44,298 nucleotides of DNA. Source: Gammaproteobacteria bacterium. GTDB taxonomy: Bacteria > Pseudomonadota > Gammaproteobacteria > Xanthomonadales > Marinicellaceae. Positions 1 to 44,298 of this stretch are shown one piece after another. The DNA is taken from contig JAJRQG010000059.1 in assembly GCA_024280395.1 (NCBI GenBank), positions 1-44,298 on the forward strand, written 5' to 3'. Position numbers and translations under genes: made by a program. The notes below the pieces were generated by a model. The model had not been told where the DNA came from. It saw only the letters and a list, made by a program, of their open reading frames with translations, and did no database searches. Every line of letters starts with the position of its first letter. The stretch's first letter is position 1.

Positions 1-993
1 GGTGGTGACTAATACCACTGCAGCAGGGTCAAGGTTTGCTGATTGGCATTTGATGTCAAAGAATTTTTCTGCCCCCAAATCAAAACCAAAACCGGCTTCA
101 GTGATTGCCCAATCGGAATAATGCATCGCCATTTTGGTCGCCACAACCGAGTTACAGCCGTGGGCAATATTGGCGAAAGGGCCGCCATGAACAAAAGCAG
201 GGCAACCTTCTAATGATTGCACAAGATTGGGGTGAATGGCATCGTTCAACAAAGCCATTAGAGCACCTGTAAAGTCTAATTGTTTTACATATACAGGTTC
301 ATTGTCATGGTTATAACCCAATAGAATTCTATCTAATCGTCTGCGCAAATCATCATTATCATTGGCCAAGCACAAGATGGCCATGATTTCTGATGCGGCG
401 GTGATATCGAAGCCTCCTTCGCGAGGAACACCCTGAAATTTACCACCCAAACCCAAAACGATTTGTCGCAAACTTCTGTCATTCATGTCCATAACACGCC
501 GCCAAACAATGCGTCTGGGATCTATATTGAGTTTATTGCGGTGATAGATGTGATTGTCTAACATTGCCGAGATCAGATTGTTGGCAGAGGTGATGGCATG
601 AAAATCACCGGTAAAATGTAGGTTGATGCGACTGGCAGGTACAATTTGTGAATAACCGCCACCTGTTGCTCCGCCTTTTATGCCCATGCAGGGTCCAAGT
701 GAAGGTTCGCGCAATGCCAAACAAACCGATTCACCCAATTGTTGCATTCCCTGTGCCAGACCGATAGAGGTGGTGGTTTTGCCTTCGCCTGCCTTGGTGG
801 GGGTAGTGGCTGAAACCAAAATCAATTTATTGTTTTGCCTACTAGGACGTGCTTGTTTTAATGCATCTAGATGTACTTTTGTTATTTCTTTGCCATAGGG
901 CATAAGAAACTGTTCTTCTATCTGCATTTGATTGGCGATTTGAGAAATGGGCTTTACAGCAGTTTGTTTGGCAATCTCACTATTTGACAGCAT
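1..993 (-). CDS. fhs: formate-tetrahydrofolate ligase, N-terminal part
   Basis: The minus strand is open from an ATG at 993 to the left edge, giving 331 residues with no stop. The enzyme joins formate to tetrahydrofolate using ATP, making 10-formyl-THF in the cytoplasm for purine and formyl-methionine synthesis. The reading shows the P-loop region [12 protein letters not shown] near residue 72, then [37 protein letters not shown] and [13 protein letters not shown], all characteristic of this family. The family is about 550 residues, so roughly the last 40 percent lies outside the window. GGAAA sits upstream of the ATG. It is divergent from the glutathione transferase gene. Identification is firm; only the truncation by the window edge is unusual. 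Confidence 0.95.
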
Positions 994-1036
994 TTTATAT
1001 TTCCATGGTGTTTTATTGCGGTGAATTTTAACACAG

Positions 1037-1050
1037 TTGAAAATATTCAA
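1037..1050. promoter_or_regulatory. short palindrome between fhs and the GST gene
   Basis: TTGAA-AATA-TTCAA is a perfect 5-bp inverted repeat in the 113-bp divergent intergenic region. It could be an operator for either gene, but palindromes this short are common in AT-rich DNA. No confident promoter boxes were assigned here. Confidence 0.25.
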
Positions 1051-1106
1051 ATTGTCGCAAATCAAGTATGTTATCATTATGTTCTTTGAAATTAGTGAGA
1101 ACAGCG

Positions 1107-1811
1107 ATGATTCAACTTTTTGGATTTGGTAGGAATTTGGGATTAATTGATGCAAGCCCCTTTGTAGCTAAAGTGCATACATTTTTAAGAATGGCAAGGC
1201 TTGAGTATACAACCATTAAGGGACAGCAAAATTTAGGGAAATCACCTAAAAACAAACTGCCTTTTATCGAAGACGGCAATGATAAAATAGGTGATTCTCG
1301 TGCGATTATTGAGTATTTAACAAAAAAATATGCGTTGCAGCTGGATTCACATTTAAGCCCTGAAGACAAAGCGAATGCTTATTTAATTGAAAAATCTTTG
1401 GATGAAAATTTATATTGGTGTATGGTTTGGTCGCGCTGGATTCATGATGATTCTTGGAAAGTTGTCAAGCCTGAATTTTTTAAAGGCATTCCTTTTCCAT
1501 TGTCTGCCATTGTTCCTAGCATACTGCGAAAGAAAGTCAAAAAATCATTGTATGCTCAAGGCATGGGTCGGCATACGCAATCAGAAATAGTAGAAATTGC
1601 CAACCAATCATTTAACGCATTGTCAGTATTATTGGGCGATAAAGCCTATTTTTACGGGAACAAAGTTTCAACCTTTGATGCATCAGCTTATGCTTTTATT
1701 TCATCCTTCACCCATGCCAAATTGGACAATAAAATCAATAAAACGGCCAAGAGTTATAGTAACCTAGTAACGTATGTTGACAATATAAAACAGCAGTATT
1801 TTCAGCAATGA
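1107..1811 (+). CDS. glutathione S-transferase family protein (Fax/metaxin-like)
   Basis: About 234 residues. An N-terminal thioredoxin-like half contains [18 protein letters not shown], followed by [10 protein letters not shown] and a D-SRAIIEYL segment, which is the glutathione-binding pattern. A helical C-terminal half ends with [12 protein letters not shown]. The SPF..K...FLRMA start is the signature of the failed-axon-connections/metaxin-like GST branch rather than classical cytosolic GSTs. The substrate is unknown; family members are usually assigned glutathione-dependent conjugation or peroxide detoxification. The open frame extends upstream to 1068, but the ATG at 1107 begins exactly where homologues begin, so I chose it. 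It overlaps the next gene by four bases (ATGA), implying co-translation. Good confidence in family, low in substrate. Confidence 0.85.
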
Positions 1812-2320
1812 TATTTGAAATCATTAAAGCAGTGCTGCTTGCAGGGTTTCCTATCGCCTTGATTTCCTATTATTTAATCACTTTAACCAGCAAAAAAACT
1901 CAGCTCAAATCTACCAATGCTAAACAACTTAAAGAAGAATTAAAAACCATTGAAATTAAGCATGATATGCAAGAACCTTTCTGGCAAAGCATGTTACAAA
2001 AGAAATTTATTAAATTTGGCGGGGGTTTTTATGGCATTCTTACCTTAATTACTTATTTGCACATTGAAATTTATCAATTGATACGGTTTGTTGGGAATTT
2101 CTCTGGGTTTGAAGGCATGTTTGAATCTGGAATATTGCGCTTTATCATTGGTTTGGTTATCGAGGCGGTGATGAATCTTGTGACTGCTTTTATGTGGCCT
2201 GTTTATTGGTCAGAATTTTTGCCCATTGGTTCTTTGTGGGTATGGTTGATTGTCGCCATTGCGGCACATACATTAGCGACAAGATATGCTCTATCTAAAA
2301 ACCTCAATAACAGCCGGTAA
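1808..2320 (+). CDS. small membrane protein of unknown function
   Basis: 170 residues, translationally coupled (ATGA) to the GST-like gene. I do not recognise the family. There is one hydrophobic segment at residues 5-27, a charged, probably cytoplasmic stretch rich in Lys and Glu (about 28-70), then hydrophobic stretches near 70-92, 110-132 and 140-160, suggesting three or four membrane helices. The gene end overlaps the 3' end of the convergent TauE gene by 30 bp. The coupling suggests work related to the GST-like protein at the inner membrane, but nothing in the sequence shows what. Confidence 0.7.
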   Translation: MIFEIIKAVLLAGFPIALISYYLITLTSKKTQLKSTNAKQLKEELKTIEIKHDMQEPFWQSMLQKKFIKFGGGFYGILTLITYLHIEIYQLIRFVGNFSGFEGMFESGILRFIIGLVIEAVMNLVTAFMWPVYWSEFLPIGSLWVWLIVAIAAHTLATRYALSKNLNNSR

Positions 2321-3058
2321 CTCTTTGTACAATATAAAAGTTGCCATTACCATGAGAAAATAGGCAAAGTATTTTTTTAGCTGTTCTTGGGGAATTTTGT
2401 TACACAAATAATTGCCAACAAAAGTGCCGATGATGCCAATAACCGAAACCAAACCAAGCGTGTTCCAGTCCAGTTGTAAATTCTGCTGATTTAAAACATC
2501 TAAATATTTGTAAAAACCCGAATAGGACTTCATGGCAATAATGATTAAGCTGGTGGCAACGGCGTTGCGCATCTTTAGACCGCCCAAAAGCACCAAAGCA
2601 GGAACGATTAAAAACCCTCCCCCGACGCCAACGATACCAGTGATAACACCGACAATTAAACCATCTATGGCAATTTTAAACAGGTGCCTTTCGCCAGTAT
2701 TGGTGTTTATGCTGGGTTTTCGCATCATCCATGCAGCAGCAATCATCACAAATGCAAATAAAACCAATTGTACAATACCGGGAATGTACGCGGCGATCCA
2801 AGCCCCCAAATAAGTACCAATCATTCCTGGGAAACCAAATAAAACAACGGTTTTCCAATCAATTAATTTTGCCCTTAAATAGCCAAGTCCACCTGCCAGA
2901 GCAATGGTGCCAACGATGGCCAGAGAACCCGCAATGGCGACTTTTTCATCTTGTCCAAAAAGATACACCAACACAGGAACGGTAAGGATAGATCCGCCTG
3001 AACCCATTAAGCCCAAAGACAAACCAATTAATGCTGCACCTATCCAACCCAGTATCAT
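2291..3058 (-). CDS. TauE/SafE (TSUP) family sulfur-compound exporter
   Basis: 255 residues, almost entirely hydrophobic with about eight membrane helices. It carries the two internally related glycine-rich motifs of the family: GLMGSGGSILTVPVLVYLFG near the N-terminus and GIVGVGGGFLIVPALVLLGG in the middle. TSUP proteins move sulfite, thiosulfate, sulfoacetate or related anions across the inner membrane. It is divergent from a persulfide-dioxygenase-like gene 69 bp away. That pairing is the usual one in sulfide-detoxification loci (for example the BigR-type operons), so export of the sulfite made by that enzyme is a reasonable inference. Its 3' end overlaps the convergent small membrane protein gene by 30 bp. 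Confidence 0.9.
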   Translation of the reverse strand: MILGWIGAALIGLSLGLMGSGGSILTVPVLVYLFGQDEKVAIAGSLAIVGTIALAGGLGYLRAKLIDWKTVVLFGFPGMIGTYLGAWIAAYIPGIVQLVLFAFVMIAAAWMMRKPSINTNTGERHLFKIAIDGLIVGVITGIVGVGGGFLIVPALVLLGGLKMRNAVATSLIIIAMKSYSGFYKYLDVLNQQNLQLDWNTLGLVSVIGIIGTFVGNYLCNKIPQEQLKKYFAYFLMVMATFILYKELPAVIEVFR

Positions 3059-3069
3059 AAGAATTACAA

Positions 3070-3098
3070 TTGATTAAATTAGAGTATTCTAATATAAT
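3070..3098 (+). promoter_or_regulatory. sigma70-type promoter with operator-like palindrome in the spacer
   Basis: TTGATT at 3070-3075 is followed by exactly 17 bp and a consensus TATAAT at 3093-3098, pointing at the metallohydrolase gene. The spacer contains ATTAGA-GTAT-TCTAAT (3078-3093), a 6-bp-arm inverted repeat whose last base is the first base of the -10. A protein bound there would block RNA polymerase. AT-rich dyads of this kind are typical of ArsR-family sulfide/persulfide sensors such as BigR and SqrR. The regulator gene is not in this window. Assignment to that family is inference. Confidence 0.6.
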
Positions 3099-3127
3099 AG
3101 TACATCATTTCACAATAAGTCATTACA

Positions 3128-3997
3128 TTGAATCACAAAGTAAAAAGTTTTTATCACAATTATACCTATACTTGGACGCACTTGGTCATTTGCAACAAAA
3201 CCAATAGCGCGGTTTTGATTGACCCTGTTCTTGACTATAACCCCAATAATGCCAATACATCAACTGAATTTATTGATGAAATTTTGTCTTATGTTTCAAA
3301 TAAAAACATCAAACTAATGTATGTTATGGAAACCCATGCACATGCTGATCATCTGACATCTGCGGTTCACGTTCATAAAAAAACGGATGCCAAAATTGCC
3401 ATTGGACAAAAGATTTTAAGCGTTCAACAAGCTTTTAAAAAAGTATTTAACTTGGGAGAAGAGTTCCAAGCGGATGGCTCACAATTTGATGAATTATTAG
3501 AAGATGGAGATGCTTTATCTTTTGGTGAATGCCAGATAATTGCCATGCATACTCCTGGACACACCGATGACAGCATGAGTTATATTATTGGAGACAGTGT
3601 GTTTATCGGTGATACCTTGTTTTCCCCTGATTATGGTTCTGCGCGCTGTGACTTCCCTGGAGGGGATGCAAAAAAATTGTATGATTCAATCCAGAAAATC
3701 TATGCCTTGGGTGAAAATAAAAAGTTATACCTCTGTCATGACTATCCACCCGAAACCCGCCAACCCCGAGCTTGGTTTTCTTCATCAGACCAACAACAAC
3801 TCAACAAACACCTCAGCAACGCCTCTAAGGAAGAGTTTGTTTCTATGCGCAACAACAGGGACGCAACCCTCAATCAGCCACGCTTAATTATTCCGTCTAT
3901 TCAAGTTAATATAGCCGCAGGACATTTTCCAGAACCAGAATCTAATGGACATGTTTACCTAAAAACACCCGTAAACCTTTTAAGTAAAGGCTCTTAA
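3128..3997 (+). CDS. MBL-fold persulfide dioxygenase-like hydrolase (ETHE1/Blh type)
   Basis: 289 residues with the metallo-beta-lactamase metal motif HAHADH (H70, H72, D74, H75), then HTPGHTDDS around 140, a GDTLFSPDYGSARCDFPGG segment and CHDYPP. The GSARCDF-GG stretch and the extended C-terminus match the ETHE1/Blh branch, which oxidises glutathione persulfide to sulfite with one mononuclear iron. The start is a TTG at 3128. No upstream in-frame ATG exists, and the residues VKSFYH...IDPVLDY match the usual N-terminus, so the TTG is likely right despite a poor ribosome site. The divergent TauE-type exporter and the nearby gshA and sox genes support a role in sulfide and sulfane-sulfur oxidation. 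Confidence 0.88.
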   Translation: MNHKVKSFYHNYTYTWTHLVICNKTNSAVLIDPVLDYNPNNANTSTEFIDEILSYVSNKNIKLMYVMETHAHADHLTSAVHVHKKTDAKIAIGQKILSVQQAFKKVFNLGEEFQADGSQFDELLEDGDALSFGECQIIAMHTPGHTDDSMSYIIGDSVFIGDTLFSPDYGSARCDFPGGDAKKLYDSIQKIYALGENKKLYLCHDYPPETRQPRAWFSSSDQQQLNKHLSNASKEEFVSMRNNRDATLNQPRLIIPSIQVNIAAGHFPEPESNGHVYLKTPVNLLSKGS

Positions 3998-4004
3998 GGA
4001 GCCT
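3988..4004. repeat. hairpin at the end of the metallohydrolase gene
   Basis: AGGCTC-TTAAG-GAGCCT is a perfect 6-bp stem with a 5-base loop that contains the stop codon. No T-run follows, so it is not a standard intrinsic terminator. It may protect or slow the 3' end. Confidence 0.35.
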
Positions 4005-4068
4005 CTGAAAACAGAATGATCTCAGCTTTCCTTAAAAGTATGCTGATAAATTCTCTATTTTTCAGGGG
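4002..4068. repeat. spaced inverted repeat before the glycopolymer operon
   Basis: CCTCTGAAAA at 4002-4011 is matched in inverse by TTTTCAGGGG at 4059-4068 (9 of 10 bases). It lies in the 134-bp gap upstream of the lipoprotein gene. A TATGAT box at about 4083 lies just beyond it, with only a weak -35 match. Whether this is a remnant element, an RNA structure or chance is open. Confidence 0.25.
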
Positions 4069-4131
4069 TTCTTTAATGTGTTTATGATAAGATTGCACTT
4101 TTAAAAAACCACCAGCCTCGTACCTATTCCA

Positions 4132-5793
4132 ATGAAATTCACCCCCTCTTTATTAATACTTTTTTTGCTTGTTTCCTGTTCGAATCAAGAACCTGAACAA
4201 AAACAAGAAACAAACAAAGACCAAGTGAGCGAACAAACTGGCAAGCACCTCGTCAAAGCAGCCCATTATTTTGCCGATGCCTGGCCCAAGACTTTTTGGC
4301 AAGAGTTTGAACAAGGAAAAGTTGATGCCGATTTAAAACAAATCAAACAAGATGGTTTTAATACCGTTGTTTTGGTTTTACCGTGGGTGGGTTTTGAATT
4401 AAATTTTAAAAACAATGAAACCACCAGCAATATGAAAATGTATCAGAGGCTTGGGTATTTATTGGATAAAATCAAACAAAACAAGCTTGGTTATATGTTG
4501 CGCTTGGGTTTTCCCCATGATTATTCGCCCAATACAGGCACTTCAATTGTTGAAGTGTGTAGCAACATGTACGAAGACCCACAGCAACAAAACAAATGGA
4601 AAAACTTTCTTAAAAAAGTAAAACAAGTAACCGATGAAAATTCACAAAATTTAGTAGGCATCTTGGTTTCTTGGGAAGATTTTTGGTGTCCGCATTTTAT
4701 TTTTCCTCTCCTTGATGAGTCTCGCCGCAAACAATTGGCACAAAACATCGGTTATTCCCAATGGCTGATGCAAAAGGACCCTACTGTTTTAAAAGTAATA
4801 CTGGGCAAGAATAATTTAAGCAAAGAAAATATCATGATTCCCAAAAAGGATGAAGCAGCTTATTTTTATTACATAGAATTTATTGATCAAAAGTTTGAAG
4901 AACTGGTGCTGGATTCAACACGTTCAATATTCCCACAAACAGCCATGGAAATTCGCATAGACAAAGATCCAGTAAAAAGTATAAAAGGAGAAAATATTTG
5001 GGTGGGTCACAAACTGTATTTTGATGAGAAAAATCACCGCGGTACCTATTGGGCCCCTTTTTGGGGGGCGGACAATCAAGGTGAAAAACTGTCATTAAAA
5101 CAAGCCTTGTTTAATTTCGAGTATTTTTTAAACTATGTTACCGACAATGGCAAATCCACCCATCACGTCATTGAGCAATTTAATTTTACCGATAACACCC
5201 CTTACTTTCCCAACCATGCCTCTCTGAATGAAAATGAAGTCGCTGAATTTTTAATCCAATCGGCAGATTTATTGAAAAAGTATTCTAGTGGTTACGGCGT
5301 TTGGGCATACCGTGATTATGCCGACAATGCCTTGTATAATGCTTCTTTTGAATTTGAATTAAGTGGTTGGCAAACTCAAGGGGAGCTAACAATCATCAAA
5401 GGCGAAGGTGACAATCAATTGTCCATGCATAAAAACAGTTCGATTGCACAAAGTTACAATCCACATGCCCGGCATATGCTAGCAACCAGTTATCAACGAT
5501 TAAACTTGTGTTTAAACTCGGAAGGACAAGGGGAAATTGATGTGTTCGCCAACCAAGAGTTAATCGCCAATGCCTTGTTAGACAGAGGCAGCAACTGCAT
5601 TAAACTGCCAGCAGAGAAATTGGTGTCGGAAAAGCAAGTCACTTTTCAAATCACCGCCAATAGCGATCTCACCATTGATGAACTCAAGCTTTACGGTTTT
5701 GTACAACGCCTGAATGTATACAATGAGTTCAACAAAGCAGCCATGCACCTAAAAGCAGTTAAGCAATTAAATCAAGAACTGGACATGCCTTAA
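4132..5793 (+). CDS. lipoprotein with glycoside-hydrolase-like TIM barrel and carbohydrate-binding-like domain
   Basis: 553 residues. A lipoprotein signal ends at LVSC (Cys16), followed by a Gln/Glu-rich linker. The main domain (about 35-400) opens with DLKQIKQDGFNTVVLVLPW, a strand-helix pattern typical of glycosidase TIM barrels. It contains VGILVSWEDFW, where Glu could be the acid/base, and later HVIEQFNF, a possible nucleophile region. Residues about 415-530 resemble a beta-sandwich carbohydrate-binding module (NASFEFELSGWQ...). The exact GH family is not recognisable by eye. It is the first gene of an operon and its stop overlaps the next start (TAATG). Likely role: trimming or shaping the polymer made by the locus at the outer face of the membrane. 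Confidence 0.75.
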   Translation: MKFTPSLLILFLLVSCSNQEPEQKQETNKDQVSEQTGKHLVKAAHYFADAWPKTFWQEFEQGKVDADLKQIKQDGFNTVVLVLPWVGFELNFKNNETTSNMKMYQRLGYLLDKIKQNKLGYMLRLGFPHDYSPNTGTSIVEVCSNMYEDPQQQNKWKNFLKKVKQVTDENSQNLVGILVSWEDFWCPHFIFPLLDESRRKQLAQNIGYSQWLMQKDPTVLKVILGKNNLSKENIMIPKKDEAAYFYYIEFIDQKFEELVLDSTRSIFPQTAMEIRIDKDPVKSIKGENIWVGHKLYFDEKNHRGTYWAPFWGADNQGEKLSLKQALFNFEYFLNYVTDNGKSTHHVIEQFNFTDNTPYFPNHASLNENEVAEFLIQSADLLKKYSSGYGVWAYRDYADNALYNASFEFELSGWQTQGELTIIKGEGDNQLSMHKNSSIAQSYNPHARHMLATSYQRLNLCLNSEGQGEIDVFANQELIANALLDRGSNCIKLPAEKLVSEKQVTFQITANSDLTIDELKLYGFVQRLNVYNEFNKAAMHLKAVKQLNQELDMP

Positions 5794-7178
5794 TGATCTG
5801 GGGGAAGCCAAAAAAAGTCATTAAGAATACTTTGTTTATTCTAAGTTTGCTGTCTTTGGTGGGCTCAATTGTTTGGTTGTCTGTGTATTATATTTGGAAC
5901 AATCGACCAGAGTTGGTTAATCAATACGATAAAGACATGCCAGAAGTTTATGCCAATCAAATTGACCGGTTAATGACCAGAACCCACAAAGGCAAATCGC
6001 CGGAAGATACTTTTCAACGGTATCAACAACTGGCAAATTCATTAAAGGGCACAACCACACTACACAAGTTTTATGATGTGTTTAGTGAAAACCAAATAAC
6101 AATGATTGATTTTCTTATGGCCAATGAGCGAATTGAAGAAGCCAAAAAATTGGCAAAGAAATGGCAAGAAGATTACCCTTATGATTTTAATGCTAAATTC
6201 AAGTATGCTGAAGTATTGGCCAGTTTAGATGTTGAACTCGCTATTGATTATTTCCAACAACTTTACAAAAGCCACAAAGATATTTTTGAGGTCAATCAAA
6301 GCTATGTTGCTTTGTTGCTAAAACAAGGAAGATTTAATCAAGCCCTTGAAATTGCTGAGTATTCTAAGACTCAAAATAGAAAACAAACCGATGTTAAATT
6401 TCATTTTTACTATGCTGATGAATTGCACCCCAAATACGGTGAAAAAAGCAAAGTTTTTGTTCCTGCGATTGAAACATCAAAACAACACTACCTAGTTAAG
6501 TTTAAACTAAAACCTCAGGGAATAAACAAACTCAGGTTTGATGTGGATCGTTTATTATTGGGCTCAACAATTACCAACCTATCTTTTAATATCAAAGCCC
6601 CAAACATGGCGTTTTCTAAAATTCCTTATAAACCACTGCGTCACTTAGCACTTTCTAACGGTCTTTTAACCATTCAGGGCAAAGACCCCTATGTACAAGT
6701 GTTACTTCCTGATGAGTTAATTGGCAGCAATCAAGAGTTACAAATTGAAGCCAATATTGGCATTGAATTCAAAAAACCTTTGGTATTGGATGCAATCACA
6801 CAACACCAAGATTGGCGGGTTAATTGTTCAGGAAATCTAGAGTTCCAAAAAGACAATGAACAGTCTTTCTCCTTGTCTATGCTTGGGGAAAAATACACCA
6901 GCAACTCCCATTTATTCCAATCCAGTTGTCAATACATCAAAATCCAATTTCCATTACAGCAAAATTTTACTTTCAGCCAACTAAAGATAAAATCAGCAGC
7001 GCAAGAATCGTTAAATGAAAAAATGGTTTCATTAAATGGCATCAAACAAAACAAAGATGGCTTTTATGTGGTTTTTGCAGAGAATCCTTTTGTGGTATTG
7101 GAGGTCAATCAAGACACAGCACTTAATGACTTTAAAATTCAGATGGTACTCGGAAACAAACGAGAGGCTCAGTTATGA
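5793..7178 (+). CDS. inner-membrane TPR-like protein with beta-sandwich C-terminus
   Basis: 461 residues. A single membrane helix lies at about 13-34 after a Lys-rich start, so the rest is probably periplasmic. Residues about 85-215 are paired amphipathic helices with TPR-like spacing (A..LAKKWQEDYPYDFNAKFKYAEVLASL and the following pairs). The remaining 240 residues are predicted mainly strand, with no motif I recognise. It overlaps both neighbours (TAATG upstream, ATGA downstream), so it is translated as part of the operon. TPR proteins in polysaccharide loci commonly act as scaffolds linking synthase, modifying enzymes and export pore (as AlgK or BcsC do); that role here is inference. Confidence 0.7.
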   Translation: MIWGKPKKVIKNTLFILSLLSLVGSIVWLSVYYIWNNRPELVNQYDKDMPEVYANQIDRLMTRTHKGKSPEDTFQRYQQLANSLKGTTTLHKFYDVFSENQITMIDFLMANERIEEAKKLAKKWQEDYPYDFNAKFKYAEVLASLDVELAIDYFQQLYKSHKDIFEVNQSYVALLLKQGRFNQALEIAEYSKTQNRKQTDVKFHFYYADELHPKYGEKSKVFVPAIETSKQHYLVKFKLKPQGINKLRFDVDRLLLGSTITNLSFNIKAPNMAFSKIPYKPLRHLALSNGLLTIQGKDPYVQVLLPDELIGSNQELQIEANIGIEFKKPLVLDAITQHQDWRVNCSGNLEFQKDNEQSFSLSMLGEKYTSNSHLFQSSCQYIKIQFPLQQNFTFSQLKIKSAAQESLNEKMVSLNGIKQNKDGFYVVFAENPFVVLEVNQDTALNDFKIQMVLGNKREAQL

Positions 7179-9877
7179 AGAAATTCATCACCTTGAGTTT
7201 AATCATCACTCTGCCTATCAATATTCTCGGATTGATTTGGGCCAACAACACAAAATCCACTTACAATTTATTGGAAAAATTTGAGTTAACTCTCGCCAAA
7301 GGCGCCAAGCTACACAGAATTGGCATATCTGAATTTGTTAATTTAAAATACCAAGTTCAAGCCTTGTTGGGCATCGAAAAGAAAACCGATTTGGCCTTAA
7401 TTTTACCCAACAAAAGCATCAATGCATTAAATGCTGATTTGCCGTTAAGTGGAACGGACTACAAAAAAAAGGCCTTACTGATTCTTGACAACAAGGCACT
7501 AAAGGGCAAAGTAAAATTGAGAGGAGACCACTATTATCACTGGGGATTTGCTAGAAAATCTTGGCGTTTTAAAACGGCTAAAAACAGTATTTATGACGGA
7601 ATAAACAAGTTCAATATTATTATTCCCAAAAGCGTGGATATGTCGCTCAATCATTTGTCCTACAAACTAGCCAAGGCCATGGGCTTACTGGCTCCTGACA
7701 GTCGGTTGGTAGAATACTCAGTTAATGGTCACTACAAAGGTCCGCGTTTATTGGTGGAACAGGTCGATGAAAGTTTTTTGCGTAAAAATAACCGCATGCC
7801 CAACGACATTTACAAAGGCGATAATATTGGACAGAATAAATTTCTTGGCATCGATGTATTGTTATTTGACAATGCCAGTATTTGGGAAAAGGCGTCCTAT
7901 AATAACCATTATGAGGCCAACTCTCTTTACCCCTTAGAACAGTTTTTGGATGAAAGCAATACCGGCTCTTCCCAAATAATCGATTTAAAGCAATTCGCCA
8001 CCATGGCAGCTTATATCGATTTAACAGGCAGTTTCCACCATGACAGAACCCATAATTGGATTTTATTGTACGACAATTATTTAGAAAAAATGCAGCCGAT
8101 TATTTGGGATTCCATTGGTTGGGCAAAACACACCATCAATTTAAACCATCATAATATTGCCACATCAGAACTATTTTTAAAATTGTATTTAAATTATGAT
8201 TTTATTCGCGAAAAACAAAAGGCTTTAAAGCGTTTTTATATAAATAATAGGGTTGAATTTAATACAACCATCATGCAAACTCTCAATCAGACTAGGCGAA
8301 TAATTAAAGACAACCATTTTATGTTTAAATTGGACAGAGTCTATTATGATGAAAAAAGAGCATTGGCTTATATCGACCAGTTTGAAAACGAAATATTGAA
8401 CCGTTTTGATAGTATTAAGGATTTTTTCCTGGGAGACGTTGATGAACAAGACTATCAATTTGCCATCCTAAACAATACCCTGCGCTTATCTATTGCGGGA
8501 AACAAACCCATTAAATCAATTCAGGTTCATTTAAAGAATCAACGCACCATTAAAAAAGTCCAATTGTCCTATTTGCATGGTAAACACAAAATCAACAAAG
8601 ATATTTCATCATCCATTCAACAGGAAAATAAATCCATTGGCATCAACCTAGGGTTATTGCCCAATACCAAACAAGCCGATTCATTTAAAGGCACAAAAAA
8701 AATAGTTTTTCACACCGCCACCTATGATTTAGAATTGGATGGCATAAATTCGGAAGACATTCAGGGCGTCTCGTTTACTTTTGATAACTTAGAACAACAA
8801 AGCATCGAGGTTAAACGAGTAGATGCAATCGAATTGATACCTTTCGATGCCCGCATTCGGAACATCATCCCTGAATCACCACAATTCAATACCTTACAAT
8901 GGTCGGGAGAAAAACACTTCTCAGGCTTCAACCTGATATCCGATGACATCATTATTGAAAAAGGCACAAAGCTGATTTTTGACCAAGGAGCAACCCTGAA
9001 GGTGTTGGGCAAAGTCACAGCCATTGGAACACACGATGAACCGATTGTTTTTCAAGCCAAAAATTCGAGTGAACCTTGGGGTGCTTTTGCTTTAAAAGAT
9101 GAACGCGCCAATGGATCGGTATTCAAATATGTGGTTTTCAAAGATGGCAGCGGAGACAAGGGCAAATTGTATGAATACACCGCCATGTTTTCTGTACACA
9201 ATGTAAAAAACTTATTGGTGGAGAATACTGACTTCTATGACAGTAAACTCACCGATGATTCGGTACATGTTATTTATTCAGATGTGGTGTTTAGAAACTG
9301 TAAATTTGTGCGTGCCTTATCTGATGCCTTGGATGCTGATATTTCTACAATATTGGTAGATAACTGTGCGTTTATTGATTCTGGGAATGATTCTATTGAC
9401 TTAATGACCAGTAAAGCAGTGGTCATTAATAGCAAGTTTATCCGCTCTGCTGACAAAGCCATTTCAATTGGTGAAGGCAGTCAACTGCTTGCCATCAACA
9501 ACTTAATTGAAAACAGCGAAATCGGCATGCAAAGCAAAGACACCTCGCTTGCTTATATTTACAATACCACATTTGTTGGCAATAAAAAAGCCGTAGATGC
9601 CTATCACAAAAATTGGCGTTATTCCCAAGGAGGCACAATCAACGTCGAAAATTGTGTCATGCGTAACAATATTGAAAATGCCACTGTTGGCAAAAAATCC
9701 AAGGTCGTGTTAAATAACTGCCAAATTGATACTGTCGATAATTTTGATAGGAAATCCATCAGGAAAGGTAAAATTGTGACCAGCAAAGACAATGTAATTG
9801 AGAGTGAGTTCGAAGATGCTTTTTTTGAAAAACACGCGGAATTGATTCGCAGTGATGTTGGAGGGTTTTATGACTAA
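7175..9877 (+). CDS. CotH-type protein kinase fused to a right-handed beta-helix domain
   Basis: 900 residues with an N-terminal hydrophobic segment (3-23) that is a signal or anchor. The CotH domain (about 95-430) shows VKLRGDHYYHWGFARKSWR (114-131), the ATP-lysine region, then VEQVDESF (194-201), HNWILLY (293-299) and PIIWDSIGW (308-316), the metal-binding Asp region. CotH proteins are secreted Fam20C-like kinases that phosphorylate proteins or other acceptors. From about residue 590 to 865 the sequence repeats short strands (VFKYVVFKDGSG, LLVENTDFYDS, ILVDNCAFIDSGNDSID, VVINSKFIRSADKAI), which is a parallel beta-helix of the kind that binds or cleaves polysaccharide. The fusion puts a kinase and a glycan-binding fold on one exported protein. 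Starts in ATGA overlap with the TPR gene. Confidence 0.82.
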   Translation: MKKFITLSLIITLPINILGLIWANNTKSTYNLLEKFELTLAKGAKLHRIGISEFVNLKYQVQALLGIEKKTDLALILPNKSINALNADLPLSGTDYKKKALLILDNKALKGKVKLRGDHYYHWGFARKSWRFKTAKNSIYDGINKFNIIIPKSVDMSLNHLSYKLAKAMGLLAPDSRLVEYSVNGHYKGPRLLVEQVDESFLRKNNRMPNDIYKGDNIGQNKFLGIDVLLFDNASIWEKASYNNHYEANSLYPLEQFLDESNTGSSQIIDLKQFATMAAYIDLTGSFHHDRTHNWILLYDNYLEKMQPIIWDSIGWAKHTINLNHHNIATSELFLKLYLNYDFIREKQKALKRFYINNRVEFNTTIMQTLNQTRRIIKDNHFMFKLDRVYYDEKRALAYIDQFENEILNRFDSIKDFFLGDVDEQDYQFAILNNTLRLSIAGNKPIKSIQVHLKNQRTIKKVQLSYLHGKHKINKDISSSIQQENKSIGINLGLLPNTKQADSFKGTKKIVFHTATYDLELDGINSEDIQGVSFTFDNLEQQSIEVKRVDAIELIPFDARIRNIIPESPQFNTLQWSGEKHFSGFNLISDDIIIEKGTKLIFDQGATLKVLGKVTAIGTHDEPIVFQAKNSSEPWGAFALKDERANGSVFKYVVFKDGSGDKGKLYEYTAMFSVHNVKNLLVENTDFYDSKLTDDSVHVIYSDVVFRNCKFVRALSDALDADISTILVDNCAFIDSGNDSIDLMTSKAVVINSKFIRSADKAISIGEGSQLLAINNLIENSEIGMQSKDTSLAYIYNTTFVGNKKAVDAYHKNWRYSQGGTINVENCVMRNNIENATVGKKSKVVLNNCQIDTVDNFDRKSIRKGKIVTSKDNVIESEFEDAFFEKHAELIRSDVGGFYD

Positions 9878-10625
9878 TCAAGCCAAAAAAAGCATACAAG
9901 AAAACTTTTTGCGTTATGAATTTAAATATATTTTGAATGATGAGTTAAAAATAGCGGTTGAAAGTGAACTGTCGCATTTTATGCAATTGGATCGGTTTGT
10001 CGAACGCTTTGACAATAAAAAATATTTGGTGCGCAGTCTGTACTTTGATGATCCTTTTTATACTTTTTATTATGAAAAAACCGATGGCTTAATGCATAGA
10101 CAAAAGTTTAGAATAAGAACTTACTCATTAAAATACGATGAGAACGTCCCTATCATGTTAGAGTTAAAAGGTCGGTACAATAACTTTGTTTACAAAAACC
10201 GCACTGAAATTGCCCACAACCAAGACATTATTCATGATGCTTTTTTGTTGACCGATAATATCATCAAGAAAAAAGACAACAATGTGCTAGACCAGTTTAC
10301 CTATGATCGTTTTAAAAAGAACATTAACCCCGTCATGTTGATTGATTATCAACGCAGAGCTTATCAAAGCAAATACGATTATGAGTTTCGCATCACTTTT
10401 GATGGTGAACTTTATGGCACACATACCACAGACTTGTTTCCAAAGAATGATGTAAAAAAACGCAAATTGATCGATGGATATACCATAATGGAAGTCAAGT
10501 TCCGCAAACATGTGCCGCAGTGGTTCCACAGAATAATGATAAAATATCAACTGACAAGAGTATCTATCTCTAAGTACTGCACCGGAATGGAAGCCACCAA
10601 TTTAATCGAAAACTTAGATGATTAG
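9870..10625 (+). CDS. VTC-domain (polyphosphate polymerase-like) protein
   Basis: 251 residues. Start chosen at the ATG at 9870 because GGAGGG lies four bases upstream. A GTG at 9852 is in frame but lacks such a site. The whole length is a VTC/CYTH-like tunnel domain with alternating basic and acidic strands: RYEFKY (15-20), VRSLYFDDPFYTFYYEK, RQKFRIRTY, LELKGR.NFVYKNR, DYEFRITFDGEL and the closing IMEVKFRKHVPQW. Yeast Vtc4 with this fold makes polyphosphate from ATP. In bacteria the domain is commonly next to CotH and DUF4956 genes, as here, and the true substrate is not established. The start lies inside the end of the CotH gene (8-bp overlap). Confidence 0.85.
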   Translation: MTNQAKKSIQENFLRYEFKYILNDELKIAVESELSHFMQLDRFVERFDNKKYLVRSLYFDDPFYTFYYEKTDGLMHRQKFRIRTYSLKYDENVPIMLELKGRYNNFVYKNRTEIAHNQDIIHDAFLLTDNIIKKKDNNVLDQFTYDRFKKNINPVMLIDYQRRAYQSKYDYEFRITFDGELYGTHTTDLFPKNDVKKRKLIDGYTIMEVKFRKHVPQWFHRIMIKYQLTRVSISKYCTGMEATNLIENLDD

Positions 10626-10626
10626 G

Positions 10627-10658
10627 TTTTAACCACGGAGAACACGGAGAACATAGAG
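10627..10658. repeat. left inverted repeat flanking the GxxExxY gene
   Basis: A 32-bp segment starting TTTTAACCACGGAGAACACG, itself made of GGAGAACAC-like subunits. It matches the reverse complement of 11107-11138 at 25 of 32 positions. It starts two bases after the VTC stop codon. Confidence 0.75.
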
Positions 10659-10671
10659 AAAGGATAGATAA

Positions 10672-11052
10672 ATGATAGGAAATAAATATAATGAGCTGTC
10701 AAAAAAGATAATTGGTGCGGCTATTGAAGTTCATAGAACGCTGGGCCCTGGATTATTAGAATCCACTTATCAAAAATGCTTGGTACAAGAGTTAACTATT
10801 CAAAATCTATATATTGAAACGGAGAAAGAAATAGCAGTTCATTACAAAGGAATTAATTTGGATTGTGGTTATAGAGCAGATATAATTGTGGAGCACAAAA
10901 TAATACTTGAGTTAAAAAGCGTATCGTCTTTAACAAATATTCATGAAGCACAAATCATGAGTTATATGAGATTAGCAAATATTAAAAAAGGACTTTTAAT
11001 CAATTTCAATGTTCGACTATTAAAAGAAGGACTAAAAAGCTTTGTTCTTTAA
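10672..11052 (+). CDS. GxxExxY protein (PDDEXK_3 family)
   Basis: 126 residues. The N-terminus has GAAIEVHRTLGPGLLESTYQKCL, containing the G-x-x-E-x-x-Y signature that names the family. Further on, VHYKGINLDCGYRADIIVEHKIILELKS gives the D...E-x-K core of the PD-(D/E)XK nuclease fold. The family is small (about 125 residues), so this copy is full length and appears intact. The biological role of these proteins is not known; a nuclease-like activity is predicted from the fold. AAAGGATAGATAA upstream provides a ribosome site. It sits between inverted repeats inside an unrelated operon. Confidence 0.9.
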   Translation: MIGNKYNELSKKIIGAAIEVHRTLGPGLLESTYQKCLVQELTIQNLYIETEKEIAVHYKGINLDCGYRADIIVEHKIILELKSVSSLTNIHEAQIMSYMRLANIKKGLLINFNVRLLKEGLKSFVL

Positions 11053-11106
11053 AACCTATCATTAAAATATGATATAAATATACAATAGAAACTAAAAAAC
11101 CAACAC

Positions 11107-11138
11107 CTCTGAGACCTCTGTGTACTCTGTGGTTAAAA
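11107..11138. repeat. right inverted repeat flanking the GxxExxY gene
   Basis: CTCTGAGACCTCTGTGTACT...GGTTAAAA, the inverse partner of 10627-10658 (25 of 32). It ends 16 bases before the DUF4956 start codon. If transcribed, the two arms could pair across the cassette. Confidence 0.75.
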
Positions 11139-11154
11139 GAAATAAGAGAAAACA

Positions 11155-11838
11155 ATGGAAAATCAAATTTTAGATGCCTTAAGTGGCAGTTTCAACTACT
11201 CGATAGTCGAGGTCATCATCAATTCGTTGGTGGCTTTTGTACTGAGCATGGTTATTGCTTATACCTATAGAAAAACCCATCAGGGACTGTCTTACTCACA
11301 ATCTTTTGTTCTGACTATCATATTTATCACCATTATCATTGGCTTTGTCATGATGGTCATCGGTAACTCACTGACACGAGCTTTTGCTTTGGTTGGTGCT
11401 TTGAGCATTATTCGATTTAGAACCGTGGTTAAGGACACCAAAGACACCGCCTATATTTTCTGGGCGTTGGCTGTTGGTATGGGTGCAGGCACTGGCAACT
11501 ATTTTATCGCCTTATATGCCACACTATTCATGAGTATTGTTGCTTGGATTTTATACAAATTTAATTTTGGGGTACAACGTTCCAGTGATTTTATCTTGCG
11601 TTTTTACTTTGACAAAACCACAGATGAAGATGGCTATGTTAACTACATCAACAAACACTCAGACAACAATGCTCTACTACATATGGAGCCATCCGGCGAT
11701 GATGAAACTCTCTATTTAACCTTTGATATTTCCCTCAAAGAAGAAGTCAATATGAACGAATTTTTAGCAGAGTTTTCTAAAATCAAAGGCATCAGTGAAG
11801 TGGTGTTGGTCAGTGCAAAAAATGACATTACTTATTAA
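11155..11838 (+). CDS. DUF4956 membrane protein
   Basis: 227 residues. Membrane helices lie at about 19-40, 52-73, 80-98 and 105-135. Between them is the diagnostic segment TRAFALVGALSIIRFRTVVKDTKDTAYIFWALAVGMGAGTG. A soluble C-terminal domain of about 85 residues follows, with FYFD, LYLTFDISLKEE and ISEVVLVSAKN. DUF4956 proteins are regularly encoded with VTC-domain and CotH proteins and are presumed to form a membrane complex with the VTC enzyme. The function has not been shown to my knowledge. AAGAGAAAA precedes the ATG. The GxxExxY cassette separates it from the VTC gene, but it otherwise belongs to the same operon and overlaps the pyrophosphatase gene. Confidence 0.88.
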   Translation: MENQILDALSGSFNYSIVEVIINSLVAFVLSMVIAYTYRKTHQGLSYSQSFVLTIIFITIIIGFVMMVIGNSLTRAFALVGALSIIRFRTVVKDTKDTAYIFWALAVGMGAGTGNYFIALYATLFMSIVAWILYKFNFGVQRSSDFILRFYFDKTTDEDGYVNYINKHSDNNALLHMEPSGDDETLYLTFDISLKEEVNMNEFLAEFSKIKGISEVVLVSAKNDITY

Positions 11839-12517
11839 CATTAGACAATCGTCATTCCCGCGCAGGCGAGAATCCATCACACTGTTGTTGCTGATTATAT
11901 TTTGCATAAACGCATCGGCCAAAGAAAATCTAGATGAAATAAACTACAAACAAGAGGGCAAATACCGCATCATTGCCAACAAACACCTGATTAATGATGT
12001 GGCTTATAAAAAAGGCAAGCATTATCAAATGTTGGTAGAAATCCCAACAGGCACTCGACAAAAATGGGAAGTGAACCATAAAACTGGACATATCGAGTGG
12101 GAATTTAGAAATGGCAAGCCCCGAGAAGTAAAGTTTTTGGGCTACCCTGGTAACTACGGTTTTATTCCACAAACCCTCAGTGGCGACAACGATCCGTTGG
12201 ACATTGTCGTATTGTCTGAAATTGCCAAACGTGGAGAACTACTGTCAGTCAAAGTCATTGGCATGTTAGTCCTAAGCGATGGTGGCGAGAGCGACAACAA
12301 GGTTATTGCCATTACCGATAATGGCGCCTTTGATAAAATAGATTCTTTGGGCGAAATGATGGTCAAGAAACCCAACGTTATTCCCATCATAAGAAAATGG
12401 TTTGAGGGATACAAAAAACCTGGAAAAATGGTTTTTTTGGGCTACCAAGACAAAGGCAAAACCATTAAATACATTGAAAAATCCCATCAACGTTGGAAAA
12501 ACCACCAGAACGATTAA
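11822..12517 (+). CDS. ppa: exported family I inorganic pyrophosphatase
   Basis: About 231 residues. The C-terminal 195 are a family I pyrophosphatase: LMVEIPTGTRQKWE, YPGNYGFIPQTLSGDNDPLDIVVL (the three metal Asp of the DxDPxD motif) and LSDGGESDNKVIAI (the further two Asp). It hydrolyses pyrophosphate to phosphate. Unlike the usual cytoplasmic enzyme it starts with a signal peptide: a basic stretch (RQSSFPRRRES), a hydrophobic core (TLLLLIIFCIN) and an ASA cleavage site near residue 33. The basic part is encoded by a dispersed palindromic repeat (11851-11876). The start ATG at 11822 lies within the end of the DUF4956 gene. Placement suggests removal of pyrophosphate or release of phosphate in the periplasm beside the VTC/DUF4956 complex. 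Confidence 0.85.
   Translation: MTLLINIRQSSFPRRRESITLLLLIIFCINASAKENLDEINYKQEGKYRIIANKHLINDVAYKKGKHYQMLVEIPTGTRQKWEVNHKTGHIEWEFRNGKPREVKFLGYPGNYGFIPQTLSGDNDPLDIVVLSEIAKRGELLSVKVIGMLVLSDGGESDNKVIAITDNGAFDKIDSLGEMMVKKPNVIPIIRKWFEGYKKPGKMVFLGYQDKGKTIKYIEKSHQRWKNHQND
11851..11876. repeat. dispersed palindromic repeat (GTCATTCCCGCGCAGGCGAGAAT type)
   Basis: ATTCCCGC-GCAG-GCGAGAAT (11854-11873) is a near-perfect 8-bp-arm palindrome with the flanks GTC...CCA. This short element is scattered through many proteobacterial genomes and, when translated, gives FPRRRES, as it does here. It is much richer in GC than its surroundings. Confidence 0.7.
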
Positions 12518-12551
12518 TCCCCACTATCCAATATTCCTGTAATTTTGGGAA

Positions 12552-13730
12552 TTAAAGCCCTTTTTTATCAATATCTTTAAATAACCGTTCTAGTTTTAAG
12601 GTTCTTCCATAAATACCACCATCGTGCATAAGGTGTAAAAGGTGGGTGGGTTTAATGGTTTTTGTTATCCATTTGTAAAATTCGTACTGCTCATCCATTC
12701 CAAGGTTGTTGGTATCGATAACGATAACTTCTGCAAAACCTCGAATAAAATCCTTAGCAATGTATTGGCCATAAGAATCAGCCAATACCACAAGTTTATT
12801 ATTTGCCTTGATAGAAATATTCTTATAGACATAAGCAATATTGTGTTGGTAATACTTTTCAATATCTTCAACACAGTTGCGTCCTTTACAGGTTCGAATA
12901 ATATTTTGGTCAATTTTATGTTCAACAGAGTCATCATAAAAGTGTAGCCCTTTAAAATGTGTTTTTAAATCTGATTCTGTGCGTGCTTTTGAAGGAACCA
13001 AGTCAAACTTGGGCTCAATAGCCCAAAGAGTTCTCATCATATCTTCAGCCAATAGATACGGCAGCTCTCCATGCCAATGAAAATGATGGGGCAAATACAC
13101 TTGAATAGAGTTCTTTAGTTCAAGCATTTTCTTGAGAGGATAATATATCCGGTATTTTTTTGAGTCTTGAAACATGTTTTCCCACCAAGCAGGAGAAGCT
13201 GAACTGCACCAGCTTTTTTCTAACTCCGGCAAGTTTTCTGGATAAATTCTTGACTTACTTGGTATAACAGCAATATTAATGGCTATATTCAGCTGTTTTG
13301 AATGATCTTGCAGGGTTGAGAAGTATAGTTTGGTTTTATCTTGAAAACTTTTTGGTAAAGAAATAATGTTGCAAACAGATTTGATTAAAGAATTGGGGTT
13401 GTTTGCCCCATGAGAGTTAAAAAAGATAAAACCATTTCTTCCTACAGTAATTTGTTTAGAAGAAATTTCTTTAAATAATTTGTAACGAACCTTATTGGCA
13501 CCACTGATAAAATTTCGCCTGAATCCAAACTGATCTGAAAGATAGTCGTCCACTTGCCCAATAAATGTTTCAACTTCGTTATAATGTTTTGGCAAAGTTG
13601 GCTTCTGAGTTAACAATCTGTTTTCACCACTTTTAAGTCTATCCTCGCTCTGAATGTGTTTGAGAATTGGCAAAGAAATTAGAGCGATAAAAAAAATCAG
13701 AAAAAATATTAAGTATGCTTTCTTTATCAT
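12552..13730 (-). CDS. AlgJ/AlgX-like SGNH acyltransferase-family protein
   Basis: About 392 residues from the ATG at 13730. Residues 3-22 form a membrane or signal segment. The AlgJ/X pattern follows: ENRLLTQKPTLP (37-47), VDDYLSDQFGFR (60-71), GRNGFIFF (97-104) and IPSKSRIYPE. The serine motif is LADSYG with Ser319. In the family the other catalytic pair is in a DTHW motif; here the aligned position reads HFHW (216-219), so His218 is kept and Asp is replaced by His216. AlgJ-type proteins take acyl groups passed across the membrane by the MBOAT partner and place them on the glycan. The start is two bases after the MBOAT stop; a TTG six bases earlier would overlap it. Confidence 0.8.
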   Translation of the reverse strand: MIKKAYLIFFLIFFIALISLPILKHIQSEDRLKSGENRLLTQKPTLPKHYNEVETFIGQVDDYLSDQFGFRRNFISGANKVRYKLFKEISSKQITVGRNGFIFFNSHGANNPNSLIKSVCNIISLPKSFQDKTKLYFSTLQDHSKQLNIAINIAVIPSKSRIYPENLPELEKSWCSSASPAWWENMFQDSKKYRIYYPLKKMLELKNSIQVYLPHHFHWHGELPYLLAEDMMRTLWAIEPKFDLVPSKARTESDLKTHFKGLHFYDDSVEHKIDQNIIRTCKGRNCVEDIEKYYQHNIAYVYKNISIKANNKLVVLADSYGQYIAKDFIRGFAEVIVIDTNNLGMDEQYEFYKWITKTIKPTHLLHLMHDGGIYGRTLKLERLFKDIDKKGL

Positions 13731-13732
13731 GG

Positions 13733-15157
13733 TCAAAACCTAAAATAGATAAATGGATTGTAGCTTCCACTGGCTACATTGAGCAAAGACAATAAGAATA
13801 TAGATACATAGAATACTTCGAAAAACACTGGCATGATATAAGATTCAATTGCTTGGGCTTTATTGTTTTCCATCAATTTACTTTTTAACCTTGCTTTGAG
13901 AAGAACAAACACAGGCATTGAAAATACAACACCAATTGTTAAAGTGGTTAACAAGGAGTGACTCAAATAAGACGAATAAACCAGCTCAACAGTTTCCCCT
14001 TTGCCAAATCCAAACATGGACTGTATAAAATAACTTAAATGTTCAACGTTGTCGGCTCTAAAAATAACCCACCCCATAATAATTATAAAAAGAGCATAGG
14101 CGTGCCTAATTGGACGAGGCAACATCTTCAGCAAGGCGCTCAATCCCAATCTTTCAATGATTAAAAACAAACCATGATATATGCCCCAAATAATAAACGT
14201 CCAGGCCGCACCATGCCACAGTCCACAAAGAAGAAACACCAACATCAGGTTAATATACGTTCTTAAAGGCGAAACCCTGTTTCCACCCAAAGGAATATAC
14301 AAATAATCCCGAAACCAGGAGGACAAACTCATGTGCCATCGCCGCCAAAACTCTGTTATTGATTGTGAAATATACGGATAGTTAAAGTTTTTGGGGAAAG
14401 TAAAACCCATGACCAGCCCCAAACCAATGGCCATATTGGAGTAACCCGCAAAATCAAAATAAATTTGGAAAGCATAACAAATGGCACCAAGCCATGCAGT
14501 CGCAGTGGTTAATGTTGCTTCATTTAAAGCAAACACATCATCTGCAACTACAGCAACCGTATTGGCTATCAAGGCTTTTTGCGCCAGACCCACAATAAAA
14601 ATACGCACTCCCTTGCTAATATTATCCAAAGTGGAAACCCTATTATGGATTTGTTCAGCCACCGTTTTAAATCGTACAATGGGGCCGGCAATCAATTGTG
14701 GAAACATGGAAATATACAACGCCAAATTGAAGATGTTTTTTTCTACTTTGGCTTCTTTCCTATACACATCAAACAAATAAGAAATGGCCTGAAAGGTAAA
14801 AAAGGAAATGCCCAAAGGCAAATGTACGGTTTTTTCGGTACTTAAAAAAGAAATATTATCCGTTAAGAAATTAAAGTATTTAAAGTAACCCAACAGCAAA
14901 AGGTTGCAAGCAATGCCTAGCACCAGTAAAATTTTCTGCGTTCTGCGTTCTGCGTTCTGCGTTCTATCTATTAGCAAACCAAAAATAAAATTTACAGCAA
15001 TTGAAACCAATAACAATAAGGTATAACCCACTTCACCCCAAGCATAAAATAACAGGCTTGCAATCAACAAAACCGTATTTTTAAAAGGCGAAATGAAATA
15101 CAGTATTAAAAATACGGGCAAGAAATAGAACAAGAAAGTAATAGAGCTAAAAATCAT
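13733..15157 (-). CDS. AlgI-type MBOAT O-acyltransferase
   Basis: 474 residues from the ATG at 15157 (a TTG at 15163 is also in frame but homologues begin near MIFSS). It is a polytopic membrane protein with about eleven helices. AlgI signatures are present: LPLGISFFTFQAISYLFDVYR, LIAGPIVRF, YFDFAGYSNMAIG, WRRWHMSLSSWFRDYLYIPLGG (271-292), LCGLWHGAAWTF with the catalytic His315, and His328. It moves acetyl or other acyl groups from a cytoplasmic donor across the inner membrane for glycan acylation by the AlgJ-like partner. The reading frame runs through a four-copy heptanucleotide repeat at residues 66-75, where a change in copy number would cause a frameshift. It follows the GDPD gene with a 16-bp gap. 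Confidence 0.93.
   Translation of the reverse strand: MIFSSITFLFYFLPVFLILYFISPFKNTVLLIASLLFYAWGEVGYTLLLLVSIAVNFIFGLLIDRTQNAERRTQKILLVLGIACNLLLLGYFKYFNFLTDNISFLSTEKTVHLPLGISFFTFQAISYLFDVYRKEAKVEKNIFNLALYISMFPQLIAGPIVRFKTVAEQIHNRVSTLDNISKGVRIFIVGLAQKALIANTVAVVADDVFALNEATLTTATAWLGAICYAFQIYFDFAGYSNMAIGLGLVMGFTFPKNFNYPYISQSITEFWRRWHMSLSSWFRDYLYIPLGGNRVSPLRTYINLMLVFLLCGLWHGAAWTFIIWGIYHGLFLIIERLGLSALLKMLPRPIRHAYALFIIIMGWVIFRADNVEHLSYFIQSMFGFGKGETVELVYSSYLSHSLLTTLTIGVVFSMPVFVLLKARLKSKLMENNKAQAIESYIMPVFFEVFYVSIFLLSLLNVASGSYNPFIYFRF
14934..14961. repeat. heptanucleotide tandem repeat (TTCTGCG x4) inside the MBOAT gene
   Basis: Four perfect copies of TTCTGCG (plus-strand reading; CGCAGAA in the sense direction) are followed by a partial fifth, TTCT. 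Seven is not a multiple of three, so gain or loss of one copy shifts the frame and ends the protein early. The repeat encodes DRTQNAERRTQ in a cytoplasmic loop after the second or third helix. Confidence 0.85.
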
Positions 15158-15173
15158 GGTCAAATTATAGTGA

Positions 15174-15989
15174 TTATTGGGTTAAAATTTCGTTATCTTT
15201 TAAATAAAGAAAATCGGTGACCAGCCCATCTACACCTTTTTTCTTTAATTCGTTGAACTGTTCTAAATCATTTAAAGTAAGAATATAAATAGGTACTTCC
15301 AATTCACCGATTTCTTTTAACACTTTTTCAAAATAGGGTTTTTGTGGTTGTATCGATAGACCAAACAATTCATGGGTTTTGATAAACTCAATTTCGTCTT
15401 TGAGTTTCATGGTTCGGTACATGGTATACATGATATTGTGGCCAGCAAACCCTAGATCTTTGATTTTTTGATAATTCTTGGTGCGATAAATTTGGGGAAT
15501 AATGCGTTGATAGGGATCTTTTATGACTTTTAACATTTTCAGTAAGCCCTTGGCATTGTCACCACTTTTGATGTCGGCAATAACAATGGCCTCTGGGTGT
15601 GTTTCCATCCATTGTGCAAATTGAGTGAGTGATAATTGGGTTTGTCCAAAGTTCATTTTTAGTTTTAAAAAAGCTTCTTCGGTTGGAGCAACCTGGGTTT
15701 TGATGTCAAACAAGCGTTTATAAGACAATTTCCAATCATGTATCAGTACCAATTGACCATCGGCTGTCCAGTTAAAGTCCACTTCAAAAAAACGCTGTCC
15801 CAATTGGTAATTGTGATTTAGGGCTTCAAGTGAATTCAAATAGGTCAGGCCATTGATTCCACCGCTGGCGTGAGCAATAAACAGAGGTTTGTCAAACTTA
15901 ATAGGTTCTTTGTTTTGAAGATGAAGGACTACTATAATTGTTAGTGCAATCAACAAGGTCAATAGGGGTAAAAATACTTTATGTTTCAT
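15174..15989 (-). CDS. membrane-anchored glycerophosphodiester phosphodiesterase-like protein
   Basis: 271 residues. One membrane helix lies at about 6-25, then a GDPD-type TIM barrel: [49 protein letters not shown], and a closing [25 protein letters not shown]. The family's general pair of His (IAH and IHD) and the metal E-x-D are present. The usual HRG...PENT motif reads HASGG...LNS, a known subgroup variant lacking the Arg. The protein should face the periplasm. It may cut glycerol-phosphate-type phosphodiesters of lipids or of the polymer; the substrate is unproven. It is coupled to the glycosyltransferase gene by an ATGA overlap. Confidence 0.82.
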
Positions 15990-18900
15990 TGTTGCAAAAT
16001 AGTTTTTATGGATTCTTTAGCAGACTCAAAGGAGAAATAATTTTGTACATTATCCAAACCACCTTGAGAAATTTGATTCCACAGCTGTTCGTCTTGGTAC
16101 AAGCGAATCACTTGTTGGGCAAATTCTTCGGGGGTTTCTGCCATTAGGCAATCTTTTTCATCAACGGTAAACATGCCTTCAACCGCTACTTTGGTGCCGA
16201 CAACAGGTTGTCCATAACTCATGGACATATTGACCTTACCTTTGACACCAGCACCGTATCGCAAAGGCGCTACCGCGATACGAATATCATCCATTATGGG
16301 TTCTATGTCTTCTACAAAACCTTGAAAAACAATATTGTCTTTGGCCATAGCTTGAATGTGTTTGGGTGCTTTTGACCCGATGATGTGGAATTTCAAATCG
16401 GGCAGGCCTTTTTCAATCAATGGGAAAATTTCTGCGACAAACCATTCTACGGCATCGACATTGGGCGTGTGTTGGTAACCACCAATAAACATAATGTCTT
16501 TGCGTTGAGCGAAGGTTTTTCTACAGCCAAAAACTTCATGGATATTGGATAGCACTTTTACATTGAGATCCAGTGCGTCTTTTGCCAACACTTCTACTTC
16601 ATACGGACTAACCACCAAGGTCACATCACAGGCTTTAGCAACCGCCAATTCTTTTTGTTTGGTGACATCTGCCATTTTGGCTAGTTGGTTATCGTTGCTT
16701 AATTCCGCCATGCGGCGTTCGCGGATATAATGCAAATCAACAGTATCAAAGATGATTTGAGCTTTGGGGCAGTACTCACGAATAAATTCCATGACTTGTT
16801 CTGCTACATAGTAACGAGAAAGCATTACAGCATCCAGATATTGGCCTTTGTCTTTTAAATAGTCTATTGGATTTGAAATATGTGGATGATACAGGCACTC
16901 CACACCCAATTGTTCCAAGTCTTTTGTATAGTCACCATTGTGGCTGAGATTTTCAGGCATAAAAATAACGTGATAATCCAACTCTTTGAGGATTTTAATC
17001 AGATTTATCATGCGCAAAGAACCTGAATCTTGGTCAGGGGTGGGTGTGCAGGCATCAAAAATCAAAATACGTTTGGGTTGTCCATGAATTCGGCACAATT
17101 CTATGTCGGCGCCTGATTGGGGTTGTTTTGTTAATTGTTTTGCCCATTTTTCTTTGAACTTAACTTGATTGACCACTTGGTATTTTTTCATGCCTTGGGT
17201 TAAGTCAGTGCCTGAAGAAATGCCTTCAAAATGGGTAATTTTAGAAGCGGGTTGAATATAGACTTTTTTGCCAATATTGCGCACAGCAAAAGCCAAATCG
17301 GTGTCTTCATAATAAGCCGGTTTATAACGCTCATCAAAATAGCCCAATTCAACAAATAGCTTGTTGGATATCAAAATACTCGCGCCCGAACAGTAATCCA
17401 CTTCGCGAATATGGTTATATTGGGGTTCATCAGGGTTGCCTAACCTTCCATAATTCCAACCACTGGCATCAGAAAAAACAATGCCACCTGCTTCTTGTAA
17501 TTGGTTGTTGGGATAGACCAACTTGCTGCCCACCAAACCAGCATCTGGAAATTGTTCAAACACATTCAATAAGGCATCTAACCAGTTGTCATAAACTACT
17601 GTATCATTATTAAGGAACATGAGGTATTCACCTTTGGCCAGTTTGGCTCCAGTATTACAAGATTCAATAAACCCACCATTTTGTTTCTGTCTTTGGTAAG
17701 TAATGCCGGTGATTTTTTTAATCAATTTTGGCGTATCATCGGTGGAACTATCATCCACAACAATGACTTCAAAGCTTGTTTTGTCTTGTAAAGCTACAAT
17801 GGATTTTAAACAGTTATAGGTGTGTTCAAAATGATTGTATACTGGAATAATAATGGAAACAGCGGGGTTTTTGACCTTGTTTATCGTCAGGCCAGTATAG
17901 TTTTGGGTCAATTCAACAGTACTGGGCTTGCTTGCAGTCGGGTTTTTGTTGAGTTTGTTTTTTACAACCGCTGCTGTGCCGCTTATTCCTCGTGTTTTTA
18001 AACTTCTAATGGCTCGTGAGGGCAAAGTTTTTAATTGTGCTAGTCTGAATTTTATGGCATTGCGTTTGTGCCTTGCCCAAGTGGTAAAACGTCTCATCGG
18101 CTTGGTGACTCTCCAGGAGCGACTTTGATAAACGGAGGAAAGTTCTTGTTCAATCTTCTCTTTGCCCAATTGAATTTTGGAAAGCTCAATTTCAGTTTGT
18201 TGTAATTTTTTGTGTTCTTGTTCATAGTGTGTTTGGGACTTTTCAAAGGCTTGTTGCAGGACTTGAATTTCTGCATTCATTCTGGCCGTTTCTGTTTGAA
18301 TAATGCCTTGAAGTTTGTTGGTTTCTTGCCTTTCCAAAGCGATGTCTTTTTCCGCCTTTTTTAAATCATTGGTGAGCTTTTTTCCCCACAAAGTTCTTTC
18401 ATCTAACTTAATTTCAGTTGTTGATAAAATTGATTCAACTCTTTGCTTTTCAGTATCAAGGGCAATCAATTCTTTTGTCACCATTGAATGGCTTTGATTG
18501 TCGGTTAATTGATAGTGAATATTAGCGGATTGACCAAGCAATTTTTGATACTGTTGGATTGTACTATCAAAATCAACAGGCTCTAACTGGCTTAAATTTT
18601 CACGAATGGCTTGTATGTTCTCTGGGTTGTTTCTTAATTGTTGAATTTTATCAACAAAATCCGATGCTGTGTTGTTGCACAAAAACCCTGTTTCACCATC
18701 AATTATTCTGTCTTTTAATGCACCAAATTTGGTGCTAATGGTACAAATGCCAGCTTGTTGCAACTCGGATAAGGTATAGTTATAAGTTTCTGATGTTTGT
18801 GAGGTGATTAATGCCAAGTCGGGTTCGATTTCTTGCAACAACATGTTTAATTCAGCATTGTCATAATCCATAATGACTGTAACATTGGGATCATTAAGAT

Positions 18901-20329
18901 ACTTTTTGCCTTCATTGCCTGCACCCAGAAACACAAAGTAATATTCGCTGCTCAGTAATTGCATAATCTCTTCCAACAAATCTTGGCCTTTGGGAGGATT
19001 AATTCTGCCCAACACCAAAATTTGAAAGGGGGTTTTCTTGTTGTCGTATTTGATTGCAGAAAAATGGTCAATTGCATGAGGAATAATAGCCACCTCATTA
19101 AAAGTATTGGCATCTATTTTTTTCAGATTTCGCTGTACCGATTCACTGGGGGCAGACAATTGAACATTTTTATTCGCATAACAACGGTGGATAGCTTTTT
19201 GCCAAGAGGTCAGTTCTTTTTGGGTGATTTCGCCAAAGGGTTCATTCTTGGTATTGAATAAGGCTTTGTACAAATCTTCTTGTGTTATTTGATCTTTGTC
19301 CAAATCTGCGATTAAACTCGGCCAAGAAGGAAAATAATCGTGCAAAATGCGCAAAGTAGTCACTTTGGCTTGTAAACATTGCATGCTGTGACCAATAAGA
19401 CTGGAAACCACCATTTGTTGTACTTGGTATTGCTTGATTACCGCATTAAGCATCTCCAGATATTCTGGATGTTCGATACAGGTTGCTTTAATCGGTGCTT
19501 GCATTTCAAATCTTTGCATAACCAAACCTTGCGTGTTTTGGTAATGCAAAACAAATGCTTCGCCATGGCTTTGTCTATACAGTTCTCCACCTGATGATAA
19601 AATCAAATGGTGGTAGCTTTTTTCATTGTGGCAGTAATCATCAACCCATTTCTGTATGCCCCCACCCCAACCCATGGTTATGTGCAGTAGGATGGGTTTG
19701 CCATCCAGCAAAGGATAGCCTGTTATAACATTGGCATTATTCAATTCAGTTTTTAATCGCCATTGTAAATCTGCCAAAGCATGTGCAGGCAAAGGGTTTT
19801 GGTCGCCAATATTTTTAACTTCGGTCAGCCTTAGCCCTGATTGGGTTTGCGATTGCACCAATAAATTGTTACATGCGTGAAATGGTGTTTTTGATAAACC
19901 TGCCAAAAGGGTATGATTTTTCACCAAAAAACATTGTGGATTGATTTTATCGGTATAAAAAACACCTGCCGATTGCATCAAATAGATTTGTGCATCCAGC
20001 TCTTCAACTGTGCCGTTAAACTCATTTCCTTCAAGCAAAGGTGATAACTCATAAACACCACAAGTCAAAGCACTGCACAATTTTGCATCAGCATTTTCTA
20101 TGAATACCTGGTTTAAACGCTTAAACCAAAATTCTGGCAACTGTGCTTGCGCATCTAGAACCACAATTGGTCTGTCTTTTTTGGTCTTTTCAATAATGGA
20201 TTGGCACAACTCTTGATCAAAGTCAGTACCATCAAAATAAATTATTTCAAATTCATCTTGAATGACGTGGCTTAACTTGCTGCTTTCATTGCCATTATAA
20301 ACGGCCAAATACGGTGAAGTTTTTTGCAT
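15986..20329 (-). CDS. multidomain glycosyltransferase (GT-B, coiled coil, GT2, GT-B)
   Basis: 1447 residues. Domain 1 (about 210-610) is GT4-like, with [13 protein letters not shown], a [12 protein letters not shown] phosphate-binding loop and [24 protein letters not shown] coiled coil rich in Lys, Glu and Gln spans about 630-735. Domain 2 (about 830-1080) is GT2: [43 protein letters not shown] and [12 protein letters not shown]. Domain 3 (about 1110-1445) is another GT4: [46 protein letters not shown]. The N-terminal 200 residues are unassigned. No membrane helices are evident, so it is cytoplasmic and could add three different linkages of one repeat unit. It heads a four-gene operon with no Shine-Dalgarno and a promoter abutting the ATG. 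Confidence 0.92.
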
Positions 20330-20335
20330 TTTTGG

Positions 20336-20344
20336 ATTATATCA
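20336..20344 (-). promoter_or_regulatory. extended -10 promoter, probably leaderless, for the glycosyltransferase operon
   Basis: Read on the minus strand, TGATATAAT (20344 down to 20336) is a perfect extended -10 (TGn plus TATAAT). Only six bases separate it from the ATG at 20329, so the expected first transcribed base is the A of that ATG. No ribosome-binding sequence is present in the 38-bp gap after gshA. A good -35 is not visible, as expected for an extended -10. Confidence 0.5.
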
Positions 20345-20367
20345 AATGAATGTAGGTATTACCCACA

Positions 20368-21729
20368 TCAATATTTAAAAATCTCAAACAAGCGATTTAA
20401 GTCTTTATTCCAAACACTGTGATACTTACCCAGTTTGCGTTCTGCTGGTGTGGTTGCTGTATCAGCTATGATTTGTAGGGGTTCTAAAAACATGCTTTCA
20501 TCCTTGCCGCATTTACCACGGACATTGCGTTTTTCTAAACCCAACCTAGATAGTTCCAACATCTGCAAGGACAAATCACGCACATTTTGATTTCTAAATT
20601 GTGTACACAATCCTTGTTTGGGCACGTTGTCACGTAAATATTGGTGCTCTTCTTGCGTCCAGTCTTTTACCATATCCCAAGCTGCATCCAATGCTTCTTG
20701 CTCATATAAAATACCCACCCATAAAGCAGGTAACGCACATATCCGTCGCCATGGACCGCCATCAGCACCGCGCATCTCTAGGAATTTTTTCAACCTTACT
20801 TCAGGGAAAGCCGTGGTTAAATGGTCTTCCCAATCTTTCATGGTGGGTAACTCACCAGGCAATATTGACAGCTTGCCTTGCATAAAGTCTTTGAAAGATA
20901 AACCACTGGCATCCAAATATTTACCATCGCGATAAGCAAAATACATCGGTACATCTAACATATAGTCTACATAACGTTCAAAGCTCATAGAATCTTCAAA
21001 CACAAAAGGAATAGTTCCACAGCGGTCATTGTCGGTATCGGTCCAAATATTTGAACGGTAGGATAAAAACCCATTGGATTTGCCGTTTTTAAAGGGTGAA
21101 TTGGCAAAAAGAGCCGTCGCAATAGGCTGCAATGCCAAAGACACACGGAATTTTTTAATCATATCGGCTTCAGATGAAAAGTCCAAATTTGCCTGAATAG
21201 TACAAGTACGTTTCATCATATCCAAGCCCAATGTGCCTACTTTGGGCATGTATTCTCGCATGATTTTGTATCGGCCTTTGGGCATAAATTCAATGTCCTT
21301 CTTTCTTGCCAAGGGATGAAACCCCATGCCAATAAAGGCCGAATTATAGTTTTCGCACACTTCTTTTACTTCTGCTAGATGGGCATAAGTTTCCCGACAA
21401 GTGGCATGAATGTCAGTCAATGGTGCACCCGATAATTCTAATTGTCCACCTGGTTCTAAAGTAACCGAACAGCCATCTCGAAACAAAGCAATGATGTTGT
21501 CACCTTCGTATTCTGCACGCCAACCAAATTTATCCTTCAGACCATTTAAAATATCTTTAATGCCTCCTGTTTGGTTATACCCCAATGGTTTTAATGTTTG
21601 TGTGTCAAAGCCAAATTTTTCATGTTCTGTGCCTACTTTCCAATCTGATTTTGGTTTACAGCCAGAGGCAATATAATCTATTAACTGACTTTTGTTTTCT
21701 ATAAGTTCTGATTTGCTCAATTTAGTCAC
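20368..21729 (-). CDS. gshA: glutamate-cysteine ligase (plant/proteobacterial GCS2 type)
   Basis: 453 residues. It catalyses the first step of glutathione synthesis, joining the gamma-carboxyl of glutamate to cysteine with ATP in the cytoplasm. Recognisable segments are [21 protein letters not shown] (metal and glutamate site), [55 protein letters not shown] and [24 protein letters not shown]. These mark the plant/alphaproteobacterial/xanthomonad class and not the E. coli GshA class. The length is as expected. It is divergent from the peptide-binding protein gene and upstream of the glycosyltransferase operon on the same strand. Glutathione is the acceptor for the persulfide chemistry suggested at 3128-3997. 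Confidence 0.96.
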
Positions 21730-21758
21730 TCGTTTTATTTTTGCAATATTTTATCATG

Positions 21759-21764
21759 TATAAT
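21759..21764 (+). promoter_or_regulatory. -10 box upstream of the peptide-binding protein gene
   Basis: A consensus TATAAT lies 22 bp before the ATG at 21787. I do not see a matching -35 at normal spacing. It would put the transcript start near 21771, compatible with either possible start codon of the next gene. Confidence 0.35.
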
Positions 21765-21786
21765 GGAATTTATTCACCTTTAATTC

Positions 21787-23352
21787 ATGAAGCGAAGATA
21801 CAATTTAGGCATGAAATTTATTTTTACAACGATACTTTTGATTTTTTCTTTGCATATTCATGCAATGAATACTTTAAACCGGGGTTCTGGATCAGAACCT
21901 GACTCTTTGAACATACACCTTGCTGAAGGCCTAAATTCACACAATATTTTGCGTGATTTGTACGAAGGTTTAATGACGCTTGACATTAATGGGAAGCCTG
22001 TTTATGGAGCAGCATTAAGCCACACTGTAGAAAACAATGTTTGGACTTTTAATCTTAAAAAAAACGCCAAATGGTCAGATGGCAGCGCCCTAACAGCACA
22101 TGATTTTGTTCGAGGATGGAGAAAGGCCGCTAATCCAAAAACAGCAGCGGCTTATGCTTTTTTATTGAACAATATCATTCATGCAAAAAAAATAATGTCG
22201 TCAAAATTATCGCTAGAAAACCTGGCGGTTAAAGCCCTTGATGATGTCACTTTACAAATCAAATTGTGGCAAGCAGACTCGGCTTTTTTAGAGAAACTAA
22301 GCCTGCCGATTTTTTACCCTTTACCAAAATCAAAACCTCTTGCTCTAAAACATCAAATTATTAGCAATGGTGCTTATATGTTAAGCGATTGGAAGATACA
22401 AGAAAAGATTGTTCTTAGTAAAAATCCTTACTACTATTCAGCCAATCAGATTTATTTCGACGAAGTCAACTATTGGGTAACCGAAGATCAATCCAGTGAA
22501 TTAAAACGCTTTCGGGCAGGTGAATTAGACATAACTGAAAGCATTCCAGACAGCCAAATAGGCTGGATAGAACAAAATTTATCCAATGAATTGCACATTG
22601 TTCCTTATTTGGGCTCATTTTTCTTGGGCCTGAATGTTTCTGATAAAAACTTGAGCAACCATAAATTAAGACAAGCCTTATCCTTGGCAATTGACCGTGA
22701 AATCTTAACCAAAAAAGTCTTAAAAACAGGTCAACAACCCGCTTATCATATTGTCCCTAGAAGCCTATTAAGCACCCAATCACAAAGCGCCAACCTCAAT
22801 ATAAACCAGCAAAAAAATATAGAACGCGCCAAAATACTGTTAAAAGAAAGTGGCATCAATACCCAAGATTTAAAAATAGAAATTCTCTACAACAACAGTC
22901 AAAATCAACGCAAGGTGGCGATTGCCATTGCTGCTATGTGGCGACAAAATTTAGGAATTCGTGCCAAATTACTTAACCAGGAGTGGAAGGTTTTTGTGCA
23001 GTCACGAAAATCAAATAAACGCCAAGCCTTTAGATCTGGTTGGATTGCTGATTATGCCGATGCCTTGAGTTTTTTACAATTGTTTACAACACAGTCAAGG
23101 TTTAATTTTTATCATTATAGCAATATAAAGTATGATAGGATTGTTGGGGAAATCGCCAAAAACAATCAAGCTCAAGAAAAAAGTAATTTGATTGGAGAGG
23201 CGGAAAATATATTATTGCATGACTTGCCAGTCATCCCACTGTATTACTATGTATCAAGGCACTTGGTCGATAAGAAAATTTCAGGATTTTCTGACAATGT
23301 TGCTGATCGACATTTATCCAAATATTTATTTAAAGAAGAGGACTCAAAATGA
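21787..23352 (+). CDS. peptide ABC transporter substrate-binding protein (OppA/SBP family 5)
   Basis: 521 residues. A signal peptide is present (hydrophobic FIFTTILLIFSLHIHA). The mature protein starts NTLNRGSGSEPDSLNIHLAEG, the standard opening of OppA-type proteins, followed by LYEGLMTLD, WTFNLKKNAKWSDGSALTAHDFVRGWRKAANP, FFLGLNVSDKNLSNHKLRQALSLAIDREIL and a C-terminal LPVIPLYYY. It binds oligopeptides in the periplasm. The start could be 21787 or the internal ATG at 21811; both leave a workable signal and neither has a clear ribosome site. No permease or ATPase genes are near, so it is an orphan. Its last bases overlap the DUF3011 gene (ATGA). Confidence 0.9.
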   Translation: MKRRYNLGMKFIFTTILLIFSLHIHAMNTLNRGSGSEPDSLNIHLAEGLNSHNILRDLYEGLMTLDINGKPVYGAALSHTVENNVWTFNLKKNAKWSDGSALTAHDFVRGWRKAANPKTAAAYAFLLNNIIHAKKIMSSKLSLENLAVKALDDVTLQIKLWQADSAFLEKLSLPIFYPLPKSKPLALKHQIISNGAYMLSDWKIQEKIVLSKNPYYYSANQIYFDEVNYWVTEDQSSELKRFRAGELDITESIPDSQIGWIEQNLSNELHIVPYLGSFFLGLNVSDKNLSNHKLRQALSLAIDREILTKKVLKTGQQPAYHIVPRSLLSTQSQSANLNINQQKNIERAKILLKESGINTQDLKIEILYNNSQNQRKVAIAIAAMWRQNLGIRAKLLNQEWKVFVQSRKSNKRQAFRSGWIADYADALSFLQLFTTQSRFNFYHYSNIKYDRIVGEIAKNNQAQEKSNLIGEAENILLHDLPVIPLYYYVSRHLVDKKISGFSDNVADRHLSKYLFKEEDSK

Positions 23353-24650
23353 AATCAATTATTCTGTTATCACTGTTACTAAGTCAGGTGGCTTTTGCTC
23401 AACATGCAAAAAACGAGGTTAAAAACAACACTTTCAAATCACCGGTTGTTGTCGAAAACAAGCAAGCAAAAGTACGCATGCAAAATGGCAATAAATTCAA
23501 TGATAAATACACAAACAAGTATCACTACCAGAACAACAATCAATCCTTCACTTGTGAATCTAGAAATGGCCGCAGAAACCATTGCAATGTTAACACAAAA
23601 AACGGCATTAATTTTATTCGTCAACTCTCGGGCTCTAGCTGTAATTTTAACTGGGGTTACGACCAGACAGGTATTTGGGTAACCAATGGCTGCAGGGCCG
23701 AGTTTAGCATTAACATTGGTTGGGACCAACCTGGTGCAGAAGGCAATATTATGGTTTGTGATTCACACAACTACCAAAGAAATTATTGTCCTGCCTATTT
23801 GGGTGGTAGAGATGTGTTTTTATTAAGGCAAAACAGTAACGCTTCTTGTGTGAATAATTGGGGCTATGACAGAAACGGTATTTGGGTAACCAATGGTTGT
23901 CGAGCCGAGTTTGTTGTTGAGGATAGAAATTACAATTTTGGTAATGATATGTTGGTTTGTAGCTCTAGAAATTTGCGTTTTCAAAGCTGTCCAGCCAATA
24001 CCCGAGGCGGAGTTGAATTTATCAGGCAGTTGTCGCGCTCAAGTTGTAGTGGCAATTGGGGATATGACCAACAAGGCATTTGGGTGACCAATGGTTGTCG
24101 CGCTAAATTTAAATTGTTGCCAAACAACAATTATGGAAACAGTGGATACGGTAATAATGGCTACGGAAACAATAACTCAAACATCATCAGTTGTTCATCA
24201 AGAAACCACCAACGTCGAATTTGTCCAGCTGACACTTCTGGTGGCGTTCGTTTGAAAAGACAAAAATCTAGAGCCTCATGTGCAGGAAACTGGGGTTACG
24301 ATAGAAATGGCATTTGGGTAACCAATGGCTGTAGAGCTACTTTTGAACTATATATCAACAGAGGCTATGGAAACAATAATGGTTATGGCAATAGTCAAGA
24401 TCAAGGACATGGGAACAACAATGGTTATGGCAATAATCAAGGACGTGGTAATACTGGTTATGGCAATCAAAACAATAGAATTATATGCTCTTCTCGCAAC
24501 CTAAATCGCAGTGTTTGCCCTATCCCTGTGGGCTCAAGAGTTCAATTGTATAGGCAATTATCCAGAAAGAGTTGTATGGGAAGATGGGGATACAACCGCC
24601 GAGAAATTTGGGTAACAAATGGTTGTCGAGCTGAGTTCAATCTGAATTAA
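23349..24650 (+). CDS. exported protein with five DUF3011 repeats
   Basis: 433 residues. A signal peptide (MKSIILLSLLLSQVAFA) is followed by an Asn/Lys-rich linker and five repeats of about 65 residues, each with C.SRN...R..CP....GGV.L.RQ.S...C...WGYDR.GIWVTNGCRAEF. This is the DUF3011 pattern with four conserved Cys per unit. The IWVTNGCRA copies are encoded near 23675, 23880, 24078, 24312 and 24608. Low-complexity linkers of GYGNNNGYGN type separate units three, four and five. DUF3011 proteins are periplasmic or secreted and some are linked to lectin-like or lysozyme-inhibitor roles; the function here is unknown. The last unit has REIWVTNGCRAEF and looks intact. Co-transcribed with the peptide-binding protein. 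Confidence 0.88.
   Translation: MKSIILLSLLLSQVAFAQHAKNEVKNNTFKSPVVVENKQAKVRMQNGNKFNDKYTNKYHYQNNNQSFTCESRNGRRNHCNVNTKNGINFIRQLSGSSCNFNWGYDQTGIWVTNGCRAEFSINIGWDQPGAEGNIMVCDSHNYQRNYCPAYLGGRDVFLLRQNSNASCVNNWGYDRNGIWVTNGCRAEFVVEDRNYNFGNDMLVCSSRNLRFQSCPANTRGGVEFIRQLSRSSCSGNWGYDQQGIWVTNGCRAKFKLLPNNNYGNSGYGNNGYGNNNSNIISCSSRNHQRRICPADTSGGVRLKRQKSRASCAGNWGYDRNGIWVTNGCRATFELYINRGYGNNNGYGNSQDQGHGNNNGYGNNQGRGNTGYGNQNNRIICSSRNLNRSVCPIPVGSRVQLYRQLSRKSCMGRWGYNRREIWVTNGCRAEFNLN
24121..24470. repeat. Gly-Tyr-Gly-Asn low-complexity coding repeats
   Basis: Two blocks (about 24121-24180 and 24361-24472) of GGN-TAY-GGN-AAY codons encode the linkers between DUF3011 units. Codons repeat closely (GGTTATGGCAAT several times), which suggests expansion by slippage or recombination. 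Confidence 0.6.
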
Positions 24651-24669
24651 ACAATCCAAACTAATAATG

Positions 24670-24706
24670 CATACAACCGGTTAATATGACTGGTTGTATG
24701 TTTTTT
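24670..24706 (+). terminator. intrinsic terminator after the DUF3011 gene
   Basis: CATACAACC (24670-24678) pairs with GGTTGTATG (24692-24700) as a perfect 9-bp stem around a 13-base loop, followed by six T. It lies 20 bases after the stop codon. Confidence 0.9.
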
Positions 24707-24818
24707 AAATTCTACAAAAATTTATCACCCCGCTTCTATTTCAACCCTGGTACAGTTTCTTATAGCAATGAAACCAACATATGTGCGATTTTTATCACTG
24801 ATTTTTACCACTATACCT

Positions 24819-24824
24819 TATAAT
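24819..24824 (+). promoter_or_regulatory. -10 box upstream of the GGDEF-EAL gene
   Basis: A consensus TATAAT lies 46 bp before the TTG start. No convincing -35 was seen at 16-18 bp. The rest of the 220-bp gap holds the terminator at 24670-24706 and nothing else I can support. Confidence 0.35.
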
Positions 24825-24870
24825 TATGGACAATAACAACCTTTGCAAAAACTTCGATGAAGAGTAAAAT

Positions 24871-26916
24871 TTGAGCCACAAAGAAAACATTCCTCAATCA
24901 ATTAATTCAGGGTCTTTTTATGACTTCGGAAACATCAGTGCAAATATTTTATTTTGGGAAACAGATGTCAATCTTAAAATCACCTATATAAACTCAGCCC
25001 TAAAAGAGTTGATAGGAATTGACCAAGAGACCTTGCTGGGGAGTTTTCTGCAAGATATCCTATTCCCCGAGAGTGATGGAACCTGGAAGGACATTACTCA
25101 GTCTTTAAATGGACAATACCAAAATCTAGTTTTCGGGGTCAAATCTGAAAATGCTGTTTTTAACCATATCAAGGTAAGTGGAGCAGGCATAACAAGAGAC
25201 GGAGAACTTATTGGATATTACGGTATTTGCAACATAGAAAGCTCCGACACCGTGACTAAAAAAGTCATTAAACGCTTACAAATAACCAACAAAACCATTC
25301 TTTCATCTTTGAGAGAAGCCCTGGTCATAGTTGATAAAAACAACAAATTCACCTTGATTAGTCCAAATTTCTATAAAATGTGGGACTTCAGCAAGGATGA
25401 GTTTTATCTATTGTCCATACAAGACGTGTTAAAAGAAATGCAAAATCGTTTGTCTCGAAATAGCCTCTCAGAACTACCAAGTTTCTCAGAAGACTTCACA
25501 AATCCCGAGAAAACTAAGCACTCATTAAAATTTATTGATGGACGAATAATTGAAGGCCGATCATCTCCACATATCATCGATGGGAAAATAGAAGGACGTT
25601 GTTGGTCGTTTAATGATATTTCTAAGCAGTCTTATTTGGTCGATAAACTGAGTAACTTGGCTTTTAGGGACTCATTGACCAAGCTTTACAATCGCCGATG
25701 GTGTGAAAAAAAACTCAAGCAATTATTTAAAAGACAAACAGCCGAAGCAATGGCTTTTCTGTATATGGACTTGGATCATTTTAAAGTCATCAATGATTCT
25801 TGTGGACACTTACATGGAGACAAAGCCTTAGAGCAAATAAGTCAGGTTTTTCTCAATACTTTTGGAAAAAAAGCACTTTTGGCTAGACTTGGAGGCGATG
25901 AGTTTGGATTAATTTTATTGGACAAATCACAGTCTCAGGTTATAGAGGCTGCTAACCAAGTTAAAAAAGCCCTTTCAAACTATACTTATTTGTGGAAGAA
26001 AAAAATATTCAAGGTTGGCATAAGTATTGGTGTCGTTTTTATTGACAAAGAGGATGATTTCAAAACTGTATTTGTACATGCCGATGAGGCATGCTACCAA
26101 GCAAAAAAAACGGGCAAAAACAAATACATCATTTACAATGCTGAAAAAGATGAATTTCAAAAAACTCAAACCGAACTGAAGTGGTACGATGCCATTCAAA
26201 AAGCATTGCTCAATGGTAAGTTTGAACTGTGGTGTCAACCCATAAAAAATTTAGATAAGTCTATTCCACACTATGAAATTCTACTTAGAATGAGGTCGGA
26301 GGATGACAAGATCATCTCGCCAGCATTGTTTATGGGATCCGCCGATAGGTTTGGAATGATGTATATCATTGATAAATTAGTGGTTGATAATTTTTGCAAG
26401 TTCTATGAAAACAACATCGACATCGTTAAAAACACCTTGTTTTCAATTAACTTGTCCGGCCACTCTTTGTCTAGAGGCAGCTTTTTAGATTTTGTCTTGA
26501 GTAGTTTTAAAAAATACAAGATTGAATACAGCGATATATGTTTTGAAATCACCGAAAGTGAAATCATTAAAAACTTAGACAAGGCAATTGTTTTTATAAA
26601 CGAAGTAAGGGCGTTGGGTTGTAAAATCTCTCTTGATGATTTTGGCAAAGGACTCACTAGCTTTTCCTACTTAAAGAACATTCCTTTTGATTTTATTAAG
26701 ATTGACGGGCAGTTCATTAAAGAACTGAATGACGACAAAATCAATGCGGCTATCATTAAATCAATCGTTTATATCGCAGAAATCATGAACAAAAAAACCA
26801 TTGCTGAACACATAGAAAATGAAGAGGTTCTAAATCAGGTCGCTGCATTGGGTGTAGATTTTTTCCAAGGATACTATTTTTCTAAACCACATCAAATTAC
26901 AAAGCTGTTAGAATAG
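24871..26916 (+). CDS. PAS-PAS-GGDEF-EAL cyclic di-GMP enzyme
   Basis: 681 residues. Two PAS-like sensor regions (about 15-125 and 140-250) are followed by GGDEF (about 265-420) and EAL (about 435-680). The active loop RLGGDEFGLILL is intact, so diguanylate cyclase activity is expected. I see no RxxD inhibitory site five residues before it. The EAL motif reads EIL (YEILLRM); the downstream residues INLSG, ITESE, LDDFGKG, FIKIDG and AEHIE are kept, so phosphodiesterase activity is plausible. There is no membrane segment, so it is cytoplasmic. The start is TTG at 24871 with GAAGAG six bases upstream; an earlier ATG closes after five codons. It is a candidate regulator of the surface polymer, but that is inference. 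Confidence 0.92.
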   Translation: MSHKENIPQSINSGSFYDFGNISANILFWETDVNLKITYINSALKELIGIDQETLLGSFLQDILFPESDGTWKDITQSLNGQYQNLVFGVKSENAVFNHIKVSGAGITRDGELIGYYGICNIESSDTVTKKVIKRLQITNKTILSSLREALVIVDKNNKFTLISPNFYKMWDFSKDEFYLLSIQDVLKEMQNRLSRNSLSELPSFSEDFTNPEKTKHSLKFIDGRIIEGRSSPHIIDGKIEGRCWSFNDISKQSYLVDKLSNLAFRDSLTKLYNRRWCEKKLKQLFKRQTAEAMAFLYMDLDHFKVINDSCGHLHGDKALEQISQVFLNTFGKKALLARLGGDEFGLILLDKSQSQVIEAANQVKKALSNYTYLWKKKIFKVGISIGVVFIDKEDDFKTVFVHADEACYQAKKTGKNKYIIYNAEKDEFQKTQTELKWYDAIQKALLNGKFELWCQPIKNLDKSIPHYEILLRMRSEDDKIISPALFMGSADRFGMMYIIDKLVVDNFCKFYENNIDIVKNTLFSINLSGHSLSRGSFLDFVLSSFKKYKIEYSDICFEITESEIIKNLDKAIVFINEVRALGCKISLDDFGKGLTSFSYLKNIPFDFIKIDGQFIKELNDDKINAAIIKSIVYIAEIMNKKTIAEHIENEEVLNQVAALGVDFFQGYYFSKPHQITKLLE

Positions 26917-26945
26917 GGTTTTCAATTGATTAAATTCAAACTTTA

Positions 26946-27578
26946 ATGGCAAAATTGTATTTTTATTACTCGGCGATGAACGCTGGAAAAACCACTCATT
27001 TATTACAATCCAGTTATAACTACCGAGAAAGAGGGATGAATACTTTGATATTGTCCCCTGCCTTTGATAACCGTTTTGGCATTGGCAAAGTGGCATCAAG
27101 AATTGGCATAGAGTCGCCATCTATTATCTTTGGCGAAAAAGAAAACTTACAAGCCTTGGTTAACAAATATTTAACAGAAAGAAAAATACATTGTGTGTTG
27201 GTCGATGAAGCTCAATTTTTAAGCAGGGAACAAGTTTACCAACTTACGGAAATAGTCGATCAACTTCATATCCCTGTGTTGGCTTATGGACTTCGCACTG
27301 ATTTTCAGGGAGAGCTATTTACAGGCAGCCAATACTTGCTGGCTTGGGCCGATCACCTGAAGGAATTAAAAACCATTTGCCATTCAGGAAAAAAGGCCAC
27401 AATGGTGGTAAGAGTTGATAAAAATGGTCGAGCGGTCAAGGCGGGTGCACAAGTGGAAATTGGCGGCAATGATCGGTATATTTCCGTCTCACGAGCCGAA
27501 TATAAGCGTATTTTTTATGGAGAAGGAAAGATTGACTCTATCCAAATGTCCTTGCCCATAACAGGGGAAAAATCATGA
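26946..27578 (+). CDS. tdk: thymidine kinase
   Basis: 210 residues of the type II (bacterial/eukaryotic cytosolic) class. It phosphorylates thymidine with ATP for nucleotide salvage. Seen: the P-loop [12 protein letters not shown] (9-20), [10 protein letters not shown] with the catalytic Glu region, [13 protein letters not shown] and the thymidine-binding [18 protein letters not shown]. The structural zinc site normally has four ligands, but here the first pair reads CHSGKKA and the second reads SVSRAEYK, so only one Cys is clear and the zinc site is probably lost. It overlaps fmt by four bases (ATGA), and its start is 29 bp after the GGDEF-EAL gene. Confidence 0.95.
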
Positions 27579-28495
27579 GAATAGTTTTCTGCGGAACACC
27601 AGAGTTTTCGGTCGAACCATTAAAGCAATTAATAGAAAGTCAACTTGATGTGGTTGCAGTTTATACACAACCAGATCGAGGTGTTGGTCGCGGTAGAAAA
27701 ATTCAATATTCTGCTGTTAAGGAGTGTGCCATTGAGAACAACATTAAAGTCTATCAACCTCAAACCCTAAGAGACCCTGATGCCATTGAAGAACTAAGAA
27801 ATCTGAAGCCTGATTTGTTGGTGGTTGTTGCTTATGGATTAATTTTACCCCAGGTGGTTTTGGATATTCCTTCAATTGCTTGTTGGAACATTCATGCTTC
27901 TTTGTTGCCTCGATGGAGAGGAGCTGCGCCTATTCACCGAGCCTTGTTGGCCGGAGATAAAAGCACTGGTGTGGGCATTATGAAGATGGAAGCTGGACTG
28001 GATACAGGCCCAGTATATATTCAACACGAATGTCAAATATCAAAACAAGAAACCATTCAAGAGCTACACGACAAGCTCATGGTTATGGGAGGTCATGCTT
28101 TAATTGAAAGTATTGATTTGTTAAATCGAGGATTGCTGCCTAAACCTATGGTCCAAGATGAGAATAAGAAAACCTATGCAAAAAAACTTGAAAAGTCAGA
28201 GTCTTTGATATCTTGGAATGAAAGTGCAGAACAAATCGACAGAAAAATTAGAGCGTTTAATCCTTGGCCGGGAGTAGTTGCAAAAATTGATGGCAATGAT
28301 TATAAGCTTTGGCAGTCTAAAGTTGTTTCTTTAAGTAAAAACGGAGCAGCTGGGCAAATTGTTTTTGCAGATAAAAGCACCCTGATTATCCAGTGTGGTG
28401 ATGCACAATTACAACTTGAAACCATCCAAAAACCTGGCAAGAAACAAATGCCTATTGCTCAATTTATGCAATCCAGAAAAGATTGGTTCACATGA
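27575..28495 (+). CDS. fmt: methionyl-tRNA formyltransferase
   Basis: 306 residues. It formylates initiator methionyl-tRNA with 10-formyl-THF in the cytoplasm. It starts [16 protein letters not shown] and has [15 protein letters not shown], the catalytic segment [39 protein letters not shown] and the C-terminal tRNA-binding domain with FNPWPGVVA. The length is as expected. The start overlaps tdk, and its end overlaps rsmB (ATGA), an ordinary fmt-rsmB pair although def is not upstream here; tdk takes its place. Its formyl donor is the product of the fhs enzyme at the other end of the window. Confidence 0.97.
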
Positions 28496-29748
28496 GTAAA
28501 TATTCTCATAGATCGATTGCAGTCCAAATAAGCCAAGAGGTTATTTTTAAAAAGCATAACTTAACCGAAGTGTTTGTTAAAAGGCTTTCGGCAGGTTCCT
28601 TCGATGACAGCAGATCGGCGATTAAATCTCTGTGTTTTATTACCATTCGCCATTATCTATATTTGGAAGATATATGGCTGTCATGCATCAGCAAAAGACC
28701 CAAAGACAAAATGGTCAGAGTAATTCTATCTCAAGCTTTGGCCGAGTTTGTCCATCAAAATAAGCCCAAACATGTAGTGGTGAATGAGGCGATTAACACC
28801 GCTAAGAAACTCAAAAAGAACTGGGCAACGGGGTTAATTAATTCTTGCTTAAGAAAAGCTGTAGAAATTGAAAGCCACAGCCCTTCAAATCTACCGGCAC
28901 AATATGCACACCCCGAATGGTGGATAAATCAGCTCAAACTTGATTGGCCAGACTTTTGGCAACAAATTTTATTGGCAAACAATCAAAAGCCACCTCTTTG
29001 GATTAGGTCTAAATCTTCTCCAAACCCAGAAATACTACTAAAAAAGCACACGGATATTGATAATGCTTACATAATTCAAGCACAAGATGTCACGACTATT
29101 GATGCTTTTAAAAAAGGCACAATGTCTGTTCAGGATGCCAGTGCTCAATTGGCCTCTATCATTATGAATCCCAAAACAGGTGAAAAAATTCTAGATGCCT
29201 GTGCTGCTCCTGGCGGTAAAACCTGTCATTTATTGGAGTTAAACAGTGATATCCAGCTTGATGCATTGGAACTTTATCCAAACAGAGCAAAGAAAATAGC
29301 TGAAAATTTAAAACGATTAAACCTTAGAGCCAACATTATCGTTGCTGATACCAACAATACCAAAGATTGGTTCAAAGGGGAGAAATACCAAAAAATACTA
29401 TTGGATGCACCATGTAGTGCTTCAGGTATTCTTCGTCGTCACCCTGATATTAAGTATATTCGTCAACCACAAGATTTTGAAAAAATTTGCCAAGACCAAC
29501 AAAAATTATTGAACAGTACTGCTGAGATTTTGGCTCCTGGAGGTATTCTTTTGTATGCCACTTGCTCTGTTTTTAAACAAGAAAATAGTGACCAAATAAA
29601 AGTTTTTTTAAAATCGCATCCGAATTTTAGTGAAATCAAGTTAAACTATGGGCTTGCAACAAACTGTGAGTTTGGGATTCAAGTCATAACAGGTACTCAA
29701 GATATGGATGGATTTTACTATTGTTACCTTCAAAAATCCTTAGAATAA
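28492..29748 (+). CDS. rsmB: 16S rRNA (cytosine-967 C5) methyltransferase
   Basis: 418 residues. It transfers methyl from S-adenosylmethionine to C967 of 16S rRNA. The N-terminal NusB-like helical domain (1-140) includes KHVVVNEAINTAKKLK. The methyltransferase domain has SVQDASAQLA, ILDACAAPGGKTCHLLEL (SAM site), LLDAPCSASGILRRHPDIK (catalytic Cys) and LLYATCSVFKQEN (second Cys). The ATG at 28492 overlaps the fmt stop and starts at the usual place; an upstream in-frame codon at 28483 would only add three residues. Confidence 0.96.
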   Translation: MSKYSHRSIAVQISQEVIFKKHNLTEVFVKRLSAGSFDDSRSAIKSLCFITIRHYLYLEDIWLSCISKRPKDKMVRVILSQALAEFVHQNKPKHVVVNEAINTAKKLKKNWATGLINSCLRKAVEIESHSPSNLPAQYAHPEWWINQLKLDWPDFWQQILLANNQKPPLWIRSKSSPNPEILLKKHTDIDNAYIIQAQDVTTIDAFKKGTMSVQDASAQLASIIMNPKTGEKILDACAAPGGKTCHLLELNSDIQLDALELYPNRAKKIAENLKRLNLRANIIVADTNNTKDWFKGEKYQKILLDAPCSASGILRRHPDIKYIRQPQDFEKICQDQQKLLNSTAEILAPGGILLYATCSVFKQENSDQIKVFLKSHPNFSEIKLNYGLATNCEFGIQVITGTQDMDGFYYCYLQKSLE

Positions 29749-29750
29749 AT

Positions 29751-30290
29751 ATGCGCATAAAGTTTACTACTTATATATTATCAATGCTTTTAATTAGCGG
29801 GATAAGCTGTGCCAAAAATCATATCATGCTATTAAATATTGACCAAAAAGATAAACTCTTACTGGTTTCTACTTTGCTAAGTTTCAATTCTTCAGAACAA
29901 ATTAAGGAGGCCATAGACAATGGCACAAGAATAACCGTCATAGCCAAAGCACAATTGTATGAACCCCGTAGCTGGTGGTTTGATCGCACCCTAGATAACA
30001 AGAAAGTTTTTCTTGAAATATCCTATTTTACATTAAGCAAGTTGTATGTTGTAAAAAACAAAATAACCGGAGAGCAGCTGGGTTTTAATGATTATGAACA
30101 ACTATGGAAAGAATTTGAGAAACTTGCAACTTTTACTTTTGACCTTCCCTCCGATTCTAATCTATGGATTAAAGTACGTTTAGTTTTAGATAAAGGAGCC
30201 CTCCCAACAGTCATGCAACTTCCTGTCTTAATTGACAGCAATTGGGACATAGACACACCTTGGCATGAAAAAGAATTAAACCTCAAATGA
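29751..30290 (+). CDS. DUF4390 exported protein
   Basis: About 179 residues from the ATG at 29751, two bases after the rsmB stop. An earlier in-frame start at 29721 would lie inside rsmB and break the signal peptide. The N-terminus MRIKFTTYILSMLLISGISCA is a signal peptide. The body has FNSSEQIKEAIDNGTRITVIAKAQLYEPRSWWFD and a C-terminal FTFDLP...LWIKVRLVLDKGALPTVMQLP, the DUF4390 pattern. The function is unknown. In many beta- and gammaproteobacteria the gene lies between rsmB and the ntrY kinase gene, as here, and the four-base overlap with ntrY supports co-expression. Confidence 0.9.
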   Translation: MRIKFTTYILSMLLISGISCAKNHIMLLNIDQKDKLLLVSTLLSFNSSEQIKEAIDNGTRITVIAKAQLYEPRSWWFDRTLDNKKVFLEISYFTLSKLYVVKNKITGEQLGFNDYEQLWKEFEKLATFTFDLPSDSNLWIKVRLVLDKGALPTVMQLPVLIDSNWDIDTPWHEKELNLK

Positions 30291-32440
30291 AAATTCTTCG
30301 TTACAAAAATATTTTGATATTTATGTTGATAGTAGTATTGCTTTCTTCTCTTTATCTTTTGGGCCAAGCAGTACAAGGTGCAGAGCAGTTTAACCGCATA
30401 TATCTTTGGTTATTTGGCGCATCTATTATTGCCGTTATCATTTTAGGCAGTGTTATTGTCCAAAGATTTGTTTGGTTGTATGTCAAAAATAAAAAGAATG
30501 AGCCGGGAATTAAACTAACGTCGCGTATGGTGAAAACTTTTGTGTTTTTATCCTTGCCTCCTGTGTTGGTTGTGTATCTATTTTCGACACAGTTTTTAAA
30601 CAATTATATTGATAGTTGGTTTGATTCAAAAACAGGCCAAGCTCTAAACGACTCTCTAGAGCTGGGTCAATTGTTTTTAGATGTTCAAACCACACAGGCA
30701 TTGACTCAAACTAAAACCATTGCGCAGAAACTGTCTGAAATAGACCCTCCTAGACAAAATATTTATTTGGAACGGTTTTTGGATGAATCCAATGCATCAA
30801 GTTTAGTATTGATTTCTGCCAGCGAAAAAGTGGTCGGTCAAGCCAATATAGATTTATTGGATTTCAACACAAGTTTGCCTCCCCAGTCAGTTTACCAAAG
30901 GATTAGAACAGGTGCCACCTATGCTAGAATAGAACCCAAGCAAGGCAGTCAGTTGCAAATTCGCACCCTTGTTAAAATTGAAAACGTTTTAAACGTTTCA
31001 ACCAGTTATCGTTTTTTGCAAGGACTTTTCCCCATTAAAGATGAATATTCGGACTTGGCTTATAATATCGAAACTGCTTATGTTGGTTACAACCAACAAA
31101 AATACCAACGCAAAGAGCTAAAGAAAACTTTTAATATTATTTTATTCTTGGTTTTGATGATAAGCATGTTATTGGCTCTTGTCAGGGCTTTTTCTTCAGC
31201 CAGAAATTTGGTGGCTCCTGTTAAATTATTGTCCCAAGCCACACAAAGAATTGCTGGCGGTGATTACAATCAAAATATTCCAGTTAGCTCAAGCGACGAA
31301 ATAGGTTTTTTAGTTAAGTCTTTTAATACCATGTCCTCGCAACTTGCTGCCTCTAGTGCAATAGCACATAGGGCACAAACCGAAGCCATTAGCCAAAAGT
31401 GGTATTTAGAAAATGTATTATCTCACTTATCAAGCGGCGTATTGAGCATAAACAACGAGCAAAGAATTTTAATGGCAAACTCAGCAGCACGTAAAATTCT
31501 CAACCTAACTGCAAAAGACATCATCAATCAAAATATCAATCAATTGAATCTAAATAAAGAAGGGCTCACCCCTTTTGTTGAATTGATTCTAACGAAACTA
31601 AATGACCACAGCGAAGAGTGGCAGCAAGAAACTCTAATTACTGAAAATGAATTGCGTAAAATTTTGGTGGTTAGGGGTAGCAGAATTCCTGACCATGAAC
31701 AAGACGATGGCGGCATGGTAGTGGTGTTCGATGACCAAACCATTATCAATCAAGCACAACGTGATGCAGCATGGTCAGAAGTAGCAAGAAGATTGGCTCA
31801 CGAGGTTAAAAACCCATTAACTCCTATTCAATTGTCTGCTGAAAGGCTGAGGCTTCGTTTTTTGGATAAAATGTCAGAGCAAGACAAAGATATCTTAGAC
31901 AGAGCAACCCAAACCATCGTATCACAGGTTGACAACTTAAAAACTTTGGTTAATGCTTTTTCAGATTACGCTAAAGCTCCAGAGCTAAAAAGAGAAGCCA
32001 GGGGGCTAAACAAACTGATTAAAGAGGCCGTTGACCTATACTTTATCTCTCATGCTGGCATCAATTTCAAATTAGAACTACTTGACCCAGAGCCTATTAT
32101 GTACATAGATAAAGTTCGGTTCTCTCAATTATTAAATAATCTGATAAAAAATTCAGTTGAAGGATCTGACAATAAAGAAGTGTCTATTACAATCACCACA
32201 TTAATCAGTCTGTCTGTTGAAAACAACCTTGTCATTAAATTTAGCGACCAAGGTCATGGCTTTACAGATAAAATCCTTGAACACTTATTTGAACCCTATG
32301 AAACAACCAAGTCAACCGGTTCTGGTCTAGGCCTTGCCATTGTTAAGAAAATTGTAGAAGAGCACGGCGGCAATATTAAAGCCTATAACCATACCAATGG
32401 AGCAATGATAGAAATCAATTTACCCATTTATCATAAATAG
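30287..32440 (+). CDS. ntrY: NtrY-type sensor histidine kinase
   Basis: 717 residues. Membrane helices occur near 9-30, 38-60, 78-98 and 280-300, with a periplasmic loop of about 180 residues between the last two. Then come HAMP (about 302-355), PAS (about 370-475), the dimerisation domain with ARRLAHEVKNPLTPIQLSAERL (phospho-His), and HATPase with LLNNLIKNSVEG, FSDQGHGF and STGSGLGLAIVKKIVEEHGG. NtrY kinases sense nitrogen or redox state and phosphorylate the sigma54 activator NtrX. Here ntrX does not follow: the gene is complete and 404 bp of noncoding DNA comes next. The partner is therefore elsewhere or different. The ATGA overlap with the DUF4390 gene keeps the usual upstream order. Confidence 0.9.
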   Translation: MKILRYKNILIFMLIVVLLSSLYLLGQAVQGAEQFNRIYLWLFGASIIAVIILGSVIVQRFVWLYVKNKKNEPGIKLTSRMVKTFVFLSLPPVLVVYLFSTQFLNNYIDSWFDSKTGQALNDSLELGQLFLDVQTTQALTQTKTIAQKLSEIDPPRQNIYLERFLDESNASSLVLISASEKVVGQANIDLLDFNTSLPPQSVYQRIRTGATYARIEPKQGSQLQIRTLVKIENVLNVSTSYRFLQGLFPIKDEYSDLAYNIETAYVGYNQQKYQRKELKKTFNIILFLVLMISMLLALVRAFSSARNLVAPVKLLSQATQRIAGGDYNQNIPVSSSDEIGFLVKSFNTMSSQLAASSAIAHRAQTEAISQKWYLENVLSHLSSGVLSINNEQRILMANSAARKILNLTAKDIINQNINQLNLNKEGLTPFVELILTKLNDHSEEWQQETLITENELRKILVVRGSRIPDHEQDDGGMVVVFDDQTIINQAQRDAAWSEVARRLAHEVKNPLTPIQLSAERLRLRFLDKMSEQDKDILDRATQTIVSQVDNLKTLVNAFSDYAKAPELKREARGLNKLIKEAVDLYFISHAGINFKLELLDPEPIMYIDKVRFSQLLNNLIKNSVEGSDNKEVSITITTLISLSVENNLVIKFSDQGHGFTDKILEHLFEPYETTKSTGSGLGLAIVKKIVEEHGGNIKAYNHTNGAMIEINLPIYHK

Positions 32441-32844
32441 TGTCAAATAGATAAAGTAGTCATTGCAGGGAAAATTATAGTTTAAAGCCCAGCCTTTCAT
32501 TATTTGAAAACAACAAATTACTTAAAAAAACAATGAAAAGTTTTTCAAAGAGCTTTCGGTAAATGGTTTTCATAACTCTTTTTTTGACATGAGCTAGCAT
32601 TATGAAGGATTCGTATAATGCCTGCTTTTCTGCTGTATATTACTTCTTTATTAGCCATGCATTAAGTAGACTTATTATAAGTTCTTACCAATTATATATT
32701 GCAATATCAATCTCTTAGTGTAAAAATGTTAAATATAATACAGTGAATAATATTTTAAGAGGCTCTGCTAGTATAAAGTTTTTTAGCGTTTCTTTAATAG
32801 GGGAAATTTTATTCTAATTTAATATATAGATATATGGGAGAGAT
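32441..32844. other. 404-bp intergenic region, no gene supported
   Basis: This AT-rich gap separates ntrY from the response-regulator operon. It holds a weak terminator candidate (AAAGAG at 32547 and CTCTTT at 32576 followed by T) and a perfect 7-bp inverted repeat (32597-32621). There are also TATAAT boxes at 32614 and 32734. I found no recognisable remnant of ntrX. The only open frame with an ATG (32602-32718, 38 residues) lacks a ribosome site. Confidence 0.6.
32597..32621. promoter_or_regulatory. inverted repeat overlapping a -10-like box
   Basis: GCATTAT (32597-32603) and ATAATGC (32615-32621) are perfect inverse copies with 11 bp between. The right arm overlaps TATAAT at 32614-32619. 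A consensus TTGACA at 32584-32589 is 24 bp from that box, too far for a standard promoter. Possible operator for the downstream operon. Confidence 0.35.
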
Positions 32845-33534
32845 ATGAAAATATATATTTTAGAAGACGATGTTGACCAATCGGATTTATATGAACTATG
32901 GCTTGATGAATACAAATGTACTGTGTTTAACAAAGCCAGGGATCTAATCAAACAAATACCTTTCGAGGTTCCAGATGTTTTAATTATAGACTGGAACTTG
33001 CCAAAAGTTGATGGGCTCGATGTTTTACATTGGCTCAAAGGCAGTCGTTATGATGAAATTCCGGTAATTTTTCTTACTTCAAGAAATACCGATGATGACA
33101 TTGTTACAGCTCTTTCTGATGGTGCAGATGACTTTGTTATTAAGCCCGCCAGTGAGGCAATCTTAAAAGCCAGGATAAAAGCGGTAACCAGAAGGCTTAA
33201 TGTTGGCCTATCCAAGACAAATGGAAAGCTGATTTCAGAACCCTATAACTTCAATAACAAAGCAAACACCATTTCATACAAAAACAACAATGTGTCTTTA
33301 ACCAACAAAGAATACGATTTAGCCTTGTACTTTTTTAAAAATGAAGGCTTGCTGATTTCAAGGGATCAATTGCTCGAATCAATCTGGGTGAAAAGTTCAG
33401 ACATCAGCACCCGGACGGTTGATACGCATATTAGCCGCCTTAGAAAAAAATTACTGTTAAACGGCACGTATGGATGGAAACTGGTGTCCATTTACCACCA
33501 AGGCTATAAACTAATCAATCAAAACAAGGCATAG
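32845..33534 (+). CDS. OmpR/PhoB-family response regulator
   Basis: 229 residues. The receiver domain (1-118) shows LEDDVDQ acidic residues, the phospho-acceptor Asp in LIIDWNLPKVDG (near 50), FLTSRN (switch Thr/Ser) and VIKPAS (Lys). A winged-helix DNA-binding domain (about 130-225) follows, with LTNKEYDLALYFFKNEGLLISRDQLLESIW and RTVDTHISRLRKKL. It should bind DNA as a dimer when phosphorylated. GGGAGAG precedes the ATG at good spacing. It is the first gene of the GTPase/OmpA operon and stands two bases before the coiled-coil gene. The hybrid kinase at the end of the same operon is a likely partner, though its own receiver complicates this. Confidence 0.93.
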   Translation: MKIYILEDDVDQSDLYELWLDEYKCTVFNKARDLIKQIPFEVPDVLIIDWNLPKVDGLDVLHWLKGSRYDEIPVIFLTSRNTDDDIVTALSDGADDFVIKPASEAILKARIKAVTRRLNVGLSKTNGKLISEPYNFNNKANTISYKNNNVSLTNKEYDLALYFFKNEGLLISRDQLLESIWVKSSDISTRTVDTHISRLRKKLLLNGTYGWKLVSIYHQGYKLINQNKA

Positions 33535-33536
33535 TT

Positions 33537-33950
33537 ATGAGCAATAAAAATAAACAAGAAACCAATTCTCTGGATTCTGTTGATCAAATTAGAAACATCT
33601 TATTTGGTGAGCAAATTGCCATTATTGAGAAAAGATTTGCAGAGTTAGAACAAAATTTAAACAACACAATCAAGGCCCTTTCGAACAGGGTTGAAAAAAC
33701 CACCAAGAAAATTGAAGATCAAATTTCAAAATCTAATGCACAATTAAGTTCTGAAAGTTCTGATTTGGCAGAACAACAAAGTAAGGCTTTAACCTCCTTA
33801 GAGTCAAATATTAGTAATAAAATTATTGAAACAGAATCTGACTTACTCAACCAAATACAATCAGGCCTGCAACAGCTAGATAATAAGGCCAGCCACAGAA
33901 ATGAACTGGCTAAATTGTTACAAGAAATGGCTGAGAAATTGGCTGATTAA
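33537..33950 (+). CDS. coiled-coil protein of unknown function
   Basis: 137 residues, no Cys or Trp, and very rich in Gln, Asn, Ser, Glu and Lys. Nearly all of residues 25-135 has heptad spacing (IEKRFAELEQNLNNTIKALSNRVEKTTKKIEDQI...), so it should form a long helical coiled coil. There is no signal peptide or membrane segment. It is two bases after the response-regulator stop and nine before the LC7/OmpA-like gene, so it belongs to that operon. A linker or adaptor between the regulator or kinase and the membrane protein would fit, but the family is not one I recognise. Confidence 0.75.
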   Translation: MSNKNKQETNSLDSVDQIRNILFGEQIAIIEKRFAELEQNLNNTIKALSNRVEKTTKKIEDQISKSNAQLSSESSDLAEQQSKALTSLESNISNKIIETESDLLNQIQSGLQQLDNKASHRNELAKLLQEMAEKLAD

Positions 33951-33959
33951 TATCTGCTT

Positions 33960-35786
33960 ATGAGTGAAGAACGCGATATTCTAAAATCTTTATTGCTTAA
34001 AGAGGAGTTAAAACTACTAGACCAAATTAAGCAAAAAGTTTTGTCCGAAGAACAGTTTACCCAAGAAGTCTCAAAAGTCTTGGGTGGTGCCATTAAGCGC
34101 GCACAAAAAGAAGACAAAAGTTTTGAAAGAGCTCTCTCGACTCCCATCCAAAAAGGTGTTACACGGGCCTTCTCTGACAACAAACAATCAATCATTGATG
34201 GTTTGTTGCCCATCATGGGGCAACTGATTAGAAAAACTGTTGCCAACAGTATTAAACAGTTTGTTGCTGATATCAATCGCACTTTAGAATTAGGGTTTTC
34301 AAGCAAAGCACTCAAATGGCGCTGGCAGGCGTTTAAGACGGACCAGTCTTTTGCAGAAATCGTTTTTCAAAAAACAATTCGCTATCAAGTCAATGAAATC
34401 TTTCTCATCAATCAAGAAAATGGTTTATTAATTGAGCATGTAGGGACAGATGACATGTTAAAAGACAACAACGCAATTTCTGCAATGTTGTCAGTTATTC
34501 GAGAGTTCATTGGCGATTCTTTACAATCACCTGATGACAATTTACAAAGTGCAGAAATGGGAGATAATTTACTGTTCTTTTCACATGGGCCAAAAGCTTT
34601 TTTGGTGTTTGTAGTAAAAGGTTCTCCTACCGAACGATTTAAAATTAAGGCACAACAACTAATAGAAAATGTTCACGCGGAGTTCTCTGATGTATTGATA
34701 AATGAAGAAAACTACCGAAACAACACTGACTTACAAAAATTTTTACGAGATCAACTTGTCACCAAAAGCATCTCTGACAAACCTAAAAAAATCAACTGGG
34801 TTCCTTGGGTTGTAGGTATTTTGACCATCGTTTTAGCCTTGAGTTATTGGTCATACAAGAGAAATAAAGAGTACGATGAAATGGTTGATATAGCCAATTC
34901 TATTGGTGGCTTATATGTACAATCTATGGTTCGAACAAGAGGTAAATTTAAGATTAAAGGACTCGTTGATCCGTTGGCTGATACCTCATCACTACAACGA
35001 GAAGATGTGATTTTAGATACCAGACCTTATATATCATTAGATGATACAATCACAAAGAAAAGAGTTGAGATGATTACCGCAGATTTCAATGAGGTTAATT
35101 TCAATGTAGTCAATCAAGAGTTGACTGTTAGAGGCAGTATTCTGCCAAAAGAACAAAAAAAATTCATCCAAAAACTAAATTCAATTGTAGGCATAAAGCG
35201 AATAAAAAATAAAGTTGTTGTCGATAACAGTACGGAAATAACAGCCTTTTTCGAATCATTTTTTGCAATCGATAAGCCTCCAGAATTTACAGTTTCTCAT
35301 AACCATATTTCATTGAGTGGAACTCTAACTTATAGTCAATATCAAAATTTCATTCAAGAAATCAAGCATTTGTTTCCAGAAATAAATGTTAATGGTAAAA
35401 CTTTAACTATTTCTGATAGCAATCAGCTCCTAATAAACAGCATTAATTCCACTGTTATAAATATACCTCTTTTACAGAAAAAAGCGCCAAAACAAATAAG
35501 GCTATTGACTGACATCATAAAAATAAATCAACAATTGGAGCAAAGGGGAGTTTCCTTTAAACTTTCAATTATTGGTCAAAGTGATTGTTATGGTACACTG
35601 AGTGATAGTTATTCAATGAAACGTGCAGAAACAATTATGTCAACATTAATACAGAGCTCTATAGATCCAGCAGTAGTATCAAAAGAAATATTGACCTGCA
35701 ATACATTTGACCAAACCCAAAATGATGCGAAAAGAGTAGTCTCTTTTTTAATTAAACAAACTGAGAAAAACAATGAAAGTCGCTAA
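33960..35786 (+). CDS. transmembrane protein with LC7/roadblock-like, BON-like and OmpA-like domains
   Basis: 608 residues. The N-terminal 1-140 is helical and charged. Residues about 142-245 (VNEIFLINQENGLLIEHV..., ISAMLSVIREFIGDSL, MGDNLLFFSHGPKAFLVFVVKG) have the strand-helix-strand layout and dGLLI start of roadblock/LC7 domains, the fold of MglB-type GTPase partners. One membrane helix spans 279-298. Beyond it are two stretches resembling BON domains (about 360-425 and 430-490) and an OmpA-like C-terminus (about 510-600; LSIIGQSDCYGTLSDSYSMKRAETIMSTLI), which normally binds peptidoglycan. The layout would place LC7 in the cytoplasm and OmpA in the periplasm. The small GTPase gene follows, overlapping by 14 bp. 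The LC7 assignment is by eye. Confidence 0.78.
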   Translation: MSEERDILKSLLLKEELKLLDQIKQKVLSEEQFTQEVSKVLGGAIKRAQKEDKSFERALSTPIQKGVTRAFSDNKQSIIDGLLPIMGQLIRKTVANSIKQFVADINRTLELGFSSKALKWRWQAFKTDQSFAEIVFQKTIRYQVNEIFLINQENGLLIEHVGTDDMLKDNNAISAMLSVIREFIGDSLQSPDDNLQSAEMGDNLLFFSHGPKAFLVFVVKGSPTERFKIKAQQLIENVHAEFSDVLINEENYRNNTDLQKFLRDQLVTKSISDKPKKINWVPWVVGILTIVLALSYWSYKRNKEYDEMVDIANSIGGLYVQSMVRTRGKFKIKGLVDPLADTSSLQREDVILDTRPYISLDDTITKKRVEMITADFNEVNFNVVNQELTVRGSILPKEQKKFIQKLNSIVGIKRIKNKVVVDNSTEITAFFESFFAIDKPPEFTVSHNHISLSGTLTYSQYQNFIQEIKHLFPEINVNGKTLTISDSNQLLINSINSTVINIPLLQKKAPKQIRLLTDIIKINQQLEQRGVSFKLSIIGQSDCYGTLSDSYSMKRAETIMSTLIQSSIDPAVVSKEILTCNTFDQTQNDAKRVVSFLIKQTEKNNESR

Positions 35787-36264
35787 AAAAGTTTGTTTAA
35801 TCGGCAGATTTGCTGTAGGTAAAACTAGCCTAGTTAAACAGTTTATAGACAAACAATTTGGTGAAAAATACAAAACCACCGTAGGAGTGAGCATTTCAAC
35901 CAAGGAACTAATTATCAATGATACAGAATTATCTATGGTGATATGGGATATCGCAGGCTTTGAGCAAGATGGCCACTATACACATTATTTACGAGGCGTA
36001 CATGGCATCATTTGGGTCATGGATGGCACAGAGCCTGAATCATTTGAGATATTGGATATTATTACAAAATCAATTCCAGAAATCACTCAAATTCCCTCAA
36101 TTTGTTTTATCAACAAACACGATTTAACAGATGAGTGGTGTGTGGAAGAAGAACACTTAGAACAGCTTAAACAACTTAACTATGCTGTATTAAATTGCAG
36201 TGCAAAAACAGGCGAAAATGTTGAAGAAGGCTTTACCGAACTTGCTGAACTATTGGTTAGTTAA
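35773..36264 (+). CDS. Ras/Rab-like small GTPase
   Basis: 163 residues, a single G domain. G1 is GRFAVGKTS (11-19), G2 includes the Thr in YKTTVG, G3 is WDIAGFEQDG (in the place of DTAGQE), G4 is NKHD and G5 is CSAKTG. It thus has all motifs for GTP binding and most for hydrolysis; the usual switch II Gln after AG is replaced by Phe-Glu-Gln, leaving Gln one place later. There is no membrane anchor or lipidation signal. It resembles eukaryotic Rab proteins more than MglA in its G3. It overlaps the LC7/OmpA-like gene by 14 bp and is followed 13 bp later by the hybrid kinase, which strongly suggests a shared signalling function. Confidence 0.92.
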   Translation: MKVAKKVCLIGRFAVGKTSLVKQFIDKQFGEKYKTTVGVSISTKELIINDTELSMVIWDIAGFEQDGHYTHYLRGVHGIIWVMDGTEPESFEILDIITKSIPEITQIPSICFINKHDLTDEWCVEEEHLEQLKQLNYAVLNCSAKTGENVEEGFTELAELLVS

Positions 36265-36277
36265 TTGATAATTTCAT

Positions 36278-37765
36278 ATGATTCCTGAAATTGTTAAAAA
36301 CTTTCTATTAACCCAAAAACAAGGCAGCGGATTCTTTTGCCTTTCATTAAACAAAAATCATCACATTGTTCAATGTTATGGAGAGCCTCAACTCTTGGGG
36401 TTAAAAGAACCCAATAAAAACATCCCTATTTTTGAATTTTTACCGATTCTTATCACCGAAAGTTTTACCACTGATTTTAAAATTCCTTTTTATAACATCA
36501 GCGAGGAATTTGTCTGCAATATTTATTTCATTACACAACCGTTATGTAACTATTTAATATTAATAGATCGATCTGAAATTTTTCAAATCACTCAAAAATA
36601 CCAACAGTTTGCTCATGACGACAACATTACTAAAAACAAATTTAAAAGAATAGCCGAACAATTAGAAAAGACTCAAGATAAATTAAAACAATCCAACAAT
36701 GAAAAAGCGACCTTAATAGCGATGCTTTCCCATGAATTGGGTACACCTTTGACTTCTATTTTAGGCTACTCAGAGCTTATGCTAAACAATGCAACCGACC
36801 CTAAAAAAGGCATAGAGATTATTCACAGAAATGCCAACTATTTACAACACTTGATTGAAAACACATTGATGTTTGGCAAAACCGAAGCCGGAGGGCAGCA
36901 AATTCAATTTGAAAATGTATCAGCAAACTCTCTTTTCAAAGACCTTGCGGCATCAATGCTTCCAGCTGCCCAAAATAAAAATCTTGTTTTGCGTATTGCT
37001 GATGATTTTGATGTTGAAGAAACCCTTAATATTGATTTAACCAGAACCAAACAAATCTTGATTAATTTGCTTAATAACGCAATCAAATATACAGAGTTTG
37101 GGTCGGTAGAATTGCAATTTTCTAACAATGCAAGTCATTATATTTTTTCTATCATTGATACAGGGCTTGGTGTTGCAAAGGAACTGCAAAGCACAATTTT
37201 TAATCCATGGGAAAGAATAAAAGAGAACACTGAGTCTGGATCAGGGATTGGCTTGTTTATTAGTAGAAAACTGACCCATGCCATAGGTGGGAAAATTCAA
37301 TTAAAGAGCTCTTCAAAAGAAAATGGCTCGGTATTTCAACTCATTCTACCCGTGCAAAAAATGCCATCTGGCAAAATTGTTATATCTGATGATGAGTATG
37401 AAAAAGCCAAGAACAAATCAATCCTCATCATTGATGATGATTATGACATATTGATTTTGATAGAGGCATTGCTTCAATCAAGTGGACTCAAGATCTTTAC
37501 TACTACAGATTACCCTAAAGCACGCAGAATCTTAGACCAAGAAAAGATTGATATTATACTAACAGATTATAACCTAGGGACCATAACTGCCTCATCTTTT
37601 ATAACTGAATTGAAAGATGCGCACATAGATTTGCCTATTTTGCTCATGTCAGCTATGCCCTCTGACACGATTAAAGCCAGCTATTTACGGCTTGGGTTTA
37701 AAGATGTCATTAGCAAGCCATTAAATAGAAAAAAATTGTTAAAAGTTCTTCTTTCCTATTTGTAG
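36278..37765 (+). CDS. hybrid histidine kinase with C-terminal receiver
   Basis: 495 residues with no membrane segment. Residues 1-110 look like a degenerate sensor (PAS-like) domain. A coiled linker (about 112-148) leads to the H-box IAMLSHELGTPLTSILGYSELM (phospho-His near 155), then NLLNNAIKYTEFG, IDTGLGVA and SGSGIGLFISRKL of the ATPase. The receiver (about 380-495) has ILIIDDDYD, the phospho-acceptor in IILTDYNLG, LLMSA and ISKPL. It is a cytoplasmic kinase that probably receives input from the GTPase or LC7/OmpA protein in the same operon and passes phosphate to the OmpR-type regulator at 32845. The last gene of the operon; it ends three bases from the convergent DUF1232 gene. Confidence 0.92.
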   Translation: MIPEIVKNFLLTQKQGSGFFCLSLNKNHHIVQCYGEPQLLGLKEPNKNIPIFEFLPILITESFTTDFKIPFYNISEEFVCNIYFITQPLCNYLILIDRSEIFQITQKYQQFAHDDNITKNKFKRIAEQLEKTQDKLKQSNNEKATLIAMLSHELGTPLTSILGYSELMLNNATDPKKGIEIIHRNANYLQHLIENTLMFGKTEAGGQQIQFENVSANSLFKDLAASMLPAAQNKNLVLRIADDFDVEETLNIDLTRTKQILINLLNNAIKYTEFGSVELQFSNNASHYIFSIIDTGLGVAKELQSTIFNPWERIKENTESGSGIGLFISRKLTHAIGGKIQLKSSSKENGSVFQLILPVQKMPSGKIVISDDEYEKAKNKSILIIDDDYDILILIEALLQSSGLKIFTTTDYPKARRILDQEKIDIILTDYNLGTITASSFITELKDAHIDLPILLMSAMPSDTIKASYLRLGFKDVISKPLNRKKLLKVLLSYL

Positions 37766-37768
37766 GAT

Positions 37769-38275
37769 CTATCTTCTCTGATTGTTCAATCTCCGGTGGC
37801 GAATTCTACTAAAAAGTTCCTTTCTTTGTGTCTCTTTCCAGTCTTTGGTGCTGTAATTTTGGTTTTTACCATAAATTTTGGCTGCAAAATCATACTCTTT
37901 ATAAGCCAACAATTTTTGTTTTATTTCTTTTTCAACAATATCAATCATAATACAGTCATCTAACAATCCTATTTTTGGTATGTCATCTGGAATAAGGTCG
38001 TCTTCTTGAGTAAAATACTGTAGTGCAGATAAGATAAATTGCCTGTCTGGCTCCGAAGTCTTCCATTGTTTGTTCGACAGCATGTCAATCATTTTTTCGA
38101 GTGTTTCCATATGCTCTACTACGAATGTGTCTTGGGGTTGCTTTTGAAATTTTGATAAAGATTCTTTTGCGTTAACAATCACTTTGCTCGCATCAATGTT
38201 CTTCGAATTCAAAAGAACTGCATTGAAATGGTCTGTTACATCTTGTGTAATGTTTAAATTATATACCTCATTCAT
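37769..38275 (-). CDS. DUF1232 (YkvA-like) protein
   Basis: 168 residues. The middle contains FILSALQYFTQEDDLIPDDIPKIGLLDDCIMIDIVEKEI, the DUF1232 motif, usually found in short membrane-associated proteins of unknown function. Here it lacks strong membrane helices and is flanked by an N-terminal helical region (1-85) and a very basic C-terminus (RKELFSRIRHRRLNNQRR). AGAGGA lies just upstream of the ATG. The gene runs against the kinase operon and away from the sox genes, so context gives no clue to its job. Confidence 0.8.
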   Translation of the reverse strand: MNEVYNLNITQDVTDHFNAVLLNSKNIDASKVIVNAKESLSKFQKQPQDTFVVEHMETLEKMIDMLSNKQWKTSEPDRQFILSALQYFTQEDDLIPDDIPKIGLLDDCIMIDIVEKEIKQKLLAYKEYDFAAKIYGKNQNYSTKDWKETQRKELFSRIRHRRLNNQRR

Positions 38276-38454
38276 TGACTTATCCTCTATTTAATCGTCT
38301 ATAATACTATAGCACTTAGCATAGGCTTTATTCATGTGCCAATGGTCACTTTGTCAGCTTTCTAAGACTAATTGAAGCATATCACTAGATTTTTAATGTG
38401 CTTTACTGTTAATATTAGAGGTTGCTAATAAACAAAATAACAAGAGGATTCTCA

Positions 38455-39756
38455 ATGAGTGATAACAAATCGATTGTAGAAGACCCCAATAGCGCTAAAG
38501 CGTCTAGCAGACGGAAGTTTTTAGGGCAAGCTGCGGCTGTTTCAACAGTTGTAGCATCGGGTTCTGTTGCTGCCAATAATTTACCCCCCAATGTACCCGC
38601 ATGGCAAAAACACCTTGGGAAACCAGTTAATTCAAATCCTTATGGACAGCCATCTAAGTATGAATCAGATGTTAGACGCCTGAGAGTGCCTTGGCTGACT
38701 CCTGACTCAATCGCCTCTATTAGTTTTACGCCTCTGGCTGAAATAAAGGGCATGATTTCTCCAAATGGGCTTGCTTTTGAAAGGGACCATGGGGGATTGC
38801 CGACCATTGATCCTAAACAGCACCGTTTGATGATTCACGGATTAGTAGATAAGCCCATCATTCTAACCATGGAAGACATTGAACGGTTTCCAACAGTCTC
38901 AAGAGTTCACTTTATTGAATGTCCTGCAAATTCAGCAATGGAATGGAAGGGTCCGCAAGTAGGTCGTTTACAGTTCACTCATGGGATGACCAACTGTTGC
39001 GAGTGGACAGGCGTTCCATTGAAGTATATTCTAGAAGAAGTGGGAGTCAAACCTGAAGGCAAGTGGCTGTTGGCTGAAGGTGCTGATTCTGCATCTATGA
39101 GTCGCTCTATTCCTATGGAAAAAGCCTTAGATGATACACTTGTTGTTTTTGGCCAAAATGGTGAAGCCTTAAGACCAGAGCAAGGATACCCGCTTAGATT
39201 GTTAACACCTGGCTGGGAAGGCAATACATCCATTAAGTGGTTACGCCGCATAGAAATAACCGCAGAACCATCCTATCAACGGGAAGAAACTTCAAAATAT
39301 ACTGACCTTTTGAATCCGCAAGATCCAGAACACAAAGATTTAATAGGCAAAGCCTATTTGTTCTCTTGGATTATGGAAGCCAAAGCGATAATCACTTTTC
39401 CTTGTCCAGAAAAGCCCCTCAAAGGCCATGGAAAATATGTGATGAATGGTTTAGCTTGGACCGGTACAGGAAAAATCAAACATGTTGATGTATCATTAGA
39501 TGGAGGGATTAATTGGCAACAAGCCGAGCTCAACGGCTTAGTTCTTGACAAATGTTGGACGCGTTTTAGTTTGACTTTTGAATGGAACGGAGAAGAAATA
39601 CTCTTACAATCAAGGGCAACAGGCGAAGATGGTTATGTTCAACCAACTCTCAAGCAATTGAGAAAAGCTCGCGGCGTAGCCAGTATTTATCACAACAATG
39701 CCATTCATACTTGGAAAATCAACAAAAATGGAGAGGTGGAAAGTGTACAAGTTTAA
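38455..39756 (+). CDS. soxC: sulfane dehydrogenase molybdenum subunit
   Basis: 433 residues from the ATG at 38455, which has AGAGGA seven bases upstream; a TTG at 38422 is in frame but unlikely. A Tat signal (SSRRKFLGQAAAVS, 18-31) exports the folded protein with its cofactor. The sulfite-oxidase-type molybdopterin domain includes HFIECPANSAMEWKG with the Mo-ligand Cys156. The dimerisation domain follows (about 290-430), with SWIMEAKAIITFP, HVDVSLDGGINW and LLQSRATGEDGYVQP. With SoxD it oxidises the sulfane sulfur held on SoxY, releasing electrons to cytochrome c. It overlaps soxD by a few bases. Confidence 0.95.
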   Translation: MSDNKSIVEDPNSAKASSRRKFLGQAAAVSTVVASGSVAANNLPPNVPAWQKHLGKPVNSNPYGQPSKYESDVRRLRVPWLTPDSIASISFTPLAEIKGMISPNGLAFERDHGGLPTIDPKQHRLMIHGLVDKPIILTMEDIERFPTVSRVHFIECPANSAMEWKGPQVGRLQFTHGMTNCCEWTGVPLKYILEEVGVKPEGKWLLAEGADSASMSRSIPMEKALDDTLVVFGQNGEALRPEQGYPLRLLTPGWEGNTSIKWLRRIEITAEPSYQREETSKYTDLLNPQDPEHKDLIGKAYLFSWIMEAKAIITFPCPEKPLKGHGKYVMNGLAWTGTGKIKHVDVSLDGGINWQQAELNGLVLDKCWTRFSLTFEWNGEEILLQSRATGEDGYVQPTLKQLRKARGVASIYHNNAIHTWKINKNGEVESVQV

Positions 39757-40765
39757 AGTCAATAAAAAATTAGCCTTAGCCATCATTGCTTCATTGTCTC
39801 TCAACGCATGTTCTAATGACAACTCCGCGAATCAAAATGACTCAAGCGTAGTCTTGGCTGTGGTTAACACTGTTTTGCCTGCAGCACAAGCTGCTGACTA
39901 TGAATCTATTTCAATAAAGCCTGGTGGATTTAACTTGGGCAAAGTTGCAAGCGAAGAAGAAATTGCTGGTTGGCATATTGAAGTCTCTCCAACACACAAT
40001 TTACCACCTGGCGGAGGTTCTGCAGCCGACGGCGAAGACTTGTTTGAAGACGAATGTTCCAGCTGTCATGGCTCTTTTGGTGAAGATGTTGGACGCAACC
40101 CCGTTTTAGCAGGTGGCGAAGGCACTCTAAAAGATAGACAAAAGCCAGAACGAACAGTAGGCTCATATTGGCCCTATGCTTCTATTTTATTAGACTATAC
40201 CCACCGAGCCATGCCTTTTTCATCCGCTCAATCTTTGACTTGGGATGAAACTTGGTCGTTGTCTGCATATGTTTTGTATCTTAACGATATCATTGAAGAT
40301 GAAGACTTTGTTTTTAATGCTGAAAGTTATTCCCAAATTGTTATGCCAAATGTAGATGGGTTTGTTCGAGATAAACGGCCTGATACACACAACTCTCGCT
40401 GTATGAAAGACTGCAAAAACCCTAAGGAAATTAATGTTAAAACTGCATTGTTGGGCTATGGATCAGGTGCGGAAGACGTGGTTGAAGAAACAAAAGTAGT
40501 TAAAGGTCACGAAATTGGGCAGAAAGTTTATGATGCTACATGTAGGTTGTGTCATGACTCTGGCTTAGCTGGAGCACCAAAAGTAGATGACGTGTTGACT
40601 TGGGAACACCGCTTAAGGCAAGGGATCAGTCAAGTACACAAACACGCCATAAATGGCTTCCAGGGGCAAAATGGTGTTATGCCTCCCAAAGGTGGAAATA
40701 TGGAATTAACTGACGAAGAAGTAAAAGCAGCAGTAGATTTCATGCTAAAAGACATAGAAAAATAA
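39743..40765 (+). CDS. soxD: diheme cytochrome c subunit of sulfane dehydrogenase
   Basis: About 340 residues. I prefer the GTG at 39743, which follows GGAGAGG at good spacing; the ATG at 39728 is the alternative. The N-terminus is a lipoprotein-type signal ending LNAC (Cys23), so this SoxD may be anchored in a membrane, which is unusual for a periplasmic subunit. Two heme-c sites are present: CSSCH (105-109) and CRLCH (267-271). The closing segment MPPKGGNMELTDEEVKAAVDFML provides a Met ligand region. It carries electrons from SoxC. The start lies inside the soxC 3' end. Confidence 0.92.
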   Translation: MYKFKVNKKLALAIIASLSLNACSNDNSANQNDSSVVLAVVNTVLPAAQAADYESISIKPGGFNLGKVASEEEIAGWHIEVSPTHNLPPGGGSAADGEDLFEDECSSCHGSFGEDVGRNPVLAGGEGTLKDRQKPERTVGSYWPYASILLDYTHRAMPFSSAQSLTWDETWSLSAYVLYLNDIIEDEDFVFNAESYSQIVMPNVDGFVRDKRPDTHNSRCMKDCKNPKEINVKTALLGYGSGAEDVVEETKVVKGHEIGQKVYDATCRLCHDSGLAGAPKVDDVLTWEHRLRQGISQVHKHAINGFQGQNGVMPPKGGNMELTDEEVKAAVDFMLKDIEK

Positions 40766-40785
40766 CAAAAACTTTAAAAACCTGC

Positions 40786-40823
40786 ATTCAGCTTATATTC
40801 AACATTGCTAATATAAGATGAAT
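40786..40823. promoter_or_regulatory. 14-bp-arm inverted repeat upstream of soxY
   Basis: ATTCAGCTTATATT (40786-40799) and AATATAAGATGAAT (40810-40823) are inverse copies with one mismatch and a 10-base spacer. The stem could extend to CCT (40781) and AGG (40824) with a small bulge. It lies 42-100 bp before soxY and its right arm overlaps the predicted promoter. No T-run follows, so it is an operator or an RNA-stabilising hairpin and not a terminator. Confidence 0.7.
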
Positions 40824-40833
40824 AGGTTAGAAT
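40805..40833 (+). promoter_or_regulatory. probable sigma70 promoter for soxYZ
   Basis: TTGCTA at 40805-40810 and TAGAAT at 40828-40833 are separated by exactly 17 bp. The start of transcription would be near 40840, 24 bp before the soxY ATG. The right arm of the inverted repeat occupies most of the spacer, so soxYZ may be controlled separately from soxCD. Confidence 0.5.
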
Positions 40834-40863
40834 AACCGACTAAATTTAACTAGGAGATACATT

Positions 40864-41310
40864 ATGAGTTTAACAAGAAGAGGCATGCTTAAGCGAATCA
40901 TTGCTGGCAGTGCCGTTGCACTGGTTCCATTTAGCGCATTTGCGCAGTGGGCAGAAGCAGCATTTAAAGCAGATAACTACAAAGCTGCTTTGACTGCAAT
41001 TGGTTCAGAAGGAGCTGTTGCAAGCGATAAAATCAAATTAAAAGCACCTGAGATTGCTGAAAATGGAGCCGTTGTACCCATTCAGGTTAGCTCTACTCTA
41101 GAAAACATTGAGTCAATCAGTTTATTGGTTGAAAAAAACCCAACGCCATTAACCGCACAATTTAAAATGTTTCCTGGTTTAAAACCAGATTTTAAAATCC
41201 GAGTAAGAATGGGCGAAACTTCAAAAGTTGTCGCAATAGTAAAAGCAGATGGTAAATCTTATTCTGCTAGTTCTGAAGTTAAAGTAACAATCGGCGGCTG
41301 CGGCGGTTAA
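40864..41310 (+). CDS. soxY: sulfur-carrier protein SoxY
   Basis: 148 residues. A Tat-type signal (TRRGMLKRIIAGSAVALVPFSAFA) is followed by a small beta-sandwich domain. The C-terminus ends GGCGG, the SoxY signature; its Cys (146) carries the sulfur intermediate as thiosulfonate and sulfane during the Sox cycle in the periplasm. TAGGAGATACATT gives a strong ribosome site. It precedes soxZ by 11 bp. The length and ending are typical, and the protein is intact. Confidence 0.97.
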   Translation: MSLTRRGMLKRIIAGSAVALVPFSAFAQWAEAAFKADNYKAALTAIGSEGAVASDKIKLKAPEIAENGAVVPIQVSSTLENIESISLLVEKNPTPLTAQFKMFPGLKPDFKIRVRMGETSKVVAIVKADGKSYSASSEVKVTIGGCGG

Positions 41311-41321
41311 GGAGAAAAATT

Positions 41322-41621
41322 ATGAGAATCAAAGCTAAATTAAAAGGTGATGTTGCAACCGTTAAATTGTTAATTAAACATGCAATGGAAAGTGGACGTC
41401 GCAAAGATGAAGCAGGTAAAATAATCCCTGCTAAATTTGTACAAACTGTTTCAGGGCACATTGCTGGAACACAAGTATTTGAAGTAAATACTGGTGCTGG
41501 TGTATCTAAAAATCCATTTATTCAGGTGGTTTTAAATGGCCGTGCGGCAGGAGAAACAATTGATTTCAAATGGACGGATTCATCGGGCGCTTCTGAAGAG
41601 AAGTCTGTTACTTTAAAGTAA
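41322..41621 (+). CDS. soxZ: SoxZ, partner of SoxY
   Basis: 99 residues. It forms the heterodimer that presents the SoxY carrier Cys to the Sox enzymes. Recognisable are MRIKAKLKGDVATVKLLIKHAMESGRRKDEAGKIIPAKFVQ, GAGVSKNPFIQV and GETIDFKWTDSSG. No signal peptide is present, as usual, since SoxZ is exported together with SoxY through the Tat signal of that partner. GGAG precedes the ATG. A strong terminator follows. Confidence 0.97.
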   Translation: MRIKAKLKGDVATVKLLIKHAMESGRRKDEAGKIIPAKFVQTVSGHIAGTQVFEVNTGAGVSKNPFIQVVLNGRAAGETIDFKWTDSSGASEEKSVTLK

Positions 41622-41649
41622 TAAAAAACCTTTACAAAAGAGTTAATTA

Positions 41650-41687
41650 AAGAGATTGTTTGTTTGACAAACAATCTCTTTTTTTTT
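41650..41687 (+). terminator. intrinsic terminator after soxZ
   Basis: AGAGATTGTTTG (41651-41662) pairs perfectly with CAAACAATCTCT (41668-41679) around a five-base loop, followed by eight further T. It ends the sox transcript. Confidence 0.95.
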
Positions 41688-41729
41688 GTGCTACCATTGC
41701 GCAATGTCAAACCAATATCGAAACACAAA

Positions 41730-42071
41730 ATGAAGTATTCTATAATCATACTGCTATCTATTCTAAGCTTAATGGCTTGCGATAAGCCTAAAAAAACTGC
41801 TTTCAACGAAAAAAACTCTGTGGGAAAAACGAGCAGCCCTACAGAAGAAACAAAACCAAAGACCATTACCCTCAAAGAAATTTCGAGAATCGCATTGGTT
41901 GAAGCAAATCAATTTTTAAAAAACGCCAAGCAAGAAAACCTAGATTTTTCTGCTATTATGCCGATTTATGAAAAGGCACAGAAATCTTATAATCAAGGCG
42001 ACTACAAGCAAGCCCAAATAACGGCTGTAAAAGTCCGTCAATTGATTGAAAGATTACTCAGCAATAGATAA
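41730..42071 (+). CDS. small lipoprotein of unknown function
   Basis: 113 residues from the ATG at 41730. Earlier in-frame starts run back through the terminator and are unlikely. A signal peptide ends at LMAC (Cys17), so a lipid anchor is expected. A Lys/Thr/Glu-rich linker is followed by two helical stretches: ISRIALVEANQFLKNAKQENLDF and IMPIYEKAQKSYNQGDYKQAQITAVKVRQLIERLL, the second TPR-like. The family is not recognised. It is 12 bp upstream of the HupE/UreJ-like gene and may be transcribed with it. Confidence 0.7.
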   Translation: MKYSIIILLSILSLMACDKPKKTAFNEKNSVGKTSSPTEETKPKTITLKEISRIALVEANQFLKNAKQENLDFSAIMPIYEKAQKSYNQGDYKQAQITAVKVRQLIERLLSNR

Positions 42072-42083
42072 TTAAAAATTTAT

Positions 42084-43214
42084 ATGGGAAATTCTTTCCG
42101 TCTATTATTATTGTGTCTTCCTTTTTGGGCATGTGCCGATATTGTAAAGCCTGCTTTGGTAGAAATAAGCGTACATGTTGACGGACACTACGAAATAGAA
42201 ATTCGTGCCAGTATCGAAGCAATGTTAACAGGTATTAATTCACAATATAAAAACACAAAAGAATCTCCCAATGCCAAGCAATACGATGTATTGCGAGAAA
42301 TGTCCGCAAAAGAACTTGAGTTAGCTTTTAAACCTTTTTATCAGGCTTTCACTAACAGTGTGAAACTAAAGTTAGATGATAAACTCGCTCCAATAGAAAT
42401 AACCAAAGTGAATATCCCTGTGCCGGGTTATACTAAAGTTCCAAGAATTAGCCTCATTATATTATCTGGAAATATCAACCGCTCAGTACAAACCATCAGC
42501 TGGTTTTACCCATCAGATTATGCTGACAACGCTGTAAGAGTTAGACAGGTTGATGACTCCCAGAAAAAATGGCATTGGTCAAACTGGCAATGGTTACGTG
42601 ACAACCAATGGAGCCAACCTTTCTCATTAAAAGAAGTATTTCACAAGCCGGCATTAGTTACTACTATTTATACTTATACAACAGCAGGTTTCAGACATAT
42701 TTTGCCTAAAGGGCTTGACCATATTTTGTTTATCTTGGGCATATTTTTATTGAGTGTCAAAATTCGACCATTACTGCTACAAGTCACTATGTTTACCATT
42801 GCTCATTCCATCACATTGAGTTTGGCGATGTTAAACATTTTTTCACTGCCCGCCAATATTGTCGAGCCCTTAATTGCTCTATCTATTGCCTATGTAGGTA
42901 TTGAAAACATAATAACCAAAACAATAAAACCCAGCAGGCTGATTATAGTGTTTATTTTTGGCTTACTGCACGGAATGGGTTTTGCCAGTATGCTCAGTGA
43001 TTTTGGTATGCCAAAAGATGCTTTTGCAACAGCATTAATTAGTTTTAATGTTGGTGTGGAATTGGGACAATTAACGATTATTGCACTGGCATTTGTTTTT
43101 GTTGCCTATTGGTTTAGATACAAGTCTTGGTATCGCAATGTCATTGTAATTCCTGCTTCTTTAATTATTTCAGTGATCGGTCTTTTCTGGACCTATCAAA
43201 GGATTGCTTTTTAG
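42084..43214 (+). CDS. HupE/UreJ family 2 membrane protein
   Basis: 376 residues. A signal peptide (MGNSFRLLLLCLPFWACA) is followed by an exported domain (about 20-195) with a beta-sandwich look, then six or so membrane helices. The membrane part has GFRHILPKGLDHILFILGIFLLS, TIAHSITLSLA, AYVGIENI and FGLLHGMGFASML, which is the HupE/UreJ_2 pattern of conserved His and Glu. Members of this family are thought to move metal ions such as nickel, or to serve as membrane metal chaperones; the substrate here is not known. No hydrogenase or urease genes are in the window. Confidence 0.85.
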   Translation: MGNSFRLLLLCLPFWACADIVKPALVEISVHVDGHYEIEIRASIEAMLTGINSQYKNTKESPNAKQYDVLREMSAKELELAFKPFYQAFTNSVKLKLDDKLAPIEITKVNIPVPGYTKVPRISLIILSGNINRSVQTISWFYPSDYADNAVRVRQVDDSQKKWHWSNWQWLRDNQWSQPFSLKEVFHKPALVTTIYTYTTAGFRHILPKGLDHILFILGIFLLSVKIRPLLLQVTMFTIAHSITLSLAMLNIFSLPANIVEPLIALSIAYVGIENIITKTIKPSRLIIVFIFGLLHGMGFASMLSDFGMPKDAFATALISFNVGVELGQLTIIALAFVFVAYWFRYKSWYRNVIVIPASLIISVIGLFWTYQRIAF

Positions 43215-43239
43215 AGGCGTTTAAAACTATAATAGTCAG

Positions 43240-43908
43240 ATGAAGAAACAGTTTATTCCATTGCCTTTTTATGCCAACTATTCGGATCAAACCATGTTGG
43301 ACAAAGCACATGCTTTTAACAATATGATTCAAAAAAGACGAACCGTGCGAGACTTTTCTAGTAAACCTGTTTCTAAACAAGTTATCGAACAATGCATCCT
43401 TGCCGCTGCATCTGCTCCAAGTGGCGCTCATATGCAACCTTGGCACTTTGTCGCTATTGGCAATCAAGACATTAAATCTGAAATCAGAATCGCTGCTGAG
43501 ACCGAGGAAAAGGAATTTTACCAACATCGCGCAAGTAAAGAGTGGCTTAAAGCCCTGGAACCATTGGGAACCGATACCAGTAAACCTTTTTTAGAAGAGG
43601 CACCTTGGCTAATCGCCGTGTTCGCACAACGATATGGCTTAGACGCTGAAGGCAACCGTTTCAAACACTATTACACCCCAGAATCTGTTGGTATAGCCTG
43701 CGGGATGTTAATTACAGCCTTACATAACAGTGGTTTAACCACACTAACACACACCCCAAGCCCCATGGGCTTTTTAAAACAAATCCTAAAACGTCCAGAT
43801 AACGAACGTGCCTACATGCTAATCGTCTGTGGCCATCCCACCAATGATGCCCAAATCCCCAACTTAAAACGAAACTCTTTAAGCCAAGTTTCTACGTTTT
43901 TTGAATGA
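43240..43908 (+). CDS. nitroreductase family protein (iodotyrosine deiodinase/BluB-like)
   Basis: 222 residues. An FMN-binding fold with IQKRRTVRDFSSKPVSKQVIEQCILAAASAPSGAHMQPWHF near the N-terminus, a lid region EEKEFYQHRASKEWLKAL, VGIACGMLITALHNSGLTTLTHTPSPMGFL and the ending NERAYMLIVCGHP. The YPCD/SGAHxQPW and TPSPM segments are those of the bacterial iodotyrosine-deiodinase group, which reduces haloaromatic compounds. The true substrate is not known. The start is 25 bp after the HupE-like gene, with a TATAAT-like stretch (TATAAT in CTATAATAG) just before it. Confidence 0.88.
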   Translation: MKKQFIPLPFYANYSDQTMLDKAHAFNNMIQKRRTVRDFSSKPVSKQVIEQCILAAASAPSGAHMQPWHFVAIGNQDIKSEIRIAAETEEKEFYQHRASKEWLKALEPLGTDTSKPFLEEAPWLIAVFAQRYGLDAEGNRFKHYYTPESVGIACGMLITALHNSGLTTLTHTPSPMGFLKQILKRPDNERAYMLIVCGHPTNDAQIPNLKRNSLSQVSTFFE

Positions 43909-43940
43909 TTCCCCAACATATCACAATTTTAAACTTAACT

Positions 43941-44216
43941 ATGCCCAACATCTATAAACTCCTAATCTTAGTATCAATATCTCTTTTAGTGTCTTGCTCA
44001 AATAAAATTGTTTTTAATGAAAACATTACATCAAGTACTAATATTCTTATAATATCAGAATACCCTGATACTTTTTACATAGACGTAATTGGTACAACTA
44101 TCTTTGCAAATGGGAAAAAAGAATTTGGAAAATTTGGCATTGATCCGAATAAAACTACATGGCTATGCACTAAATTCCTGTTCCACAACTCCGACACTGC
44201 TATTAGCTATACATAG
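43941..44216 (+). CDS. small lipoprotein, hypothetical
   Basis: 91 residues from the ATG at 43941, which gives a clean lipoprotein signal (MPNIYKLLILVSISLLVSC, Cys19). An upstream in-frame ATG at 43905 overlaps the nitroreductase stop but adds a polar stretch before the signal. The mature part is about 70 residues with no motif I recognise. It is close behind the nitroreductase gene. The remaining 82 bp to the window end contain only the palindrome at 44256-44268. Confidence 0.5.
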   Translation: MPNIYKLLILVSISLLVSCSNKIVFNENITSSTNILIISEYPDTFYIDVIGTTIFANGKKEFGKFGIDPNKTTWLCTKFLFHNSDTAISYT

Positions 44217-44255
44217 CGTCAATAGCCTATTAGGAATTTGTGGTTCCCAATATCT

Positions 44256-44268
44256 TCGGTTAAACCGA
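44256..44268. repeat. short palindrome near the right edge
   Basis: TCGGTT-A-AACCGA, a perfect 6-bp inverted repeat around one base. No T-run follows. It could be an operator or part of a feature cut by the window end. Confidence 0.25.
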
Positions 44269-44298
44269 TAACAAAATTCATTTAGGTACTCCTGTACA

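Follow-up and report, generated by a model that had tools for sequence, protein, structure and literature searches.

Group 1 Rup systems were described from genomes in 2014 by Wuichet and Sogaard-Andersen as a combination of a coiled-coil protein, a DUF-TM-OmpA protein, a GTPase without the G3 glutamine and an output protein with a conserved glutamine (PMC4316618). The passages of that paper on the Rup branch place it closest to Rab/Ran/Ras/Rho, with Group 1 Rup very similar to these families, and state that no Rup member had been characterised at that time; they also offer the idea that the output glutamine supplies the residue missing from G3 (PMC4316618). MglA lacks the usual G3 aspartate (PMC4316618), and MglB and longin relatives are known to act on the nucleotide state of GTPases (PMC3521125, PMC6864590). 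Our literature search, for which subscription papers were mostly outside reach, returned no later experimental study of Group 1 Rup.

The window analysed here is a stretch of 44,298 nucleotides from a gammaproteobacterium, and on its + strand the ORF list places five genes in one tight operon (32845–37765). The first gene encodes an OmpR-type response regulator of 229 aa (32845..33534; Pfam Response_reg, 3.2e-21, and Trans_reg_C, 1.6e-18) and is followed by that of a cytoplasmic coiled-coil protein, CC, of 137 aa (33537..33950), in which no hydropathy window exceeds 1.6. The third product, MEM (33960..35786, 608 aa), is a membrane protein that appears to consist of a roadblock/longin-like cytoplasmic domain, one TM helix and a BON/OmpA-like periplasmic part. 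Its ORF overlaps by 14 bases with that of a Rab-like small GTPase of Group 1 Rup type (35773..36264, 163 aa; Pfam Ras, 1e-29), which is followed by a hybrid histidine kinase of 495 aa (36278..37765) with an N-terminal region of ~100 residues, a QQ linker and Pfam matches to HisKA, HATPase_c and Response_reg, the last being the receiver. The preliminary description of this DNA had proposed an operon of the same five members, with MEM overlapping the GTPase, and both the ORFs and the Pfam matches (Ras, HisKA, HATPase_c and Response_reg) bear it out.

The Group 1 Rup features present in this operon are a small GTPase that has the G3 aspartate and lacks the glutamine, neighbours of the coiled-coil and DUF-TM-OmpA types, and an output glutamine. 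Regulator aside, the operon, as judged from its sequence, fits the 2014 description of a Group 1 Rup system. With this architecture on record as Group 1 Rup since 2014 (PMC4316618), the operon is not a new system; the preliminary statement that no characterised system has this make-up is therefore wrong as far as description from genomes goes and may hold for experimental work. MEM appears to contain a GTPase-holding domain that went unrecognised in the published Group 1 passage.

The operon is not a chance arrangement, because MEM and the GTPase recur in relatives and the loci read preserve the order of the genes. In the window's own genome and 40 relatives, MEM was matched in 25 of 41 genomes and the GTPase in 26 of 41, each count containing one weakly matching genome (G007; MEM 9.0e-4, GTPase 3.1e-5). 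Within Pseudomonadota, MEM has CC directly upstream in 61 of the 64 loci with room for it and the GTPase directly downstream in 59 of 61, counts in which close relatives are over-represented. Two loci, L140 and L158, carry CC and MEM without an adjacent GTPase (in genome G322, which holds L140, the GTPase is on another contig), and three others (L147–L149) have no CC by HMM. The CC-MEM-GTPase order is also found on a Nostoc plasmid. Across 369 gammaproteobacterial genomes, the window's included, MEM was identified in 30, and the GTPase, at the set limit of 1e-15, in 36, of which 29 also have MEM. At a limit of 1e-28, picked after the list was seen, the GTPase occurs in 30 of 369 genomes and together with MEM in 29 (Fisher p 9e-41, uncorrected for kinship). 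Two scans of viral contigs yielded no confirmed relative, and a mobile-element origin was rejected.

The best solved relative of the GTPase is Rab23 (8.9e-24), and its 163 aa fall inside the 150–240 aa range of small Ras-superfamily Rup members. The G3 motif, WDIAGF (35944..35961, + strand), keeps the aspartate (Asp59), and the position of the catalytic glutamine is occupied by Phe63. The aligned GTPases share this composition, with aspartate in 63/63 and glutamine in 0/63, the alignment being gapped there in 2 of 65 rows. Such an absence of the G3 glutamine implies help in trans from elsewhere in the system. Because the G3 aspartate is retained, membership of MglA was ruled out, and the parallel with MglA/MglB that had been drawn at the outset holds as an analogy and fails as a family assignment. 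Two loci, L048 and L049, lack MEM, CC and the QQ linker and have a degenerate G3; being alike, they amount to a single case. At a third, L050, QQ is kept though the P-loop is missing in the ORF as read. Comparison of degenerate GTPases with lost output glutamines is accordingly too thin to be informative.

The region of MEM that probably adopts the roadblock/longin superfold spans residues 142–262 (34383..34745, + strand), as delimited by profile comparison, an AlphaFold model and Foldseek; the preliminary description had put a roadblock-like region at residues 142–245, which is close. In hhalign, MEM 118–262 matched the roadblock profile with a score of 27.4 (P 4.6e-4) and a probability of 33%, a figure to be read with the caveat that another pair, MEM 1–110 and CC, scored 16% when compared in this way. 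The profile was composed of 41 roadblock domains, taken from 43 of 48 roadblock loci (without L119, L121, L127, L129 and L188) minus two of odd length. The true score lies above all 60 column shuffles (maximum 18.3) and above the reversed control (14.3), and the match to MglB-type proteins is in register. Four unrelated neighbour profiles reached 0.2–0.3% probability against roadblock proteins from 19 of 20 loci, and homology between the N-terminal region of the outputs and the MEM domain was not seen (hhalign, 0.2%).

The AlphaFold model of MEM 113–267, built from two sequences, has a pLDDT of 73.6, a pTM of 0.67 and the element order a-a-b-b-a-b-b-b-a-a. In Foldseek, ranks 1–20 are all MglB or MglA-MglB entries, followed by archaeal roadblock, Ragulator, EGO and Rag entries, so that all 50 rows listed are MglB, roadblock, Ragulator/MP1-p14, EGO or Rag; TM-scores by query are 0.35–0.40, below 0.5, and rmsd is mostly 7.5–9.5 A. 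The comparison with MglB called for at the outset thus gave a predicted fold that is not unrelated, at TM-scores of this modest order. VIA gave Z of at most 6.2 for the same model, middling on the tool's own scale; in that comparison the Z values of profilins and of small near-infrared fluorescent proteins come near those of the roadblock rows. A longer MEM model, also from two sequences, has a mean pLDDT of 43.6; it matched longins at Z 13. The tool carries a warning, applicable to this model, that low confidence makes such matches meaningless. The 50 entries listed for the longer model are mostly of longin type and do not include MglB, which is no argument against MglB. Fuzzy is among its fold matches. 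Fuzzy is part of a Rab23 GEF, and its appearance together with Rab23 as the best PDB match of the GTPase may be a coincidence.

Searching solved structures with the MEM sequence was uninformative: one search returned a single row at E 0.64, and a second returned m4D2 and saposins in three rows (E 0.034, 1.6 and 1.7). Pfam Robl_LC7 (PF03259) matched neither the window's MEM nor any of the 25 MEM sequences scanned, and we therefore name the domain roadblock/longin-like and do not call it a member of PF03259. The model of residues 142–262 has the superfold's b-b-a-b-b-b core, flanking helices and likeness in three dimensions to roadblock and longin domains, at moderate confidence. The roadblock order is circularly permuted relative to longin, with a leading helix and one extra strand (PMC6864590). 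The MEM model has two helices ahead of the longin order, b-b-a-b-b-b-a-a, and fits longin at least as well as roadblock; on this model the domain may belong to either subtype.

Hydropathy predicts a single TM helix at about residues 277–298 of MEM (34788..34853, + strand; Kyte-Doolittle, 19-residue windows above 1.6), in agreement with the one helix originally described. BON-like repeats follow at about residues 355–490 (35022..35429, + strand), with approximate limits judged from the MEM alignment, and then a divergent OmpA-like domain at about residues 490–608 (35427..35783, + strand) with the D...R pattern GQSDCYGTLSDSYSMKRA at 539–556. OmpA domains bind peptidoglycan through an aspartate and an arginine position. 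In the window's own MEM every Pfam model, OmpA (PF00691) and BON included, stays below its cut-off, and among 25 MEM sequences OmpA was matched in 10 and BON in 7 (E 0.01 or better), the window's protein being in neither set. The initial domain reading is upheld at the level of family and fold (by the profile, the model and these OmpA and BON matches), but not by Pfam roadblock/LC7 or OmpA matches in the window's MEM. A loose form of the D...R pattern, set after the sequences were inspected, is present in 49 of the 63 MEM proteins whose tail is of sufficient length, including the window's, and missing in 14, two of which are missed only by its wording. Uncut MEM proteins range from 455 to 1023 aa, and the invariant residues of the alignment sit in the N-terminal half.

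CC and MEM share a short N-terminal motif, represented by IRNILFGE at CC residues 18–25 (33588..33611, + strand; located with a regex chosen after sequence inspection) and by LKSLLLKEE at MEM residues 8–16 (33981..34007, + strand; motif HMM and regex). At a score of >=8 the CC-motif HMM, built from only 5 of 61 CC sequences, detected 57 CC, 4 MEM and none of 3285 other ORFs.

In the kinase, Gln109-Gln110 (36602..36607, + strand) are both on the list of positions conserved at 90% or more in a 26-row alignment and probably correspond to the conserved glutamine of Group 1 Rup outputs in PMC4316618. A motif with this glutamine, defined post hoc, was found in 45 of 54 outputs (L026, L029 and L151 not in the list), its regex missing 9, and in just one of five plain kinases. 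Over 65 loci the outputs comprise 29 hybrid kinases, 5 kinases, 12 cyclases, 6 HD and 3 GGDEF-EAL proteins, with 10 unseen or unclear. At L167 the output is a cyclase read in another frame. On a MEM tree of 52 of 66 rows (without L025, L027, L029, L047, L151 and L157, which are near-copies or cut, and eight loci without a classed output), output labels change at least 6 times, the least possible number being 4. A regulator homologue lies upstream of MEM at 25 of 29 hybrid-kinase loci, many of them close relatives, versus 0 of 26 loci with other outputs. These patterns suggest that one GTPase front end is coupled to several kinds of signalling enzyme.

We consider it rather probable that the operon encodes a Group 1 Rup system in which a wall-anchored MEM platform sets the state of the GTPase and the GTPase gates the output enzyme. 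MEM would reside in the inner membrane, with its BON/OmpA-like part in the periplasm extending toward the wall, as expected from the family, and its cytoplasmic domain would hold the Rab-like GTPase. A change in the envelope would alter GTP loading, unloading or hydrolysis on the GTPase through the platform and its coiled-coil partner. In one of its nucleotide states the GTPase would touch the kinase at its N-terminal domain and QQ linker and change kinase activity, and the residue that the GTPase lacks may come from the linker glutamine; the kinase would then signal to the OmpR-type regulator and change transcription. We infer all the physical contacts, the signal and the direction of flow in this scheme. 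As for the original proposal, a path from envelope state via an LC7 domain to the GTPase and on to the two-component pair is a plausible hypothesis.

The Ragulator, EGO and Rag entries among the fold matches, together with the anchoring of Rag GTPases by Ragulator (PMC5680233), would also suit a MEM that is purely a scaffold, whose domain does no more than bring the GTPase to the inner membrane, leaving its nucleotide state unset, and whose periplasmic part fixes position and carries no signal. The variable length of MEM and the location of its invariant residues agree with such a role, which we nevertheless regard as unlikely: the missing G3 glutamine (0/63) implies help in trans, and MglB and the longin relatives act on nucleotide state. 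Signal could also flow in reverse, with the output enzyme as a sensor acting on the GTPase, the kinase glutamine as a GAP residue and MEM as the true effector. The Group 1 passage of PMC4316618 does liken these systems to conservons, taking the conservon GTPase as the output, and sets the output glutamine against the missing G3 glutamine. Five catalytic types behind one kind of front end, however, and a response regulator that accompanies hybrid kinases only, fit enzymes as outputs and make reverse flow improbable.

Longin domains have a PAS-like fold (PMC3521125), and the proximity of profilins and near-infrared fluorescent proteins to roadblock rows in VIA would be in line with MEM carrying a PAS/profilin-like sensor of a small ligand, the GTPase then binding elsewhere, for instance at the conserved helices of residues ~60–140. 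The uniformly roadblock-type composition of the Foldseek rows and the in-register profile match to MglB-type proteins argue against such a sensor, and we judge it very improbable. The preferred reading of MEM as a platform that sets the GTPase state names a likely regulator of Group 1 Rup GTPases, and its coupling to different enzymes would connect two-component, cyclic-nucleotide and c-di-GMP signalling with the cell envelope.

The operon shares with Group 1 Rup the coiled coil, the DUF-TM-OmpA protein, the GTPase without G3 glutamine, the glutamine in the output's N-terminal part and the neighbourhood, and the histidine-kinase output of the window lies within the published description. It differs in that the DUF is here read as roadblock/longin-like, that relatives have nucleotide cyclase and HD outputs, which the passage in PMC4316618 does not name, and that a response regulator accompanies the hybrid-kinase versions. 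Like the MglA/MglB polarity switch, it combines a small GTPase with a roadblock-type partner and has links to response regulators. Unlike in MglA, the G3 aspartate is kept; the roadblock-like domain belongs to one polypeptide with a TM helix and a periplasmic part and has no Pfam Robl_LC7 match. Actinobacterial conservons (CvnA-D) likewise co-encode a kinase, a roadblock protein and a small GTPase, whereas the five-gene operon contains no separate MglB-type protein or CvnC (no Robl_LC7 match), its GTPase is Rup-like and its kinase has a receiver and no predicted TM helix.

A Rab-like GTPase beside a longin/roadblock-like domain is also the arrangement of eukaryotic Rab GTPases and their regulators (Mon1-Ccz1, Inturned-Fuzzy and Ragulator), whereas here a single bacterial domain, with at most a putative exchange activity, lies inside an envelope protein. 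It is conceivable, though on balance doubtful, that an ancient bacterial Rab-like GTPase with its own roadblock/longin regulator in an envelope-spanning protein serves as a front end that can be swapped between kinases, cyclases and c-di-GMP enzymes. If so, the bacterial parallel to the eukaryotic Rab-longin partnership would extend beyond MglA/MglB to the Rup branch.

We found the five ORFs of the operon (window positions 32845–37765) where the preliminary description had placed them, all on the forward strand, with intergenic spacing of 2, 9 and 13 bases and one 14-base overlap. Pfam searches confirmed the proposed OmpR-type response regulator, Ras-family GTPase and hybrid kinase (HisKA, HATPase_c and receiver domains); between regulator and GTPase lie a coiled-coil protein (CC) and a 608-residue membrane protein (MEM, 33960–35786). 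The window MEM had zero Pfam matches above the cut-off, and its hydropathy agrees with the single transmembrane helix claimed for it (residues ~277–298). Judged by eye from their sequences, the ORFs 3′ of the operon (38422–41310) resemble a sulfite oxidase of the molybdopterin type, a c-type cytochrome and SoxY, which suggests sulfur oxidation.

The otherwise unassigned cytoplasmic domain of MEM probably adopts the roadblock/longin-like superfold, as either subtype. A profile of residues 118–262 (66 sequences, 59 after the program's filter) matched 41 roadblock domains in register (score 27.4, P 4.6e-4, probability 33%); 60 column shuffles scored at most 18.3 and the reversed profile 14.3. Profiles of the GTPase, the regulator, CC and the N-terminal region of the output (the enzyme encoded after the GTPase) gave probabilities of only 0.2–0.3%; as a caution, MEM 1–110 reached 16% against the CC profile in the same run, which we read as reflecting an N-terminal motif shared by these two proteins. 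AlphaFold, run with two sequences, returned a usable model for residues 113–267 (pLDDT 73.6, pTM 0.67) and a poor one for residues 1–278 (mean pLDDT 43.6). For the usable model, Foldseek ranks 1–20 were all taken by chains from MglB or MglA-MglB entries, six in number (best E 4.2e-5), the MglB chain being assigned by length in two MglA-MglB complexes; the remaining matches listed were archaeal and Streptomyces roadblocks, Ragulator/MP1-p14, EGO, Rag, and one further MglB and one further MglA-MglB entry. TM-scores by query were 0.35–0.40 and rmsd values mostly 7.5–9.5 Å. VIA gave a best Z of 6.2, with EGO, Rag, roadblock, profilin and longin types close together.

The poor model superposed on longins with an rmsd of 2.8 across 117 residues (Z 13.3), and Foldseek matched it to axonemal and adaptor chains as well as to Rag, MglB and Ragulator chains; these matches weigh less because of the tool's caution on low-confidence models. 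Roadblock and longin are described as related folds, circular permutations of each other (PMC3521125). Compared with the legend in PMC6864590, the usable model has two leading helices followed by the canonical longin order of elements, and it is one strand off the roadblock order in that legend. Elsewhere in the window's genome, two adjoining Robl_LC7 (MglB-type) proteins scored above the Pfam cut-off (contig C49, 52874–54390), so an MglA-type system may exist there too.

MEM and CC share at their N-termini the motif L-R/K-x-L-L-[hydrophobic]-G-x-E, in this or a variant form, and the Nostoc CC begins with a similar stretch. An HMM built from five CC sequences matched, at score 8, 57 CC and 4 MEM proteins and 0 of 3285 other ORFs. 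A regular expression set post hoc recovered the motif in 55/65 MEM, 20/61 CC, 2/49 outputs, 0/64 GTPases and 3/3285 others (in shuffles 0.7, 0.2, 0.1, 0.1 and 5.4, respectively). The motif may form a common docking helix. Of 25 MEM sequences, 10 have a Pfam match to OmpA and 7 a match to BON in the periplasmic part, and 49 of 63 tails carry a loosely defined D...R pattern, which we take to resemble that of OmpA peptidoglycan binding. This part varies in length; rhizobial MEM proteins (L021:8761-11826 and L022:8761-11826) have several tandem repeats of ~105 residues each.

Gene order, co-occurrence and output range of the system were established. Across 65 MEM loci, among which relatives of the window are over-represented, CC lies immediately 5′ of MEM in 61 of 64 loci with room and the GTPase immediately 3′ in 59 of 61. 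Outputs, classified from Pfam (which gave a family for 18 of the 20 proteins scanned, and for the window's), record annotation or similarity, comprise 29 hybrid kinases, 5 kinases, 12 cyclases, 6 HD-domain and 3 GGDEF-EAL proteins, with 10 unseen or unclear. An upstream response regulator accompanies 25/29 hybrid kinases versus 0/26 other outputs. Changes of output are few, since the labels require 6 changes on a 52-row MEM tree, some deeper forks of which are not firm (minimum possible 4, shuffled mean 22.4). At one locus, a 143-residue ORF after the GTPase (L138:1008-1439) consists solely of an N-terminal region of the output type together with the glutamine motif, as though the sensor had been separated from the catalytic part. 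Three reduced paralogues (L048:8237-10974, L049:6731-9499, L050:6878-10250) retain response regulator, GTPase and hybrid kinase without recognised CC and MEM; their GTPases are degenerate, with G3 lost in two and the P-loop absent from the third's ORF.

Within the window's genome and 40 relatives, MEM was matched in 25 and the GTPase in 26 of 41, both weakly in G007. Among 369 gammaproteobacterial genomes, 30 have MEM (E 1e-10) and 36 the GTPase (E 1e-15), 29 with MEM and 7 without; one genome, G215, has MEM with the GTPase absent. Of the seven, G404 (670 contigs) has a GTPase match of 1.4e-49; the other six (8e-28 to 4e-16) look like other GTPases, given their weaker E values and open frames of at least 300 residues (G104, 218 residues, excepted). 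MEM was also found in 50 of 398 genomes sampled phylum-wide, a sample overlapping the gammaproteobacterial set. Rhizobial plasmids and one Nostoc plasmid carry the same gene order, so the system crosses phyla. One system-bearing relative of the same genus (L023) is a metagenome-assembled genome labelled Alcanivoracaceae.

Most likely, the membrane platform would set the GTPase switch through a presumed contact and signal, and the switch would gate the enzyme encoded next door, in that presumed direction. What makes the system interesting is that a roadblock/longin-like domain occurs next to a Rab-like GTPase, together with how varied the output enzymes are.

Group 1 Rup, a GTPase system type described from genomes, keeps the G3 Asp and lacks the G3 Gln; the aligned GTPases with a residue there have Asp in 63/63 and Gln in 0/63 (2 of 65 rows gapped). 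A glutamine motif follows the N-terminal region in 45 of 54 outputs (regular expression set post hoc): 25/28 hybrid kinases, 1/5 plain kinases, 11/11 cyclases, 4/6 HD and 3/3 GGDEF-EAL proteins, plus the unclear L138 output. L040 and L043 have QQ at the same place, as seen by eye. The text of Wuichet & Sogaard-Andersen (PMC4316618) counts zero Rup genes coupled to MglB, and its output section gives histidine kinases and diguanylate cyclase/phosphodiesterase fusions as typical; nucleotide cyclase and HD-domain outputs are unnamed in that section, and the supplementary table may list them. The window locus belongs to this described and apparently unstudied kind of system.
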